Origin: an uncultured Kordiimonas sp.
Lineage (GTDB): Bacteria > Pseudomonadota > Alphaproteobacteria > Sphingomonadales > Kordiimonadaceae
DNA length: 64,000 bases
Direction: 5' to 3'
Assembly: GCA_947503625.1 (NCBI GenBank)
Contig: CANNEK010000003.1
Coordinates: 620,001-684,000 of the forward strand
The notes under the pieces were generated by a model. It had not been told where the DNA came from. It did no database searches and saw nothing but the letters and a program-made list of their open reading frames with translations. Of this stretch, positions 1-64,000 are shown one piece after another. Position 1 is the first letter of the stretch, and every line of letters begins with the position of its first letter. Position numbers and translations under genes: made by a program.

Positions 1-939
1 CACAAACATCTCGTTTTTATATTCAAAACCAAACAGGCGCTGCAGGCGCGCCCTGTCCCGCACCGCCGGATCAAACGGGTTGATGATGCGCAACCTGCTG
101 GTAGGGGCAGCAGTATTGTCCAACCGTTCTGTGATGTCGGTGGGTGCAAAGGCTTGCGTTATGCTGCGATCGGCATTTTCAATTTCGACGCACACCATCT
201 GTCCGTTGTGCTTTGCCGCCCAGCCTTTCACTTCCTGCGCGTCAGCCGCATCCCAGAAGCGCTGGATCTCGCCCAGTGTCCCGAACGAGAGCCGGTCCAG
301 CGCGGCCTCGCAAAGCCAGTTCAACTGATGCTCGTCTGCATGGTCGGTCTCAAAATGCTCGGGCGCGATCACACGTTCGGCAAGGTCATAGAACTTGATA
401 AAATTCTCGCGGTGGGAAGTGGCCAGTTCCCCGCTGTACCACATCACATCCAGTGCCTTTTTGTGCGGTGGCCGCGCCCACATTTCCTTAGGCCCTTTTA
501 CCTTGGTATCAAAAGCGCGGGTGCACAAAGGGCCTTCTTCAGCGATGCGCGCCTTAATCGCCTGAAGATCGGCCTTCGAAAGACCGGATTTGTGCCAGGA
601 AGACCAGCTTACACGCTCGCCCATGCGGCGAAACTGGCGTTTCCAGAACGGGTAAAACTCGGTCGGGATCACTGAAGCATCATGGGTGAAATGTTCGAAA
701 ATCAGGCGGTCGCGGCCCAAAAGATCATCAAGCATTGGTTCGCGGTAATTCTGGTTACGGCTCCACAGGATATGATGGTGCGCCCGTGTCACATTCTGGA
801 TGGTATCAAGCTGCACGAACCCCAGCGACCTGATGATACCCATCAGGTCGGATGGGCGCGATATTCTGCCCGTGGGCGCAGCGCCCAGCCCGTTGCTTGC
901 AAGCCAAAGCGCGCGCGCTTTTTTATTGGGTATTTCCAT
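1..939 (-). CDS. YcaQ/AlkX-type winged-helix DNA glycosylase (partial, C-terminus beyond window)
   Basis: The reverse strand stays open from an ATG at 939 to base 1, giving 313 codons with the C-terminal end cut off by the window edge. The protein resembles the YcaQ (AlkX) branch of the HTH_42 family, winged-helix DNA glycosylases that remove bulky alkylated bases and unhook interstrand crosslinks. Residues 43-45 read Q-L-D inside FVQLDTIQ, which fits the Gln-x-Asp catalytic motif described for the YcaQ branch rather than the Gln-x-Gln of AlkZ. It is followed by the family-typical ARAHH-like stretch (TRAHHHILW). No convincing Shine-Dalgarno sequence precedes the ATG. Many forward-strand open frames overlap it, but only this frame gives a recognisable protein. 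The family assignment is firm; the substrate is inferred. Confidence 0.85.
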   Translation of the reverse strand, partial: MEIPNKKARALWLASNGLGAAPTGRISRPSDLMGIIRSLGFVQLDTIQNVTRAHHHILWSRNQNYREPMLDDLLGRDRLIFEHFTHDASVIPTEFYPFWKRQFRRMGERVSWSSWHKSGLSKADLQAIKARIAEEGPLCTRAFDTKVKGPKEMWARPPHKKALDVMWYSGELATSHRENFIKFYDLAERVIAPEHFETDHADEHQLNWLCEAALDRLSFGTLGEIQRFWDAADAQEVKGWAAKHNGQMVCVEIENADRSITQAFAPTDITERLDNTAAPTSRLRIINPFDPAVRDRARLQRLFGFEYKNEMFV

Positions 940-1018
940 GACGCTATCTGAAACCGGAAGGCTCCGCGACACAAGACAAAATGATGGTCCGGTATCGCGT
1001 TTTTTTTCGTTGCCGCAG

Positions 1019-1642
1019 TTAGTAGGACAGGCCCGGTGTTTGATGCAGATACATACTGCTGCCAAGTTGGTCAGCCATGAATTTGGCCACATCGGTACGC
1101 GCGATGGAAAGACTTAACCCTTTTTCGCTGGGCGAAAAACCATGGCGATACTCTGGCGCAGCCGGCTCATCAACAAAAGCGGCAGGGCGCACGATGGTCC
1201 AGTCAAGGCCGCTGGCCCGAACATATTCCTCCTGCCTGAGGTGGTCTTTGAATACGCCGCGCAGCAGGAAACCAAACATCACATAGCGCCAATAAAAGTT
1301 CAGATTGTCCACACTATCCCCCGCACCGAGCGTGGTCTCGCAGATCAGGCGTTTAATCCCGTGCCACTTCATGGCTTCAACGATGTTTCTGGTACCTGTT
1401 GAACGCACCGTGCCGCGCAGCCCGCCACCAAGAACAACCATCACGGCGTCATGGCCCTCCATGGCGACATGAACGGTGTCCCGGTCCATCACATCGCCCT
1501 TGTGCAGCTGCAAACTGGTGTGGCTGATACCCAGCTTTTCCGGCCTGCGCGCAAAAGCCGTTACCGTGTGGCCGTCCGAGAGGGCGCGACGACAGAGGTG
1601 CCGCCCGATTGTTCCTGTTGCTCCGAAGATGATCACTCTCAT
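1019..1642 (-). CDS. NAD(P)-binding SDR/NmrA-like protein
   Basis: This 207-residue protein starts with a Rossmann dinucleotide-binding motif (GATGTIG, residues 8-14). An RRPEKL segment follows where NADP-preferring atypical short-chain dehydrogenases place a basic residue. The length and the conserved TIVRPA segment suit the NAD(P)H-binding, NmrA/flavin-reductase-like families. Such proteins act as soluble oxidoreductases or redox sensors, and no substrate can be named. It is transcribed divergently from the TetR gene at 1744, and the 100-bp gap holds a perfect palindrome, so it is very likely that regulator's target. The family is clear; the physiological role is not visible. Confidence 0.85.
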   Translation of the reverse strand: MRVIIFGATGTIGRHLCRRALSDGHTVTAFARRPEKLGISHTSLQLHKGDVMDRDTVHVAMEGHDAVMVVLGGGLRGTVRSTGTRNIVEAMKWHGIKRLICETTLGAGDSVDNLNFYWRYVMFGFLLRGVFKDHLRQEEYVRASGLDWTIVRPAAFVDEPAAPEYRHGFSPSEKGLSLSIARTDVAKFMADQLGSSMYLHQTPGLSY

Positions 1643-1693
1643 TGTCGTTGTCCTTTTCTTATTCTGACTGAATTCCGGTCAATTTTTTACGCA

Positions 1694-1714
1694 AACTTTA
1701 CACCGTGTAAAGTT
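1694..1714. promoter_or_regulatory. Perfect 21-bp palindrome, likely TetR operator
   Basis: Two 10-base arms (AACTTTACAC and GTGTAAAGTT) are exact reverse complements around one central C. The site lies between the divergent dehydrogenase-like and TetR genes. Another partial ACTTTAC sits just before the TetR start at 1744. Placement and symmetry suit autoregulation by that TetR protein. The DNA symmetry is seen directly; the binding protein is inferred. Confidence 0.7.
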
Positions 1715-1743
1715 GACAGGGAAACAGATAGGAGTTACTTTAC

Positions 1744-2328
1744 ATGATGTCAAGTGAAAATCAGACTACCCGAGAGCGCATCCTCACGTCCTGCTGGCAT
1801 TTGCTAGAGGCCGATGGTGCGGACACACGCATGTCAGACATCGCAAAAAAGGCAGGCGTCAGCCGCCAGGCGGTGTATTTGCACTTCCCCAACCGGGCAG
1901 AATTGCTGATTGCAACCACACGCCATATTGATGCGAAGAATAACGCGGATGCCCGGCTGGAGGGCAGTCGCGCGGCCAAAGGCGCGGATCGGCTGGACGC
2001 CTTCATTGATGCCTGGGGCAATTACATTCCAGAGATTTACGGCGTCGCACGTGCACTGCTGGCCATGTATGATACGGACCCAGAGGCTGCAGCGGCGTGG
2101 GACGAGCGCATGACAGCTGTTCGAGGTGGCTGCGACGCTGCGATACAGGCCCTGATCGAGGCGGGGCAGTTAACCGACCTCTTCAACCGGGACCGTGCCA
2201 CAGATGCTCTGTGGGCACTTTTATCTGTGCGTACATGGGAACAGCTCACCCATACATGTGGCTGGCCGCAATCAGACTATATCGCCCACATGAAGCGAAC
2301 TGCCCACGCTATTTTGGTGAAGGCATAA
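1744..2328 (+). CDS. TetR family transcriptional regulator
   Basis: The 194-residue protein has a typical TetR N-terminal helix-turn-helix: ILTSCWHLLEADG, then MSDIAKKAGVSRQAVYLHF, about residues 13-50. A divergent ligand-binding helical region follows. AGGAG at 1730-1734 supports the ATG at 1744; a second in-frame ATG directly follows. It is divergent from the dehydrogenase-like gene ending at 1019, and the palindrome at 1694-1714 is the obvious candidate operator. TetR proteins usually repress a neighbour until a small hydrophobic ligand binds; no ligand can be named here. Confidence 0.92.
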   Translation: MMSSENQTTRERILTSCWHLLEADGADTRMSDIAKKAGVSRQAVYLHFPNRAELLIATTRHIDAKNNADARLEGSRAAKGADRLDAFIDAWGNYIPEIYGVARALLAMYDTDPEAAAAWDERMTAVRGGCDAAIQALIEAGQLTDLFNRDRATDALWALLSVRTWEQLTHTCGWPQSDYIAHMKRTAHAILVKA

Positions 2329-2344
2329 CAGGCGGCGATTTCCT

Positions 2345-3442
2345 TTATCCGCTGGTTTTCTTTCTGACCCGTGGTTTTTTGATCTCGAAACGCCAGAAAC
2401 TCCATACTGCAAGGGTGCCAAGTAGCGCCAGCACAAGGCCAACCAGTGTCAGCGCCAGTTGGTAAAGCAACCCACCCACTTTCGCCGAATGTAGCGGGTA
2501 CAGCATATTGTAGACCTTAAGGCCAAGCGGATGCGTTTCCGCGCTGCGGGCCTCTATCAGCTCACTGGTTACCGGGTCGAACCACATCAACGTTCGGCCA
2601 TTAGGCAACCATTCGCTTGGCAGTTTGATCCTTAGCGACAATGGGCCATCGCCGCGCGGGAATATGGCCAGCCGCACGTCGCCCTCAGGGAACGTATCTT
2701 TCGCCGCGGTAAGCACCTTCTGCCAATTGATCATCTGATGGTCGAAGCGTTCGCCGCCGCTCTCATAGACTGGCGGGCTAAGCGCCGCAATAATTTCGCC
2801 CGGCGCAGACAGCGGCGACAGCAACACAGTCGCCACAGGGCGAAAGATCATCATGATGCCTGTGAGCATCACAATCACCAGAAGCGGCGCAGCAATAACG
2901 CCGGCGTCCCGGTGGTGCCTGATGATATCATTGCGGCGCAAACTGCGCGGCCAGAGCCTGAAGTTGAACTGGCGGCGAGCACGCCACCACAGAATTGTGC
3001 CGGTAACAACAAACGCCAATCCAACGAGGCCCGCAATGCCGCTGATCACTTCACCCGTCTCGCCAAACAGCAGATGATGGTGCAAGTCAAACAACCAGAG
3101 TTCCAACCGGTCACTGAGAGCAGCCCAACTTTCCGTCATCGCGCCGGCGCGGTCAGCATAATACCCCTGCCCGCCACCAAGGTTTACCCCGTAGATACCA
3201 ACAGTGTCTGACGGGAAAACGATGTAGCTTGGCGCGGCTGCATTGTCTGCACCAATCCGGCCCAACGCATCAGCAGACTCGGCCGTTGCAAGATGTGTAG
3301 ACAGCGTGTTTGACGCCCCCTCCACCGAAAACCGGAGCCACGCATCCCGCCAGACCAGCAGGCTGCCCGAAAGACCGAGCACCGCCAGCAACAACCCGAT
3401 AAACCCGCCTGTCCAGCGGTGAAGCGCCCGGACGACCTGCAC
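2345..3442 (-). CDS. PepSY-associated transmembrane protein
   Basis: The 365-residue membrane protein opens with ALHRWTGGFIGLLLAVLGLSG, the hallmark of PepSY-associated TM (iron-uptake reductase-like) proteins. Later membrane segments carry His-rich edges (LFDLHHHLLFGE, HHRDAG), and a fourth hydrophobic helix lies near residue 335. These His residues may coordinate haem, as proposed for inner-membrane ferric-siderophore reductases of this family. It starts at GTG 3442 with GGGAGGG about seven bases upstream, directly after the TonB receptor stop at 3454, so the two are an operon. The likely role is reductive release of iron, or handling of the imported chelate. The fold is confident; the substrate is inferred from its partner. 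Confidence 0.85.
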   Translation of the reverse strand: MQVVRALHRWTGGFIGLLLAVLGLSGSLLVWRDAWLRFSVEGASNTLSTHLATAESADALGRIGADNAAAPSYIVFPSDTVGIYGVNLGGGQGYYADRAGAMTESWAALSDRLELWLFDLHHHLLFGETGEVISGIAGLVGLAFVVTGTILWWRARRQFNFRLWPRSLRRNDIIRHHRDAGVIAAPLLVIVMLTGIMMIFRPVATVLLSPLSAPGEIIAALSPPVYESGGERFDHQMINWQKVLTAAKDTFPEGDVRLAIFPRGDGPLSLRIKLPSEWLPNGRTLMWFDPVTSELIEARSAETHPLGLKVYNMLYPLHSAKVGGLLYQLALTLVGLVLALLGTLAVWSFWRFEIKKPRVRKKTSG

Positions 3443-3453
3443 AACCGCCCTCC

Positions 3454-5598
3454 CTAATAGCGCGCGGACCAGCGCAGCGTGAAGCTGCGGCCACGACCGT
3501 TGAAAAAGCGATTGCCACGTGTAACAGCGCTGGGAGCGGCCTGACTGAAATAGGTCGTGTAGCTTTCGTTGAAGAGGTTCTGCACACCGATATCAATGCG
3601 GCCGAAGCCCTCGAAATTATATCCGGCCAAAAGGTCTACAAGCGTATAGCCTTCGAAGTCGGTCGCTGTGGATGCATCATTGAAGCTTCGGTCCATAAAC
3701 TGGGATACCTGCACGCGCACATTGCTGTTTTCTGTTGGTGTGGCCGCCAGATAGAAATTCAGGCGGTCCGGGCTGATGTTTTCTGCGCTCAGGTCCTCGT
3801 CAACAAGACCGTCACCATCCTGATCTGACTGACCTTCAAGTGCGGCATAGTTTGCCCCGACCAACAGTGCATCACCAAAGGCATATTCCAGCGACGCCTC
3901 GAAACCATCAATTTCGGTTGGCTCGCGGCGGACCTCAAAAATACCTTCAGGGTTGGCAAACAGGCGCTGGCCAAAAGCGGACTCGGAAATGAAGTAGCTG
4001 AAGTTTGCGCTGAAGCCGCCCTTGTCAACCGACACGCCGAACTCCGTGTTATCCGCAACAATCGGATCAATGTTCAGCAGATTATCAACATCAAGCCCCG
4101 GCGTGTTGATCGCACGCAGCACCCGCCCCACATCGGGCATGGTGAACCCTTCGGCATAGGACGCATAAAGCTTCACGCCATCGGCAACTTCAATACTGAT
4201 GCCGCCATTAAATAGTGTTTCCGAGAAGTCCGGCGCACCGCCTGAGACGGCGGTAGAACCCGATGAAAAGATGGTGGTGAAATCATCTACAGACAGTTCT
4301 GCAATTTCCTGACGGATACCACCGGAGATCAATACTCGGTCATCCCAGAAAGTCTGGTCAAACTGCACAAAAGGCGCGAACGAATTGAACACCACCTCGG
4401 GCACCCACAGGCGGCCGGTTTGCGCCAGTTCCTGGAAGGTCTTGTCACGCAGATAGTCCACACCACCGGTCACGCCAAAACCGTCAATGCCAAGGTTGCT
4501 GTTGCTGTATGTCAGCTTCACCCCGGTTTTGTTGGAATTATTGGCAGACTGGTCAAAGGTCAGCTCACCCGGTGCTTCATTGCCGGTATTGAAAAATCCG
4601 CCAAAAGTACCGCCGCCGAACACCGCTTCAAATTCCCGGTAAAATGCCTGCGCAGTAAAGGTGCCGCCAAACAGGTCAGCATGGTTGAAATCAGCGGAAA
4701 ACGTTGCGACCTGATTGGTTGGCGCGATGCCTTCCTGATCGCCGCGAACCGAAATCGCAGGCGTGCCTGTTGCCCGGTCGCCTGCCACCTGCACATAGTC
4801 ACCGTCACCGTCCAGATCGAAAATATTGGCGGTAAACTGCAGGCGCATATCCTCGTCGATATCAACACCGGTTTTCAGGAAAAAGTTCAATGTGCGACTG
4901 TCCTGAATATCGCCTTGGGTGCCATCAATACCAATACGGCGGCCTTCACCGTCATAGAAAATGCCGCGGTCCTCATAGGCAACTCCAGCCACAAGATCGA
5001 GCGCACCAAAGTCCTTGAGCGCGGTGAAAGCCGTGCGAGTTGCAAAACCGTCACCGTCGAGATCGTTGCTGGCGGTAAGGCCAGCCTCTGCCCGCAGCTC
5101 CCAGTTTTCATCGTCGCTGGGGCGCAGGGTGACATAGTTGATTGTACCGCCTGTTGCGCCGACACCCTGAATGGCGTTGGCGCCAAACAGTATTTCCACG
5201 CGTTCGATCACGGAAGGATCAATGGTGAAACCATCGCGGGAACCGTTCCTCAGAGGGTTGGACTGTGGCACACCATCAATCAGATACAGGGGTTCCCGCC
5301 CCCGGAAGCTTTCGCCCGCGCCTGAAAGCTTTTGACGGCTGGGTGAAAAGCTTGGCACCTGAGAGCTGATAATATCGACAATGTTGGTGGAAATCAGGAG
5401 CTGATCCCTGATTTCCTGTCGCCCCAGCAACCGGATGGTATTTGGCAGTGCTTCGGCAGGCACTTCGCGGCGCACGGCCTCGATACGAATTTCTTCAATG
5501 GTATCGGCGGCGGTATTTTCATCTGCCCATGCAATGGGCGCTGCGATTGGTGTTGCCGCCAGGGCAACAAGGGCGCAGCAGGTTGTGCGGCGTGGCAT
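3454..5598 (-). CDS. TonB-dependent outer-membrane receptor
   Basis: From the ATG at 5598 the protein is 714 residues, with a signal peptide (MPRRTTCC start, cleavage near AWA-DEN). A TonB-box/plug region follows (EEIRIEAVRRE, then YLIDGVPQSNP and VERVEILFGANA), then a long beta-barrel ending in an aromatic residue (RWSARY), as barrel proteins do. The reading frame extends upstream to 5784, but GGAGGAAGC just before 5598 and the signal peptide fix the start. A Fur-like box lies about 60 bases upstream. With the following PepSY protein it forms an iron-chelate (siderophore) uptake unit. The exact ligand cannot be told from sequence. Confidence 0.93.
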   Translation of the reverse strand: MPRRTTCCALVALAATPIAAPIAWADENTAADTIEEIRIEAVRREVPAEALPNTIRLLGRQEIRDQLLISTNIVDIISSQVPSFSPSRQKLSGAGESFRGREPLYLIDGVPQSNPLRNGSRDGFTIDPSVIERVEILFGANAIQGVGATGGTINYVTLRPSDDENWELRAEAGLTASNDLDGDGFATRTAFTALKDFGALDLVAGVAYEDRGIFYDGEGRRIGIDGTQGDIQDSRTLNFFLKTGVDIDEDMRLQFTANIFDLDGDGDYVQVAGDRATGTPAISVRGDQEGIAPTNQVATFSADFNHADLFGGTFTAQAFYREFEAVFGGGTFGGFFNTGNEAPGELTFDQSANNSNKTGVKLTYSNSNLGIDGFGVTGGVDYLRDKTFQELAQTGRLWVPEVVFNSFAPFVQFDQTFWDDRVLISGGIRQEIAELSVDDFTTIFSSGSTAVSGGAPDFSETLFNGGISIEVADGVKLYASYAEGFTMPDVGRVLRAINTPGLDVDNLLNIDPIVADNTEFGVSVDKGGFSANFSYFISESAFGQRLFANPEGIFEVRREPTEIDGFEASLEYAFGDALLVGANYAALEGQSDQDGDGLVDEDLSAENISPDRLNFYLAATPTENSNVRVQVSQFMDRSFNDASTATDFEGYTLVDLLAGYNFEGFGRIDIGVQNLFNESYTTYFSQAAPSAVTRGNRFFNGRGRSFTLRWSARY

Positions 5599-5654
5599 CA
5601 GCTTCCTCCGGGGAAATAGGGTTTTTTTATGTGTTGAAAGCCTTTTATTAATAA

Positions 5655-5669
5655 TGAGAACGATTCGCA
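5655..5669. promoter_or_regulatory. Candidate Fur box upstream of TonB receptor
   Basis: TGAGAAC-G-ATTCGCA is a 7-1-7 arrangement matching 10 of 14 arm positions of the classical TGATAAT/ATTATCA Fur pattern. It lies about 60 bases upstream of the receptor start at 5598 in an AT-rich stretch. Iron repression of the receptor-PepSY operon is inferred; alphaproteobacteria may use Fur, Irr or RirA. Confidence 0.5.
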
Positions 5670-5835
5670 ATAGCAAATATGTTATTTTTCGATTTGATAG
5701 GAAGAAAGAAGCCGAAACCGACATATAGGAGAGCAAATCCGGTGCACTGGCCCACACATAGTTGGCCGCAGGCTGCCTCTGCATCCGTCTGATCAGGCGA
5801 ACGGCCTGCGTTGTTTTATGTAAGTATTGCCGTTT

Positions 5836-6330
5836 TTACTTACGCCATTTGCGTCTGGCCGCCATAAGGCCACCGAGTGCCGCAATCGCCAAACCGGGAA
5901 AAAACAGGCCCAGTTTCAAAGGAGTGAGGATTTGCTTGTAGCCAAGCACGCTTTCAACCCCGTTTAATAGCAGGATTTGCACAACGCCCTCAGCCAGGTC
6001 AACCGGGATAACCAGCACACCCGGCAGCGCAAGCCATGCACCGTAACGACCGAAAAACCGCAGGGCCATCCCGATGAAAAACCCGCCATAGGCAAGAGGA
6101 TACGCTACATCAAGTGTAGCAGTGACCCAGGCGTGGACATACTTTTGGTTGGGCGTCAGGCTGGCCAGATGCGCTTTGATCTGGTCCGGCAGATACATTT
6201 CATCAATGAGTTCAAACTGCCATATCTTCATAACCAGCCCAAAGGCAACCGTCATCGCCAGCGTTGCACCAAAAAGCAGCCACAATACCTTCGGGCGTGT
6301 CAGCATGTCCCGCATCGGAAACGCCTTCAT
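5836..6330 (-). CDS. Four-helix membrane protein of unknown function
   Basis: The 164-residue protein has about four hydrophobic segments: near residues 14-34, 70-88, 95-118 and 137-157. It ends in a basic tail (RRKWRK), consistent with an inner-membrane protein with a cytoplasmic C-terminus. I do not recognise a named family. Its ATG overlaps the stop of the cytochrome c/Vgb-propeller gene by four bases (6327-6330), so the two are translationally coupled and probably work together. A membrane anchor or electron-transfer partner for the periplasmic cytochrome fusion is one possibility, but no cofactor-binding motif is obvious. Confidence 0.75.
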   Translation of the reverse strand: MKAFPMRDMLTRPKVLWLLFGATLAMTVAFGLVMKIWQFELIDEMYLPDQIKAHLASLTPNQKYVHAWVTATLDVAYPLAYGGFFIGMALRFFGRYGAWLALPGVLVIPVDLAEGVVQILLLNGVESVLGYKQILTPLKLGLFFPGLAIAALGGLMAARRKWRK

Positions 6331-7562
6331 TCCGGCTCGCCGTCTTGTGGTGTCACCCTGATAATCCGGTTTGTGCCGGACTGGTGGATCAAAAGGTTAC
6401 CGTTCCGGTCGGTGCGCATATGACGAATGATGCCCGCGTAAACCCCGCCTGATGGCACAGGCCAGCTTTGGAAGGTTTCAGTTTCAGGGTCGAAGCGCAC
6501 CAGCGGATCGGGCCGCACACCGGATTCGTTATACCAAACGGCCCCGTCCGCCACGACGAGCGCATAAGGGTGGGATTTCGGTCCGCTCGGCGATGGCCAT
6601 TCCCTGATATCGCCAGTTGCGGGATCATAGCGCCCAAGGCGCCCCTGAGAAGAATTCACATACCAGATGATGCCGTCTTCAGCGATATCAAGGCGGCGCA
6701 CCGTGGTTGCCGGGATCGGCAGCTTCACTTCGGTGAGATCCATGGTTTCAGGGTCCACTTTCACAAGGCAGTTGCTGCCATTGCAGGCAACCCAGAGATG
6801 CCCGTCTGCATCCACCTTGATGCCATAGGGCTTCGACCGCGGCGTTGGCATTGTCACCAGTCGCACGTCACCGGTTGCCGGATCAAGGCGCCCAATCATA
6901 TTGCTTTGCTGAAGCGTGAACCACAGAATACCGGCGGCATCAAAAACCGCTGTGTGCGGATCACGCGCCGCAGGGTCGGGCATTTTATATTCGGTAATTT
7001 CACCTGTTGCCGGGTCCAGCTTGCCCATGGTGCCGTTCTTGTTGCCGGTGTACCAGATATTACCTGCGGCATCGGGTGTTACGCTATGTGGCATGGCGCT
7101 GTCCGGTAACGGATATTCCACCATCTCGCCGGTTTCCGGGTCGATACGGCCAATGAGATTGCCCCATTGCCCCGCCCACCAGATGGAGCCATCAGGCGCT
7201 TCAACCGGATCGCGTGAGCGCTGCCCGAGCGTTGGCACCACCCATTCCCTGAAGGTGATCTGTCGGGGGCCCGGCACCAGTTTGGCCGCGCGGCGGGTAT
7301 TGGGCGGAAAATGTGCCGCCAGATAGCGAGCCAGCTCATCGCGCATGGCAGGGTCAGCGGAAAAATCGACCATGGTAGACGACAGCTCTTTCCAGTCTGC
7401 CTCGCTGTAGCCGGAACTGTAGGTGATATTCCGTTCGCTATGGCAGGCGGTGCATGTTCCTTCCACAAGCGACCTGGCCGGGCCGTCCGGCAAGCCTTGT
7501 GCAAGCACCCCTGAAACGGCGAGCACGGCGATACCGAAACTCAATGCAAACTGATAGAACAT
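6327..7562 (-). CDS. Cytochrome c / Vgb-like beta-propeller fusion protein
   Basis: The ATG at 7562 has GGGAGGG six bases upstream and gives 411 residues; the open frame continues to 7577 without better signals. An N-terminal signal peptide (cleavage near VLA-QG) is followed by a haem c site CTACH (Cys37, Cys40, His41). From about residue 95 there are repeated propeller blades of the streptogramin-lyase/Vgb type (GSIWW..., GRIDPETGE, GNIWYTG, GKLDPATGE, WYVNSSQGRLG). A periplasmic redox protein with a propeller scaffold is expected. Antibiotic lyase activity should not be assumed, because many Vgb-like propellers are not lyases. It is coupled to the membrane protein that follows. Confidence 0.88.
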   Translation of the reverse strand: MFYQFALSFGIAVLAVSGVLAQGLPDGPARSLVEGTCTACHSERNITYSSGYSEADWKELSSTMVDFSADPAMRDELARYLAAHFPPNTRRAAKLVPGPRQITFREWVVPTLGQRSRDPVEAPDGSIWWAGQWGNLIGRIDPETGEMVEYPLPDSAMPHSVTPDAAGNIWYTGNKNGTMGKLDPATGEITEYKMPDPAARDPHTAVFDAAGILWFTLQQSNMIGRLDPATGDVRLVTMPTPRSKPYGIKVDADGHLWVACNGSNCLVKVDPETMDLTEVKLPIPATTVRRLDIAEDGIIWYVNSSQGRLGRYDPATGDIREWPSPSGPKSHPYALVVADGAVWYNESGVRPDPLVRFDPETETFQSWPVPSGGVYAGIIRHMRTDRNGNLLIHQSGTNRIIRVTPQDGEPE

Positions 7563-7657
7563 GACCAACCCTCCCAAACAGTGTTTCCGGATGATAGCAA
7601 ATCAGGGCGCCGCCATAAATCAAATATGCATACGGCAGCGCCCAGAACCCGCAAAGG

Positions 7658-8767
7658 CTAGCGTTTCTTCAGCTTCACCGCCTCGCGAACCATCCTGCCG
7701 AAAGCCTTATCCTTTGATCGTCGTTCGGCAAGCGTTGACGAATTGTACCTTTCTTCCAGCACCAGCTTGCGCCAGCGCTTCAGGCGCGCTTTGTCAATGG
7801 TCCCCTCTTCCACCGCTGCCAGTACGGCACAGCCCGGTTCTGTTTCGTGCTGGCAATCCTTGAACTTGCAGCCCTTTGACAAAGCGTGCAGATCCGCAAA
7901 AACGTCGGCAATGCCGTCAGCGGTGTCGGTCATCTGCAGCTCGCGCATGCCCGGTGTATCAAGCAGCACATAGCCTGATGGCAGAATATGCAGTTGCCTG
8001 CTTGTGGTGGTGTGCCGCCCTTTGCTGTCGTCTTCACGGATGCCTTGTGTTTCAGCCGCCACAGCACCCGAAAGTGCGTTCACCAGCGTTGATTTCCCGA
8101 CGCCGGACGAGCCCATAAAGGCCAGTGTCTGGCCGGGCCTGCACCACTGCGAGAGTTTTTGTGCGGGTTCCCCGCCGCGCGCGTCCAGCACCAGAACAGG
8201 CACGCTGCCTGCCATGCTTTCAGACAGCGCCCATGCTTCCTTTTCGTAACGCTCGGGCGTATCGCTCAGGTCGCTTTTGGTCAGAATGATGACCGGGTCA
8301 ACCTCTGCCTCGAACGCCAGCGCGATGTATCGTTCCAGCCGCGCGATGTTGAAATCATGGTTGCAGGAAGACACGATAAACACGGTATCGACGTTAGCTG
8401 CAATCAACTGCACCTGCCTGTCTGTGCCGGGCGCGCGCCGTTTGAACAGGCTTTTGCGTTCCAGAAGGGTGCTGGCGGTCGGCAGGTCGGCATCAAGGAG
8501 CAGCCAGTCCCCAACTGTGGCATCAGCCCGCGGCGGGGCAAGCTGGTCGATGCCCTCGCCCAAAATGCGCAACCCTGCCCGGTGCACTTCAGTAATGCGC
8601 ACGGGCACAGGCGCGTGGGCTTGATCTCCGTGTTGCTCTGCAAGTTGCGCAGCAAAATGGGGCTGCCAGCCCAGTTTCTCAAGAGTCGACAGAGGTCGGG
8701 GCGTATCTGGTTGGTTTTCTTTTTTCGTCTTTAGAGATGATCGGAATTGTGAATAGTCACGAGCCAT
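7658..8767 (-). CDS. rsgA: Ribosome small subunit-dependent GTPase A
   Basis: This 369-residue protein is a circularly permuted GTPase. An OB-fold-like N-terminal region precedes G4 (TKSD, 163-166), the P-loop (GSSGVGKS, 219-226) and G3 (DTPGM, 270-274). The C-terminal zinc site has Cys300, Cys305, His307 and Cys313. This order is diagnostic of RsgA/YjeQ, which releases RbfA and checks late 30S subunit maturation in the cytoplasm. The start is the ATG at 8767. It appears monocistronic, with a 280-bp gap upstream and the propeller gene transcribed away on its other side. Confidence 0.97.
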   Translation of the reverse strand: MARDYSQFRSSLKTKKENQPDTPRPLSTLEKLGWQPHFAAQLAEQHGDQAHAPVPVRITEVHRAGLRILGEGIDQLAPPRADATVGDWLLLDADLPTASTLLERKSLFKRRAPGTDRQVQLIAANVDTVFIVSSCNHDFNIARLERYIALAFEAEVDPVIILTKSDLSDTPERYEKEAWALSESMAGSVPVLVLDARGGEPAQKLSQWCRPGQTLAFMGSSGVGKSTLVNALSGAVAAETQGIREDDSKGRHTTTSRQLHILPSGYVLLDTPGMRELQMTDTADGIADVFADLHALSKGCKFKDCQHETEPGCAVLAAVEEGTIDKARLKRWRKLVLEERYNSSTLAERRSKDKAFGRMVREAVKLKKR

Positions 8768-9049
8768 TACTTTAAGCTTTCAATATCAATCTCGAAACCA
8801 TGGGACCACTATGTGCTTTCGGCACAAAAAATTAATCTAGGGTCGATGGGTTTCCAGATTTTACGGGTATGCAAACGGGTTCAGCGCCCGTCACCTGCGG
8901 CGCTGTTCCAGGGTCATTAGCTCCCGCAGCAGGGGAACTAGCGGTTGCCCGCAATATCCAGCATAAAATCTCCGATGCCTGAGTTTATGTGAGTTCAGGC
9001 AAAGCTTATGTAGCAATCAATCGCTGCCCTTACAAGACCGGGAGCCTTG

Positions 9050-10141
9050 CTAAATCGCAATCTTTTCCAGCGGCACAAAATCAATATCAAAGCCGAAAGC
9101 ACGCGGGGCAACGGCGTCTAGTGCGCGTTTGGTGCGGAAGAACTCGGGGCAGCCCACGGCAAACACAGCGACCCGTTGCCCATAGCGCAGGCGCTCGGCG
9201 TTAATGGGCATGCCGGTTTCATAATCCACGATCACGATCAGGTCGGGCACGGTGGCCACCACCTTCCCATCCAGCCTTGCCACAAGATACTCGTTCTTGA
9301 TGTTGATGGTAAACTGGCCTCCCTCGTCCCCAAACGGAGTCAGGGTCGCTTCACCGATATCGTACCCGCCGATGATGCGTGTCGCCTTGTCAGACACCTT
9401 GCCGCAATAAAGAAGCCTGCATTCGCCGTAAACGGAACCTGCAAATACGTCCTGCAGAACGGGCAGCATCTGGTCGGCCCTGCCGCGGTTTTCGCGCAAG
9501 GTCCGCCCAAGCATAACTGAAAAACCGACAGTGCCGGGGATGATCGCAGGCTTCAGTTCGGCGCCTGTCATCGGGTGCTCTGCCGTTGTGATCATGCCGC
9601 CCGACGCCATGGCAAGACTGCGGATATGCCGCTCGTATGTTGATGTATCGGGCGTGGTGAAAGTGGTTATGTTGCCTGCGTAGTCATAGGCAACCGCCGG
9701 CGACGGACACACACCTGCAATCGCATAGGTCATCATCTGCGCTTCGGGTAGCGCGCGGCCCATACCGTCCCCGTCAACCACCGGCAGGCCGCGCCCGGCG
9801 GCCGCTGTGATCGGGATAAGAGAATTAGCCCCGCCAATCTCGAAAGAGACAACCGCATCTACCTTGCGCCCCACATGCTGCTCATAAGCCTCAAGCGTAC
9901 GGGCGGCATCATCCACAGACGGCAGCATCTCAAGGCTGACAGTGGGGGCACCCACGCCGCCGATCGAGACCACATGGGCGTCATTCGGCAAATCATCCGG
10001 CGCAAGTAGTTCGACCGCGCCATGTGTTTTGAGGGCCTCAATGCAAATCAGCTCGGGAACATGCGGGTCACCACCACCACCGGTTGCCAGGAACACCGCC
10101 CCTAATGACAAGTCAGCTATATCTTCAGCGCGCACCTGCAT
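9050..10141 (-). CDS. DUF917 family protein (S-methyl-thiohydantoin desulfurase-like)
   Basis: The 363-residue protein shows the DUF917 signature: a start of about 20 residues followed by ATGGGGDPHV, and later VVDGDGMGRALPE. DUF917 proteins are regularly encoded next to hydantoinase/oxoprolinase-type HyuA proteins, and the Pfam family carries an S-methyl thiohydantoin desulfurase name. Its ATG shares one base with the stop of the HyuA gene (10141), so the two are coupled. A joint role in opening or trimming a hydantoin or related cyclic amide is likely. The precise substrate is unknown. It is the last gene of a three-gene operon led by a permease. Confidence 0.85.
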   Translation of the reverse strand: MQVRAEDIADLSLGAVFLATGGGGDPHVPELICIEALKTHGAVELLAPDDLPNDAHVVSIGGVGAPTVSLEMLPSVDDAARTLEAYEQHVGRKVDAVVSFEIGGANSLIPITAAAGRGLPVVDGDGMGRALPEAQMMTYAIAGVCPSPAVAYDYAGNITTFTTPDTSTYERHIRSLAMASGGMITTAEHPMTGAELKPAIIPGTVGFSVMLGRTLRENRGRADQMLPVLQDVFAGSVYGECRLLYCGKVSDKATRIIGGYDIGEATLTPFGDEGGQFTINIKNEYLVARLDGKVVATVPDLIVIVDYETGMPINAERLRYGQRVAVFAVGCPEFFRTKRALDAVAPRAFGFDIDFVPLEKIAI

Positions 10142-11700
10142 TATTCAGTCTCCTTTTTTGCGAGCGCGGCGATGTCGCCAATCACCTTCACACGCACGCG
10201 GGTATTGCCCTCATCCATATAGGGAATGGCGGTTTCTTCAATGTCGGCTACGCGGATGGTGCTGGCGTCGGCGCCCGCATTGATAGCGCGGCTGATGGCC
10301 TCGTCTTTCACTTTGGCAATCGCCTCGTCGCGGGGCAGCTCACTGTAGGACACCAGCCGTTCGCATTCCCCGCCGATTTGGGCGATCGCGGCACCAATGG
10401 CATTGGCCACGCCTGCGTTCACCGGACGGTGCAGGGTGCTGGCTGCTTTCAGCCCGCCTGTTACCAGAACGGCACCGCCGCCAACCAGAATAACCGGCAC
10501 CGGGTCTGCGTTCGGTTTCATCATATCAATGGCATCGTCCAGCATCCGGTGAATGGTCTGGTTGCCTGCTGTGACCGTATCCGGGCTAAGGCCCGAGAGC
10601 CTTGACCTGTCGCCAATGTCTGCATGGCCTGCCGCGACTATCAGGTCTGTTGTCGTGAGCGTATCCCCGCCAAAGACAAGCCCTTCGGTTACCAGCCGGT
10701 GGCCCACAGAGCGCGGTCCAATGCTCGCGCCGTCATCCGACACAAGGCTACCGCCTCCAAGGCCAACGGCCATAATATCCGGCATCCGAAAGTTAGTGCG
10801 CACGCCGCCAACCGAGATCACCACATTGCTTTCACGGGGGAAGCCGGATTCGAGCACACCGATATCAGAGGTGGTACCACCGATATCAACAACAATAGCG
10901 TCCATCAGGCCCGTAAGCTTGCAGGCGCCGCGCAGGGAGTTGGTGGGCCCGGACGCAAACGTCAGCGCCGGGAACTGGCGAACAAAATCCGCATTCATCA
11001 ACGTGCCGTCATTTTGGCTGACATACATCGGGCACGTCAGGCCGCGCGCCTTGAGGGCAGCCGTAAAGGCATCCACAACACGGTCAGCAAAAGCAAGCAA
11101 AGACGTGTTCAGAAGCGCCGCATTCTCGCGCTCCATCAAGCCAAGCCGTCCCATGCTGAACGAAAGCGTGATCCGGGCGTCGGGAATAGCCGCCTGGATC
11201 TTTGCGGCAACGTCGCGCTCCGGTGCAGCATTCATTGGGGAAAATACACTTGAAACAGCAATATTTTTGATGCCTTTGGCTTTGATATCCGCAACTGCGG
11301 CATCAATTTCATCGCCGTCCAGCGGGGCAAGCGGCCACCCGTCATAGAGGGTACCACCCTTCAGCATGTATGTGTGCCGCCCCAGTGCATCCGCGATATC
11401 ATCCGGCCAGTCCACCATCGGTGGCAAACCATTACCGGACGGCAAGCCAATTCGAACGGCGGCTACGGGCGAAAGCTCGCGCCGCTCGACAACCGCGTTG
11501 GTGAACTGGGTTGTACCAATCATCACCGCTTCAATGTCCGACTGGCTTACCCCGTCTTCCGACAGAATGGTATCAAGCGCGTTGGTGATGCCGGTTAATA
11601 CATCGGCGCTCGTGAGCGCCTTGGTGCTTGCGATCACTTCACTTCCGGAAAGGAGAACCGCGTCCGTGTGGGTACCGCCCACATCAATACCAATCCGCAT
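10141..11700 (-). CDS. Hydantoinase/oxoprolinase (HyuA) family protein
   Basis: The 519-residue protein begins MRIGIDVGGTHTDAVLL, the actin-like ATPase phosphate-binding loop of the hydantoinase A/oxoprolinase family. DIGGTTSDIGVL near residue 270 is the second ATP motif, and GGGAVLV lies near 395. At about 520 residues it is the short HyuA form, without a fused HyuB. ATP-dependent opening of a five-membered cyclic amide (hydantoin, 5-oxoproline or relative) is the family reaction. AAAGGAT precedes the ATG at 11700. It sits four bases after the permease stop and overlaps the DUF917 start. No separate hyuB is present. Confidence 0.9.
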   Translation of the reverse strand: MRIGIDVGGTHTDAVLLSGSEVIASTKALTSADVLTGITNALDTILSEDGVSQSDIEAVMIGTTQFTNAVVERRELSPVAAVRIGLPSGNGLPPMVDWPDDIADALGRHTYMLKGGTLYDGWPLAPLDGDEIDAAVADIKAKGIKNIAVSSVFSPMNAAPERDVAAKIQAAIPDARITLSFSMGRLGLMERENAALLNTSLLAFADRVVDAFTAALKARGLTCPMYVSQNDGTLMNADFVRQFPALTFASGPTNSLRGACKLTGLMDAIVVDIGGTTSDIGVLESGFPRESNVVISVGGVRTNFRMPDIMAVGLGGGSLVSDDGASIGPRSVGHRLVTEGLVFGGDTLTTTDLIVAAGHADIGDRSRLSGLSPDTVTAGNQTIHRMLDDAIDMMKPNADPVPVILVGGGAVLVTGGLKAASTLHRPVNAGVANAIGAAIAQIGGECERLVSYSELPRDEAIAKVKDEAISRAINAGADASTIRVADIEETAIPYMDEGNTRVRVKVIGDIAALAKKETE

Positions 11701-11704
11701 GGAT

Positions 11705-12973
11705 TTATCCTTTTGGCTGTACTATTTTGGCAAGGCCCCAATAAAGAAGGGCCGATAGAATAACCGAGTCCAGAACCCCCACCCCGAAAACTGAACCGAT
11801 ACTGCCATTGCTGATCAGTGCCGCAAAAGCAGCCCCTGCCACCCACGCACCGAACGCGGGAACAGATAGGAGCTGGTTACCCTCCAGCGTTTCCGCAGTG
11901 TAGGCTTCACGGCGGATCAGCAGGAAGTCGGTGGCAATCACACCGGCTACAGGCACGAAAATCACTGCAAGAAAGCCGAGGAATACCAGAAAATTATCCA
12001 GAATATTCAGGAAAGCCGCGCCTACACCGAGGCCGCCCAGAACCGCTGTAACCAGGGTGCCTTTCAACTTCGGGAACGTGGCTTCCACGCTGAGAACCGT
12101 GCTGTAAAGGTTGAGCGAGTTTAAAACCCAGCTGCCGGCAATAACGATGGCAAACGCGCCGAGTCCGAGCCCGAAATGCAGCATGACATCCAGAATTTCG
12201 GTTTTACCAGACGCCGCGCCCGCAATACCCGCAGCGGCGAAAACAATCAGTTCCACCACCATATAAGCCCAGAAGGCAACATAGAGAGCGCCGCGCCATT
12301 CGCGGACAAACCGGGTTATATCAGGCAGAATAATCGCGCCGATGATAATGCCGCCAACAACCGCCGAAACGCCGTCTCCGACCGTTAGTGTCGCTGTCTT
12401 TTCAAGCGCCATCAAGGCAGACAAGCTGTCGTTTTCAAAAGAACCAATCAACAGCATAACCGTGACAACAGCCAAAACAGGTGCAAGCGCGGTGGCCAGC
12501 ATGTTGATTGCCCGGAAACCAAAAACGGTCGTGGTTGTCATCAACACGCCAGCGGCAACTTCGATTGGCCACTCCGGCCAGTTCACGCCCCAGAGGTCGT
12601 TTGCAAGCCGCGTGACAGCCCCTGAAAACAGATCGATATTCACACCGAACCAGCCAATGAGCGAAACAGCGAACGCCAGATTCACAATGGCGGCGCCCCT
12701 GTCCCCGAAAGCGATACGAACCAGCAGATAGGAACTCATGCGGGTGCGCGCACCGATGGATCCCATGGTTGCGCCAATGAGCGTGAGAATGACAGAGCCA
12801 ACGACAAGAGCGATGATAAAGTCTGTTGCGGTCAGAGCATGATACATCTCAAGCCCGGCGACAAACACGGGTAGCGAAAACGCTACCATGACAGCAATCG
12901 CGGCCACACGCGGCCAGGCCACGAGCTGGTCATCGGTTATTGGCGCGGCGGAAAACTCGCTGTTTTCACTCAT
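11705..12973 (-). CDS. NCS1-type purine-cytosine/allantoin permease-like transporter
   Basis: The 422-residue integral membrane protein has about twelve hydrophobic segments and resembles CodB-type members of the nucleobase:cation symporter-1 family (VFVAGLEMYHALT near the N-terminus, GWFGVN near residue 108, ILPDITRFVREW near 217). NCS1 permeases import cytosine, purines, hydantoins or allantoin across the inner membrane. As first gene of the operon with HyuA and DUF917, a cyclic-amide substrate is the most reasonable guess. The divergent AsnC-type regulator at 13112 shares its promoter region. Confidence 0.87.
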   Translation of the reverse strand: MSENSEFSAAPITDDQLVAWPRVAAIAVMVAFSLPVFVAGLEMYHALTATDFIIALVVGSVILTLIGATMGSIGARTRMSSYLLVRIAFGDRGAAIVNLAFAVSLIGWFGVNIDLFSGAVTRLANDLWGVNWPEWPIEVAAGVLMTTTTVFGFRAINMLATALAPVLAVVTVMLLIGSFENDSLSALMALEKTATLTVGDGVSAVVGGIIIGAIILPDITRFVREWRGALYVAFWAYMVVELIVFAAAGIAGAASGKTEILDVMLHFGLGLGAFAIVIAGSWVLNSLNLYSTVLSVEATFPKLKGTLVTAVLGGLGVGAAFLNILDNFLVFLGFLAVIFVPVAGVIATDFLLIRREAYTAETLEGNQLLSVPAFGAWVAGAAFAALISNGSIGSVFGVGVLDSVILSALLYWGLAKIVQPKG

Positions 12974-13070
12974 GATTACTGCCCCTTTTCCCTCATCACA
13001 AATTCACCATGGCACAATGCACGCAAAATAGGCTTTTGAAGTCAATGCCGGAAACCGTAGGATATTTTGT

Positions 13071-13106
13071 GAAACAAGGCCGGAAACAAAGCTCGAAACA
13101 AGGACA
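13071..13106. repeat. Three 12-bp tandem imperfect repeats before the AsnC regulator
   Basis: Three in-phase units begin GAAACAAGGCCG (13071), GAAACAAAGCTC (13083) and GAAACAAGGACA (13095); the first seven bases GAAACAA are identical in all three. They end six bases before the GTG start of the AsnC gene. The last unit also supplies the purine-rich ribosome-binding stretch. They could be regulator half-sites or a post-transcriptional site; the function is inferred. Confidence 0.5.
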
Positions 13107-13111
13107 GGGTT

Positions 13112-13612
13112 GTGGCAACCGATAAACCAAGCGTCAAACTGGATGCGATTAACAAGAAAATACTGGCGACTATTCACCTGCACGCCGATCTTTCAAATCA
13201 GGAACTGGCCGAGCAAGTGGGCCTGAGCCCGAGCGCCTGCTTTCAGCGTACAAAGGCACTGAAGGAGGCCGGCTATTTCTTCAACTTTCACACTGAGATG
13301 GACCTGGACCGTATCTGCGAGCATGTTCTGGCCTATGTGGAGTTTACGCTGGAAAACCCCAACGCCCGTGAACGCAAAGCTTTTGAAGCAGCTATCGAGG
13401 ATATTCCGGAGTTCATGGACTGCCTGCGAATGAGCGAAGGTGAGTACATCTGTTTCACCTGCTGTCCTACTGTACAGGCACTGAACACCCTGTGCGACCA
13501 GATAAGCGGCGATAAAACACTGGGGGTCAAATCGGTCAGAACGCGCATGATCATGGAGCGCACCAAGTTTTATCTGGGGTATCCGCTCGAAAAACTGCGC
13601 TGGCTGGACTAA
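13112..13612 (+). CDS. Lrp/AsnC family transcriptional regulator
   Basis: This 166-residue protein has the AsnC-type N-terminal HTH (LDAINKKILATIHLHADLS, QELAEQVGLSPSACFQRTKAL; about residues 7-50). A RAM-like ligand-binding domain with the EGEYICFTCC segment follows. The start is GTG at 13112 with AAGGACAGG just upstream. It is divergent from the permease-HyuA-DUF917 operon, the usual layout for an amino-acid-sensing regulator and its catabolic target. The three 12-bp repeats before its start and the shared 138-bp gap are the places to look for its binding sites. Confidence 0.92.
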   Translation: MATDKPSVKLDAINKKILATIHLHADLSNQELAEQVGLSPSACFQRTKALKEAGYFFNFHTEMDLDRICEHVLAYVEFTLENPNARERKAFEAAIEDIPEFMDCLRMSEGEYICFTCCPTVQALNTLCDQISGDKTLGVKSVRTRMIMERTKFYLGYPLEKLRWLD

Positions 13613-13756
13613 CACTCAATTGACGACAACCAAACCATGTCCGTAGAAGCTATTGAAATCCCGCTTGCTTTCGCTCGCGCCTGTTGCAACACTTGGAGCT
13701 GTGAGGATCAGGGAAACCATACAAGCAGGCCACGCTCGGCAAAGGCGATGTAACAT

Positions 13757-14755
13757 ATGATGTTGCAGGAAATTAGCGACTACAAGCGTAAGCTTCGCCT
13801 CTATATCAATGGCTTCGCTTTCCTTGGCGCTGCAGGCTTTGCCATATTGCAGTTGTCGACAAGCCACCCCAACATGGGCATAGCGTCGGCTTTGTCTGCG
13901 GTCTATTTTGCCCTCATTTCCCATTATCTATACAAAGACGGGCGCTACCTCTGGGATGGCCGCGGCGTGTTGGCCGTACTGCCACCAACAGTATTTCTGG
14001 CCATGCATGCCAACCCCGACTTTGGCATTTACTGGGCGTATGTTGGCGTCGTCGGACTTTTTTTGATGCTGAGGCTGAAAGATGCCAGCATTAGCTCGAT
14101 TGTTTTCATCGCCGTAAGCTTCTATCTTGTCGGCTCGCATTTCAGCACCGAGGTGCTTTATCGCATCTTCGGAACCCTGACCCTCGTTGCTGTGTTTTCC
14201 TATTGCTTTTCATACCTCATTGACCGCCTGCTTGACAGTGTGAACGCTGTGGCCACCCATGACCCCCTGACCAAAGCGCTCAATCGGCACACCTTCAATA
14301 AATCAATCGAAGAGGCGCTGAAAGACCACCGGCGGCACCATGTTATCGCTGTCCTGTTTTTGTTTGACCTGGATTTCTTCAAAAAAATCAATGACCAGCA
14401 CGGACATCTTGTTGGCGATGAAATATTGAAGGAAATTGCCACAATTGTGCGCAAGCGTGTTCGTGAAACCGATCAGTTTTTCCGGTATGGTGGTGAAGAG
14501 TTTGCCATTTTACTGCGGCACACACGCCTGCAAAATGCGGCTCATGTTGCGGATGAAATCCGCGCCTTGGTCGAAAGCCATACCTTTGTCAATGGCATCA
14601 AAGTTACCATTAGCGGCGGACTTGCCGAAGTACACGAATCTACTGACGTGATTGGCTGGATCGATCGCAGCGATCAGGCGCTCTATGAGGCCAAGTCATC
14701 AGGCCGCAACTGCATCAAAATATATGTACCAAAACTGGAAGGCTGGGACGAATAA
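13757..14755 (+). CDS. Membrane-bound GGDEF diguanylate cyclase
   Basis: The 332-residue protein has about five or six hydrophobic segments in residues 17-160, then a GGDEF domain. The active-site motif is GGEEF at 245-249, preceded by RETD five residues upstream, which matches the RxxD inhibitory (I) site. DLDFFKKIND provides the metal-binding Asp. It should therefore make cyclic-di-GMP and be subject to product inhibition. The sensory input is the membrane domain, which has no recognised ligand motif. It is a lone gene between the AsnC regulator and the chemotaxis cluster, which may link it functionally to motility decisions (inference). Confidence 0.93.
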   Translation: MMLQEISDYKRKLRLYINGFAFLGAAGFAILQLSTSHPNMGIASALSAVYFALISHYLYKDGRYLWDGRGVLAVLPPTVFLAMHANPDFGIYWAYVGVVGLFLMLRLKDASISSIVFIAVSFYLVGSHFSTEVLYRIFGTLTLVAVFSYCFSYLIDRLLDSVNAVATHDPLTKALNRHTFNKSIEEALKDHRRHHVIAVLFLFDLDFFKKINDQHGHLVGDEILKEIATIVRKRVRETDQFFRYGGEEFAILLRHTRLQNAAHVADEIRALVESHTFVNGIKVTISGGLAEVHESTDVIGWIDRSDQALYEAKSSGRNCIKIYVPKLEGWDE

Positions 14756-14801
14756 CTTTGACCCGGCATGGACAATAATGGCTATTCTGATACCGGCCTT
14801 A

Positions 14802-15467
14802 TCATTCCGGTTCGCCGAGAAGGCGGCTTAATGTGCCATCTGCTGTGATCCTGTCCAAGCCTTCCTGAAGCCCCAATATAACCGGCAGCAGTTCAGGTGT
14901 GCTTTTGCACACAATGCCATCCTGTTGCTCGGAAACGACAACGCCTGTATCAACAAACTGGCCAGCAAGACGGTGACTTTCACCCAGCGCGCGCACATCA
15001 ACATCGTACGCCAAAGCAACCGAGACTTCACCAGCAACAAGCTGGTCCAGCGCCTCAACAAAACTGCCTGTCCTGATGATATCCGCCAATGCCCAGCGCT
15101 GGTCAAAAGACTTATACAAATTGGCAATAGTCATGTCCGCGGCAATGGGCTGTTCCGTCAGGCTCTCAACGTCAGAAACCTTAGCGTCTGCCCTGACGTA
15201 AGCTCGAACCTCCAGCCACGCGATAGGACCGATGAAGGTATAATCCGTGGCCTCCATGCCAAGTCTGGCCCAGTTCAGGGAATTCTTCAGCCCCATGGCG
15301 AAACAGTCAAACTCGGGCTCCGCAAGCTGTTGCATTGCCTGACTCATCGAAAAATACCGAATTTCGACAGGGCGATCCAGCTTCTCTGCCATCAGGTCAA
15401 AAATGCGATTGTAGTTGCCGGGCAGATCCGGATCGAACACGTAGGGTATTCTGCCGCCGGAAACCAC
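14802..15467 (-). pseudogene. Periplasmic solute-binding (SBP_bac_3-like) protein, 5' end probably frameshifted
   Basis: The best in-frame start, GTG at 15467, gives 221 residues beginning directly in mature protein (VSGGRIPYVFDPD). The same frame continues upstream through a clear signal peptide (TIRWLFIVGVLLAGLPAKA) to a stop at 15585-15587 without any ATG, GTG or TTG. If the GGGG run (15550-15553, read on the minus strand) had three G, an ATG at 15564 would give MPLLGSTIRWLFIV..., a normal export signal. A sequencing error, a real frameshift or an unusual AUU start are alternatives. The mature part resembles family 3 extracellular binding proteins, as found near chemotaxis and cyclic-di-GMP genes. 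Confidence 0.7.
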
Positions 15468-15632
15468 AACAGGTTCCTGGCTATCATCTGCTTTGGCGGG
15501 CAGGCCCGCAAGTAGAACGCCTACTATAAAAAGCCAGCGAATAGTGCTTCCCCAATAACGGCATCGCTTGAATACATGTCTATTTTAAAGTCAGATCAGA
15601 TATCAGGTCAACAAAGCTGACCCCTGCATTCT

Positions 15633-15687
15633 AAAAAACGGGGCGGCTGACTCGATAAACCTGCTTCAGGAAAACCGACGCCGCCCC
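15633..15687 (-). terminator. Rho-independent terminator of the chemotaxis operon
   Basis: Read leftward, GGGGCGGC (15687-15680) pairs exactly with GCCGCCCC (15647-15640), enclosing a smaller CCTG/CAGG hairpin. Then comes G and TTTTTT. It lies 27 bases after the stop of the first methyl-accepting protein. Confidence 0.75.
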
Positions 15688-15713
15688 ATGAAATACCGCT
15701 CTATTTACCGCAA

Positions 15714-16952
15714 TCAGGCGCGGCGCACGTCGCTCAGAAACTGCTCTGATTTTTCTTTCAATGAAACAACGGTTTGCCCCAGATGCTCTGCAGCAAGCTT
15801 TAATTCGCCTGCATGTGTACTGGTCTCCGCCGCCGTTTGACTGACTTTGCTTATATTGGTCGAAACCTCGCGTGTACCCTGCGATGCCTCCTGGATGTTG
15901 CGGCTTATTTCAATCGTTGCGGCTGACTGCTCTTCGGTTGCAGCCGCAATCGTTGTTGCGATTTCACTAAGCGACGTAATCGACTCGGCAATATCCGACA
16001 CAGCGCCAACCGACGTATCCGTGCTGCTTTGTATCGACTGGATTTGCGCGCTGATATCACCCGTTGCGCTTGCCGTTTGCTCTGCCAGCGACTTGACTTC
16101 CGATGCAACAACAGCAAACCCTTTGCCTGCGTCACCAGCCCGCGCGGCTTCTATGGTCGCATTCAGCGCCAGCAGGTTGGTTTGCCCGGCGATCTCGGTA
16201 ATCAAACCAATCACTTCGCCAATCGTATCGCTGGACACCTTCAAAGCTTTAATGGTACCCGACGCGGCAGATGCCTCAGACGATGCATCGTTCGCCTTAT
16301 CATTGGATGTCATCACCTGACGCGAAATTTCTTCCACTGACGCAGAAAGCTCTTCGGTCGAAGCGGCAACTGTTTGCACGTTCATGGTTGCCTGTTCGGC
16401 AGCGGCCGCAACCGTCGTTGCCAGATGCTGATTATCTTCAGCGTAACGGGCCATCTGTTCTGCGGTGCTGCCAATCTGGGAAACGGCTTCGGTAAGCGTC
16501 TTGACAATCTCCATGACACTGCCTTCGAACTCGGTAGCGATACGGTTGCGATTGGCTTCCTGTACTTCGGCAAATGACTTCATGGCATCGCGAACTTCAT
16601 TGATAAGCTCCGCTCCTGCGTGAAATGCGCCTGGAATCCCGGCCGTGAGAAACGTGCGGTAATATCGCTCGTTTGCCGCCGCATCAAGCGAAGCCGTTGC
16701 TTCGCGTACAAAGGCATCTGTCAAATCGAACAAATGATTGATGTTAGCCATCATGGGCGACAGGTCACCGTGCTGATCCCAGTCTACTATACGCGCTTCA
16801 AGGTCACCGTCCCGTGCGCGGATGGACATGGCATGCAGGCTGTCGAACGCGCGGGCATAACGTGCTGTCTTTTCCTCTTCCTGAGCGAGCGCCTTCTCAA
16901 GCGCGATAACCCGCTGTTTCAGTTGAGGCGTTGATACCGGATTTCCAAACAT
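15714..16952 (-). CDS. Soluble methyl-accepting chemotaxis protein without its own sensor domain
   Basis: The 412-residue protein lacks signal peptide and membrane segments. The N-terminal coiled coil (about 8-45) leads into a HAMP-like/connector region ([13 protein letters not shown], about 46-135), then a full MCP signalling hairpin. The conserved tip [21 protein letters not shown] lies at 253-273. It should bind CheA/CheW in the cytoplasm. Its ATG overlaps the stop of the PAS gene by one base, so the sensor (PAS) and transmitter (this protein) may act as a split receptor. This pairing is inferred from gene order. Confidence 0.9.
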
Positions 16953-17479
16953 TATTGTTCTCCTGTGCTCCAGATGAATTCGTCATAGGCTTTGCCCATC
17001 GATGCCAGCATCGAATCAATATGGTCTGATCCCAGTTTGAGGCCGTCTTTGCGATTGGAAACGGACTTCTCAAGGCGTCGAAGCTCTGCATACAGCGCTT
17101 CAATTTCCTGAATACCTTTGTCGCTGGGCATCCGCCGATTGGAATGGTAGCCACAGATATTGCCGCGCGGATCCTTTGAAGGCGTAACATGTGCAATTAC
17201 CCAATAGTATTTTCCGGTCGCAGACATGTTTTTGACATAGGCGAAAATCTCGTTGCTTGACTGGATTGTATCCCAAAGAAGCTTGAAGACAGACCGTGGC
17301 ATGTCAGGATGACGGATAATGCTGTGTGGCTGCCCGATAACTTCTGTTGTGTCCATTTCTGCAACCCGGCAGAAAACGTCGTTAGCGTATGTGATTTTGC
17401 CCTTCAGGTCGGTTTTCGAAACGATGATTTCGTTTTGCTCGAACCGAATTTCCTCATCGACGGGCTGAATTTTTTTCAT
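16952..17479 (-). CDS. Aer-type PAS domain protein
   Basis: The 175-residue cytoplasmic protein has one PAS domain of aerotaxis-receptor type. [15 protein letters not shown] is followed by [18 protein letters not shown] and a [12 protein letters not shown] strand (about residues 20-120), a pattern typical of FAD-binding Aer PAS domains. A C-terminal helical tail ([14 protein letters not shown]) could form a coiled coil. There is no MCP signalling region in this chain. It lies between the triple-PAS receptor and the sensor-less MCP and overlaps the latter by one base. It is likely a redox or oxygen sensor that docks on the neighbouring MCP; flavin binding is a family-based inference. Confidence 0.88.
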
Positions 17480-17521
17480 GGTTTCTTCCCTTCACACTTC
17501 ATGATGATAACTCAGCTTGAC

Positions 17522-19384
17522 TTATTGCTGGTTCAGCTGTTCAGCCAACTTGGTTCCTTCAGCCTTGGCAACCTTCGAGGAGAAGGAAGCTGCTTCCGAT
17601 ATTTCGGACAGGATGTTGGTGATATCCGTGACTGCGCCCGCGGCATTGCCCATGTTGGCAGCGACCTCACTGGAAACGGCATTTTGTTCCTCAATGGCGC
17701 TGGCAACGCCCGTCACGCTTTGGTGCACATTGCCAACCTCTTTGCTAATCGCATCAAGATGCTCAACCACAGCTTCCGAAACCGCCTGTACATTGGAAAT
17801 TTCGCCTGTGATCTGGCCGATTGCACCGCCAACCTGGTTGGCAAGGTTTTTCACTTCGGTTGCAACAACGGAAAACCCTCGTCCGGCTTCACCTGCGCGT
17901 GCAGCTTCGATTGTGGCATTAAGCGCCAGCAAATTGATCTGTTCGGCAATTTTCTGGATCATCTCCACAATACCATTCATTGCCGCCGCCGCCGTTTTCA
18001 GGGCGATGGTTGATTGACCTGCGGCCTCGGTTTCGGCATGGGCCCGATCAGCGGCCGCTTGTGTTCCCGTTACGGTAGAGGCAATTTCCTGCGTTGAAGC
18101 GCCAAACTCTTCCGCCGCCGTTGCCACTGTCTGAACCGTTTGTGTGGTTTCAATAGAGGCAGTTTCAGCTTCTTCAGCCTTGCTTTTTGCCTGATCAAGC
18201 GCCGTGACAATCTCTTTCAGGCTGGTATCAACCTGCCTGCCCACTTCCATCAAACGCTCACGGTTTTTGATAAAATCGGTTTGGTCGGATGCAAACTTCA
18301 CGACCTTCATTGGTACGCCGTTCGCATCCAGAACCGGGTTATAACTGGCGTCAAGCCACAGCTCTTTGCCGCCTTTGCCAAAGCGCTTGAATTGGGCTGA
18401 CTGGAACTCACCCTGATTCAGGGCTGCCCAAAAATCCTTATACTCCTGGCTTTTGGCATATTCAGCGCCAACAAACATTTCATGATGCTGGCCCTGAATT
18501 TCGGTCCAATCATAGCCCACGGCATCCAGAAAATTCTGGTTTGCCGTCATGATAATGCCTTCCATATTGAACTCAATCACCGCCTGCGACCGGGTCAGCA
18601 GTTCAAGTTGGCTCTGGAAATTGGAATTAATCAGTTTTTGGGCAGTGACATCCACTGCCACCTTCAGAACACGCTCGACTTTGCCATCCGCACCCCTGAT
18701 AGGTGTGTAGGTAGCCTGGATCCATATGGTCTTGCCACCTTTACCCAAACGGTGAAACTGACTGGTCTTAAACTCTCCGGCACGCAGGGATTTCCAGAAA
18801 GCCTTATATTTGTCGCCTTGCGCCTCTTCCGGCGGCACGAATATTCTGTGATGACGGCCTTCAATTTCATCCATGCGGTAGCCCATGACATAAAGGAAGT
18901 TCTCATTTGCCTTGAGAATGTTGCCATCAATATCAAACTCGATCATCGCTTGCGCCGAATCGAGGGACTTCATCAGAGCTTCCATGCGCCTGTTGCCGAT
19001 CTGCAGCTCCGTAGCATCATGGCCAACATGGACTATACGAACAATGTCACCGTTACCGTTCGTGATCGGGCTGTATGTGCCCTGGAACCAGACGGTCTTT
19101 CCATTTTTCGCGCACCTTTGAAAAAGCCCGGTTTGCTTTTTGCCGCTACTAAGGTTTTTCCAGAAGGAAACATATTCGGTTCCCGAGCGCTCGAGCCCAT
19201 CTACCAATATTTCATGGTGTTGGCCGAGCAAGTCGGCTTCATTATATCCGGTCACATTCAGGAACACATCATTCGCGTGAACGATTGTTCCATCCGGATC
19301 AAATTCGATAATGGCAACCACATTATCGATGGCTTGCATTGTAAGGTTGGATTTACGAGCGCTACCGAAAGTCTTGTCGAACAT
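17522..19384 (-). CDS. Cytoplasmic chemoreceptor with three tandem PAS domains
   Basis: The 620-residue soluble protein carries three successive PAS/PAC units, about residues 12-130, 133-253 and 256-375. Each has the ANxxFL...GY, GxHH and FWxxLxxGE...R..K.GK.xW signature. An MCP signalling domain follows, with the tip [20 protein letters not shown] beginning at residue 478. No membrane segment is present. The architecture resembles BdlA-like receptors that link redox state to motility or biofilm dispersal. It is the first gene of the three-gene chemotaxis cluster; a 42-bp gap separates it from the PAS gene. Each PAS retains the aromatic and basic residues seen in haem- or flavin-type PAS, but the cofactor cannot be settled by eye. 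Confidence 0.93.
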
Positions 19385-19730
19385 TGTTTATCCCCAGTAA
19401 AAACATGTACGGCAGGTTGCGTATTTCAGGGGAGCATTTATGACCGACCCGCCCCCACGGTCAGATTAGACGACCCCCAATTGCAACCGCCTATATTGTC
19501 AGGAATACGTCATGAATCTTAACCAACACTTAAAACGTGTTAAATTTGACGAAATACCATCAGAAGTTTAACTAAAGTTGTGACGCAACATTAGATTGTT
19601 AACGTGGCTCGCACCCGGAATATCAGGGGAAATCTGTCATGGATTGACGCAGCAACTACATTCGCATTGACACGCGTTCACAAGGACACACTTCATACGA
19701 AGCTACTCAATCGAAATGAGGGACTTATCC
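19385..19730. other. Intergenic region, no gene seen
   Basis: This 346-bp stretch lies between two divergent genes and should hold promoters for both. It is AT-rich around 19530-19600. No open frame with a ribosome-binding site, hairpin or clear repeat was seen, apart from GAGGG at 19718-19722 serving the next gene. Confidence 0.6.
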
Positions 19731-20111
19731 ATGTTTAGCCATATTATGCTCGGCGCAGATGATGTTGCTGAGTCAAAAAAATTCTACGACGCAATTCTTG
19801 AAGTACTCGGGCACCGCCCCGGCGTGATGGACGAAAAAGGCCGCTGCTTTTACTATGAGAAAACCGGGGTTTTCTCTCTAAGCAAACCCATCGACGGCAA
19901 GCCTGCATCAGGCGGCAATGGCAGCACCATAGGCTTTAGAGCCGACAACCCGGAAGTTATTGATGCCTGGCACGCAGCTGGTCTGGCAAATGGTGGCACC
20001 GCCATTGAAGACCCCCCAGGCATTCGTGAAGGCGGCGGCACCAAAATGTATCTGGCGTATTTGCGCGACCCGTCGGGCAACAAAGTATGTGCGTTGCATA
20101 TGATGTCCTGA
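19731..20111 (+). CDS. VOC/glyoxalase-fold family protein
   Basis: From ATG 19731 (GAGGG eight bases upstream) the protein has 126 residues, typical of single-module VOC proteins. The N-terminal FSHIMLGADDVAESKKFYD and the C-terminal YLAYLRDPSGNKVCALHM are the classic paired beta-alpha-beta-beta-beta ends of glyoxalase I/bleomycin-resistance/extradiol-dioxygenase folds. The metal-ligand positions (His9-like and the late Glu/His) are only partly evident, so no reaction is assigned. It is monocistronic and closed by a strong terminator at 20141. Confidence 0.88.
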   Translation: MFSHIMLGADDVAESKKFYDAILEVLGHRPGVMDEKGRCFYYEKTGVFSLSKPIDGKPASGGNGSTIGFRADNPEVIDAWHAAGLANGGTAIEDPPGIREGGGTKMYLAYLRDPSGNKVCALHMMS

Positions 20112-20140
20112 CAGACGCTTTGCTGCCAACACACCAAAAC

Positions 20141-20171
20141 AAGCCCTCGGCGCCTGCGCTGGGGGCTTTTT
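20141..20171 (+). terminator. Strong rho-independent terminator
   Basis: A 12-bp stem with two G-U pairs (AAGCCCTCGGCG against CGCTGGGGGCTT) and a CCTG loop is followed by TTTTT. It lies 30 bases after the glyoxalase-fold gene. Confidence 0.85.
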
Positions 20172-20235
20172 GATTCTCATGCAATCTTGCTATTGAATCG
20201 CTTGAAATTTTTATCAATTCTCTCATGATAGCCAA

Positions 20236-21003
20236 ATGGTCGATCGAGACGTTTCCAGCCAGGACAGCAAGCAGGACGACACCTTCGTTCAGGCTGTTTT
20301 TGTGCAAGCGGTGAAAATCGAGACCGACTTCGAAAAACTGGCCCAGCTGTGTACGGACTATTTCACAGCCCACGGCGCAACCATGTCGAGCTATCACCAC
20401 GTACCGCCGGTCGGGGCCAGCGATCATGAAGGGGCCATTACCGTCACCACTCAGGGCTACCCCGAAGACTGGGTCAAAAAATATGTAGAGGAAAAGCTCT
20501 ATAAAATTGACCCGATACCCAAACGTGCAGCCATTGACAGTCAGCCATTCTGGTGGTCCGAGCTGGACGGCGACCCGAAGCTGACCAAAGACGAACAGCA
20601 CTTCATGGACCTGCTGCGGGAAGCAGATCTTGGTGATGGTCTTGCGATCCCGCTTTTTGGGCCTCATGGCCGAAACGGCTATGCCGGTGTTGGTTTCGGC
20701 AAAAACCACAAATTCGTCACCACTTTCGAAGTGGCCCGGCTGCAAAATGCCGCACAGCTGGCGCACCAGCGCTATTGCACGCTGTTGCGCGAAAAAGAAC
20801 GCAACGAGGTTCCCCTTTCTGCCCGGGAAGCCGAGATTTTAAAATGGGTCGTGCGCGGAAAAAGTAACAGCGTGATTGCAGACATTCTAGGCATATCGAG
20901 CTACACAGTAGACACATACATCAGGCGCATTTTTGGCAAACTGGGCGTGTCAAGCCGGGTCACGGCGGCATTGAGGGCGCTTGCGCTCGGGCTGGTAGAC
21001 TAG
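20236..21003 (+). CDS. LuxR-type regulator with autoinducer-binding domain (solo)
   Basis: The 255-residue protein combines an N-terminal autoinducer-binding domain (about 25-175) with a C-terminal LuxR HTH (LSAREAEILKWVVRGKSNSVIADILG, about 190-250). Positions matching the acyl-homoserine-lactone pocket are kept: Trp79, Tyr83, Asp92-Pro93, Trp106 or Trp107 and Gly134. A true lactone ligand is therefore plausible. No luxI-type synthase occurs in the window, so it looks like a LuxR solo that senses signals made elsewhere. The start at 20236 has no strong ribosome-binding site. Target genes are unknown. Confidence 0.9.
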   Translation: MVDRDVSSQDSKQDDTFVQAVFVQAVKIETDFEKLAQLCTDYFTAHGATMSSYHHVPPVGASDHEGAITVTTQGYPEDWVKKYVEEKLYKIDPIPKRAAIDSQPFWWSELDGDPKLTKDEQHFMDLLREADLGDGLAIPLFGPHGRNGYAGVGFGKNHKFVTTFEVARLQNAAQLAHQRYCTLLREKERNEVPLSAREAEILKWVVRGKSNSVIADILGISSYTVDTYIRRIFGKLGVSSRVTAALRALALGLVD

Positions 21004-21036
21004 CCGGCTTCCGCCCTCGCGCGTACCAGCAAACGT

Positions 21037-21420
21037 CTAGAAAATTTCGCCTGCGAGCCAGCTTTTCGCCTCTTCGATGTCATAGGTCGACAGCACTTTC
21101 ACGCCGTGCTGCATGATACCCAGACAGGTTGCCTTCTCGATATGGTCGTTCTGGTCGATAACCACGGCGAGCTTTGCCTGGTGATGGCCGAATATCCTGC
21201 CAACAGCCTTCACTGTCTCCTTACATACATTGCTGTCCGGGGATGTAACCATCTGGCGCTTGTCGACCAGGATACGGCGGGCACCAGCATCCAACGCTGC
21301 CTCATAGCTGTTGAGCAACTTTTGGTGACAAGGCGATCCGACCTCAGGTGTCGTCACGCTGAGCAGTTCTTCGTCTGCAAAAACCGCCAAGGCCCTGTTT
21401 TCAGTTTGATGTGCCATCAT
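21037..21420 (-). CDS. Small cytoplasmic protein, STAS/SpoIIAA-like
   Basis: The 127-residue protein alternates short strands and helices (RILVDKRQMV, KLAVVIDQND, GVKVLSTYDIEEAKSWL). This recalls the STAS or SpoIIAA-like folds found in many short alphaproteobacterial proteins. The final VKVLSTYDIEEAKSWL motif is common in that group. No catalytic residues are evident. The start may be either of two adjacent ATGs (21420 or 21417), with GGAAG upstream. It converges with the LuxR gene and faces a long intergenic region. The fold assignment is tentative. Confidence 0.7.
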   Translation of the reverse strand: MMAHQTENRALAVFADEELLSVTTPEVGSPCHQKLLNSYEAALDAGARRILVDKRQMVTSPDSNVCKETVKAVGRIFGHHQAKLAVVIDQNDHIEKATCLGIMQHGVKVLSTYDIEEAKSWLAGEIF

Positions 21421-21599
21421 GCCACTTCCTTTTTATGCCGTGCCCGGGCAATGGGGGTCTGGCCGAAAAAGCGAGCGCTTCTCGTAGACCCCTGCCGGGG
21501 TATGCAACAAATTTCGGTAGTTCTGCCTGCTCGGAACACTGAGCAACTGAAGGCGTGTTACCGGCCTTTTTTCGGCCAGGCCCTCTAGATAGGTATTTT

Positions 21600-21613
21600 T
21601 GACAACGTTGTCA
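21600..21613. promoter_or_regulatory. 14-bp perfect palindrome, LacI-type operator-like
   Basis: TGACAACGTTGTCA is a perfect palindrome with the central CG typical of LacI/GalR family operators. It stands in the 400-bp gap between the divergent small protein gene and ppk2, about 210 bases upstream of ppk2. No LacI-type regulator is in the window. The symmetry is seen; the regulator is inferred. Confidence 0.5.
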
Positions 21614-21746
21614 TGTCCCGTAATTCAGGTACATGAACTTGTGGTAACCACCTCTATTGCCCGGCTGGCGTCGGGCGGCCTGAAAACGATGACAGAGTCA
21701 AGCCGGTCATTTGCCCTGAAGCGCTTTTCCGTTTAAGAATCGATTA

Positions 21747-21784
21747 ATAGGTTTTTGCTATCGATAGAAACCATGAAAACCTAT
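21747..21784. promoter_or_regulatory. Nested inverted repeat upstream of ppk2
   Basis: ATAGGTTTT (21747-21755) and AAAACCTAT (21776-21784) are exact inverted repeats. Between them lies a second palindrome, CTATCGATAG (21758-21767). The block ends 37 bases before the ppk2 start. It may be a protein-binding site or a leader hairpin; no known consensus was matched. Confidence 0.5.
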
Positions 21785-21821
21785 CAAATGTCATAAGCGC
21801 AAAAACTACCCGGAGGATACT

Positions 21822-22733
21822 GTGGCCGCCAAAAGTGAGACTGTGGAAAACGGAAAATTTCCTGTTGTAACACCGGACAATGTTCGGGAGATGTTTGAAA
21901 CCGGTCAGTATCCCTACTCGACTAAAATGAGCCGGTCTGACTATGACGGGCTAAAAGCCGACCTGCAGGCAGAGCTGCTGAAAGTCCAGCTATGGTTTCA
22001 GGAAACCGGTCAGAAATGCATTATTCTTTTCGAGGGCCGCGACGCCGCTGGCAAGGGCGGCACCATCAAGCGCTTTATGGAACACCTGAACCCACGGCAT
22101 GCACGCGTTGTTGCATTGCCAAAGCCGTCGAATGTTGAAAAAGATCAATGGTTTTTCCAGCGCTATATCGAGCATTTGCCAACGGCAGGTGAAATCGTTT
22201 TTTACGACCGGTCCTGGTACAACCGTGCCGGTGTGGAACGGGTGATGGGCTTCTGCTCCCCAACCGAATATCTCGAATTTATGCGCCAGACGCCGTCTTT
22301 GGAGCGCATGCTTACGCGTTCCGGTATTCAGCTACACAAATACTGGTTTTCAGTAACACAGGATGAGCAGAAGCGACGTTTTGGCATCCGCAAGACGGAC
22401 CCGCTGAAAAGGTGGAAACTAAGCCCGATTGATCAGGCAAGCCTGTCGAAATGGGATGATTACACAGAAGCAAAAGAGGCGATGTTTTTCTACACAGACA
22501 CCGCCGACGCCCCCTGGACCATCGTCAAATCAAACGACAAGAAACGGGCTCGCATCAATTGCATGCGTCATTTCCTCAGCACACTCGATTACCCGGACAA
22601 AAACAATGATGTGGTAGGTACGCCGGACCCGCTGATTGTAGGCAACGCAAGCCACGTTCTGCATCAGACAGAGCATATTTTTGGCAAGTCTCTGCACCCC
22701 GAAAGCCGGAAGACGGCTAACGGTAAGGCCTGA
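21822..22733 (+). CDS. ppk2: Polyphosphate kinase 2
   Basis: The protein (303 residues, GTG start with GGAGG six bases upstream) shows the PPK2 signatures. The Walker A loop is GRDAAGKGG (72-80), the Walker B/lid region is FYDRSWYNR (127-135), and RFMEHLNPRHARVVALPKPS matches family 2 kinases. PPK2 uses polyphosphate to phosphorylate nucleoside mono- or diphosphates, or makes polyphosphate from NTP. The single-domain length and LFEGRDAAGKGG fit class I-type (NDP-preferring) enzymes, though class cannot be proven by eye. It stands alone behind a long leader with two palindromes. Confidence 0.95.
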   Translation: MAAKSETVENGKFPVVTPDNVREMFETGQYPYSTKMSRSDYDGLKADLQAELLKVQLWFQETGQKCIILFEGRDAAGKGGTIKRFMEHLNPRHARVVALPKPSNVEKDQWFFQRYIEHLPTAGEIVFYDRSWYNRAGVERVMGFCSPTEYLEFMRQTPSLERMLTRSGIQLHKYWFSVTQDEQKRRFGIRKTDPLKRWKLSPIDQASLSKWDDYTEAKEAMFFYTDTADAPWTIVKSNDKKRARINCMRHFLSTLDYPDKNNDVVGTPDPLIVGNASHVLHQTEHIFGKSLHPESRKTANGKA

Positions 22734-22751
22734 CCTGAGCGGCACAGCCGG

Positions 22752-24002
22752 TCATGTCGACGGTTGATCTGAACAACAGTGATTGACGGCCAGCCGGAAC
22801 GCCGTGTCGAGCAAAACATGCGCGCCAGCTATCAGGGCATCCTCGTCTGTATGTTCACGCGGGTTGTGGCTGATACCATCTTTGCTGGGCACAAAAATCA
22901 TCGCCGCCGGGCAGATGCGCGCCATCATCTGGGCGTCGTGGCCTGCGCCAGACGTCATCCTGCTGCAGGAAAAGGAAAGGGCGCTTGCGCTTTGCTCAAT
23001 CTGTTGCAAAAGATGTTCATCAAACTTCACCGGTTGTGACCGGGCGAGACTTTCTGTCTCGATGGTCAGCCCGTCCGACGCTTCAAGGCTTTTCAGGAAT
23101 TCCGCCAGGGAAGCTTCCCGCGAGCGCAATATCATCTCGTCCGGGTCGCGCAAGTCCACCGTGAACTCCGCACGGCCCGGCACCACATTGATTACTTCGG
23201 GTGCAAACCTGATGGTCCCCACAGTGGCAACGCTATCTGAGCCTGCAACCAGTTCCCGCAGAAAAACGATAACCTTGGCGGCAGCGAGACCAGCATCAGC
23301 CCGCAGCCGCGTCGGCGTTGTGCCAGCGTGGTTGGCAATGCCCTCGATACTGACTTTCTGCCATGAAATCCCCTGAAGGTTTGTAACCGCCCCAATCATG
23401 CAGCCTTCATGCTCCAGCACCGGCCCCTGCTCGATATGCAGTTCCAGAAAAGCCGACGGTACCATCGCACCGGGCACCATTTCGCCGGCATACCCAATGC
23501 GCGACAGTTCTTCCCCGAGGGTAGCGCCGTTTGCGTCGCTGGCCTGCAGCGCCAGCTCGACACCCAGGCCACCTGCATACACCAGAGAGCCCATCATATC
23601 GGGGGCAAATCTTGCGCCTTCTTCATTGGTGAACATACCGATGACCAGCGACCTGTCAGGCCGCACTCCGGCCTGCTGCATCGCCTCCACCACCGACAGG
23701 GCCGCAAGCACCCCGTAGCAACCGTCATAAATGCCGGCGTTTACGACGCTGTCGATATGGCTGCCCATCATGAGGGGCGGTGTGTCGCTTTTAATTGGCC
23801 ACACGCCAAAAATATTGCCGATCCGGTCAACGTGGATTTCCAGACCCGCCTCGCGGAACCAGTCAACAAGCTGGTCACGGGCGGCTTTGTCGGCATCTGT
23901 TGCCGCCAGACGTGTCAGGGCCCCATGCCCATCACGCCCGATGTCACCCAAAAACGCTAGACGGGACATCAGGGTCTCTGCATCAAGTAAAGCAGTTGTC
24001 AT
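22752..24002 (-). CDS. M20-family N-carbamoyl-amino-acid hydrolase / allantoate amidohydrolase-like
   Basis: The 416-residue protein is a zinc-dependent M20 amidase of the HyuC/AllC type. It has RLAATDADKAARDQLVDWF, metal-site motifs HIDSV (His near residue 82) and DGCYG, TNEEGARF with paired Glu, and LHIEQGPVLE. Family members remove carbamoyl groups from N-carbamoyl amino acids, or deiminate and hydrolyse allantoate. Its ATG overlaps the end of the upstream lyase gene by four bases (23999-24002), so they are coupled. In Escherichia coli, ygeX (diaminopropionate lyase) lies beside another M20 gene, ygeY, so this pairing has precedent. Confidence 0.9.
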   Translation of the reverse strand: MTTALLDAETLMSRLAFLGDIGRDGHGALTRLAATDADKAARDQLVDWFREAGLEIHVDRIGNIFGVWPIKSDTPPLMMGSHIDSVVNAGIYDGCYGVLAALSVVEAMQQAGVRPDRSLVIGMFTNEEGARFAPDMMGSLVYAGGLGVELALQASDANGATLGEELSRIGYAGEMVPGAMVPSAFLELHIEQGPVLEHEGCMIGAVTNLQGISWQKVSIEGIANHAGTTPTRLRADAGLAAAKVIVFLRELVAGSDSVATVGTIRFAPEVINVVPGRAEFTVDLRDPDEMILRSREASLAEFLKSLEASDGLTIETESLARSQPVKFDEHLLQQIEQSASALSFSCSRMTSGAGHDAQMMARICPAAMIFVPSKDGISHNPREHTDEDALIAGAHVLLDTAFRLAVNHCCSDQPST

Positions 24003-25072
24003 CGTAAATGTACCTTGTCGTTTGTATCTGCAGCTTCAGTTATGATCACCAGCGGAAGGAAGTCGGCTGGCCGCTCTTTACATGCCAGCCATTTTTGCAA
24101 GCCACCATAACCGGCAGCGCCTGATGGGGTGGTCGGGATACCAAGACCGGTGACTGTTTCTGCAGCCGCTAACCCTTCTTCTTCGCTCAGCGTTTCATAG
24201 GTAACACTGCAACGTTCCAGCACGCGCAAGGCCAAGATGGACGGCACCTTGCAATCCAGCCGCCCCATAGCGGATGAGGGCCCATCAGCCCGCACAGGTT
24301 TACCGGCCAGATGGCTCGCCTGCAGGCAGGCAGCCGCTTCGGGTTCAACGACAATCAGCTCCGGTTGCACGGCCCAGTTGGCTCTGATCATATGTGCCAT
24401 TGCGGCAGCAAAACCACCAACGCCCGCCTGCAGAAAAACATGACTTGGCCACTTCCGCGTCACTTCAAACGAGGCCCTCAGCTCTTCGGCAATCACTGTG
24501 TAGCCCTCCATCACTATCTTCGGAATGTGGGTGTAACCAGGCCAGGTGCCATCCGCCAGAAGGATTGCGCCAGTTTGCTCTGCGTCCGCAATAGCTGCCG
24601 CCACGCTGTCTTCATAGGTTGCACCTGCGCGCACCACTTCTGCATCGTGCCTTTCCAGCTTTTGCCTGAAGCTGTCCGGCACGGTCTGCGCAAGATAAAT
24701 CCGGGCGTTGGCGCCCCGGGCCCTGGCACCGGCCGCGACACCAATTCCGTGGTTCCCCGCGCTCGCAGTCACAAAGGTCTGGCGCGCGGCAAACGACTGG
24801 AAATCAGTTCCAGAGTCCGGGTAATCGGCCGCAGTTCCGCCACCCTCTTCCCGCCAGCGAGCCGACAAAATGCGGAACACCGCATAAGGCCCGCCAAGCG
24901 CCTTGAAGGCACCAAGCCCCATACGGGTGGTTTCGCTCTTTACCAGCATCTTATCCCCTAAAGGCAGTGAGCGTTCCACAAGAGGAGAGCAAGCATAGCC
25001 CGGCTGACGCTTGAAATAGGCGAGCGCACGAGCGTGATCTGGGGCAAACGTTAAGTCATCGGCTTTTGTCAT
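23999..25072 (-). CDS. Diaminopropionate ammonia-lyase family PLP enzyme
   Basis: The 357-residue fold-type II PLP enzyme has the lysine-bearing motif LGAFKALGGPYAV (Lys57) and the phosphate/substrate loop TASAGNHGIG (Ser104 to His108). Both match the diaminopropionate ammonia-lyase (DpaL/YgeX) family, which converts D- or L-2,3-diaminopropionate to pyruvate and ammonia. The C-terminal GIPTTPSGAAGYGG is the glycine-rich PLP-phosphate loop. It heads a two-gene operon with the M20 hydrolase and is divergent from an AsnC regulator at 25178. Serine/threonine dehydratases are the main alternative, but the spacing of motifs favours DpaL. Confidence 0.87.
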   Translation of the reverse strand: MTKADDLTFAPDHARALAYFKRQPGYACSPLVERSLPLGDKMLVKSETTRMGLGAFKALGGPYAVFRILSARWREEGGGTAADYPDSGTDFQSFAARQTFVTASAGNHGIGVAAGARARGANARIYLAQTVPDSFRQKLERHDAEVVRAGATYEDSVAAAIADAEQTGAILLADGTWPGYTHIPKIVMEGYTVIAEELRASFEVTRKWPSHVFLQAGVGGFAAAMAHMIRANWAVQPELIVVEPEAAACLQASHLAGKPVRADGPSSAMGRLDCKVPSILALRVLERCSVTYETLSEEEGLAAAETVTGLGIPTTPSGAAGYGGLQKWLACKERPADFLPLVIITEAADTNDKVHLR

Positions 25073-25177
25073 ACCATCAGGATAGCGACTGTTGTTGATT
25101 CATATTCTTGCCATTACACATAAGCGTGACTATTTTTCTCATTAATCGATAGAAATTCAATAAACCGGATCATCATC

Positions 25178-25642
25178 ATGACAGAACTGGATCAGGCGGA
25201 CCGTGAACTTCTGAATGCCATGCAGGACAACTGCAGGGCCGGCCTGGACGTGCTGGCCGACAAATGCGGCCTCTCCGTCCCGTCGGTGCAGCGGCGGCTG
25301 AAAAAGCTGCGCGACACGGGTTTCATTGAGCGGGAAGTGGCCGTGGTAAACCCGGAAAAAACCGGCAACTCCATGTCTTTTGTGGTGATGGTGGAACTGG
25401 AAAGGGAAGCGCTGCATCAACTGGAAGACTTCAGAAAACGTGCACGGTCAGAACCTCAGGTCCAGCAATGCTACTATGTGACCGGGGAAGCGGATTTCAT
25501 CCTCGTCTGCACCGCCCGTGACATGGCGGGCTTTGAAGAACTGACGCACAGGCTGTTCTTTGACGATTCAAACGTGCGGCGGTTTCGCACCTCTGTCGTT
25601 ATGGGGCGGACAAAAACCGGCCAGAAAATTCCATGCCTTTGA
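25178..25642 (+). CDS. Lrp/AsnC family transcriptional regulator
   Basis: The 154-residue protein has an N-terminal AsnC HTH (LDQADRELLNAMQDNCRAGL, LADKCGLSVPSVQRRLKKL; residues 3-45) and a RAM domain (VQQCYYVTGEADFILVC). It is divergent from the diaminopropionate lyase operon, so local control by an amino acid or its breakdown product is likely. The stop is 13 bases before the GNAT gene, which may be co-transcribed. It is the second AsnC regulator in this window paired with an amino-acid-type catabolic operon. Confidence 0.92.
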   Translation: MTELDQADRELLNAMQDNCRAGLDVLADKCGLSVPSVQRRLKKLRDTGFIEREVAVVNPEKTGNSMSFVVMVELEREALHQLEDFRKRARSEPQVQQCYYVTGEADFILVCTARDMAGFEELTHRLFFDDSNVRRFRTSVVMGRTKTGQKIPCL

Positions 25643-25655
25643 ACCGCAACCTGCC

Positions 25656-26108
25656 ATGCCGCACAGCCCTTATCCAATCATTACAGACCAACCGCTTCTT
25701 GAGCCCCTGAGCGAGCAACATTTTCCTGCCCTGTACGAGATATCAAAAAAAACCAACAACATTGAAGACTATCAGCGAGCATCGCCGGACCATGCCTATT
25801 TCCTGCGGTGGGCGCACGAAGCGAGGGATGAGAAAACGCAGAGCTGGACAGTTCTGATGGACGGCTGTATTTGCGGCCTTGTCAGCCTCGAAAACGTCAT
25901 TGAGCCCGTCGTCGAGCTCAGGTATTTCATCGTGGAGGACTATCAGAACAAGGGCATTGGATCAGAGGCGATCAAGGCCGTGATCAACAACACATCGTCA
26001 GCTATGGGGCATGTCCGCACAATTCACGCACAGGTGACCGCGAGCAATATCGCAAGCGGCAGAGTGCTGGTGAAAAACGGTTTCCGGCAAATCCGCGCGA
26101 TCAGGTAA
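25656..26108 (+). CDS. GNAT family N-acetyltransferase
   Basis: From ATG 25656 the protein has 150 residues; a longer open frame overlaps the AsnC gene and is not supported. It opens ITDQPLLEPLSEQHF, as RimJ/RimL-like GNATs do. It has the acetyl-CoA loop NKGIGSEAI (a Q/RxxGxG/A-type motif) and the late ASGRVLVKNGF strand. The acceptor substrate is unknown. It follows the AsnC gene by 13 bases, so it may share its transcript. Ribosome-binding sequence is weak. Confidence 0.85.
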   Translation: MPHSPYPIITDQPLLEPLSEQHFPALYEISKKTNNIEDYQRASPDHAYFLRWAHEARDEKTQSWTVLMDGCICGLVSLENVIEPVVELRYFIVEDYQNKGIGSEAIKAVINNTSSAMGHVRTIHAQVTASNIASGRVLVKNGFRQIRAIR

Positions 26109-26334
26109 AACCGGGAATGGCGCGGCAGGCTTCACGACTCTGTCGAGTATGAATACGACTTGGCTAAACAATGAAGATGCGCCGTGCGCGGCGATAGCAA
26201 ATTCCCGTTGTCAATTTTGCAAACGAGGGCTGTTTGATACGTTACATTAGCGGATTTCGCATTTATAAAATTTATCTATTGCATTAAAAAATTAAAGCCT
26301 TACTTTCATTTTCATAACTAAAGAATGAAATATT

Positions 26335-26871
26335 ATGCATCGCAATTCACACACTGAACTACTGGCCAGAATACTTGCCCATATTACACTGGCTGGCGCA
26401 TTGGCCTTACCCGTTATTGCGGCAGCAATCTGGCTGTTCTGGGACCAGCTTTCAGCTTTGGCTGCGGGTCAATACGGACTTGTCTATGATCTTGCCAGCC
26501 CCGGCACTGGCGCAAAATTGGGCGGGTTTGCCCTCTTTCTTGCGGCCGCACTCATTCAGGGATACGGCCTGATGGGGCTGAGGATAACGTTTTTGGAAGC
26601 AGCGGCAGGCCATGCACTGTCAGATCCGGCGGTAAACGGATTTCGCCGTTTTGCCTGGGTTTCGTTCATCATGGTTTTTGTCGCCCTTGTTCAAAGAACC
26701 GGACTGATAATGATTTTATCAATCAGCGACCCCGAACATCCGGGCGCCCTATCGATTCAATTCGGTACAGATGAATTAAAAGCTATGTTTATGGCGCTTC
26801 TTCTGGTCTTTGTTGCACATGTTTTTTCAGAAGCAAAACGGGCGAAACAAGAGAATGACAGTTTTCTATAG
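26335..26871 (+). CDS. DUF2975-type membrane protein
   Basis: The 178-residue protein has about four hydrophobic segments (about 14-38, 60-78, 101-120 and 149-167) and resembles DUF2975 membrane proteins. It lies 12 bases before a small YozG-type HTH gene. DUF2975-YozG pairs recur across bacteria and are thought to be a membrane-linked regulatory pair, but the function is not established. The C-terminus is charged and cytoplasmic (EAKRAKQEN). An AT-rich 226-bp promoter region without other genes precedes it. Confidence 0.8.
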   Translation: MHRNSHTELLARILAHITLAGALALPVIAAAIWLFWDQLSALAAGQYGLVYDLASPGTGAKLGGFALFLAAALIQGYGLMGLRITFLEAAAGHALSDPAVNGFRRFAWVSFIMVFVALVQRTGLIMILSISDPEHPGALSIQFGTDELKAMFMALLLVFVAHVFSEAKRAKQENDSFL

Positions 26872-26883
26872 ACGAGCGAACGT

Positions 26884-27099
26884 ATGAAAATCGTTATCAA
26901 CCTTGATGTCATGCTTGCGAGAAGAAAGATGCGCCTGAAGGAACTGGCCGCAACGATCGGGGTTACAGAACAAGCCTTGTCGATGATCAAAACCAACAAG
27001 GTGAAAGGCGTCCGGTTCGATACGCTTGTCAAGATATGCGATGTTCTTGATTGCCAGCCGGGTGACATTCTCGAGTTTGTGAGGGAACCAGATGATTAA
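26884..27099 (+). CDS. YozG-type HTH transcriptional regulator
   Basis: The 71-residue protein is almost entirely a Cro/C1-type helix-turn-helix (LDVMLARRKMRLKELAATIG, VTEQALSMIKTNKVKGVRFDTL). It ends with CDVLDCQPGDILEFV, the diagnostic tail of the YozG/HTH_26 group. It has no ligand domain. It is probably co-transcribed with the DUF2975 gene twelve bases upstream and may repress the pair. The next gene is a TonB receptor, separated by a perfect inverted repeat. Confidence 0.92.
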   Translation: MKIVINLDVMLARRKMRLKELAATIGVTEQALSMIKTNKVKGVRFDTLVKICDVLDCQPGDILEFVREPDD

Positions 27100-27111
27100 A
27101 CCCGGGGGCAC

Positions 27112-27143
27112 CAGATTGGCCCTGCTCAACCACAGCCAATCTG
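27112..27143. repeat. 9-bp inverted repeat between HTH and TonB receptor genes
   Basis: CAGATTGGC (27112-27120) and GCCAATCTG (27135-27143) are exact reverse complements with a 14-base loop. They sit 13 bases after the HTH stop and 72 before the receptor start. No T-run follows, so it is not a classical terminator. An operator or mRNA hairpin is possible. Confidence 0.5.
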
Positions 27144-27214
27144 TCCTGTCCTGAAAAAACACAACGGTAGAGAGCCCTCTGCCCTGACCTGATAAAAACG
27201 ACAGGAGTTGGATC

Positions 27215-29251
27215 ATGAACAGTCATGACCTCGCCTGCATCGCTGTGCGATGCGGTACAGGAATTTTATTGCCTTTTTCAGGATGCGCCAGCGTGGCAGC
27301 CACACAAGAGACCGTCTGGCAGATTGATGAAATCATTGTCACCACGAAAAGACCGTCGGGTGACCTGACCGTGATAGCGCCGGACGCCGCGTCTCTTATC
27401 GCGACGCCCGGTGATGTCAATGATCCGTTGAAGGCTTTGCAGTCCCTACCGGGGATAACGTTTGCAGGTAGCGACCTTGATGACCCTGTCATCCGGGGCG
27501 GCGGGCCGCGCGACAACCTCTTTCTCATTGATGGGGTTCCCGTAGAGAATGTGTTTCATGAACTGAGCGACTCGATTGTCAGCCCCAACGTTATCAGGAC
27601 CTTCGACTTTCATGGGGCTGCCTTCGATCCGCAATATGGCAATGCCGTTGGCGGTGTTATCGATATCCAGTTACGGGATCCGAATTCTCGGAACAGCCGG
27701 CTGAATGTTGACCTCAGCCAACTAAAATCGGGTTTCCTTTTTGAAACACCCGTGACAGACAAAATAGCTGTCTATGGTGCGTACCGGCACAATCTGGCAC
27801 ATCTGTTTCTAAAAGAGTTCGAGCGCGGTAACGACATTCTGGTTTTTCAAATGCCGGAAAGCCGTGACTATACGGCGCGCGCAATCTGGCGGGGCTCAAA
27901 AACAGATGTCACCTTTACCGCGTTTGGCTCATGGAACAGAACTGAAGAAATCCCGCGGGATGATACGTTGATCGACACCCTTGGTGAACGCGAAACACGG
28001 CAGCTTGATGTACAGTCTGTCCGCATACGATCGGCCTTGTCCGCACGGACCAGTTTAGCTGTCACGATCGGGAACTCGCTGATTAACGAAGACCGACAGG
28101 AGGCAGGCGGTAGCTTCACGAGGCGCGATGCCACAGACCTGTCTTTCAGGGGGCAACTTACCCACAATGCGGGCCGCCACCAATTGCTGGTCGGTGTGAA
28201 CCATTTGCGGGCCGACAATGAATTGGCGTTTCGCGGTTTTCTGCCCTTGTGTGACCGGCTGGAACGGAACTGCGGCGGTGCCTTCTCTCAAACACCCGCT
28301 ACCCTTGAAGAGGTGTTTCAATCCACCGAAATTTTCGTGAATGATAGGTTTTCAGTTACGGACCGCCTGACCCTGAACATCGGTGTACACGGTGCCGTTG
28401 ATCATTTTCTGGATGAAACCTTCATTGAACCACGACTGGGTGTTTCCTACGAAATCGAGGACGATATCACTGTCTATTTCCGCGGTGGCCGCCATCATGC
28501 TGCACCAGACGTACGCAACTTGCTGGTGCTGAACTCTGTCGCAGACCTTCAGCAAAGCGAGCGATCCACCCAGATGCTGGTTGGCGGCCGCTGGAACATA
28601 TCCGATGGCTGGCGATTGCAGGCAGAAACATGGTGGAAAGATTTTGAATTGACCGAGCTGGTCGGAACACCCCTTGAGCGCCGCCTTGACGGAAAAGCTT
28701 ACGGCATTGACCTGTTGCTGGCAAAACCGATTAGTGAAAGGCTCTATGGCTGGGTGGCCCTGTCACTGAGCGATGGCACGGTGGCTGTTCCCGGCCTTGA
28801 TCCGGACATAAACAACCGGTTTGCACTTCCGGTAAGCGCCACGGTTGCTGCCAGCTATGCTTTCGACCACGGGTGGAAAATAGGCGCAAAATACCGTGCG
28901 CAAAGTGGTGATCCGTTTACCCCGCTGGAAAGCGTTGGTATCGACCCTGTTTCAGGGGCACCCCGGCCGGTATTCGGTGAACCCTTCGGTGAACGGCTCA
29001 AAGCATACCACCGCTTTGATGTCAGGATTGAAAAAGCTGCAAACTATAATTTTGGTGATGTGCTCTTTTATGTCGATATCCTGAATGTCACTGGCAGGGC
29101 AAACATCGCAAACCGGTCCTTTCCTTTGCGCAATGCAGTGTTTTCCGACCCGGGGCAGGCGGGCAACAGCGCATCAATGGCAACAATTTCACCGGATGAT
29201 GATGAGGGCATTCCCTTCTTCATCGCTTTTGGGGTGAATTTTTCCTTTTAG
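27215..29251 (+). CDS. TonB-dependent outer-membrane receptor
   Basis: The 678-residue receptor has an N-terminal export region, a TonB-box-like IDEIIVTTKRPSG near residue 37, and a plug (LQSLPGITF, VIRGGGPRDNLFLIDGVPV, GNAVGGVIDI). A beta-barrel follows, ending in FGVNFSF, the usual aromatic terminus. AGGAG lies eight bases before the ATG at 27215. The signal region (HDLACIAVRCGTGILLPFSGCASV) is atypical, with a lipobox-like FSGC. The substrate is unknown. No Fur-like box was found in the 115-bp leader, unlike the receptor at 3454. The HTH/DUF2975 pair upstream could regulate it. Confidence 0.92.
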   Translation: MNSHDLACIAVRCGTGILLPFSGCASVAATQETVWQIDEIIVTTKRPSGDLTVIAPDAASLIATPGDVNDPLKALQSLPGITFAGSDLDDPVIRGGGPRDNLFLIDGVPVENVFHELSDSIVSPNVIRTFDFHGAAFDPQYGNAVGGVIDIQLRDPNSRNSRLNVDLSQLKSGFLFETPVTDKIAVYGAYRHNLAHLFLKEFERGNDILVFQMPESRDYTARAIWRGSKTDVTFTAFGSWNRTEEIPRDDTLIDTLGERETRQLDVQSVRIRSALSARTSLAVTIGNSLINEDRQEAGGSFTRRDATDLSFRGQLTHNAGRHQLLVGVNHLRADNELAFRGFLPLCDRLERNCGGAFSQTPATLEEVFQSTEIFVNDRFSVTDRLTLNIGVHGAVDHFLDETFIEPRLGVSYEIEDDITVYFRGGRHHAAPDVRNLLVLNSVADLQQSERSTQMLVGGRWNISDGWRLQAETWWKDFELTELVGTPLERRLDGKAYGIDLLLAKPISERLYGWVALSLSDGTVAVPGLDPDINNRFALPVSATVAASYAFDHGWKIGAKYRAQSGDPFTPLESVGIDPVSGAPRPVFGEPFGERLKAYHRFDVRIEKAANYNFGDVLFYVDILNVTGRANIANRSFPLRNAVFSDPGQAGNSASMATISPDDDEGIPFFIAFGVNFSF

Positions 29252-29365
29252 GGCCACAACGAAGGCTAAAGCTCGGGTGCAGCGGCGGGGCAGTTGACTC
29301 GTCGGGTATGAGCAGCCACTGAATCGGCCGATGATGACCAAAGGCTCCGGGAAACGGACTTCAAA

Positions 29366-29441
29366 TGGTGGTCGGTACTGGGCTCGAACCAGCGACCTCA
29401 TCGATGTCAACGATGCGCTCTACCAACTGAGCTAACCGACC
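29366..29441 (-). tRNA. tRNA-Val (GAC)
   Basis: Read leftward, the 76-nt gene has a 7-bp acceptor stem (GGTCGGT/ACCGACC), the D-loop sequence TAGCTCAGTTGGTAGAGC and a CATCG/CGATG anticodon stem around TTGACAT (anticodon GAC, valine). A TTCGAGC T-loop follows, and CCA is encoded at the 3' end. Confidence 0.96.
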
Positions 29442-29572
29442 TGACCATTCGCAAGAACAGCGCGAACCGCGCCGCAGAGCCGGTGTTTACAACGCCGGTT
29501 TCATGTGCGCAAGCGGAAAATCATGTCGCAACACACTCGACTAACGCGGGCGTTTGGGTTAAGTGAATTTGC

Positions 29573-29911
29573 ATGAAGCAACTGCTGCATATCCTGTTCG
29601 CCTTTTCTGTCGCTGTGGCAAGCTGCCAGTGCGTGGCCGCCGCCGATCACGACATGGCGTCATTGGACATGGGCGAAGAATGTCATGACACAGGCAGCCC
29701 GGCGATGGAGCCGGTTGATTGCTGTGACACCAGCGCGCTTGCCAGCAAAACCGGCTTCGACAAAACAGGCAGCATGCTTGCGACGATCGACAGACCTGCC
29801 TTCGAGATGCGGCTGTCTGCACCCGAAGGCGTCTCGGCTGCTATTGACTACAGTCGCGGGCCGCCACCCCCAACCACACCGATTTCCAGATGTGACTGCC
29901 TCCTGGCTTGA
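29573..29911 (+). CDS. Small exported His/Met/Cys-rich protein of copper operon
   Basis: The 112-residue protein has a signal peptide (cleavage near VAA-ADH). The mature part is rich in His, Met, Cys and Asp (DHDMASLDMGEECHD, DCCDTS, RCDCLL), as in small periplasmic copper-binding proteins. It precedes a TolC-type lipoprotein and a multicopper oxidase by 43 bases, suggesting a copper-resistance operon. No known family was recognised. Metal binding is inferred from composition and context. Confidence 0.7.
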   Translation: MKQLLHILFAFSVAVASCQCVAAADHDMASLDMGEECHDTGSPAMEPVDCCDTSALASKTGFDKTGSMLATIDRPAFEMRLSAPEGVSAAIDYSRGPPPPTTPISRCDCLLA

Positions 29912-29954
29912 GAACGGGCTTTCGCCCACCTCTCAACGCTAAGGATACACTCAT

Positions 29955-31328
29955 ATGCACACCATTCGTCTGGCCACCTGTGGCCTGCTTACTTCGCTTG
30001 TTGCGGCCTGCGCAAGCTATGAACCCGATGCCCGAAAGGCGGCCGTTTCCAGCGCGGTTGAAGATAGAATCCGCCTTGCCCTGCCAACAGAATTCACAGG
30101 CGCGCCAGCCCCTGTTCGCGGTGAGTTGTTGCCACAAACCGCCGCCAGTCTTGCTCTCCGGTATAACCCCTTGCTGCAGGCAGCGCTTGAAGACCTGAAT
30201 GTTGCAACCGCTGAAGAGGTTCAGGCAGGCCTTCTGGTCAACCCGGCGTTCAGCGGCCAGATCCTGTTCGGCGAAGACGGAGTTAAATCCATGCTTGATT
30301 TTGGTCTTGCATTTCAGTTGGGGCAGTTGCTTACCCGCTCCCGGCGCATGGACCGCGCTGAAGCCGGCCGCAAGCGCGTTGAAACTGAAACCATCATGGC
30401 AATCGTGCAAACGGCCGCCAGCGCGCGCGCAGCAACTATCAATCTTTGGGCCCGGCAACAGTCCATAGACCTGCTGCGCGCTATCCGGGTTGCACGGACA
30501 AGTGCCGCCAACGCCGCCCGAATTCTGGCAGACGCCGGCAACCTGACAGCCGGTGATCTGGCTTTGTATCGACGGGCCGCCCTGCATAGCGAACTTCTTC
30601 TTGGTCAGGCTGAGCTGGCAAGAATTGAAGATACAGAACAGTTATCCAACATCATCGGAACAATCGTGACAGATGATGTGGTTGTTATGCTCCCAGACGA
30701 AGAACAGCGGACAAAACGCGTGGAAAACACCTTCCTGGCAACCGCAATGGACAACAGTCTTGCTCTGGAGGCAGAACGGGAGCGCATGCGCGCCCTTGGC
30801 GTGCAGGTCGGGCTTGCGGAGGTATCTGTCTGGCTCGACCATCTGGAAGCCGAAGTAGCGTTTGAACGTGAAGAAGATGAAACCGCCGCCGGGCTTGGCG
30901 CAACCTTCAGCCTGCCCCTGTTTGACAGCGGCCGAACCCGCACTGGCGCTGCACAAGCCGCTTTGGAGGCCGCCGAACAACGATACCGCGCGCGGGCTTT
31001 TGCCGTCGCAAACCGCGCAAAAGCGATTTTGAAACTGCTTGAAGTCAGTGACCTCGCCTCCTCGGGCTACACGCCGCAAATGCTTGTGCAGGCTCAAAGC
31101 GAATTTGAATTTGAAACCAAACTGTTTAATGCCATGCAGACCGGCCCCCTGAAACTGATTGATGCCAAGGTCCAGCAGCTCGAAAACTCGCTGTTTGCGA
31201 TCGATATGAAACGGCTTTTCCTGCTTACTTCACTGCAGGCAGAGGCGCTTGAAGCCGGCGTGATCCTCGAGGCTGACACAGCCGCGAACACAACAATCGA
31301 AAGTCCGGCAGCTGGAGGAGAACACTGA
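29955..31328 (+). CDS. TolC/outer-membrane efflux family lipoprotein
   Basis: The 457-residue protein starts with a lipoprotein signal (LLTSLVAAC, lipid Cys near residue 20). It has the long coiled-coil helices of outer-membrane efflux proteins in two halves (ALEDLNVATAEEVQAGLLVNP; LGVQVGLAEVSVWLDHLEAE...). AAGGA precedes the ATG. It shares one base with the multicopper oxidase start, so the pair is co-translated. Such genes in copper operons usually export Cu(I) with RND/MFP partners or replace CopB, but no RND or MFP gene is nearby. The transport partner must lie elsewhere, or this is an alternative use. Confidence 0.88.
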   Translation: MHTIRLATCGLLTSLVAACASYEPDARKAAVSSAVEDRIRLALPTEFTGAPAPVRGELLPQTAASLALRYNPLLQAALEDLNVATAEEVQAGLLVNPAFSGQILFGEDGVKSMLDFGLAFQLGQLLTRSRRMDRAEAGRKRVETETIMAIVQTAASARAATINLWARQQSIDLLRAIRVARTSAANAARILADAGNLTAGDLALYRRAALHSELLLGQAELARIEDTEQLSNIIGTIVTDDVVVMLPDEEQRTKRVENTFLATAMDNSLALEAERERMRALGVQVGLAEVSVWLDHLEAEVAFEREEDETAAGLGATFSLPLFDSGRTRTGAAQAALEAAEQRYRARAFAVANRAKAILKLLEVSDLASSGYTPQMLVQAQSEFEFETKLFNAMQTGPLKLIDAKVQQLENSLFAIDMKRLFLLTSLQAEALEAGVILEADTAANTTIESPAAGGEH

Positions 31329-32647
31329 TGACACTGTCCCGAAGAGACACCTTCAGGCTGGGCGGCGCCGTGGCGCTCACCAGCCTTACCGCCACTCAGG
31401 CAGCAACAGCCACCAGCAACACTGCCCAAACCGTCGACCCTGCGCACAGTTTTTCCCCCGGCAAGCCGGGTGTGGATTACCGCCCCGTCATCACACCAAA
31501 CGGCGTTACCCTGCCGTTTAAAATTGTTGATGGTGTGAAGGTTTTTCACCTGATCCCGGAAGAGGTGGACCATGAATTTGCGCCGGGGCTGGAAGCCAGA
31601 TGCTGGGGCTACAACGGGCATGTGCATGGCCCCACCATCGAAGCGGTTGAAGGCGATGTGGTGCGCATCTATGTCACCAACCGTCTGCCCGCCGCAACAA
31701 CCGTTCACTGGCACGGGCTGCTTGTACCCAGTGGTATGGACGGCGTTGGCGGGCTTTCGCAGGCCCCGATAGAACCGGGACAAACATTCTGGTACGAATT
31801 CAAACTATTGCAGCATGGTACCTTCATGTACCACAGCCATCATGATGAAATGACCCAGATGGCGATGGGAATGCTGGGCATGATCGTCGTTCATCCGCGC
31901 AGGCCGCAAGGGCCAATGCCAGACCGGGACTATGCGTTGATGATGAGCGAATGGTCGCTGGAGCCGGGAACCCGTCGGCCCGATCCCAATGAAATGACAG
32001 ACTTTAATGTTCTGACCTTTAATGCCCGTGCCTTCCCCGGCACCGATCCGCTTGTTGCGGCAACCGGCGAGCGGGTGCGCATTCGCTTCGGGAATTTGTC
32101 AGCGATGGATCATCATCCCATCCATCTGCACGGCAACGTCTTCACAATCACGGAAACAGACGGCGGACCCATCCCTGAAAGCGCACAGCATCCGGACACA
32201 ACTGTACTGGTACCAACAGGCGCCACCCGCACAGTGGAACTGGTTGCCGAAACGCCAGGCGACTGGGCCATGCATTGCCACATGACCCATCATGTCATGA
32301 CACAGATGGGCCATGACCTTGATCTGGTTATGGGTGCGGACAGTGAAGCCCTGCAAAATGCGCTGAAGCCTGCCCTGCCGGACAGCATGATCATGGGAAC
32401 GGAAGGTATGGGCGACCACGGAAAACATATTGGCATGGGCCACATGGATGTGCCGGAAAACAGCACACCGATGGTCGGCGCCAACGGACCAATGGGCTAC
32501 ATCACAATGGGTGGCATGTTCACAATTCTGAAGGTGCGGGGTGTGGTTGACCAGAACACTGCTTCAAGCTTCTACAAAGAGCCTCCAGAGCGGCAGGCAC
32601 GTCTTGCCACTGCAGATGAGTTGACGCGGGACGGCATTGCCCCCTAG
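31328..32647 (+). CDS. Tat-exported multicopper oxidase (CopA/CueO-like)
   Basis: The 439-residue protein begins with a twin-arginine signal (SRRDTFRLGG). All four copper-ligand motifs are visible: HWHG (127-130), HSHH (169-172), HPIHLHG (263-269) and HCHMTHHVMTQM (316-327). The tail is Met/His-rich (MIMGTEGMGDHGKHIGMGHMD), typical of copper-detoxifying oxidases that oxidise Cu(I) in the periplasm. The copper centres are thus type 1 plus a trinuclear site. GGAGGAG precedes the start, which overlaps the TolC-type gene by one base. Oxidation of Cu(I) is the expected reaction; laccase activity is possible. Confidence 0.93.
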   Translation: MTLSRRDTFRLGGAVALTSLTATQAATATSNTAQTVDPAHSFSPGKPGVDYRPVITPNGVTLPFKIVDGVKVFHLIPEEVDHEFAPGLEARCWGYNGHVHGPTIEAVEGDVVRIYVTNRLPAATTVHWHGLLVPSGMDGVGGLSQAPIEPGQTFWYEFKLLQHGTFMYHSHHDEMTQMAMGMLGMIVVHPRRPQGPMPDRDYALMMSEWSLEPGTRRPDPNEMTDFNVLTFNARAFPGTDPLVAATGERVRIRFGNLSAMDHHPIHLHGNVFTITETDGGPIPESAQHPDTTVLVPTGATRTVELVAETPGDWAMHCHMTHHVMTQMGHDLDLVMGADSEALQNALKPALPDSMIMGTEGMGDHGKHIGMGHMDVPENSTPMVGANGPMGYITMGGMFTILKVRGVVDQNTASSFYKEPPERQARLATADELTRDGIAP

Positions 32648-32673
32648 ATGTTTCTTGCGGCCTGGTCAGGAGC

Positions 32674-34911
32674 TCATGCGCTTTGCCGGTAAAAAGGCTG
32701 GGCGCGCAACCGCGTGCCGCCCGCCCGCACAATCGCATTGGCAACAGCGGGCGCCAGTGGCGGCAATGACATCTCTCCCATTCCGGACGGGTCTGCATCA
32801 CTGTCAACAATATGGACATTGATTTCGGGCACAGACTCCGCCATGCGCATCATATGGTAGCGATCAAAATTATCGTTGATCACGCGGCCACCCTGCACTT
32901 CAATCGCCTGCCCCAGTGCCGTTGAAAGGCCGTCATTAATGCCGCCTTCCATTTGCGCCAGCACACCAGCCCGGTTAATAACGGTGCCGACATCAATCGC
33001 GCCCGAAACCTTATTGACCTGCACACGGCCATTCGGCGCCAGTGTCACATCAGCGACCAGCGCGCAATACCCCCCGAAAGTGAAATGCCCGGCAATGCCC
33101 TGCGCGGCACCATCCGGCATTGTTTTGCCCCAGTCAGCGAGCTTTGCCGCTTCCCGCAGCACATTCTTCAGGCGGGCTGTGCTGAACACCGGTCCGCCGT
33201 GCTGGCCGTATTCCAGTTCCTCATCCGCGCCCAAAAGGCGCAGCCGCAGTTCAAGCGGGTCTTCCCCCAGCTCGCTCGCGATTTCGTCCAGAAAACTTTG
33301 CACAACAAAGGCGTTCGCCGTGTGCGCGGGCGCGCGCCAGCTACCCTGCGGCGTGCCTGACTTCGCGATATGGTATTCTATCTTCAGGTTGTCGACCCGG
33401 CCTGCCGGAAAGTCATCGACATACAGGTCAGCGCCGAACATCTCTTCGGGCTTCACGTTATCGCGCCGATAGTATTTCGGCGTGCCTGCTAGCCGCTGCG
33501 CCCAACCGGTTAAATTACCGTCTGCATCGAATGCGGCTGTCATCTCATGATGGCCCATCGGGCGGTAAAAATCGTGCGCCAGATCGTCTTCGCGTGTCCA
33601 CATCAGCCGCACCGGCACGCCTGCTGCCTTCGAGATGGTAACGGCCTCCGCCACATGATCACTGGTTAAACGCCTGCCAAAACCACCGCCAAGGCGCGTG
33701 TAGCGCACATCGATATCCAGCCGGTCCAGCCCGGTAAGCTGCGCGGTCATCCGCGATGCCCCCGACGGGCTCTGAAACGGCCCTATCACTGTTGCGCGGT
33801 CCGCCGTTAAATCCGCGATGCAGTTCTGCGGCTCAAGTTGCGCGTGGGAAACCAGCGGTAATTTGTAGGTCCGGGTCATTGTGGTGTCCGCGCCGGTGAC
33901 TGCCGCATCAAAGTCGCCGTCATTGCGCACAATCTGCCCTTCGGTCCTGAGCAGGGCCTCACATTCTGCATCCAGGCTTGCGCTGCTCTCGCCTGCATAC
34001 GGCCCCTGATTCCATGTGATACGGAGCTTGTCTTTAGCGGTTTTCGCCGCCCAGTAGGTATCGGCCACCACCGCAACCCCAGCGGCAAGATACGTATAGT
34101 TACCCGAAGGGTCGGGCCGGTCCATCACGATGATATCCCGCACACCAGCCACAGCGCGTGCGGCCCTATCATCAACGCTTTCCACCCAGCCATCCAGATA
34201 GGGGCAATGCGCCACCATGGCGACTTTGGCGTCCGGGTAGTCCATGTCCATGCCATACAGCGGCTTTCCCGTGACAATATCATGGGCGACCTTCTGTTTT
34301 TCAGATGTGCCGATGATTGTGCGTTCTGCGCGCGGTTTGTAGGTTGGTTCAAAGCCTTCAGGCAGGGTTTCACGTGCCGCAGCCTCAACCAGCGAGCCAT
34401 AAGCAATGCGCTGCCCTGTTTGTGTTATCACATGGGATTTTGCGGTCAGAAGGCCGCTCGCAGGAACACCCAGTTCACCGGCAGCGGCCTGCAACATCAG
34501 TTGCCGCGCGGTTGCAGCTGCGCGGCGCAGCAGTGCCCAGTTACGCGGCGTGCTTGTAGACCCACCGGCGCCCTGCGGCACAGCCTTGAAAGCGATATTG
34601 CCATCCTCGCCCCGCATAATCGAATATCGCAGAGGTCTGGTCTCCAGCTTTTCGAAATCGAGGTCCATTTCCTCGGCAAACATCATGGCAAGCGAGGTAT
34701 CAACACCCTGCCCCATATCAGGCGATGGACTGAAAAAAACGGCGCGGCTGTCGGGGTATATTTTCACCAGCGGGGTCAGCTCATCCCCTTCAAGCCAGGC
34801 ATTGTCTTCGCGCGCACTGCAGGCAATACCTGAAAGCGGTGCTGCCAGCGTTAGCGCACCTGCAGCAAACCCATAGGACAAAAACAGCCGGCGATTGATG
34901 TGTGTGGACAT
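32674..34911 (-). CDS. Molybdopterin-binding subunit, isoquinoline 1-oxidoreductase/aldehyde-oxidase-like
   Basis: The 745-residue protein begins with a Tat signal (NRRLFLSYGFAAGA). It shows xanthine-dehydrogenase-family Mo-subunit motifs (GVDTSLAMMFAEEMDLDF, PLVSHAQLEPQNC, GGGFGRRL, GSWRAPAHTANAF), matching the IorB/aldehyde-dehydrogenase beta type. The expected partner, a small 2Fe-2S subunit, is absent from both sides. It converges with the multicopper oxidase. The start is the ATG at 34911. The substrate (an aldehyde or N-heterocycle) is unknown; the enzyme would act in the periplasm. Confidence 0.88.
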   Translation of the reverse strand: MSTHINRRLFLSYGFAAGALTLAAPLSGIACSAREDNAWLEGDELTPLVKIYPDSRAVFFSPSPDMGQGVDTSLAMMFAEEMDLDFEKLETRPLRYSIMRGEDGNIAFKAVPQGAGGSTSTPRNWALLRRAAATARQLMLQAAAGELGVPASGLLTAKSHVITQTGQRIAYGSLVEAAARETLPEGFEPTYKPRAERTIIGTSEKQKVAHDIVTGKPLYGMDMDYPDAKVAMVAHCPYLDGWVESVDDRAARAVAGVRDIIVMDRPDPSGNYTYLAAGVAVVADTYWAAKTAKDKLRITWNQGPYAGESSASLDAECEALLRTEGQIVRNDGDFDAAVTGADTTMTRTYKLPLVSHAQLEPQNCIADLTADRATVIGPFQSPSGASRMTAQLTGLDRLDIDVRYTRLGGGFGRRLTSDHVAEAVTISKAAGVPVRLMWTREDDLAHDFYRPMGHHEMTAAFDADGNLTGWAQRLAGTPKYYRRDNVKPEEMFGADLYVDDFPAGRVDNLKIEYHIAKSGTPQGSWRAPAHTANAFVVQSFLDEIASELGEDPLELRLRLLGADEELEYGQHGGPVFSTARLKNVLREAAKLADWGKTMPDGAAQGIAGHFTFGGYCALVADVTLAPNGRVQVNKVSGAIDVGTVINRAGVLAQMEGGINDGLSTALGQAIEVQGGRVINDNFDRYHMMRMAESVPEINVHIVDSDADPSGMGEMSLPPLAPAVANAIVRAGGTRLRAQPFYRQSA

Positions 34912-35120
34912 CAGTCATCTCCCCCTTTTCCAATTAGGCTATAGCATAACACAATGCCTGCCTGAGGGGCCTCAACTCACCGCCAGACCGCCACAGATAA
35001 ACGCATTTTTTATCCAAAACCGGTTTAAGCTCCGGCCAGATACCGGAAAGAATTCAGACGCTGCCACACAAGCGCATAAACGCGGGTGACAGCCTTTTAA
35101 AAAGCCGGTAGCGTGTCGTC

Positions 35121-36044
35121 ATGGAAGAACAGTTGGAATTTTCAACCGCAAACAATGCGCCGCCGCCGTTTCTGGTGCGGCTGCCGAAAATCATATCCAG
35201 CCCGTTTTTGTTCTGCACGCCCCACAGTGGTCGTTATTACCCGGTTGGCTTTCGCCAGCAGTCGCCGCTGGGCGCGCGAGAGCTGCGTTTATCGGAAGAC
35301 GCTTTTGTTGATGAACTGTTTGAAGGTGTGGTGCAAACCGGCGCAACCGAATTGATCGCCACACATGCCCGTGCTTTTGTTGACCTGAACCGCGCGCCGA
35401 ACGAACTGGAACCTGACATGTTCTCGGGGGAACATGGTGCCTATGAGGTTGATCTTAACAACAGGGTCAAGGCTGGCCTTGGTGTAATACCGCGCATCAT
35501 CGGCGAAGGCATGCCGATCTACGACCGGAAAATTCCTATTCGCGAAGCGTTCAAACGGCTCGATGATGTCTATCACCCCTATCACAATGAAGTTTCCGGA
35601 CTGCTGATGGCCCGGCACAGGAAGTATGGCAGCTCGGTACTTATTGATTGCCATTCCATGCCTTCAGGGCCGGAGCTGGGCCGGCGCCGGCAATCGCAAC
35701 CCGACATCGTGCTTGGAGACTGCTGGGGCACCAGTTGCTCGCGCGAGTTAACCGGGTTGGCCGAGCGACTGCTGCTGGAAGCCGGCTTCAGGGTCCGTCG
35801 CAATATCCCTTATGCCGGTGGTTTTGCCACACGGCACTACGGCGCGCCTTCCCGCGGATGCCATGCCCTTCAGATCGAGATCAATCGCAGCCTTTACATG
35901 GATGAACGCCGCGTTGAGAAGCTGCCCCATTTCGACGAAGTCGGGCAAAGGTTGCGCGGCTTCAGTAAAGAGCTGCTTGGCAACTATGACACACTGCCAA
36001 AAGATGCGGTGGCGAAAGATACGGTGGCAAAAGCAGCGGAATAG
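35121..36044 (+). CDS. N-formylglutamate amidohydrolase
   Basis: The 307-residue protein fits the FGase family. CTPHSGRYYPVGF near the N-terminus and HNEVSGLLMARHRKYG, LIDCHSMPS and GGFATRHYGAPSRG are zinc-site and substrate motifs. It cleaves N-formyl-L-glutamate to formate and glutamate at the end of one histidine degradation route; no hut genes are nearby, so a formyl amino-acid salvage role is also possible. The start is ATG 35121. The C-terminal repeat-like KDAVAKDTVAKAAE is low-complexity. Confidence 0.87.
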   Translation: MEEQLEFSTANNAPPPFLVRLPKIISSPFLFCTPHSGRYYPVGFRQQSPLGARELRLSEDAFVDELFEGVVQTGATELIATHARAFVDLNRAPNELEPDMFSGEHGAYEVDLNNRVKAGLGVIPRIIGEGMPIYDRKIPIREAFKRLDDVYHPYHNEVSGLLMARHRKYGSSVLIDCHSMPSGPELGRRRQSQPDIVLGDCWGTSCSRELTGLAERLLLEAGFRVRRNIPYAGGFATRHYGAPSRGCHALQIEINRSLYMDERRVEKLPHFDEVGQRLRGFSKELLGNYDTLPKDAVAKDTVAKAAE

Positions 36045-36077
36045 AGCAAGCTATCCCGCCACCCCGGCTGACGCCGT

Positions 36078-37433
36078 TTAGAAGGTAAATGTGAGTGCCG
36101 AGTATGCAAAGAACGGATCACCGTTTCCTGTTGCGTTTGGTGCGTTCCTGAAAAACTCTCCGTTCTGGAAAGACACAGCGCCAATTTCAAGCCGAACCTT
36201 GTTTTCAACAAGCGGCACCCTTGCACGCATCTGAATTTGGTGCCCGGCAAATGTGCCAGACGAACCGCTGATATCCCTCACGCCAATACGGCCAAATGCA
36301 TCGGTGGCGGAATCCAGCCATACTGCCTGCCAATGGACCATCAAATCCCAACTGCCGCCAGCGTTATAGAGCACGCGCGCACCGGGCGCAGAAAGGTTGT
36401 TGCGATGAACCATTGTGAAAAGCCCCGTTGGGCCGAGGTCACCGCGGATCGGACCGAAAATCGGGTCAAACAGGCCGGAGCGGTTGTCGTTCGGGTCATC
36501 ATCGCCCGACGCAAAATCATAGGTGGCGGCAACATTCCATCCCGTATCGATCAGGCTGTAGCCAACCTCTGCATGGAGAAAACCTGCCCTCACTTTCTGA
36601 TCCTGGACGTCAAGCGGACTGTTGGTTTCTCTGCGCTCGCCGCGCTGGACCGCACCTTCCACATCAAAATCCCACTTGCCGGATGCCCGTTTCTTCTGGA
36701 ACTGCGCCCCCAGCGTGACCAAACTGCGGTCTTGGCTTTCCTGTTTGCCGGGAGTGTCATCTTCCTGAAGCCAGACAGCATAGCCACGTGATGTCACGCC
36801 CGATATCAACGTGGGGCTTTCTGCAAAAAATCCGCCAAGCCACAGGTCATCGCTAAAGCGATCATGTTTAACTTCATTGTCTTCCAGTGACGCCGTGTCA
36901 TTGGGTCGGATTTGCCCGGGCATCATCCAGAAAGCATCCAGCCGGTTGCCATCACCAGACTGAACATGTGCCCGCGCGCCCATGAAGGTGAAGACCGTGT
37001 TACGATAGCCGTTGCGACCAATTATTCTTCCGCTGCCCAGCGGCCATGTAAAACGGCCCGCCTGAAAACCAAGCTCTCCGCCACCATCAAAAACGTCCTG
37101 CTGGCGGTAACGCACAAAATACTGGATAGGCTCGACAGCATTGACCATACCTGGGGTCAGATTACGAGGGTCATCGGCATCGTAGGTCCGGGAATCCATC
37201 AGTTCAGCGCCCAGCTCCCAGTTACCGTTTGTCGCCTGAAGCACGAGGTTGGTGCGAAAAGAAACAAGTGCCTCATCGTCTGTGCGTCCGGGCCGGAAAG
37301 AATTATCAATATATTCGTAGAGTGTCCGTTGGGCACCGGTCAGGCCAACCGACCAATCGTCATCCGCTGCAACAGCAGGTATTGCAGGGCTCGCCATTAT
37401 AGCCAGAGCGCAGACAACACTTATATTTTTCAT
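36078..37433 (-). CDS. Alginate-export-family outer-membrane porin
   Basis: From ATG 37433 (GGAAGGGA eight bases upstream) the precursor has 451 residues: a signal peptide (cleavage near AVA-ADD), then a beta-barrel ending in ALTFTF. Motifs RFTWPLGSGRIIGRNGYRN, FDFASGDDDPNDNRSGLFDP-like and FTMVHRNNLSAPG match the alginate-export (AlgE-like) family. Related proteins serve as general or oligosaccharide porins rather than true alginate exporters. It converges with the formylglutamate amidohydrolase, and no alginate biosynthesis genes are in the window. Substrate unknown. Confidence 0.86.
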   Translation of the reverse strand: MKNISVVCALAIMASPAIPAVAADDDWSVGLTGAQRTLYEYIDNSFRPGRTDDEALVSFRTNLVLQATNGNWELGAELMDSRTYDADDPRNLTPGMVNAVEPIQYFVRYRQQDVFDGGGELGFQAGRFTWPLGSGRIIGRNGYRNTVFTFMGARAHVQSGDGNRLDAFWMMPGQIRPNDTASLEDNEVKHDRFSDDLWLGGFFAESPTLISGVTSRGYAVWLQEDDTPGKQESQDRSLVTLGAQFQKKRASGKWDFDVEGAVQRGERRETNSPLDVQDQKVRAGFLHAEVGYSLIDTGWNVAATYDFASGDDDPNDNRSGLFDPIFGPIRGDLGPTGLFTMVHRNNLSAPGARVLYNAGGSWDLMVHWQAVWLDSATDAFGRIGVRDISGSSGTFAGHQIQMRARVPLVENKVRLEIGAVSFQNGEFFRNAPNATGNGDPFFAYSALTFTF

Positions 37434-37595
37434 CAAGAAATCCCTTCCGCCCCCTCTGTCTGGTTTTATTGCCTGGCACTGAATAAATCGTTAAGGCGTT
37501 AACCGGACATGGCTGCGACCATCGAAATCAGGCGATAAAGCACGACAAGAATGCGACCGGTAGCAACAGAACACGGTTTCAGCATAAATAAATAC

Positions 37596-37625
37596 AAAAA
37601 AAAGGCCACGCTTGCGCGTGGCCCA
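37596..37625 (-). terminator. Orphan leftward terminator
   Basis: Read on the minus strand, GGCCACGC and GCGTGGCC form a perfect 8-bp stem with a four-base loop, followed by eight T. No protein gene on the minus strand lies upstream of it, so it probably ends a small RNA. The opposite direction has no T-run. Confidence 0.85.
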
Positions 37626-37746
37626 GGCTCAGGGAGGAAACGCCCACGGAGGGCATTGACGAGCACTGCCCGTCACATACTAAGATAAAAGCTCGGAAGC
37701 GCTTTGCCAAGGGTGTGGTAATGTAACGAATAGTTGAGCGATATGT
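37596..37746 (-). ncRNA. Candidate trans-acting small RNA with anti-Shine-Dalgarno motif
   Basis: A perfect -10 hexamer TATAAT (37758-37753) and a strong terminator (37623-37596) bracket about 150 nt. On the transcript, a hairpin at 37674-37658 (GACGNGC arms, one mismatch) and one at 37654-37642 (GCCC/GGGC, loop UCCGU) precede the single-stranded UUUCCUCCCU (37640-37631), and then the terminator. CCUCC is complementary to ribosome-binding sites and is the seed of several alphaproteobacterial small RNAs. No convincing open frame exists. Its start, -35 box and expression are inferred. Confidence 0.55.
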
Positions 37747-37752
37747 CATAGC

Positions 37753-37758
37753 ATTATA
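37753..37758 (-). promoter_or_regulatory. -10 box for the candidate small RNA
   Basis: The minus strand reads TATAAT, a perfect sigma-70 -10 element, about seven bases before the expected start of the candidate RNA. The -35 region is not convincing. Confidence 0.45.
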
Positions 37759-37942
37759 AACTATTGATATAAATGAATTATTTCCATTTACAGCCGCCCA
37801 AGTTTTTTAAAGCGGCACGTGCATCAGGTCACGTCGCATAAACACTGAATGGCGCGAATCGCCCTAAGTGCTTGTTTCAAAAAAACTTCATCGAGCCGAC
37901 ACCTCATTGTCACACAGGGACCTGATGGTGCGATCCAACAAA

Positions 37943-37990
37943 ATGGTTGGTTTTTCAACAACCATAAGCCTGCTGAACCCAAATCAGCAG
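37943..37990 (+). promoter_or_regulatory. Two adjacent hairpins upstream of the phosphoesterase gene
   Basis: ATGGTTG (37943-37949) pairs exactly with CAACCAT (37959-37965), and CTGCTGA (37970-37976) with TCAGCAG (37984-37990). They lie about 100 bases before the start at 38092. They may shape the 5' leader of the phosphoesterase-glycosyltransferase mRNA; no known riboswitch was matched. Confidence 0.4.
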
Positions 37991-38091
37991 TTGGCCAGGG
38001 ACTGGAAAAACAAGGAATGACGCAAGGCTGTATCTATCTGCAAAACAGACAAAAGCCGGAAAAGCGTATTCCCCAATAGGGCACTGCCTTT

Positions 38092-39081
38092 ATGTTTCCA
38101 ACTTTTCTCCGTGACAATAACGATGCTGCCGGGCCGGATATTCCGGCCATCGGCAGAATGCTGGACGCTTTACCCGAAGACGGGCACGAAACGGGCCGGC
38201 AGGCGCAGGAAAAACGCAAGAAGCAGGAAAGTGCCAGGCACACCTACCGGGCGGTTTTCATATCCGATACCCATCTGGGCACCAAAGCTGCACGCGTTGA
38301 TTTGCTGCTTGATTTCCTGAAGACCGTGCGCTGCGAACAATTGTATCTGGTGGGTGACATCATAGATGGCTGGCAGATTCAACGGAACTGGCACTGGGAC
38401 ACAACCCACAATGACGTCATCAGGCGGGTTCTGAAAATGGCCAAGCACGGCACAAAGGTTGTGTATGTACCCGGCAACCACGACGAAGGCCTGCGCGGGT
38501 TCGAAGGCAACGACCTTGCCGGAGTGACCCTTGAGCCGGAGCTTGTCTTCGAGGGCGCAACAGGCAAACGTTACTGGGTGCTGCACGGAGACCAGTTTGA
38601 CGGCGTGGTAAAATACGCCAAATGGCTTGCTCATGTTGGGGACAGGGCTTACGCGCTGCTGCTGCGTCTCAATACGATTTTCAACCGAGCAAGGCACATG
38701 TTCGGTTACGACTATTGGTCCTTGTCGGCCTATCTGAAACACAAGGTCAAAAACGCCGTTGAATATATCGGCAAGTTTGAGGAAGCCGTAGCAATGGAAG
38801 CGAAACGCCGCGGCGTTGACGGTGTTATCTGTGGCCACATTCACCACGCCGAAAAGCGCGTGTTTGACGGCATCGAATATATGAACGACGGCGACTGGGT
38901 AGAAAGCTGCACAGCTCTTGTGGAAAATGAAAACGGCGAGTTTGATATTCTTTACTGGGCAGATGTTGTCGCCGCCCGGGAAGAAGAGAGCACTCCAAGT
39001 GGCAAAAAAAGGCGCAGGAATCGAAGGAAAAAGCATGAACCGCTACCGGTTCCCGTCTCTGTTCCCGTGGCGGCAGAATAG
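38092..39081 (+). CDS. Metallophosphoesterase, LpxH-like or PlcP-type
   Basis: The 329-residue protein has all calcineurin-like metal motifs: SDTHLG (Asp59, His61), GDIIDG (Asp89), PGNHDE (Asn129, His130), HGD (His165) and GHIHH (249-251). It resembles UDP-2,3-diacylglucosamine diphosphatase annotations. However, its tight pairing with a GT4 glycosyltransferase two bases downstream recalls the PlcP-Agt module, in which PlcP removes phospholipid head groups during phosphate starvation. A basic, low-complexity N-terminal tail of about 50 residues precedes the domain. LpxH and PlcP cannot be told apart by eye. No clear Pho box was seen. Confidence 0.85.
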   Translation: MFPTFLRDNNDAAGPDIPAIGRMLDALPEDGHETGRQAQEKRKKQESARHTYRAVFISDTHLGTKAARVDLLLDFLKTVRCEQLYLVGDIIDGWQIQRNWHWDTTHNDVIRRVLKMAKHGTKVVYVPGNHDEGLRGFEGNDLAGVTLEPELVFEGATGKRYWVLHGDQFDGVVKYAKWLAHVGDRAYALLLRLNTIFNRARHMFGYDYWSLSAYLKHKVKNAVEYIGKFEEAVAMEAKRRGVDGVICGHIHHAEKRVFDGIEYMNDGDWVESCTALVENENGEFDILYWADVVAAREEESTPSGKKRRRNRRKKHEPLPVPVSVPVAAE

Positions 39082-39083
39082 CC

Positions 39084-40178
39084 ATGGATGGATCATATAA
39101 AACTGTTCGTGCTCTCAATATCTGTATCGTAACCGATGCGTGGCATCCGCAGGTGAACGGTGTTGTTCGAACGCTGGACAATCTGCGCACAGAGCTGGAG
39201 CACCGTGGTCACAAAATCTCGATGCTGACACCGCGACTGTTCAAAACAATTCCCTGCCCCACCTATCCGGAAATCAGGCTAAGCCTGAACGCCCGTCGGC
39301 GCACACACAAATTGCTGGCGAGCCAGCAGCTGGACGCCATTCATATTGCCACCGAAGGCCCGCTTGGCTGGGCAGCCCGAAGCTGGTGCATGCAGAACAA
39401 GGTCGCTTTCACCACCGCCTATCACACAGCTTTCCCCGAATATATCGCCGCACGCACGCCCTTGCCTGCAAGCTGGTTCTACCCGCTGTTCCGCCGGTTC
39501 CATGCTCCGAGCGCAGGCGTGCTGGTGGCAACAAAAACCGTGCGCGAGCAACTTCATGATCAAAAATTCAAAAACATCGTGCCCTGGACACGCGGCGTGG
39601 ATACAAGCCTGTTTTCACCAAAAGCAGTTGCGATCGGTCCGGAATTTGGCGGACTACCACGCCCCTTGCAGCTTTATGTTGGCAGGGTTGCCGTTGAGAA
39701 AAATATTGAAGCCTTTCTTGCCAGCAAAGTCCCCGGCACAAAGCTGGTGATCGGCGATGGCCCTGCCACAGCAAGCCTGAAGGCGAAATACCCGGACGCT
39801 GTCTTCCTGGGCGCGAAATTCGGCAGCGAGCTTGCGGGCCTGTATGCCGCGGCAGATGTTTTCGTCTTCCCGTCAAAAACCGATACTTTCGGCCTTGTGA
39901 TGATAGAAGCGCTGGCTGCCGGCACCCCCGTTGCTGCCTATCCTGTGCAAGGGCCTCTGGACGTTGTCGGCACAGATGGTTGTGGCCCCTTCGCGCACTG
40001 GAACAAACAGATTGCCGCACTTGATACGAACCTTGAGGTGGCGATCCGCCGGGCCCTTTCCCTTAACCCGCAAGACTGCGCAGCCTTCGCCAGAAACTAT
40101 GACTGGCCAACCGTTGCCGAACAGTTCGAGAACGCTCTCAAAATAAACGGCACCTTCAGTCACTTCGCCTTCGCCTAG
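39084..40178 (+). CDS. GT4-family glycosyltransferase (Agt-like)
   Basis: The 364-residue protein is a GT-B enzyme. The N-terminal acceptor domain has TDAWHPQVNGVVRTLDNL and LEHRGHKISMLTPRLF. The donor domain has YVGRVAVEKNIEAFL and the EX7E-type VFVFPSKTDTFGLVMIEALAAGTPVAA. Such enzymes include alpha-mannosyl- and diacylglycerol glycosyltransferases. It starts two bases after the phosphoesterase stop, so they act together; conversion of diacylglycerol to a glycolipid under phosphorus limitation is an attractive reading. Other polysaccharide roles are possible. Confidence 0.87.
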   Translation: MDGSYKTVRALNICIVTDAWHPQVNGVVRTLDNLRTELEHRGHKISMLTPRLFKTIPCPTYPEIRLSLNARRRTHKLLASQQLDAIHIATEGPLGWAARSWCMQNKVAFTTAYHTAFPEYIAARTPLPASWFYPLFRRFHAPSAGVLVATKTVREQLHDQKFKNIVPWTRGVDTSLFSPKAVAIGPEFGGLPRPLQLYVGRVAVEKNIEAFLASKVPGTKLVIGDGPATASLKAKYPDAVFLGAKFGSELAGLYAAADVFVFPSKTDTFGLVMIEALAAGTPVAAYPVQGPLDVVGTDGCGPFAHWNKQIAALDTNLEVAIRRALSLNPQDCAAFARNYDWPTVAEQFENALKINGTFSHFAFA

Positions 40179-40459
40179 TGCAGGATAAATCTGTGCCACG
40201 CCAGTGCACGGGTCAGGTGCATGCCCGACCTGAAAGGCGAATAGTACAATGCATCCACAACGGCGATGTAAGTGGTTTTTCTCGGGCGCGCCGCAGACCG
40301 GAAAATGTCGTCATCAAACTCTAAAAAAAACGGAGCATAATGAGCCCTTGCCAAAGTATGGATTATGGGAAAAGGTTCCGGGTGCCTCAAGCAAACGAGG
40401 CCGAACTATTGCACCGCAAATTTATTCAGTGGCAAGCAACCTCGCTTGGAGGCAGTTGA

Positions 40460-40990
40460 ATGGTCGAGAATGCACCAAAATCAAAGAAAACCACAATTAT
40501 CGGCTGGCGAGAGACAGTAGGCTTGCCAGAACTCGGCATTGTTCGCCTGCGAGCCAAGATAGACACGGGCGCGCGCACATCCGCCCTGCATGCTGTTGAT
40601 CTGGTTCCGATTGAGCGAGACGGGATTCCCTGGATTGAGTTCAATGTTCCTCTGGCTGGGGAACCGCGTACCAAACGCTATGCTGCACCAATCGCCGACG
40701 AGCGGGAGATAAAAAATACCAGCGGCAAGCCTGAACGACGATACGTAATAAAACTCGTTCTGGTGATGGGTAACCGTCACTGGCATATTGATGTTTCTCT
40801 CGCTGATCGGGAAAAAATGAAATTTGACATGATCCTGGGGCGTACCGCCATTCGGTCCCGGAAACTGTTCGTGGATCCCGGGAAGTCATTTCTGCTGGGG
40901 CCACCCACCTGGAAGCCTAAACCCACAGAATCCGTCGAAATTCTTGGACATGTGACAGATGACCATCCAACCAATGGAGACAGACTATGA
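40460..40990 (+). CDS. RimB-like retropepsin-type (ATP-dependent zinc) protease
   Basis: The 176-residue protein has one retropepsin-like domain. [14 protein letters not shown] leads to the active-site loop [13 protein letters not shown] (Asp35-Thr-Gly-Ala), then LGRTAI and [12 protein letters not shown] near the end. The family (formerly called ATP-dependent zinc protease, now linked with RimB) lies beside rimK in several bacteria and is proposed to trim glutamate tails from ribosomal protein S6. Its stop overlaps the rimK start by four bases (40987-40990). The function is inferred from family and neighbours. Confidence 0.88.
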
Positions 40991-41892
40991 AGATCGCAAT
41001 GCTGGCTCGAAACCCAAATCTGTACTCACATATACGGCTGAAGGAAGCTGCCGAAGCCCGGGGCCACGAACTTGACATTATCAACACGTTGCGCTGCTAC
41101 ATGAACATCGCGTCGAGACGCCCTGAAATCTACTACAATGGTGAAAAGCTGCCGATGTATGACGCCGTTATTCCACGCATTGGCGCTTCCATCACCTTTT
41201 ACGGTATGGCGGTTCTGCGCCAGTTTGAAATGATGGGCGTATTCCCGCTGAACGAGTCGGTGGCAATCGGTCGTTCACGCGATAAACTACGCTCCACCCA
41301 GATTTTGGCCCGCGAGGGCGTAGGTCTGCCCGTCACTACTTTTGCCCATGATCCCAAGCAGACACAGGAAGTACTGGATGTAGCGGGCGGCGCGCCGCTG
41401 GTGATCAAGCTATTGGAAGGCACGCAGGGAATTGGTGTGGTTTTGGCAGACACTGATCGATCTGCCAAGTCTGTGATCGAGGCTTTCCGCGGTGCCGGTG
41501 TAAATATTCTGGTTCAGGAGTTTATCAAGGAAGCAGGTGGTTCCGACATCCGGGCGCTGGTCGTTGGCGGCAAAGTAATCGCCGCCATGAAGCGAACCGG
41601 AGCCGAAGGCGATTTCCGTTCAAACCTGCATAGAGGCGGATCTGCCAAACACATCAAGATATCGCCGGAGGAGCGCTCGACAGCGGTACGCTCCGCCAAG
41701 GCAATGGGTTTGAACGTCTGCGGTGTCGATATGTTGCGCTCCAACCACGGTCCCGTCGTCATGGAGGTTAATTCATCGCCCGGTCTTGAAGGTATCGAGA
41801 AAGCCACGAACATCGACATAGCCGGGAAAATTATAGAATTACTGGAAAAGAAAGCTTCGCCCGGGAAGACCAAAACAAGAGGTAAAGGCTAA
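40987..41892 (+). CDS. rimK: Ribosomal protein S6 glutamate ligase
   Basis: The 301-residue ATP-grasp ligase matches RimK. It has [23 protein letters not shown], then [23 protein letters not shown], the DKLRSTQIL hinge, and [21 protein letters not shown] and [14 protein letters not shown], the ATP-grasp lysine, phosphate loop and metal-binding Glu/Asn. RimK adds glutamates to the C-terminus of ribosomal protein S6 and makes poly-glutamate. It is coupled to the RimB-like protease and to the AstE-like gene, which starts one base after it. The operon is compact. Confidence 0.95.
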
Positions 41893-41893
41893 T

Positions 41894-42937
41894 ATGCCCA
41901 AAAGAGAGGCTTTCATTCTCGGCGGTCACGAAATAGCGCCCGGAACAAGAAAGACAATTGATCTTCCAGTCAGCGTCATGTCGGACCATACACCCGTCAC
42001 ACTTTCAGTGCACGTAGTACATGGCCGGCGGCCTGGCCCAACCATGTTCGTTAGCGCTGCGATCCACGGCGACGAAATAATAGGTGTAGAGATAGTGCGC
42101 CGCCTTCTTCGCACCAAAAACCTGGACACAATGTCCGGTACGCTGCTGGCGATCCCGATTGTGAATTCCCTCGGGTTTATGACCCATTCCCGATACTTGC
42201 CGGATCGCCGCGACCTCAATCGCTGCTTCCCGGGCAGCGCCAAAGGGTCTCTCGCCGCTCGTCTTGCCAATCTGTTTATGAATGAAGTTGTCAAGAAATC
42301 GGACGTCGGTATTGATTTGCACTCTGCAGCGATCCACAGAACAAACCTGCCACAAATCCGCGTTTCTCCGTCAAAGTCCGAAACCGTGGAGCTGGCAAAA
42401 ATATTTGGTGCACCACTTATCCTGACGTCAAAAATCCGGGAGGGGTCGCTTCGCTTTTCTGCACACGAAGAAGGCGTTGACATTCTTCTTTATGAAGCCG
42501 GTGAGGGGTTGAGGTTTGATGAGTTTGCAATTCGCGCCGGGGTCAGCGGCATTTTGCGAGTGATGAAACATCTGAAGATGATTTCTTCACGCGGTGTGCC
42601 CGCCCTCAGAACACCGTCAATTATATCGAAATCCAGCCATTGGTTACGCGCGCCTGAGGGTGGCCTGTTGCGCACCTACAGAACCACCGGGGAAGAAGTG
42701 AAAGCAGGCGATGTTGTCGCTGTAGTTGCAGACCCGTTTGGCGAGATCGAGAATGAAATTGTGGCAGACCATGGTGGCCTGATCATTGGGCGCGCCAATA
42801 TGCCTGTTGTAAACGAAGGCGATGCATTGTTTCATATCGCAAAACATAGCCAGAACAGAACCGCAGAAGACAGGATCGAAAGCCTCGTTGACCAAATGGA
42901 TGCGGAACCGTTATTTGATGAAGATGAAATCATTTAG
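41894..42937 (+). CDS. Succinylglutamate desuccinylase/aspartoacylase-family protein
   Basis: The 347-residue zinc carboxypeptidase-fold protein has the first metal motif HGDE (58-61) and the second His in DLHSA (His143). A C-terminal beta-sandwich-like half (LLRTYRTTGEEVKAGDVVAVVADPFGE) is typical of AstE/AspA relatives. It begins one base after rimK in the RimB-like/RimK operon. A role in processing acyl- or poly-glutamate is likely by context. The family also includes true succinylglutamate desuccinylases, but no ast genes are nearby. Confidence 0.88.
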   Translation: MPKREAFILGGHEIAPGTRKTIDLPVSVMSDHTPVTLSVHVVHGRRPGPTMFVSAAIHGDEIIGVEIVRRLLRTKNLDTMSGTLLAIPIVNSLGFMTHSRYLPDRRDLNRCFPGSAKGSLAARLANLFMNEVVKKSDVGIDLHSAAIHRTNLPQIRVSPSKSETVELAKIFGAPLILTSKIREGSLRFSAHEEGVDILLYEAGEGLRFDEFAIRAGVSGILRVMKHLKMISSRGVPALRTPSIISKSSHWLRAPEGGLLRTYRTTGEEVKAGDVVAVVADPFGEIENEIVADHGGLIIGRANMPVVNEGDALFHIAKHSQNRTAEDRIESLVDQMDAEPLFDEDEII

Positions 42938-43097
42938 ACAGTTTTACTTTTGCGTGGCATCTGATCGATATTGGGCCCAAAACTGCCCGTGAGCGGGTTG
43001 GTTGCTCGCCCGGCGACTAAACATTTGCAAAATAAGTGTTTTGTTTACCTTTTTGCCGTATATTACCCTCGATAAAGACATTATTGGGGAATGACTT

Positions 43098-43838
43098 TTG
43101 ATCAGCCACAGCATCAAGGTTCGCCTGCTGCACGGTATCACCATGCTGATGGCATGCCTGCTTGTCTCGTACACAAGCACGGCAAAACGGCCTCGGCATC
43201 TTGTTGTGTACACACACGGAGACACGCAGTTCGCCCGGTTTAAGAATGATGGCATGGTTGTCGGCAAAGCCCCTGAAATCCTGAACTGTGCGACCCGCTC
43301 CCTTGGCATCGACTATAGTTTTGAATTCGCGCCGCTATCGCGCGCCCGGTCGCTTTTGGAAACGCATGAAAATGCCGTCTGGTTCCCCAGCGGCCCGAGC
43401 AAACGGGAGGCAGACAAAAAGCGGCTGATCGGGCCTATGGGCGAGGCCAGTTTCCTTTGGTATCAAATGAAATCCAGCCCTTTTCATATTGGCACGGAAG
43501 ACTTTCGAACGAAGGCAAAAGTCACCGCCTATCAAGGCTCGCGTTTTGAAGAAATTCTGCGCGAAGAAGGCCATAACTTTATACCCGGCAGCGCAGATCA
43601 TAACCGGCTTATCTACATGCTGATGACGGGCGAGGTTGATGCTGTACTTGCCATCGATTTCCGCTTCACGCTTCCGGAGAAAACAACCAGACTGATGGAG
43701 CGACGCATCCGCGTTACAGAGCGCAGTACTCTGCCAATTTTCTTTAACCTGTCATTGCCGATGCACGAGAAAGACCCTGGCTTTACCGATGCTCTGCGCG
43801 TTGAAATGACCAGATGCCGCAACGTGGCAGCAAACTAG
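43098..43838 (+). CDS. Periplasmic solute-binding (SBP_bac_3-like) protein
   Basis: The 246-residue protein opens with an export signal (LLHGITMLMACLLVSYTSTA) and resembles family 3 extracellular binding proteins (LVVYTHGDTQFARF, GKAPEILNCATRSLGIDYSFEF, ending with LRVEMTRCRN). The best start is TTG 43098, with GGGGA seven bases upstream; an internal ATG at 43143 is the alternative. No ABC transporter genes adjoin it, and it resembles the frameshifted gene at 14802 in type. Such orphan binding domains often act in sensing rather than transport. Confidence 0.8.
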   Translation: MISHSIKVRLLHGITMLMACLLVSYTSTAKRPRHLVVYTHGDTQFARFKNDGMVVGKAPEILNCATRSLGIDYSFEFAPLSRARSLLETHENAVWFPSGPSKREADKKRLIGPMGEASFLWYQMKSSPFHIGTEDFRTKAKVTAYQGSRFEEILREEGHNFIPGSADHNRLIYMLMTGEVDAVLAIDFRFTLPEKTTRLMERRIRVTERSTLPIFFNLSLPMHEKDPGFTDALRVEMTRCRNVAAN

Positions 43839-44024
43839 TCATCAAACAGCTTCTACCATAAATATTCCGGCAGCAGGCTTCTCGGCTTGCGCATTGGCGC
43901 GAACACGCCTATAAGGCGCGCAAGTTTTGGAGAAGGGGCTTTTTCGGCGTTAAGCGCGCGGGAAGCCTCTTTTTGAATTTCTGGCCAAACGCCTGTGTGC
44001 ACCGGCCTACCCGAAAGCAAGATC

Positions 44025-45860
44025 ATGACGAAAGACATTCGCAACATTGCGATCATCGCCCACGTTGACCACGGCAAAACCACGCTGGTGGATAATCTGT
44101 TCAAACAATCGGGCACCGTGCGCGACAACCAGCGCGTTGAAGAACGCGCCATGGACAGCGGCGACCTTGAGCGCGAGCGCGGCATCACCATTCTGGCGAA
44201 ATGCACCAGCGTTGAGTGGGGCGATACCCGCGTTAACATCGTGGATACGCCAGGTCACGCCGATTTTGGCGGCGAGGTTGAACGCATCCTGTCGATGGTG
44301 GACGGTGTTGTGCTGCTGGTGGATGCTGCCGAAGGCCCGATGCCGCAAACCAAGTTCGTCACCATGAAGGCACTGGCGCTTGGCCTGAAGCCGATTGTGG
44401 TCGTCAACAAGGTTGATAAACCCGACGGCGACCCCGACAAGGCGACAGATGCCGTATTTGACCTGTTCGTGAACCTTGACGCAAACGATGATCAGCTCGA
44501 TTTCCCGATCCTCTATGCTTCCGGCCGAGACGGCTGGTGCGACGACAGCCTTGAAGGCCCGCGCGAAAACCTGCACCCGCTGTTCGAAAAAGTGCTGGAA
44601 CATGTGCCCGCCCCCAAGGTGGTGACAGACGGCAATGCAGAGAAGCCCTTCTCCATGCTGGTATCCATGCTGGACCGGGACAATTTCCTTGGCCGTATCC
44701 TGACAGGCCGTATTGAAACCGGCCGCGTGCGCGTGGGTGATGCCATTCATGCCCTGAGCCGTGACAGCAAGGTGATCGAGGCCGGGCGCATTTCAAAGCT
44801 TCTCTCGTTCCGCGGGCTGGAGCGCGTGCCGGTTGAAGAGGCGCAAGCAGGCGACATTGTCGCAATCGCCGGCCTGTCGACCGCCACAGTGGCAGACACA
44901 ATTGCGATCCCTGAAGTTACCGAAGCGCTGCACTCCACACCGGTTGACCCGCCCACACTGGCGATGACCTTCATGGTGAACGACAGCCCGCTGGCGGGCC
45001 GCGAAGGCAAGCATGTAACAAGCCGCGTGATCCGCGACCGCCTGATGCGCGAAAGCGAAGGCAATGTGGCGATCAAAATCTCGGAAACAGACGCCAAAGA
45101 CGCGTTCGAGGTGGCTGGCCGGGGCGAGCTGCAACTTGGTGTTCTCATTGAAACCATGCGCCGCGAAGGCTTTGAGCTGGCGATTTCACGCCCGCGCGTT
45201 CTGTATAAAATGGACGAAAACTGCAAGCGGCTGGAGCCATACGAAACCGTACAGGTAGACGTGGATGAAGCCTATCAGGGCGTGGTGGTTGAAAAGATGA
45301 CCCAGCGCAAGGCAGAGCTGACCGGCATGACACCATCTGGCGGTGGCAAGGTACGCCTGACATTTGATGCGCCCGCACGCGGGCTTATCGGATACCACGG
45401 CGAGTTTCTGACAGACACCCGCGGCACCGGCATTATGGCCCGCGCCTATGACCGGTATGATGCCTACAAAGGCCCGATCCGCGGCCGCCAGCGCGGCGTG
45501 CTGGTCGCAACAGGCGGCGGCAAGGCCGTAACCTACGCGCTGTTTAACCTGCAGGAACGCGGCATCATCATGATCAACGGCGGTGATGACACCTATGAAG
45601 GCATGATCATCGGCGAAAACAGCCGCGATAACGATCTGGACGTAAACGTGCAGAAAGCCAAGCAGCTGACAAACATTCGCGCCGCAGGCAAAGACGAAGC
45701 TGTTAAGCTCACAACGCCCAAGGTGCTGCCGCTTGAGGAAGCGCTGGCCTATATCAATGACGACGAGCTGGTGGAAGTAACGCCCGAAAGCATTCGCCTG
45801 CGCAAGCGCCACCTGCTGCCGCACGAGCGCAAGAAGGCCGCCAAGGCTGTTGAAGGCTAG
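44025..45860 (+). CDS. typA: Ribosome-associated GTPase TypA/BipA
   Basis: From ATG 44025 the protein has 611 residues, the usual TypA length. The G-domain shows AHVDHGKTT (12-20), [16 protein letters not shown] and NKVDKPD. EF-G-like domains follow, with the C-terminal TypA-specific region ([15 protein letters not shown]-like tail: [17 protein letters not shown]). TypA binds the 70S ribosome and supports growth under stress and at low temperature. The gene is monocistronic and closed by a terminator at 45886. The frame extends upstream to 43995 but lacks ribosome-binding support. Confidence 0.96.
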
Positions 45861-45885
45861 GCCCTCTGAAATCAAAAGCATCAAA

Positions 45886-45923
45886 GGCGTTCGGGAATTC
45901 ACCTTTCCGGGCGCCTTTTTTTC
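45886..45923 (+). terminator. Rho-independent terminator of typA
   Basis: GGCGTTCGG pairs with CCGGGCGCC (two G-U pairs) and is followed by a run of seven T. It lies 26 bases after the typA stop. Confidence 0.85.
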
Positions 45924-46034
45924 GCCCTCTTGTAATGGCACAACCGATTGACTATCTTAGACGTATAAGAAAAACAGACGATAACAGACCGGGAAAACCC
46001 GGCTGATACCACGACAAAAAGACGAGGAAAAATT

Positions 46035-46172
46035 ATGCAACAGCAGCAATCAGAGCGCCTGTATTACGGCGTGAAAAAAGTGGAAGCCGCCCGCCGCCGC
46101 CAGGAAATGGCTGCGCGCCACACACCGTCAAACGGTGGCCTTATCGCTGGCCTGCGCAAATTCTTCCAGTAA
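46035..46172 (+). CDS. Small basic protein, 45 residues
   Basis: An ATG at 46035 with GAGGAAA six bases upstream opens a 45-codon frame. The protein starts MQQQQSERLYYGVKKVEAARRRQEM and ends GGLIAGLRKFFQ. It is basic, with a Gln-rich start and a Lys/Arg-rich helix, and has no signal or membrane segment. No family was recognised. The good ribosome-binding site, isolated position after the typA terminator and coding-like codons make it a likely real small gene. Function unknown. Confidence 0.65.
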   Translation: MQQQQSERLYYGVKKVEAARRRQEMAARHTPSNGGLIAGLRKFFQ

Positions 46173-46318
46173 ACCACCCGGAAGTTTAAGCACCCCCGTC
46201 AAATCACCGGCTGCCCGGCATCGCCGCGCGGCCCTGTTTGCGTTTGCGCGCGCTCAAAATACAATCGGGAATACAATCAACAATTGTCTTCATCCGCCAT
46301 GATGCTAGGGTGTGGACC

Positions 46319-47236
46319 ATGACCGACAGCATCAAACCAGCGTTCGATTTCGATGGCACCCTGCCGCACCTGCCCGCCGACAAACGGGCAGAACTGGCGC
46401 GTGCGCTGACCATCCTGTTCGAGGAATTCGAGGACGTGCGCACAACAGCATCCAGCGCGCCCAAAAAGCTTGCCCGCATCCAGCATGTTATCCTGTTTGG
46501 TTCGTTCGCCAAAGGCACGTGGGTCGAAGACCACAAAAGCGGCTATATGTCTGATTATGACCTGCTGGTTGTTGTCAGCAGCGAATTTGCCACCGACTAT
46601 GGCACCTACTGGTACAAAGCCGAGGAACGCCTGCTGCGCGACCACAAAATCGGCCGCGAGGTCAACTTCATTGTGCACAGCCTGTCCGAGGTGAACAACA
46701 AGCTGAACGAAGGCCAGTATTTTTTCAGCGATATCCGCCGCGAGGGCATCGCCCTGTACGAGCTGTCGCGTGAAAAACGCCTTGCCGACCCGGCAACCGT
46801 GGACAAGGCCGCCACAAAACAGCGCGCCCGCGAGTATTTTGATCAGTATTTTCCCCAAATCGCTTCCGCCCTCAGCGGAACCGATCACTTTATCAAGGAA
46901 AACCACTTAAAAGATGCTGCCTTCATGCTGCATCAGGCGACTGAACGTGCCTATAACTGCTTTTTGCTGGTGCACACGCTGTACAGCCCGCCCAGCCACA
47001 ACATCAAATTCCTGCGTTCGCTGGCTGAAGACATTGATGCAGACCTGATTGGCGCATGGCCCCGCGCCGGCAAACAAGACCGCGCCGCTTTCGAGCTGCT
47101 GAAGCGTACCTATATCGATGCCCGCTATTCGCCCAAGTTTGACGTGACAAAAGACCAGCTTGAGTGGCTGGTGCAGCACACCCGCACCCTTGAAGCCACT
47201 GTCAAAACCGCCTGCGAGAAAAAACTGGGCGGGTAA
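46319..47236 (+). CDS. Fused nucleotidyltransferase-HEPN protein
   Basis: From ATG 46319 the protein has 305 residues. The N-terminal minimal nucleotidyltransferase domain has ILFGSFAKGTW (60-68) and the SDYDLLVV metal Asp pair (Asp79, Asp81). The C-terminal HEPN domain (about 180-290) has AAFMLHQATERAYNCFLLVHTLYSPPSHNIKFL. A clear Rx4-6H nuclease motif was not evident. HEPN and MNT usually occur as separate toxin-antitoxin partners, with the transferase AMPylating the HEPN toxin. Here both lie in one chain. Its stop abuts the stop of the beta-helix membrane gene (47236/47237). Confidence 0.88.
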   Translation: MTDSIKPAFDFDGTLPHLPADKRAELARALTILFEEFEDVRTTASSAPKKLARIQHVILFGSFAKGTWVEDHKSGYMSDYDLLVVVSSEFATDYGTYWYKAEERLLRDHKIGREVNFIVHSLSEVNNKLNEGQYFFSDIRREGIALYELSREKRLADPATVDKAATKQRAREYFDQYFPQIASALSGTDHFIKENHLKDAAFMLHQATERAYNCFLLVHTLYSPPSHNIKFLRSLAEDIDADLIGAWPRAGKQDRAAFELLKRTYIDARYSPKFDVTKDQLEWLVQHTRTLEATVKTACEKKLGG

Positions 47237-48829
47237 CTACCCCAGCTTGAAATAGTTCCGTATCGCCAGCAGCGCAAAAAAGATAAACACGGCTGATACA
47301 AGGTTCTGGAAAAACGCCCATACGCGCACAATGCCCGGAACCTTTTCAACACCGCCAAATAACACATTCACCGACACTTCGTAGCTATCGGATATATGGC
47401 CCAGCAGCGGCAGGCTGTTGGCAAAACTGTAAGATGCCAGTTCGAACATGCCACTGTCACCGGCGGGCCAATCAATTTGCGAATGATAGAAAAGGGCTGA
47501 CAACGAAACGAGAAAGACTAGCCACATTACAGGTCGCCAAAAACTCAGCCCGCATTCGCTAAAAAATTCAAACAGATTAATCATGGCAACTTCACGCCAT
47601 ATTTTTGCCTCATGCCCACGTCGCGCTAACAGCTCCTCCCGGAAAAAACGTTTTTCTGCCAGATGATGATGCCCTGAATTAGCCAATTCTCCGAGCCTCC
47701 TAAACTTGGAGGAGGCACTACTATCTTGAATTTTTCGATGCTCAGCTCCCAATCCATCGCAAGCAAAAAGCGACTCTACCCAGCTCAAAAACACAGGATT
47801 ATAAACCACAGTGGAACCTAAGTTGGGAGCAATCTTGAAGAGCGTCCCCTTAAAATCAGGTATCGGTTGGTTATCAGAAATTCGTATCAGTTGTTGGTAA
47901 TCAATTTTACTCTTTTGTGTCAGCCATTTGCAGCCTCGCAATTCAGGTGTCATTGATGCAACACCGAAGTTTACATTGTCAAAACTAACAATTGCCTGAA
48001 ATGTTGTGTGTTCAAAATTAGTAGTTTCAAGAAAATGGCTTCCATCGAAAGCAACAGGTCCAAAGAACATGTTGTGACTAAGATCAACAACGCAGACAAA
48101 TGTTGTAGAAATAAAACTCGAAACTCCATGAAACTTTGACTCTCGAAAACTGACTTTATCAAAAAATACACAATCAAAGACTGATAGTGCTTGTCGGAAC
48201 CTTGAGCCCACAACGTCCAATTTTCCTTTGACAAAGCATTCGTTGAACACAAATTCCCCCTGAAAATCAGATTCCCAACAGAATACGAAAGAATGAAAAG
48301 TCACGTTCGCAAACCATAGATTTGCGTCACAACTAGTTTCTTTGAAACAGAGCCCTTCCATGAATACAGCATTTTCGAAATCAAAATCACCAACAAGCCG
48401 ACAGTGGGAAAAGTCTATTTCACAGGGGAAAACAAACTCAGAAAAATCAATGCCCAAAATTTCCAATTCATCTTCATTGACACCTATTTCGGCCATAAAA
48501 TTGATCTTGTTGGGAAAGGCTAGCTCATCAGTAAATGGCTTTCTAGGTCTGACCAATACCTTGTCATCTTCGACTTGCCTGATCATCCATCGGTCTTTGC
48601 TACAGCGCACCCATAGATTCCATTCTTCTGAACCCTGCCTGGCACGATCAACACAAAGCATTCTTGAAAGCTCTTCACCTTTCCTAACCTGATCCAAAGA
48701 CAACATAATCTCGCCTCGCAAAAGATCAGGAATGTTAGAGGCGTAGTAGACTGGCTTACCGTCTACAAGATAATTCGGATGCGGTTCGGTTTCATACTCG
48801 ATACCGTCAATGATGTTCTTTTCCGCCAT
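47237..48829 (-). CDS. Pentapeptide-like beta-helix protein with C-terminal membrane region
   Basis: From ATG 48829 (GGGGGCAGCC upstream) the protein has 530 residues. A middle part of roughly 230 residues shows repeated FxxxxF units (FENAVFMEG, FRESKFHGVSSF, FEHTTFQAIVSF), as in pentapeptide-repeat beta-helices. The C-terminus has about three hydrophobic segments and ends in FFALLAIRNYFKLG, a tail common in pentapeptide-repeat proteins with an ion-channel-like membrane unit. Residues 48000-48500 are markedly AT-rich compared with neighbours (for example, 18 of 60 bases G/C at 48121-48180), which suggests acquisition by transfer. Function unknown; membrane gating or scaffold roles are guesses. 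Confidence 0.8.
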   Translation of the reverse strand: MAEKNIIDGIEYETEPHPNYLVDGKPVYYASNIPDLLRGEIMLSLDQVRKGEELSRMLCVDRARQGSEEWNLWVRCSKDRWMIRQVEDDKVLVRPRKPFTDELAFPNKINFMAEIGVNEDELEILGIDFSEFVFPCEIDFSHCRLVGDFDFENAVFMEGLCFKETSCDANLWFANVTFHSFVFCWESDFQGEFVFNECFVKGKLDVVGSRFRQALSVFDCVFFDKVSFRESKFHGVSSFISTTFVCVVDLSHNMFFGPVAFDGSHFLETTNFEHTTFQAIVSFDNVNFGVASMTPELRGCKWLTQKSKIDYQQLIRISDNQPIPDFKGTLFKIAPNLGSTVVYNPVFLSWVESLFACDGLGAEHRKIQDSSASSKFRRLGELANSGHHHLAEKRFFREELLARRGHEAKIWREVAMINLFEFFSECGLSFWRPVMWLVFLVSLSALFYHSQIDWPAGDSGMFELASYSFANSLPLLGHISDSYEVSVNVLFGGVEKVPGIVRVWAFFQNLVSAVFIFFALLAIRNYFKLG

Positions 48830-48952
48830 GGCTGCCCCCTGCCCGCTTATTCGCCCCTTGGGCCAGTATGCCCTTTTGCGTTGTGCGGACACAAGTGGGA
48901 AGTGCAGCGGCGCATGGCCTGAACACAGGCTGCACCGCCGCCCTGTTTTTGC

Positions 48953-49753
48953 CTAAAGGTTCCCGATGAAAGCCGTTACCGGGGCTTCGGCGGGCGAGGC
49001 AATGCCTGCCGGTTCCCGCAGCTCGCGGTATATCGCAATAGCCGCTTTCAGGCTGGCGAGCACGGCATCCGCTGAATGGTCCGGCACTGTGGCACGCAGG
49101 CGCACCGCCCATTCGGGCGACGCCTCTTCCACACGGCGAATGCCACGCTGCGGTCGGCCACCGCGCGCATGCACCAGTGGGCCCAGCACCTGCTCGCGCA
49201 GGAAGCCCAGCATACCCATGGCTTCATACAGTTCGCCGCGCGCCAGTTTGGTGGCGCCGTAATGCACCCATATCCAGAAACGGTCTTCGAACCAGCCGGG
49301 CGGCATGTTGGGCCAGCGCACGTTTGCTTGTGCAATGGCGGTCTCTGCGCGTGTGTCCCGGCTCCAGACAATCGCGGGGGTTTCAACCATGTCGCCAAGC
49401 CCGTGCAGGGTGACGAACTTCAGGTCCACATGCAGAAGCGCGGTCGGGTCTGCGGGGCCTGAAAGGTCGGGCCCGTAAAGACATATCAGCAACCGGGGTT
49501 CGCCGACATGTTCGCCGGTGAAGGCCGCAAGCAGGCTGCCGATCGAAGCAGCAAATTCCTTGCGGGTTTTCATAACGGCATCATAGTCGCTGCCGTTGAC
49601 CACAATCACCAGATCAAGGTCAGAGTGCGCATCGAAGCCGCCATGCAGGTACGAACCCCCTGCAAGCAGCGCCAGAAAACGTTGGTCAGCTGCAACCTTG
49701 TTTTGCACCTGTTCCAACATGGTTTGATGGATTTTTGGTAAAGTGCTGGTCAT
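48953..49753 (-). CDS. Nucleotidyltransferase-domain protein
   Basis: The 266-residue protein has a clear nucleotidyltransferase site, LLAGGSYLHGG (residues 30-39) followed by SDLDLVIV (Asp45, Asp47), and a helical C-terminal half. The fold resembles aminoglycoside adenylyltransferase/MNT-type enzymes. The acceptor is unknown. It is transcribed in the same direction as the beta-helix membrane gene, which starts 123 bases downstream, and sits close to the fused nucleotidyltransferase-HEPN gene. This gives two nucleotidyltransferases within 3.5 kb. Resistance to aminoglycosides should not be assumed. Confidence 0.87.
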   Translation of the reverse strand: MTSTLPKIHQTMLEQVQNKVAADQRFLALLAGGSYLHGGFDAHSDLDLVIVVNGSDYDAVMKTRKEFAASIGSLLAAFTGEHVGEPRLLICLYGPDLSGPADPTALLHVDLKFVTLHGLGDMVETPAIVWSRDTRAETAIAQANVRWPNMPPGWFEDRFWIWVHYGATKLARGELYEAMGMLGFLREQVLGPLVHARGGRPQRGIRRVEEASPEWAVRLRATVPDHSADAVLASLKAAIAIYRELREPAGIASPAEAPVTAFIGNL

Positions 49754-49848
49754 AATTTTCTCCTAGCCAGCACCTTAGAATCCTATAAGCCACCGCCAGC
49801 GTCAAGCTGAAAGTAGTGGCCAGGAAAACCGGGGTTGGCGGAGAAGAT

Positions 49849-50625
49849 CTAAAGCTTTGTCTGGTTCACGCGTGCAATCAGCTCTTCGCCGGTTTCAACA
49901 CGCTCTGAATAGCGGTCTGTCAGATAGTCCGAATTGCCGCGTGTCAGCAGGGTGAATTTCACCAGTTCCTCCAGCACATCGACGATGCGGTTATAATAGG
50001 GCGAGGGTTTCATGCGGTCATTGTCGTCAAATTCCGTGAAGGCCTTGGCCACAGAAGACTGGTTGGGAATGGTGATCATGCGCATCCAGCGCCCCAGCAC
50101 CCGCATCTGGTTCACCGCATTGAAAGACTGAGAGCCCCCGCATACCTGCATCACCGCCAGCGTTTTGCCCTGTGTTGGCCGCACGGCCCCAAGGCTTAAG
50201 GGCACCCAGTCAATTTGCGCTTTCATGATGCCCGTCATGGCACCATGGCGTTCGGGCGAGCACCAGACCTGCCCCTCGGACCATGTCATCAGTTCGCGCA
50301 GTTCAGCGACCTTCGGATGGGTTTCATCCACGCCGTCGTCCGGCAATGGCAGGCCGCTCGGGTTAAAGATGCGTGCTTCCACCCCCATGGCACCAAGAAG
50401 CCGCGCGCTTTCCTCAACCACCAACCGGCTGAAAGAACGCTCGCGCAGGCTGCCGTACAGCAACAGAATGCGCGGTGAGTGGCCCGCCGCAGGGGCGGTA
50501 AAATCGGCCGCATCCGGCACACGGAAATGCTGGCTTACCACGTTTGGTGTTTCTGGCGAAAGGTCGGGTGTCTGATCAGGCGTCAGATGGGGCGCGGGGG
50601 TTCCGGCGCGGTTATTATCAGGCAT
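49849..50625 (-). CDS. arsH: ArsH-type NADPH-dependent FMN reductase
   Basis: The 258-residue protein (ATG 50625) matches Ars[22 protein letters not shown], then GMPLPDD-like and [22 protein letters not shown], with [20 protein letters not shown]. ArsH is a flavoprotein that oxidises trivalent methyl-arsenicals and also acts as a quinone or azo reductase. Usual partners (arsR, arsB/acr3, arsC) are absent here. It stands alone, so its role may be general redox rather than arsenic. The tail includes low-complexity Pro/Asp-rich N-terminal residues ([15 protein letters not shown]). Confidence 0.92.
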
Positions 50626-50733
50626 CAAAAAGCTTCCAAATAACAGTCAAACGAACGTTATTCGGTTTGAGCCTATTGCTGGCAAAAAGTCGAGAAAAAA
50701 CATATCGTACCCGGTTGCAGAACAACCGCGCGA

Positions 50734-51327
50734 CTATGGGTCCAGATAATTCAGGATCGACACAATGCAGGAAACGCCCGGCCATCCACCGCTTGTCGAC
50801 ATCGACGCATACTGGATCGACAGCGCAACATACAGGCCCTTGTTGCCGCTTACCTGAAACGAATTGCCATCCACATAGTTGCCGGGGGTGATTTTGGCAT
50901 TTCTGTTGATGGAAAATTTGTTCCAGCCACAGCCCACCCAGTTCCCTGTTGGTGGGCTCGAGCAAGCCGTCGGAATATACTGCGAAGGCACACCACCGGT
51001 GAATTCAATCGAATTGCCCGGCAGCAAAAACTCGTCAAGATCATCTTTCCGGTAAGCCTGGCGGTTTCTGCTGAAACGCACATTATGTGTGGTGCTGGCC
51101 CAAGCGTTACCGCTCGCATCCACCATGATGCGCACGCGATCCGGCAGGCGGAAAAAGCATGTCAGCTGAGACGCGGCAGCATGTGCCGCAGACGAATTCA
51201 GCGTCAGGATCATCGGCAAGCCGGCGACGCCCAATTTCAACATGTCGCGGCGCGCGGCGATGCGAGCCGTTTCGTCGTCACATTTGATATTTTCAGCGGT
51301 ATCGGATTCGTGGTCCTGCGTTAGCAT
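50734..51327 (-). CDS. Tat-exported protein of unknown function
   Basis: The 197-residue protein has a twin-arginine-like signal after a 25-residue N-tail (ARRDMLKLGVAGLPMILTLN, cleavage near AHA-AAS). The mature part is about 145 residues, aromatic and Cys-containing (CFFRLPDRVRIMVDASGNAW; CSSPPTGNWVGCGWNKF; two Cys near the end), which suggests disulfides. Secondary structure looks beta-rich. No family was recognised. It is monocistronic, between arsH and the sigma factor. Export is inferred from the signal. Confidence 0.75.
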   Translation of the reverse strand: MLTQDHESDTAENIKCDDETARIAARRDMLKLGVAGLPMILTLNSSAAHAAASQLTCFFRLPDRVRIMVDASGNAWASTTHNVRFSRNRQAYRKDDLDEFLLPGNSIEFTGGVPSQYIPTACSSPPTGNWVGCGWNKFSINRNAKITPGNYVDGNSFQVSGNKGLYVALSIQYASMSTSGGWPGVSCIVSILNYLDP

Positions 51328-51457
51328 GGGGCTTCCTGTTCAAAATACTCAAGTCATTGATCTGGCGCTTTTAAAAGCCTAGCCCCAACCAGAACGTGCC
51401 CGACTATAACGCCAAACACATATGATTGCTAACGGAAATTGATCGTGGTGCGGTTTG

Positions 51458-52750
51458 CTAAACGGAACTGGCCAGCCGCTCCCCCAGATGGGCGATCACC
51501 GGTGCGGAGGCGTCACACTCAAGCGCCCGAGTGAAGTTTTTCGCAGCGTCCGCTGGCCGCCTGAGCATGCGCAGCAGTTCCCCGCGCGCAATATGATAGG
51601 GTGCATAATCTGCAAGCTGCTGATGCCTTGCAAGCGCTTCAAGTTTCAGGAACGCCTCTTCCGGCGCGCCCGCAAGCGCTTCGGCAACACAGGCGTTAAT
51701 GGCAACAACCGGCGAGCCCGTCATGGCCTCAAGTTTTTCATACAGGGCCAGAATTTGCTGCCAGTCCGTTTCCGGGAATGTCGGGGCCGAAGCATGACCA
51801 GCGGCAATCGCCGCCTCCAGATGGTAACGGGACAGATGGTCTCCGGATTGCGCCAACTGCAAATGCTGGAAGCCCTGCCTGACAAGCCCCCTGTCCCAAA
51901 GCGCCCGGTTCTGGTCACGCAGCAGCACCAGCTTGCCGTCAGTGCCGACGCGGGCGTCAAACCGCGACGCCTGAAACGATAAAAGCGCCGCCAGCGCATG
52001 CGCCGAAGGGCTTGCTGTGTCCCTGGCAGAAGCCACAACAAGCGCAAGGCGAAGCGCTTCCTCTGCGACATCGCGCAGGATCAGTTCCTGCCCCCGGCGC
52101 GGTGCATAACCAAGGCTGAACATCAGGTAGATCACTTTCAGCACAACCGGCAACCTGTCTTTCAGCTCAAACCGGCTGGGGCCTTCTGTCAGCCCGTCAT
52201 CAAGCGCGCGTAACTTGCGCTTGGCCCGCGCGAGCCTTTGGCCCACGGCTGCATCCTTCTTGAGAAAAAGCGCCGCGACATCATGAGCAGTGAACCCGCT
52301 AACCACCTTCAGCGTCAGCATCAGCTGGTCTTCAACTGCAATCGACGGTTGGCAGCAAAGAAAAATCAGCTTCAGTTCCGGGTCGGTGATGCGCGCACCG
52401 AAGAACCGGCCATGGGCTTCATCGGCTTGGCTGGTGTGCTCGTTGGCTGATTGCGGCATGCCCGGCAGAGCATCCCCTTCGGGCAGTGGGTTTTCGCGCC
52501 CCTCGCGCCGCAAGCGATCATACGCCTTGTTGCGGGCAACGCGATTAAGCCATGCACCGGGGTTGTCGGGCATACCCTTGTATGGCCAGGAGGCCATGGC
52601 GGCGATGACAGCATCCTGAACCACGTCTTCCGCCATTTCAAGCCGGGCAGACCCAAGTTTGCTGACCAGGTCCGCCACCAGCCTGCGCCGCTCGGAGCGG
52701 GCAAGACGCTCGAGTTGCTGGTGAATGATATCCCTGGTCAGTTCTTCCAT
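51458..52750 (-). CDS. ECF42-like RNA polymerase sigma factor with TPR-like extension
   Basis: The 430-residue protein has sigma-2 (AEDVVQDAVIAAMASWP, NPGAWLNRVARNKAYDRLRR) and sigma-4 regions (LTLKVVSGFTAHDVAALFLKK). A long C-terminal helical extension (DUF6596/TPR-like, residues about 185-430) is typical of the ECF42 group. The extension, rather than an anti-sigma factor, is thought to control it. A DGPF/YCII protein is encoded 39 bases upstream on the same strand, the standard ECF42 partner. The cognate signal is unknown. Confidence 0.92.
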   Translation of the reverse strand: MEELTRDIIHQQLERLARSERRRLVADLVSKLGSARLEMAEDVVQDAVIAAMASWPYKGMPDNPGAWLNRVARNKAYDRLRREGRENPLPEGDALPGMPQSANEHTSQADEAHGRFFGARITDPELKLIFLCCQPSIAVEDQLMLTLKVVSGFTAHDVAALFLKKDAAVGQRLARAKRKLRALDDGLTEGPSRFELKDRLPVVLKVIYLMFSLGYAPRRGQELILRDVAEEALRLALVVASARDTASPSAHALAALLSFQASRFDARVGTDGKLVLLRDQNRALWDRGLVRQGFQHLQLAQSGDHLSRYHLEAAIAAGHASAPTFPETDWQQILALYEKLEAMTGSPVVAINACVAEALAGAPEEAFLKLEALARHQQLADYAPYHIARGELLRMLRRPADAAKNFTRALECDASAPVIAHLGERLASSV

Positions 52751-52788
52751 TAGCGGCTTCCGGGTGTGAGTATCTTCGGGGTCAGGCC

Positions 52789-53142
52789 TTAATCCACATC
52801 ATGCAGTTCGCGGATTTCAAGGCCGGTGTTGTGCACCATGTGCGGGCATGTTTTGGCAACCTCCACCGCCGCGTCATAGCTCTCTGCCCTGATCATCATG
52901 AAACCACCCAGAACTTCGGCAAGTTCGGCGAGCGGCGTATCATGGACCTCGATGCCGGCGTCCGTTTTGGTCAACACCTTTCCTGGCCCTTCTGCCAGCT
53001 TCTCACCGCCAACATATACGCCGTCAGCGGTCATTTTCTCGGTCCAGGCGATATAGTCCTTGATAATCTCCATATAGTCATCTTCCGATAGATCAGCATA
53101 GCGATCAGGGGCGTGGTTCAATAGTAGAGCATAGGTCTTCAT
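52789..53142 (-). CDS. YCII/DGPF-domain protein
   Basis: From the ATG at 53142 (an adjacent ATG at 53145 is possible) the protein has 117 residues: KTYALLLNHAPD, MEIIKDYIAWTEKM, DGVYVGGEKLAEG and VLGGFMMIRAESYDAAVEVAKTCPH. This is a YCII-related ferredoxin-like fold of the DGPF type. Such genes lie beside ECF42 sigma genes and are usually targets of that sigma factor. It is upstream of the sigma gene on the same strand and probably in one operon. Enzymatic function is unproven. Confidence 0.9.
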   Translation of the reverse strand: MKTYALLLNHAPDRYADLSEDDYMEIIKDYIAWTEKMTADGVYVGGEKLAEGPGKVLTKTDAGIEVHDTPLAELAEVLGGFMMIRAESYDAAVEVAKTCPHMVHNTGLEIRELHDVD

Positions 53143-53401
53143 CATCTTGCTTTCGCTGTTTGTGTCTCGGGTTTGTTCAAGAGGCTGTTTGTCAGCTTCT
53201 GCAAGGGTGTCGATACCGAAGCCGCAATATTGACATCCGCCAATAAAAATAATGCCGCTTTTAACTGCATATTGCAAAGCTGGGCACAGCGCGCCCGTAA
53301 CCATATGCTTCGTTGGTTACCTTTTGCTAACGAACAGGCTCTATCGTAGATTTTCGGAATGGGACCTGAAACAGGCAATCGGGCGAAACAGGGAGATGAC
53401 A

Positions 53402-53836
53402 ATGCGTGCCCGTAAGGTACAAGTATTTTTTTACGGCTCTTTTATGAGCTTACCGGTGCTAGAAGACGCCGGCATCGCCAAGCGCGCGTTCGCGCCAGCC
53501 TCGCTTGCCGGGTACGAACTCATTATCGCACCACACGCAACACTGGTGGACTCCGGCGACGGCACCGTTTTCGGTATCCTTGCCAACCTCACCCACGCCG
53601 AGCTTGATAAACTATACAATTCCCATGCTGTGAAAGTGACCAATGCAGACTATCTTCCTGAAGCGGTGCTTGTACACACGCGCGGCGGCAAGATCGTTCC
53701 GGCAATGACATACATTACCACTGAGTCAGAGGGTGGGGTGGCGACGAAAACCTATATCAACCTGTTGAAAAAAGCCGCGAAAGACTACGGCTTCCCGCGC
53801 TGGTATCAGGATCATATTGCCGCTTTTGGCGAATAG
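53402..53836 (+). CDS. Gamma-glutamylcyclotransferase-like (AIG2/GGCT fold) protein
   Basis: From ATG 53402 (AGGGAG six bases upstream) the protein has 144 residues. VFFYGSFMSLPVLEDAG matches the substrate-binding YGSxx loop of GGCT/AIG2-like proteins, followed by GYELIIAPHATLV and VFGILANLTHAELDKL. In classical enzymes a glutamate catalyses cyclisation; Glu in HAELDKL may serve, but this is not certain. Substrate unknown. The upstream open frame to 53252 lacks support. A 16-bp duplication follows the stop. Confidence 0.83.
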   Translation: MRARKVQVFFYGSFMSLPVLEDAGIAKRAFAPASLAGYELIIAPHATLVDSGDGTVFGILANLTHAELDKLYNSHAVKVTNADYLPEAVLVHTRGGKIVPAMTYITTESEGGVATKTYINLLKKAAKDYGFPRWYQDHIAAFGE

Positions 53837-53844
53837 AAACCGCC

Positions 53845-53876
53845 TGAAGAAAGAACTGCCTGAAGAAAGAACTGCC
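53845..53876. repeat. Perfect 16-bp tandem duplication
   Basis: TGAAGAAAGAACTGCC occurs twice in a row. Next to it, CTGCCT/AGGCAG (53872-53877 and 53882-53887) may form a weak leftward terminator for the chemoreceptor gene, followed by TTCTTTC on the minus strand. It is probably a simple duplication. Confidence 0.6.
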
Positions 53877-53912
53877 TCGCAAGGCAGCCTATAGGCATAT
53901 CTCTGCTAACTG

Positions 53913-55277
53913 TTAGCTACGTACCCGCGCCAGAAAACCGTTCACAGCCTGCTCAAGAACACCGGTTTGCTCGGCAAGCCCGCCAGAAGCGTCATTGACA
54001 ACGGTGGCTGCACCAGAACTGCGCTGCGCCATTTCCTGCACCCGCCCGACGTTCTGGCCAAGGTTTGCGGTACCCTGACTGGCGTTCTGGACACTGCGGC
54101 TGATTTCTCCCGTGGAGGCTTCCTGTTGAACAACAGCGGCAGCGATCATGCCTGATATCTCGCTTACCTTGTTGATCGCATCGCGAATGGAGTTTACCGA
54201 GCTCACTGTATCGTCGGTTGCCAGTTGCATGGCGTTGACCTGGCCTTCAATCTCCTGAGTAGCGTTGGCTGTCTGGTTTGCCAGGGACTTCACTTCACTG
54301 GCCACCACGGCAAAGCCCTTTCCTGCCTCGCCGGCACGCGCCGCCTCGATGGTTGCGTTGAGGGCAAGCAGATTGGTTTGCTCTGCAATCTCGTTGATCA
54401 GGTTCAGCACTTCAGCGATACGACCTGAGGCTTCAGAGAGTGAACCCACACGGGTCTCCGCCTCTTTCGCAACGTCCATGGCCTGCATTGTAATGCCGTT
54501 TGCCGATTCCACCTGCGTACGGATTTCACCGATCGCACCGGTCAGCCCTTCGGTTGCCTCCGCAACAGATACCATATCCTGCCCGGTAGCATCCGTCGCA
54601 GAAGCAGCGGCGTTCACTTCAAGGCCGGTTTGCTCTATCGCTTCTGACATCGTATCTGACGCCATTTGCAATTCGGCTACTGACCCCGAGAGAGACTGGA
54701 TAACGCCCGAAATTTCCTGCTCGAACGAGGCAGCAAGTTCAGCCTGAAGCTGCCTGCGTTCTTCGGCGTTTTTTTCCGCCTGGGCCTTTTCTTCGGCCTG
54801 ACGCGCCGCCTCTGTCGCCTGCTGCTCCTCGGCGATACGCCGTTCCTGTTCTTCTCGGGCCACACGCGCCTGCTCTGCCTCACTACGCAGACGCTCGGTC
54901 TCCAGTGAATTCTGCCGCAAAAACTCTGCGGCCCGGGCCATGGCTGCGATGCCATCTCCATGATCCATATCGGATACGGGCTGATCATACTTGCCTTCGG
55001 ATAGGGCAGTCAGTTCATTTTGCAGACGGCGAAGCGGACCCATAACGCTGGAAATGATCGAGACCGACAAGCCCAGAACAATGACAAAAAGAATGGCCGT
55101 ATAGACATAAACAGTAAACTGGTGTTGTTCGGCCTCGGCAGCGGAAACAATGCCTTCGTTCAGCTCCTGCACCAGGGAGCTGTATTGCCATACGATAAAA
55201 ATCGTGCCGAGAAGAGACAATATTGTGAGCGTCCATATCCGGACATTCACCTTAAAATTACGCAGAAAACTGATCAT
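53913..55277 (-). CDS. Membrane chemoreceptor (MCP) without a periplasmic ligand domain
   Basis: The 454-residue protein has two membrane helices (about 13-30 and 57-78) with only about 26 residues outside. A HAMP region (79-125) and a very charged coiled coil (about 125-185, Glu/Ala/Gln-rich) follow, then the MCP signalling hairpin with tip [20 protein letters not shown] from residue 296. There is no ligand-binding domain, so it may sense membrane state or take input from another protein. The gene is monocistronic. Chemotaxis kinases are not in the window. Confidence 0.92.
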
Positions 55278-55509
55278 TTATTTCATTCCACATACGTTAC
55301 AAAAACGCTTCAGCGCGAAAAGTCACCATTCCGAACGGCCTTGTGTTTGGCCGGACGTGCGTTGTTTGCACCAGTATAGGGTAACCCCCGTTTAAATTTT
55401 GAACCCCAAGCATCTTGTGAGCCACATCTTGAATCACGCAGCCTGATACTTATGTGTTTTAAATAAGAAACGATAAAAAAAGACTTAACAGCGAGGACAG
55501 GAGGATCGA

Positions 55510-55716
55510 ATGCGCCTTTTAATGGCGATTTTCTTACCACCCATAGTTTTCTTCACAATTAACCGCCCGTTTCAGGGTTTGTTTTGCGCGATTTTGTGGC
55601 TCACCATCATTGGCTGGCCGGTTGCCGCCATATGGGCTGTATACAGCCTGAGCCAATATCGTAACGAGGAACTGCGACGCGAAATGGATTATGGCCGACG
55701 CTATGGTCGTTACTAA
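55510..55716 (+). CDS. YqaE/Pmp3-family small membrane protein
   Basis: The 68-residue protein has the Pmp3/YqaE pattern: LMAIFLPPIVFF, then LFCAILWLTIIGWPVAAIWAVY, two membrane helices, and a charged tail (RREMDYGRRYGRY). Family members respond to salt or membrane stress. AGGAGG at about 55499 supports the ATG at 55510. It is followed 27 bases later by a GlsB-like gene, probably in one operon. Function is by family only. Confidence 0.87.
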   Translation: MRLLMAIFLPPIVFFTINRPFQGLFCAILWLTIIGWPVAAIWAVYSLSQYRNEELRREMDYGRRYGRY

Positions 55717-55743
55717 ACCGCAACGAAACTGGAGGAGCAGACA

Positions 55744-55998
55744 GTGATTTGGACAATCTTAATTGGCGCCGCTGCGGGCTTTCTTGCAGGCAATATCCTG
55801 CGCGGTGAAGGGTACGGTGCGATCGGCAACATCATTCTGGGTGTGTTCGGTGGCCTGATCGGCGATTTTCTGTTTGGCCTTGCGGGCCTTGGTCCGCACG
55901 GTATTGTCGGAGACTTGATTTCCGCCACCGTTGGCTCTGTGTTGCTGGTTTACCTTTTTGGCAATCGCCGCCACGGCAGGCGCAGCGCCAGGAACTAA
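55744..55998 (+). CDS. GlsB/YeaQ/YmgE-family stress membrane protein
   Basis: The 84-residue protein (GTG start, GGAGGAG upstream) is three hydrophobic, glycine-rich segments: WTILIGAAAGFLAGNIL, GNIILGVFGGLIGDFLF and GDLISATVGSVLLVYLF. This is the GlsB/YeaQ (transglycosylase-associated) family, linked to envelope and general stress. It follows the YqaE-like gene and ends convergent with the dehydrogenase at 56002. Biochemical role unknown. Confidence 0.9.
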   Translation: MIWTILIGAAAGFLAGNILRGEGYGAIGNIILGVFGGLIGDFLFGLAGLGPHGIVGDLISATVGSVLLVYLFGNRRHGRRSARN

Positions 55999-56001
55999 AA
56001 G

Positions 56002-57132
56002 TCAGGTACGAAATCGCTCTGGTGCGTACCAGGATGACCTGACCCCCAACTGCGCGAGGTCGTCAGGCATTCCATGCCCCAAAATCAGGCTGGCCGCATA
56101 GCGTGACCAGGCAGGCGAGGTCTGGATGCCATATCCGCCCTGCCCCACATTCCAGAAAAAATCGTGTGATCCGGGTTCAAAACCAATTACCGGCCCGCGA
56201 TCGGCAGCGAAAGTGCGCAGACCGGACCATTTAGACTCGATTTTTGTCACTTCGCTGCCGGTGGCACGTTCAAAATGATCGACAGCAACCGCAACATCTT
56301 CCATCTCAGGCTGGCTATCGCACGGCCCGCTGGGAGTTTCATCGGCCGGAGACACCAGATAGCCGTTGCCTTCGGGCTTGAAGTAAAACTCTTCATCAAA
56401 ATCGATGATCACCGCCTGGTCCTTGTCGAACGGCATTCCATCGGGATTGGGGATCGTCACCAGTGTGCGCCTGAGAGGCTGCAAGCCAAGCGGTTCAAAA
56501 CCACATTGCTCGGCAACAACATCGCCCCACGCGCCCGCGCAGTTTATGACGACACGAGCTTCCACTTCCTCGCGGCCAAGTCTTACCCGCCAGCCATTTT
56601 CAGTACGTTTTGCGCCTTCAAAAGGCGCATAAAGCTTTACCTCCGCGCCCATTTTTTTTGCGGCTTTCAGATAGCCCTGATGCAGGGCGGCAACGTCCAG
56701 ATTGCCGCAATCAGAATCTTCAATGCCGCCAATAAATCGATCACTCACCAGCTGCGGTGCCTGGTCTTTCAATTCTTCCGCAGATAAAAGCCTGGTGTGC
56801 GGCAGCCTGGAGTGGTCCTTTTCAAACTGTTTCAGCGCCCTTTCCTTCTGTCCGGCGTCAAACACATGGATTGCCCCAAGGTCCGTGATCAGCGGGGCTT
56901 CCACGAATCCTGCCGGTGGGTGATGAAGGAAATCTTTAGAGGCCGTTGTCAAAGGCTGAAGTTTTTCACCGCCATAGGTTTCAGCGTAGAAAGCCGCGGA
57001 CCGACCTGTGGTATGATACCCGGCCTGTTCTTCCATATCGACCAGCAACAGGTCACCGTGGCCAGCCAGGCGGTATGCGACCCCTGCTCCGGCAATGCCT
57101 GCACCCACAATCAGAAAATCCACCTTTTGCAT
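56002..57132 (-). CDS. DauA-like FAD-dependent D-amino-acid dehydrogenase
   Basis: From ATG 57132 (GGAG five bases upstream) the protein has 376 residues. The N-terminal FAD-binding motif is VGAGIAGAGVAYRLAGHG (beta-alpha-beta), followed by AGYHTTGRSAAFYAETYG, NCAGAWGD and GQGGYGIQTSPAWSRYAA. The order matches D-arginine dehydrogenase (DauA) and related DAO-family flavoenzymes, which oxidise D-amino acids to 2-oxo acids. The substrate range cannot be fixed by eye, and other DAO-family amine oxidases are possible. A frame extending to 57159 adds nine residues without better signals. Confidence 0.88.
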   Translation of the reverse strand: MQKVDFLIVGAGIAGAGVAYRLAGHGDLLLVDMEEQAGYHTTGRSAAFYAETYGGEKLQPLTTASKDFLHHPPAGFVEAPLITDLGAIHVFDAGQKERALKQFEKDHSRLPHTRLLSAEELKDQAPQLVSDRFIGGIEDSDCGNLDVAALHQGYLKAAKKMGAEVKLYAPFEGAKRTENGWRVRLGREEVEARVVINCAGAWGDVVAEQCGFEPLGLQPLRRTLVTIPNPDGMPFDKDQAVIIDFDEEFYFKPEGNGYLVSPADETPSGPCDSQPEMEDVAVAVDHFERATGSEVTKIESKWSGLRTFAADRGPVIGFEPGSHDFFWNVGQGGYGIQTSPAWSRYAASLILGHGMPDDLAQLGVRSSWYAPERFRT

Positions 57133-57228
57133 AGTCACTCCATTGATTTCCGCCGCCAATTTGTGGTCTAAGACAATGGCATTTGCAAGCGGTCAATCTG
57201 TAACACGCAAAAATAGCTGGAAAGCCCT

Positions 57229-58038
57229 GTGACACTCTCACTCAGCCCTACCCAAACTGAAGAACTGATCCAATTTTCCAATCGGCTGGCGGACGCCGCT
57301 GCCGATGTCTCCCTGAAACACTTTCGCCAACCCATCCAGATTGAAGACAAAGACGACGGTGAAGGTTTCGACCCGGTGACACTCGCTGACCGGGGGGCGG
57401 AGCAGGCGATCAGGGAGCTGATCGAGGCCACATACCCTGAGCACCGGATTGTCGGTGAAGAGTTTGGCATCAAGGACACCGACAGTCCCTTTGAATGGGT
57501 ACTGGACCCTATTGATGGTACCAGAGCATTCATTTCGGGCCTGCCGACATGGGGAACCCTGATTGCCCTGAAGCACAACGGCATTCCCGTTATCGGCGTT
57601 ATCGACCAGCCCTATGTCAGGGAACGCTACGTTGGCTGGACAACAGCGGCGACCCTTAACGGTAAACCCATTAAAACACGCAAGTGTTCAGCTCTCGAAA
57701 AAGCGACCATCTCCACGACAGACCCTGACTTGTTTGGCCCTGCTGACCGGTCGATCTTTGATTCTGTGCTGGAGCGTTCACGCCTCGTGCGCTACGGGCT
57801 GGATTGCTATGCCTATGCTATTCTCTCCAGTGGCTTTTTCGATGTTGTTATGGAAACAGGCCTCCAGCCCTATGATATGATGGCGCTAATCCCGGTAGTG
57901 CGCGGTGCGGGCGGTTCTGCCACCTGCTGGAGCGGCACCGAACCGAATGAAAACGGAAAACTGCTGGCTGTTGGCGACCCGGTACTTGCTGAAATAGTAT
58001 TGAAACTGATCCATGAAATGGAAAGTAATCACGGCTAG
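57229..58038 (+). CDS. hisN: Histidinol-phosphatase (inositol-monophosphatase family)
   Basis: The 269-residue protein is an inositol-monophosphatase-fold enzyme. Metal-binding motifs are GEEFG (Glu77/Glu78), DPIDGT (93-98) and the C-terminal QPYDMMAL (Asp216, where many relatives have WD). The DRGAEQAIRELI and FISGLPTWGTLIAL segments are typical of HisN, which makes L-histidinol in histidine synthesis. Other family members hydrolyse inositol or fructose phosphates. The start is GTG 57229 with GGAAAG upstream. Divergent from the DauA-like gene. Confidence 0.9.
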   Translation: MTLSLSPTQTEELIQFSNRLADAAADVSLKHFRQPIQIEDKDDGEGFDPVTLADRGAEQAIRELIEATYPEHRIVGEEFGIKDTDSPFEWVLDPIDGTRAFISGLPTWGTLIALKHNGIPVIGVIDQPYVRERYVGWTTAATLNGKPIKTRKCSALEKATISTTDPDLFGPADRSIFDSVLERSRLVRYGLDCYAYAILSSGFFDVVMETGLQPYDMMALIPVVRGAGGSATCWSGTEPNENGKLLAVGDPVLAEIVLKLIHEMESNHG

Positions 58039-58128
58039 TTTATTAGGCTTCTATTTGCTTTTATCCTAATTTACTTTCGGCTCGGGCCCGAACCTTTGGG
58101 CAATGACTATCGAATTAAGGATTGATCG

Positions 58129-58725
58129 TTGGGACGGCCAACCAAATTTAATCGCCGCGACGCAGTTGAAATTGCGATGAACACCTTTTGGCAAAAAGGG
58201 TTCGCGCCTACGTCTGTTTCCGATTTGGCATCTGCCATGTCAATCACACGCTCGAGCTTTTACAACAGCTTCGAAAGCCGGGAACAAATCTTCACCGAAG
58301 CACTGGCATTATACCGGGCAGACGAATTCGACATAAGCCACTCGGGTGAAAATAGTCATCTATCGCCAACCCGCCGCATAAAGCTGTTCTTCCGGGACGT
58401 TTGTGCAAAACTGGCAGCAGACCCGTTTGCCCGCGGATGCCTTATCATCAATTGTTATGTTCAGGCGTGCAACGGCACGCCACTACCCGAAGGTGTACAA
58501 ACATTCATTGATAGCAAAACCAGAGAATTCAATGATCTGATCGAGCAGTCGGTAGCAGAGGGCGTATTGCCACCATCAACCAATGTAGCTGCCGCCGCAG
58601 ATGCCACGATGGCATACCTGGTCGGGCTGAATGTAATGGGACGTTCTATCCGTGGTGAAGCAGCGCTTTGGGCCGCGTCCGAGGCTTTCCTGACAGGCCT
58701 CGGCTTTCCGGTTTCGGAACACTAA
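58129..58725 (+). CDS. TetR family transcriptional regulator
   Basis: The 198-residue protein starts at TTG 58129 with AAGGA upstream. The N-terminal TetR HTH is clear: AVEIAMNTFWQKGFAPTSVSDLASAMSITRSSFYNSF (about residues 12-48). The C-terminal part has the KLFFRDVCAKLAADPFARGCLIIN ligand-domain pattern of the AcrR-like TetR_C_33 group. It converges with the lysophospholipase-like hydrolase. Target genes cannot be named; hisN lies 90 bases upstream in the same direction. Confidence 0.9.
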   Translation: MGRPTKFNRRDAVEIAMNTFWQKGFAPTSVSDLASAMSITRSSFYNSFESREQIFTEALALYRADEFDISHSGENSHLSPTRRIKLFFRDVCAKLAADPFARGCLIINCYVQACNGTPLPEGVQTFIDSKTREFNDLIEQSVAEGVLPPSTNVAAAADATMAYLVGLNVMGRSIRGEAALWAASEAFLTGLGFPVSEH

Positions 58726-58745
58726 TCGCAAACGCGAACAACCTT

Positions 58746-59747
58746 TTATAGAACCGAGAAATCCGGCCCTCGTTTCAGGTCGATAAAATCGCCGATCGCC
58801 TCCCAAACCTGCGCCCGGTGATCATCTGTTTCTTTCAGAATTTCATGCATTGCGCCGTCAATCCGGACCAAGCGCCCATTCGGCAGATGGTCCGCCAAGT
58901 CGGTCTGCGCCTGATTATCGACGATCTGGTCCTCCGACGCCTGCAAAACCAGTACTGGCGTCCCAATGGCTTCTGCGTATCCGGAAGCATTCAGCTTGTC
59001 ACAGGACCTCATGGCTTCCAGGAGCCATTTGTATGTTGCACCGCCAACCGCGAGGCGTCGATCTTTAGTGGTGATGAAAAAGTCCTCATCCTCAAACCTG
59101 GCATCATCATGTGTCAGCTTGCGGCGCCAGCCCCAACGGCCTTCTTTGAACCCGGTGTGGCCCGGCACATATGCCGTACCCAGACCGATAAGAGACATAA
59201 TATAAGACAAGCCATGTGTGATAGCCTGGGGCATGCCGCCTGCTGCAATGCGGACCATCGGCGCAATCAGAATGGCTGCATCGGCATCGCGCGGATAATC
59301 ATGCAGGAAACGCAAAATCACATGGCTTCCGGCAGAATGCCCCATCAGGATGAACGGTTTTGGCATCTTGTTGACAAGCGCCTGTTCAAAAAATTCATGC
59401 ACATCATCGATGTGCTGGTCGAACGTTTTCACATAGTGTTTATCACGGTTCGGATGCTCGCGGTGCGACATCCCCTGTCCCCGCAGATCCATTGCGGCAC
59501 ACGCGAACCCCAGATCGTTCCAGATATGAACATCTTCGATGAACTTTTCTATGAATTCCGTGCGCCCCGGCAGAAATATGATAGTGCCTTTGGTTTCAAC
59601 AACCTTGCTGGCCGGAAACCGCGCAAAGCGCATTTGTGCCCCATCGGAAGCATTGAAATAATTGAAAATAGCATCTTCAGGCGCTTCACGGCGCTTGTTC
59701 TTAGCCGCAGCCAGCATCTCTGGCGTCGGCACTTTCCCTTCGGTCAC
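58746..59747 (-). CDS. Alpha/beta hydrolase, lysophospholipase-like
   Basis: The 333-residue protein (GTG start) has the nucleophile elbow GHSAG (136-140) and MDLRGQGMSHRE with the oxyanion region. It has the length and flow of PldB-type lysophospholipases or monoglyceride lipases. The catalytic Asp and His should lie near VLQASEDQIVDN and DGAMHEIL (Asp and His visible). It would act on membrane lipid breakdown products in the cytoplasm or at the membrane. Substrate not proven. Confidence 0.9.
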   Translation of the reverse strand: MTEGKVPTPEMLAAAKNKRREAPEDAIFNYFNASDGAQMRFARFPASKVVETKGTIIFLPGRTEFIEKFIEDVHIWNDLGFACAAMDLRGQGMSHREHPNRDKHYVKTFDQHIDDVHEFFEQALVNKMPKPFILMGHSAGSHVILRFLHDYPRDADAAILIAPMVRIAAGGMPQAITHGLSYIMSLIGLGTAYVPGHTGFKEGRWGWRRKLTHDDARFEDEDFFITTKDRRLAVGGATYKWLLEAMRSCDKLNASGYAEAIGTPVLVLQASEDQIVDNQAQTDLADHLPNGRLVRIDGAMHEILKETDDHRAQVWEAIGDFIDLKRGPDFSVL

Positions 59748-60091
59748 AACAGCGCCCTGCCTTCCATCCTCGCGTACAAGGTTCTTACTGACCCCAAGTC
59801 GTCATCGTAATCGTCATAGTGTGACCGTTTCAAGTACAAAAACTCTTTTAGTGATATGACTTTGGTCAAATCTATTAAAGTGTCACCCCATTAGCTATCG
59901 CCAGACCCGCATTTGCACCCACCCGCATGAGCTTTCTGTAAACCACTTTCGTCTCGGAGCAGGGCCGAAAAATCTCACAAGTCATTGATTTATATTGCTT
60001 AAATTATGATTAGAATTGTCTGCATTCATTTACTTGTTTTTTGAATTGTGATCTTAGAGTCAGTCTTGTGGTTCACAGAGCAGGTAGGCAA
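59748..60091. other. Intergenic region, no gene seen
   Basis: This 344-bp stretch separates the divergent hydrolase and TadG genes. It is AT-rich near 59980-60050 and probably carries both promoters. No repeat, hairpin with T-run or supported frame was seen. Confidence 0.6.
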
Positions 60092-61561
60092 ATGTTCAGG
60101 CAGTCACGATCAGGCAACGACGTAATTCGATTCTTTCATGTCCTTAAAAGGGACGAGCGCGGCAGCCTTGTGCCTGCCGTTGCAGGCGCAATGATGGTGC
60201 TAACGGGTGCAACCGGTCTGACGGTGGACGGCGCCCGCATGTTCTATGTGAAGGATGTTCTGCAAAAGTCGCTCGATAGCGCAGGCCTTGCAGCAGGCCA
60301 CGCACTTGATATCGACAATATGGAATCCGACGCTCGCGAATTTTTCGAGGCAAACATTGATGCGGTCGGCAACATTGCGTCGTCACAGTCCATGAATATT
60401 GCCATCAGCGAAGATAATGAAGTCATCACCCTCACAGCCGAAGCCACCGTGGACGCAACCTTCATGAGCCTGTTTGGTTTCGGGCAGATTACCGTGTCAG
60501 CTTCCACGGAGATCACGCGGGAAACCCGCGGTATGGAGCTTGTGCTCGTTATGGACAACACCGGTTCCATGCGACACAGCAGCAAAATAGACACAATGAA
60601 AGAAGCGGCCACCAACCTTATAGAAACCGTTTATGGGGATGAAGAGACCAATACAAACCTATGGGTGGGTGTTGTTCCCTATATTACACACGTCAATGTC
60701 GGGAACGCCCATTCGGCGTGGCTGTCCGAAGACGGCCAGACACTTGTGGACACAGGCTTCCCTGACACCGAATGGATGGGCTGCCTGGAAGCGCGCACGG
60801 ACGGCCTTGATGAAACAGACACACCGCCCGCCGATGAACCGTTTGAACCTTATTACTGGGCGGACACAGACCGTACCTATATTGAGCGCCGGGAAAGATT
60901 CAGTCGCGGTAAAAACAACTGGATCGATGATGAAGGCTCCTTCGAGGTAACCATCAACGAGGTTAACAACGGCAGCAATGCGCGCGGCCCGAACCGGGGC
61001 TGCGGTGAGCAGATTACACCGCTGGTAGCAGAAAAAACCAAGGTCCTTGATGCCATTGATGATATGGCTCCGTGGTCTTTTGGCGGCACTGCAACACCAA
61101 TGGGCCTGGCGTGGGGCTGGCGGGTTCTCAGCCCTCGCTGGCGTGGGCTCTGGTCGGAAAGCCAACCACACCTCCCTGTCGATTACGACACCCCTTTCAT
61201 GGATAAAGTGATCGTGGTTCTAACCGATGGTAAAAACGAATTCATCAGCGATGAAGTGGAATTTGGACGCTCGGACTATACGGCTTATGGCAAAATCGTT
61301 GATATGGGACACACCTCTATCGGCGACGCGCGCGATGACCTTGATGACCGGTTTGACCGGATTTGCGCCAACATCAAAAATGACAGTGTGATCATCTATT
61401 CGATCACTTTCGGCTCAACGCCTGACAGCGGCGTAAGGACCGCATTTCAAAACTGCGCTACCAATCCAAGCTTCTATTTCCATGCACCAACGGCAGCGTC
61501 ACTTGAAAGCGCCTTCGAAACGATTGGTCGGCAACTATCCAACCTGAGGCTCTCGAAATGA
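60092..61561 (+). CDS. TadG-like pilus assembly protein with VWA domain
   Basis: From ATG 60092 the protein has 489 residues. After the basic N-terminus a single hydrophobic segment (about residues 27-50: DERGSLVPAVAGAMMVLTGATGLTVDGARMF) matches the TadE/TadG anchor. A VWA domain with MIDAS DNTGS (155-159) begins near residue 148, interrupted by an acidic insert before IVVLTDGKNEF. It heads three coupled genes of the tad (tight adherence) type. The rest of the tad locus is not here. A role in pilus assembly or surface attachment is inferred from family. Confidence 0.9.
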   Translation: MFRQSRSGNDVIRFFHVLKRDERGSLVPAVAGAMMVLTGATGLTVDGARMFYVKDVLQKSLDSAGLAAGHALDIDNMESDAREFFEANIDAVGNIASSQSMNIAISEDNEVITLTAEATVDATFMSLFGFGQITVSASTEITRETRGMELVLVMDNTGSMRHSSKIDTMKEAATNLIETVYGDEETNTNLWVGVVPYITHVNVGNAHSAWLSEDGQTLVDTGFPDTEWMGCLEARTDGLDETDTPPADEPFEPYYWADTDRTYIERRERFSRGKNNWIDDEGSFEVTINEVNNGSNARGPNRGCGEQITPLVAEKTKVLDAIDDMAPWSFGGTATPMGLAWGWRVLSPRWRGLWSESQPHLPVDYDTPFMDKVIVVLTDGKNEFISDEVEFGRSDYTAYGKIVDMGHTSIGDARDDLDDRFDRICANIKNDSVIIYSITFGSTPDSGVRTAFQNCATNPSFYFHAPTAASLESAFETIGRQLSNLRLSK

Positions 61562-62127
61562 TGCGCCTGCTCACGAAATTTGGCCTACATCGCATTGCCC
61601 GCGACGAACGGGGCAGCGCGATGGTAGAGGCCGCCCTGGGCATTCCGCTATTGCTGACAGCGATGATCGGCGTGTTTGAAGTCGCCAACTTCTACTTTGT
61701 TTCCGCTTCAGTGGAAAACGCGGTTCTGCATGCATCCCGTTTTGGCGTTACCGGCGGCGCCGCAGACGGCATTACCCGCGAAGATCAGGTGCGCGCAATT
61801 ATTGAAGAACAGACCTTTGGCATGGTCAACATGGACACGGTTCAGATCGAAACATCGGTCTATGAACAGTTCGCCGATATTGGCGAACCCGAGCCGTTTG
61901 CAGACGACAACGACAACGGCGAATATGATGAGGGCGAAGCCTATGCCGATGTCAATGGAAACGGTGTATGGGATGACGACATGGCGGTTGCGGGCCTGGG
62001 CGGCGCAGGCGACATTGTGCTTTACCGCGTGAATTACGAGGCCGAAAGCCTGACCGGCTTCATGGACTGGGCGCATCGGGCACTCAACATTCAGGCAACA
62101 GTGGCGGTGCGCAATGAGCCGTTCTGA
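61558..62127 (+). CDS. TadE-like pseudopilin with two EF-hand-like acidic loops
   Basis: The 189-residue protein has the TadE anchor (ARDERGSAMVEAALGIPLLLTAMIGVFEVANF). Residues 116-141 contain two calcium-loop-like motifs, DDNDNGEYDEGE and DVNGNGVWDDD, with the DxNxNG/DxxE spacing of EF-hand or thrombospondin-type-3 loops. Its ATG overlaps the TadG stop by four bases, and its end overlaps the next TadE start. Calcium binding is inferred. Role in the tad pilus by family. Confidence 0.88.
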   Translation: MMRLLTKFGLHRIARDERGSAMVEAALGIPLLLTAMIGVFEVANFYFVSASVENAVLHASRFGVTGGAADGITREDQVRAIIEEQTFGMVNMDTVQIETSVYEQFADIGEPEPFADDNDNGEYDEGEAYADVNGNGVWDDDMAVAGLGGAGDIVLYRVNYEAESLTGFMDWAHRALNIQATVAVRNEPF

Positions 62128-62710
62128 TCCCAAAAAGCGTAGCGCTCTAGTGCGCGTGCTAAGGCAGTGCAAGCGCGATGAACGTGGTGCCATCCTGGCT
62201 GAGCTCGCATTCGCGATGCCGCTTTTCATCACCTTCCTCATGGGGATCGTAGAGGTGGGAAACTATCTGCTGGTTAACCTGAAACTGCAGCATTCTGTTG
62301 TCTCGATCGCCGATTTGGTAACCCGCGACGAGGAAATATCAGAAGACGTAATGGCAGACATTTTCAATGCAGCGCCGCAGATCATGGCCCCGTTTGAAAT
62401 GGGGGACGGCGCACTTGTGATTGTATCATCCATCAGCCAGACAGAAGATGACCCCGCCAGCATATTCTGGCAACGCAGCGGTGGCGGATCGATGAGCGCC
62501 AACAGCAACTTTGGTATTGAAGGCGAAGCCCCCAACTTGCCCGAAGGCCTTACGATGCGGGATGACGAAACCATTCTGGCAACTGAGATATTCTATAGCT
62601 ATCAACCGATTATATTTCAGTTTATCCCCGCCCAGACGATCAGGAAGTCATCTTTTTTCCGCCCCCGTATCGGTGCGCTGCAAAGTGTGGATCCGGCCGA
62701 AGAGCTTTAA
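62114..62710 (+). CDS. TadE-like pseudopilin
   Basis: The 198-residue protein has the TadE anchor (RDERGAILAELAFAMPLFITFLMGIVEVGNYLL) near residue 22-55 and a periplasmic region with GDGALVIVSSISQ and an aromatic-rich end (YSYQPIIFQFIPAQTIRKSSFF). The start overlaps the previous gene by 14 bases, so the cluster is coupled. It lacks the acidic calcium-like loops of its neighbour. It is likely a minor component of a tad-type pilus. Confidence 0.87.
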   Translation: MSRSDPKKRSALVRVLRQCKRDERGAILAELAFAMPLFITFLMGIVEVGNYLLVNLKLQHSVVSIADLVTRDEEISEDVMADIFNAAPQIMAPFEMGDGALVIVSSISQTEDDPASIFWQRSGGGSMSANSNFGIEGEAPNLPEGLTMRDDETILATEIFYSYQPIIFQFIPAQTIRKSSFFRPRIGALQSVDPAEEL

Positions 62711-62901
62711 CGTCAACAGCTAGTCCCGCGGCGTCCCGCATTAATCCCAATACACTGGTCACATTCAGACCCGGTCTTACCCTCTCGCGATGCCTTAATT
62801 TCGCCTCCGCCATCTGTTCATTTTGAGTTCAGTATGCTTGTGGTTATATGGCGTCAACATAGAGGAAACCGGACGAAGAACCGAGTGACGCGTGAGGATT
62901 A

Positions 62902-63981
62902 ATGGCTATGACGTTTGTAAACACAATAGACGGCAACGATGTATTTGATGGCTCCGGGAGCGATAGCTTCTTTCGGGGCGGTGCCGGAGATGACTTTCTG
63001 GTCGGCGGTGGCGGCGACGATTATCTCTCGGGTGGCAGAGGTGATGACTTTATCATCGGCGGCGGCTTTGAAGACGGCCCCATCGCGCACATAGACTGGT
63101 ACGGCGATCTGAATTTCTTTGCGCCTGTTATCCCCGATGATACGCGTTTTGATGGCAGCGATACGCTTCTGGGCGGTGCAGGCAACGATACAATTATCGG
63201 CGCAGGATGGAACGACGCAGCAGTTGACGACAACGGCTTTTTTGATTTCGGTGAGACCGAAGGCCCTCAGTTCGTAATCACTATTTTTCCCTCCGTGGCA
63301 CCCGAAAATATCATATGGGCAGGTTCCGGCAATGACCTTGCTGTGGGTGGCTTCTTTAATGACACCATCGGTGGCGGCTCCGGCAATGACGACATTTCAG
63401 GCCTGTCCGGTAACGACCTTCTTTTCGGTGCCGCCGGTGATGACACTGTTGATGGCGGAGACGGGCACGACGATATCTGGGCCGGTAGCGGCAATGACCA
63501 GGTATTCGGCGGCGACGGCGATGACTTGATCGGTGCGCGCGAAGGCAACGACGATGTGTTTGCCGGAGCCGGTAACGATACCGTTTATGGTGCAGCTGGC
63601 GCCGACAGTATCGCTGGCGCAGGCGGTGCAGATGCACTGTTCGGCGGGTCTGGCAATGATACCATTTGGGGTGACGCAGGCGACGATGACATTTTCGGCG
63701 GCACTGGCGACGACGCCTTGATCGGCGGTACCGGCGATGATTACTTCTATTTCGCGGACGGTGACGGCCATGACACAATCGACGACTTCGATATTTTCGA
63801 TGATACGCTGGTTCTGGAGTTTGTCGACGATATCGACAACCTGGGTGACCTGTTGTTTTACTCGTTCAATACCATTATCGACGGCCAGTTTGGTGTCCTG
63901 ATCGAAACGACTGCGAACGACAGCATTTTCCTTGCAGGACTATCTGAAAATGACCTGTCTGTTGCAGATGTCATCTACTAA
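62902..63981 (+). CDS. RTX hemolysin-type calcium-binding repeat protein
   Basis: The 359-residue acidic protein consists mostly of GGxGxDxUx nonapeptide repeats (GGAGDDFLV, GGGGDDYLS, GGSGNDTIW, GGTGDDALI). These bind calcium in a parallel beta-roll. No N-terminal signal is present; a C-terminal secretion signal is expected (SIFLAGLSENDLSVADVIY-like end), so export by type I secretion is likely. GAGGA precedes the ATG at 62902. No type I transporter is in the window. No enzymatic domain was seen; it may be a surface or matrix protein. Confidence 0.9.
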   Translation: MAMTFVNTIDGNDVFDGSGSDSFFRGGAGDDFLVGGGGDDYLSGGRGDDFIIGGGFEDGPIAHIDWYGDLNFFAPVIPDDTRFDGSDTLLGGAGNDTIIGAGWNDAAVDDNGFFDFGETEGPQFVITIFPSVAPENIIWAGSGNDLAVGGFFNDTIGGGSGNDDISGLSGNDLLFGAAGDDTVDGGDGHDDIWAGSGNDQVFGGDGDDLIGAREGNDDVFAGAGNDTVYGAAGADSIAGAGGADALFGGSGNDTIWGDAGDDDIFGGTGDDALIGGTGDDYFYFADGDGHDTIDDFDIFDDTLVLEFVDDIDNLGDLLFYSFNTIIDGQFGVLIETTANDSIFLAGLSENDLSVADVIY

Positions 63982-64000
63982 CCGAAACAGTTCGAAGTTT

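Follow-up and report, generated by a model that had tools for sequence, protein, structure and literature searches.

The question raised by this locus is whether the promoter-like box and the strong terminator on its minus strand delimit a small RNA gene and, if so, an RNA of which kind. The locus lies in a window of 64,000 nucleotides, the whole stretch of DNA analyzed here, from an uncultured Kordiimonas sp., and the initial annotation had read it as an undescribed small RNA that acts in trans through an anti-Shine-Dalgarno motif. Judged from its sequence, the minus-strand feature is a genuine sRNA gene, the Kordiimonas copy of MmgR/SisA (RF00519 suhB, alphaR8 family). The RNA is thus not undescribed, since its family is known (PMC12559287, PMC7143759); the trans-acting reading is supported by the family match, by its occurrence among relatives, by an invariant seed and by a conserved promoter of its own.

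The Rfam search that had been proposed as a check returned RF00519 (suhB/mmgR, Makes More Granules Regulator) on the minus strand, from 37661 to 37589, at 56 bits, where the gathering score is 41, and the match covers all 77 positions of the model from end to end. The alphaR8 sRNAs are defined by a 10-nt single strand, 5'-UUUCCUCCCU-3', that follows a weak hairpin and is itself followed by a terminator; in most species they are linked to an N-formylglutamate amidohydrolase gene (PMC12559287). The Kordiimonas element fits this description on every point: it scores above the cut-off, carries the single-stranded decamer 3' of a weak hairpin, ends in a Rho-independent terminator and has a PF05013 amidohydrolase gene nearby (Table 1), with a porin gene in between. 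Anti-hemB, SorY, isrD and the betaproteobacterial toxic sRNA were also considered, and fell far below their Rfam cut-offs; what they have in common with the element is CCUCC and a terminator only.

Table 1. Features of the sRNA locus and its neighbourhood (window coordinates)
Feature	Positions	Strand	Basis or remark
MmgR/alphaR8-family sRNA gene	37596..37674	-	inferred transcript of ~78-79 nt; RF00519 match and alignment of relatives
Sigma-70-like promoter, TTGGCA (37710..37705)-N17-TATCTT (37687..37682)	37682..37710	-	CTTGG...TATCTT largely conserved in aligned relatives
TATAAT box	37753..37758	-	present, but lacks conservation; unlikely to be the sRNA promoter
Stem-loop 1, GACGGGC-AGU-GCUCGUC	37658..37674	-	fold of the 78-nt RNA
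Stem-loop 2, AAUGCCCUCCGUGGGCGUU	37639..37657	-	fold; pairing in 97% of cells, with a single doubly changed pair
Family 10-mer seed UUUCCUCCCU (anti-Shine-Dalgarno)	37631..37640	-	unpaired in predicted fold; invariant in 25 aligned relatives
Intrinsic terminator, 9-bp stem + T8	37596..37624	-	fold; 98% of cells paired
N-formylglutamate amidohydrolase gene, usual alphaR8 neighbour	35121..36044	+	PF05013, E 1.9e-70; close to the sRNA in many relatives
Alginate-export-type porin gene, separating the sRNA from the amidohydrolase gene	36078..37436	-	PF13372; synteny

Three stem-loops are predicted for an RNA of ~78 nt. The two that precede the terminator (SL1 and SL2) correspond to the two hairpins noted earlier, and the anti-Shine-Dalgarno motif is single-stranded in the predicted fold, as had been claimed. 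The terminator had been described as an 8-bp stem with eight Ts; the T8 run is as described (37603..37596), but the stem has 9 bp. This is the strongest among nine terminator-like matches in 4 kb. A 75-nt stretch folds at -29.1 kcal/mol, lower than all 200 shuffles (z -3.6).

Of 59 related genomes, 57 have a match to RF00519, which in 52 of them exceeds the gathering score. In the comparative alignment that had been suggested, the seed and its flanking bases, as far as the terminator stem, are invariant in 25 relatives. These sequences were picked by the seed, so that its invariance is partly a matter of selection; loci gathered by the covariance model (15-locus alignment) likewise show an invariant seed. 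The helices of SL2 and the terminator keep 97.8% of their pairs, with three doubly changed pairs as against 0.3 in shuffles, counts that cover these two helices because MAFFT misaligns the SL1 region. Hairpins are predicted at the SL1 position in many, not all, relatives, and their sequences differ. Exact copies of a 30-base core occur in Kordiimonas, Pseudokordiimonas and Eilatimonas records.

The extent of the RNA depends on which promoter is used. Most likely it is ~78 nt long, starting near 37674 and ending at 37596, because the proximal promoter is largely conserved among the aligned relatives and the TATAAT box is not; the distance from promoter to terminator agrees with this length. Conservation was judged on 15 aligned loci from the genus and the family (Kordiimonadaceae): the TATCTT position reads TACCTT or TATGTT in a few relatives, whereas the columns at 37753-37758 show no conservation across the 15 loci. 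The perfect -10 box of the initial annotation is thus present, but not conserved, and the extent of ~150 nt derived from it is probably wrong. A long RNA made from the TATAAT box, alone or alongside the short form, could also draw on a 9-of-12 promoter match (ATGACA-18-TACATT) upstream; the conserved proximal promoter, together with the length of Sinorhizobium meliloti MmgR, 77 nt with three stem-loops (PMC7143759), makes it quite improbable. Upstream of the -35 box (37715-37745, minus strand), a block of approximately TTCAAC-N-TTCGTGAC is conserved in the genus and is possibly the site of a regulator.

The porin gene lies on the same strand, with its start ~160 nt beyond the terminator, an arrangement which would suit a 5'-leader attenuator in which transcription ends at 37596 unless a signal permits read-through. 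However, conservation of the sRNA does not extend to its linkage with the porin gene, which adjoins it in only 2 of 30 homologous loci (that of the window and L022), and many relatives have instead the amidohydrolase gene at this place, convergent with the sRNA. Of the loci examined, about half have the amidohydrolase gene beside the sRNA, and about half a metallophosphoesterase gene (38092). In one lineage, therefore, the porin gene seems to have been inserted between the sRNA and its amidohydrolase neighbour. This argues both against a porin leader, a reading we consider very unlikely, and against taking the placement as evidence of targeting, as had been proposed. The porin mRNA was also assessed as a special target and set aside: pairing of the unpaired seed region with its leader is predicted at -17.8 kcal/mol, which is not distinctive, and a broader seed ranks this leader eighth of 56 crudely predicted window genes. 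By its genomic distribution, the link between porin and sRNA appears incidental. Nor does the region hold a sizeable gene, in agreement with the earlier reading: the largest ORFs overlapping it are of 55-56 aa. Two such overlapping ORFs, of 55 and 56 aa on the minus strand, could in principle encode a small protein, a reading to which we attach practically no weight, given the match to an RNA family and the length changes among relatives, in loops and in SL1, that would break the frames.

For the sRNA gene, a mode of action can be proposed from its homologs and from seed matches in the genome. Transcription of the minus strand would proceed from its own sigma-70-type promoter (37710..37682), start at about 37674 and stop at the U-run of the terminator (37596). 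With Hfq, whose gene is present in the Kordiimonas genome, UUUCCUCCCU, left single-stranded between SL2 and the terminator, would pair with extended Shine-Dalgarno sequences in mRNAs and so prevent translation, and several TonB-dependent receptor mRNAs would be among the likely targets. Such Hfq-assisted blocking of the ribosome-binding site is likely, by analogy with SisA of Caulobacter. We hold the account as a whole, an alphaR8 homolog with its own promoter, an Hfq-aided anti-Shine-Dalgarno seed and TonB receptors as likely targets, with high confidence.

The pattern GGGAGGAA-N2-9-ATG occurs at 16 sites in the genome, three of which are at the starts of genes for Plug-domain proteins (TonB receptors), of which the genome encodes 49. 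Among the sites listed for GGGAGG-N4-10-ATG, 6 of 99 precede Plug-domain genes, and with a control Shine-Dalgarno pattern none of 23 sites precedes a TonB receptor gene; the counts are small, and the binomial values for the enrichment assume 3700 genes. A preference of TonB receptor genes for strong Shine-Dalgarno sequences may alone explain the enrichment, and the seed matches support, but do not prove, a SisA-like regulon. The receptor leaders at C1:647864, C1:946084 and C3:857840 of the genome (G000) are candidates for direct targets. The exact complement of the decamer, AGGGAGGAAA, as would be expected of a fully matching target or of a sponge resembling CrfA, occurs genome-wide only on the antisense strand of the sRNA itself; targets would thus pair imperfectly. 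Within the window, the strongest crude pairing with the seed region is that of the gene at 2345-3442 (-), with the leader TTAGGGAGGGCGG before a GTG start.

A second, weak match to RF00519 (36 bits, below the cut-off) lies directly 3' of the stop codon of an ammonium-transporter-like (amtB) gene (L002:1501-1570; G000:C1:159299-159368, +) and consists of a hairpin, CUCUUCCCAAACUU and a terminator. About six Kordiimonas genomes have a similar arrangement after amtB; in others, another pyrimidine-rich motif is found at that position. From its layout, this element is a candidate 3'-UTR-derived sRNA. It is conceivable, though we think it rather unlikely, that the alphaR8 regulon of Kordiimonas is centred on TonB receptors and not on PHB phasins, with a diverged anti-Shine-Dalgarno RNA from the amtB 3' UTR beside it; if so, that RNA would link nitrogen status to the TonB-receptor class of targets.

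The Kordiimonas RNA resembles S. meliloti MmgR in its end-to-end match to the covariance model, the decamer seed, the terminator, a predicted length of ~77 nt and the three stem-loops. MmgR limits PHB granules via phasins; the Kordiimonas genome has PhaC, but a search of it for Phasin_2 proteins gave none, so that the regulon probably differs from that of MmgR and the phasin role may not apply. With SisA, the alphaR8 RNA of Caulobacter crescentus, it shares an identical decamer and the amidohydrolase linkage, and in both the seed has matches in the leaders of TonB receptors. Four siblings occur in Caulobacter, along with the CrfA sponge, with which SisA pairs aided by Hfq; Kordiimonas has one copy above the Rfam cut-off and one weak candidate, and the search for the exact decamer complement identified no CrfA-like sponge in its genome. 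In Caulobacter, pairing of the SisA decamer near the start codon represses a TonB-dependent receptor mRNA, as proven by compensatory mutation. No new kind of RNA is described here; rather, a known and well-conserved alphaproteobacterial sRNA, with its promoter and gene neighbourhood, is extended to Kordiimonas, and the alphaR8 family may control TonB receptors more widely than in Caulobacter, where this role is proven.
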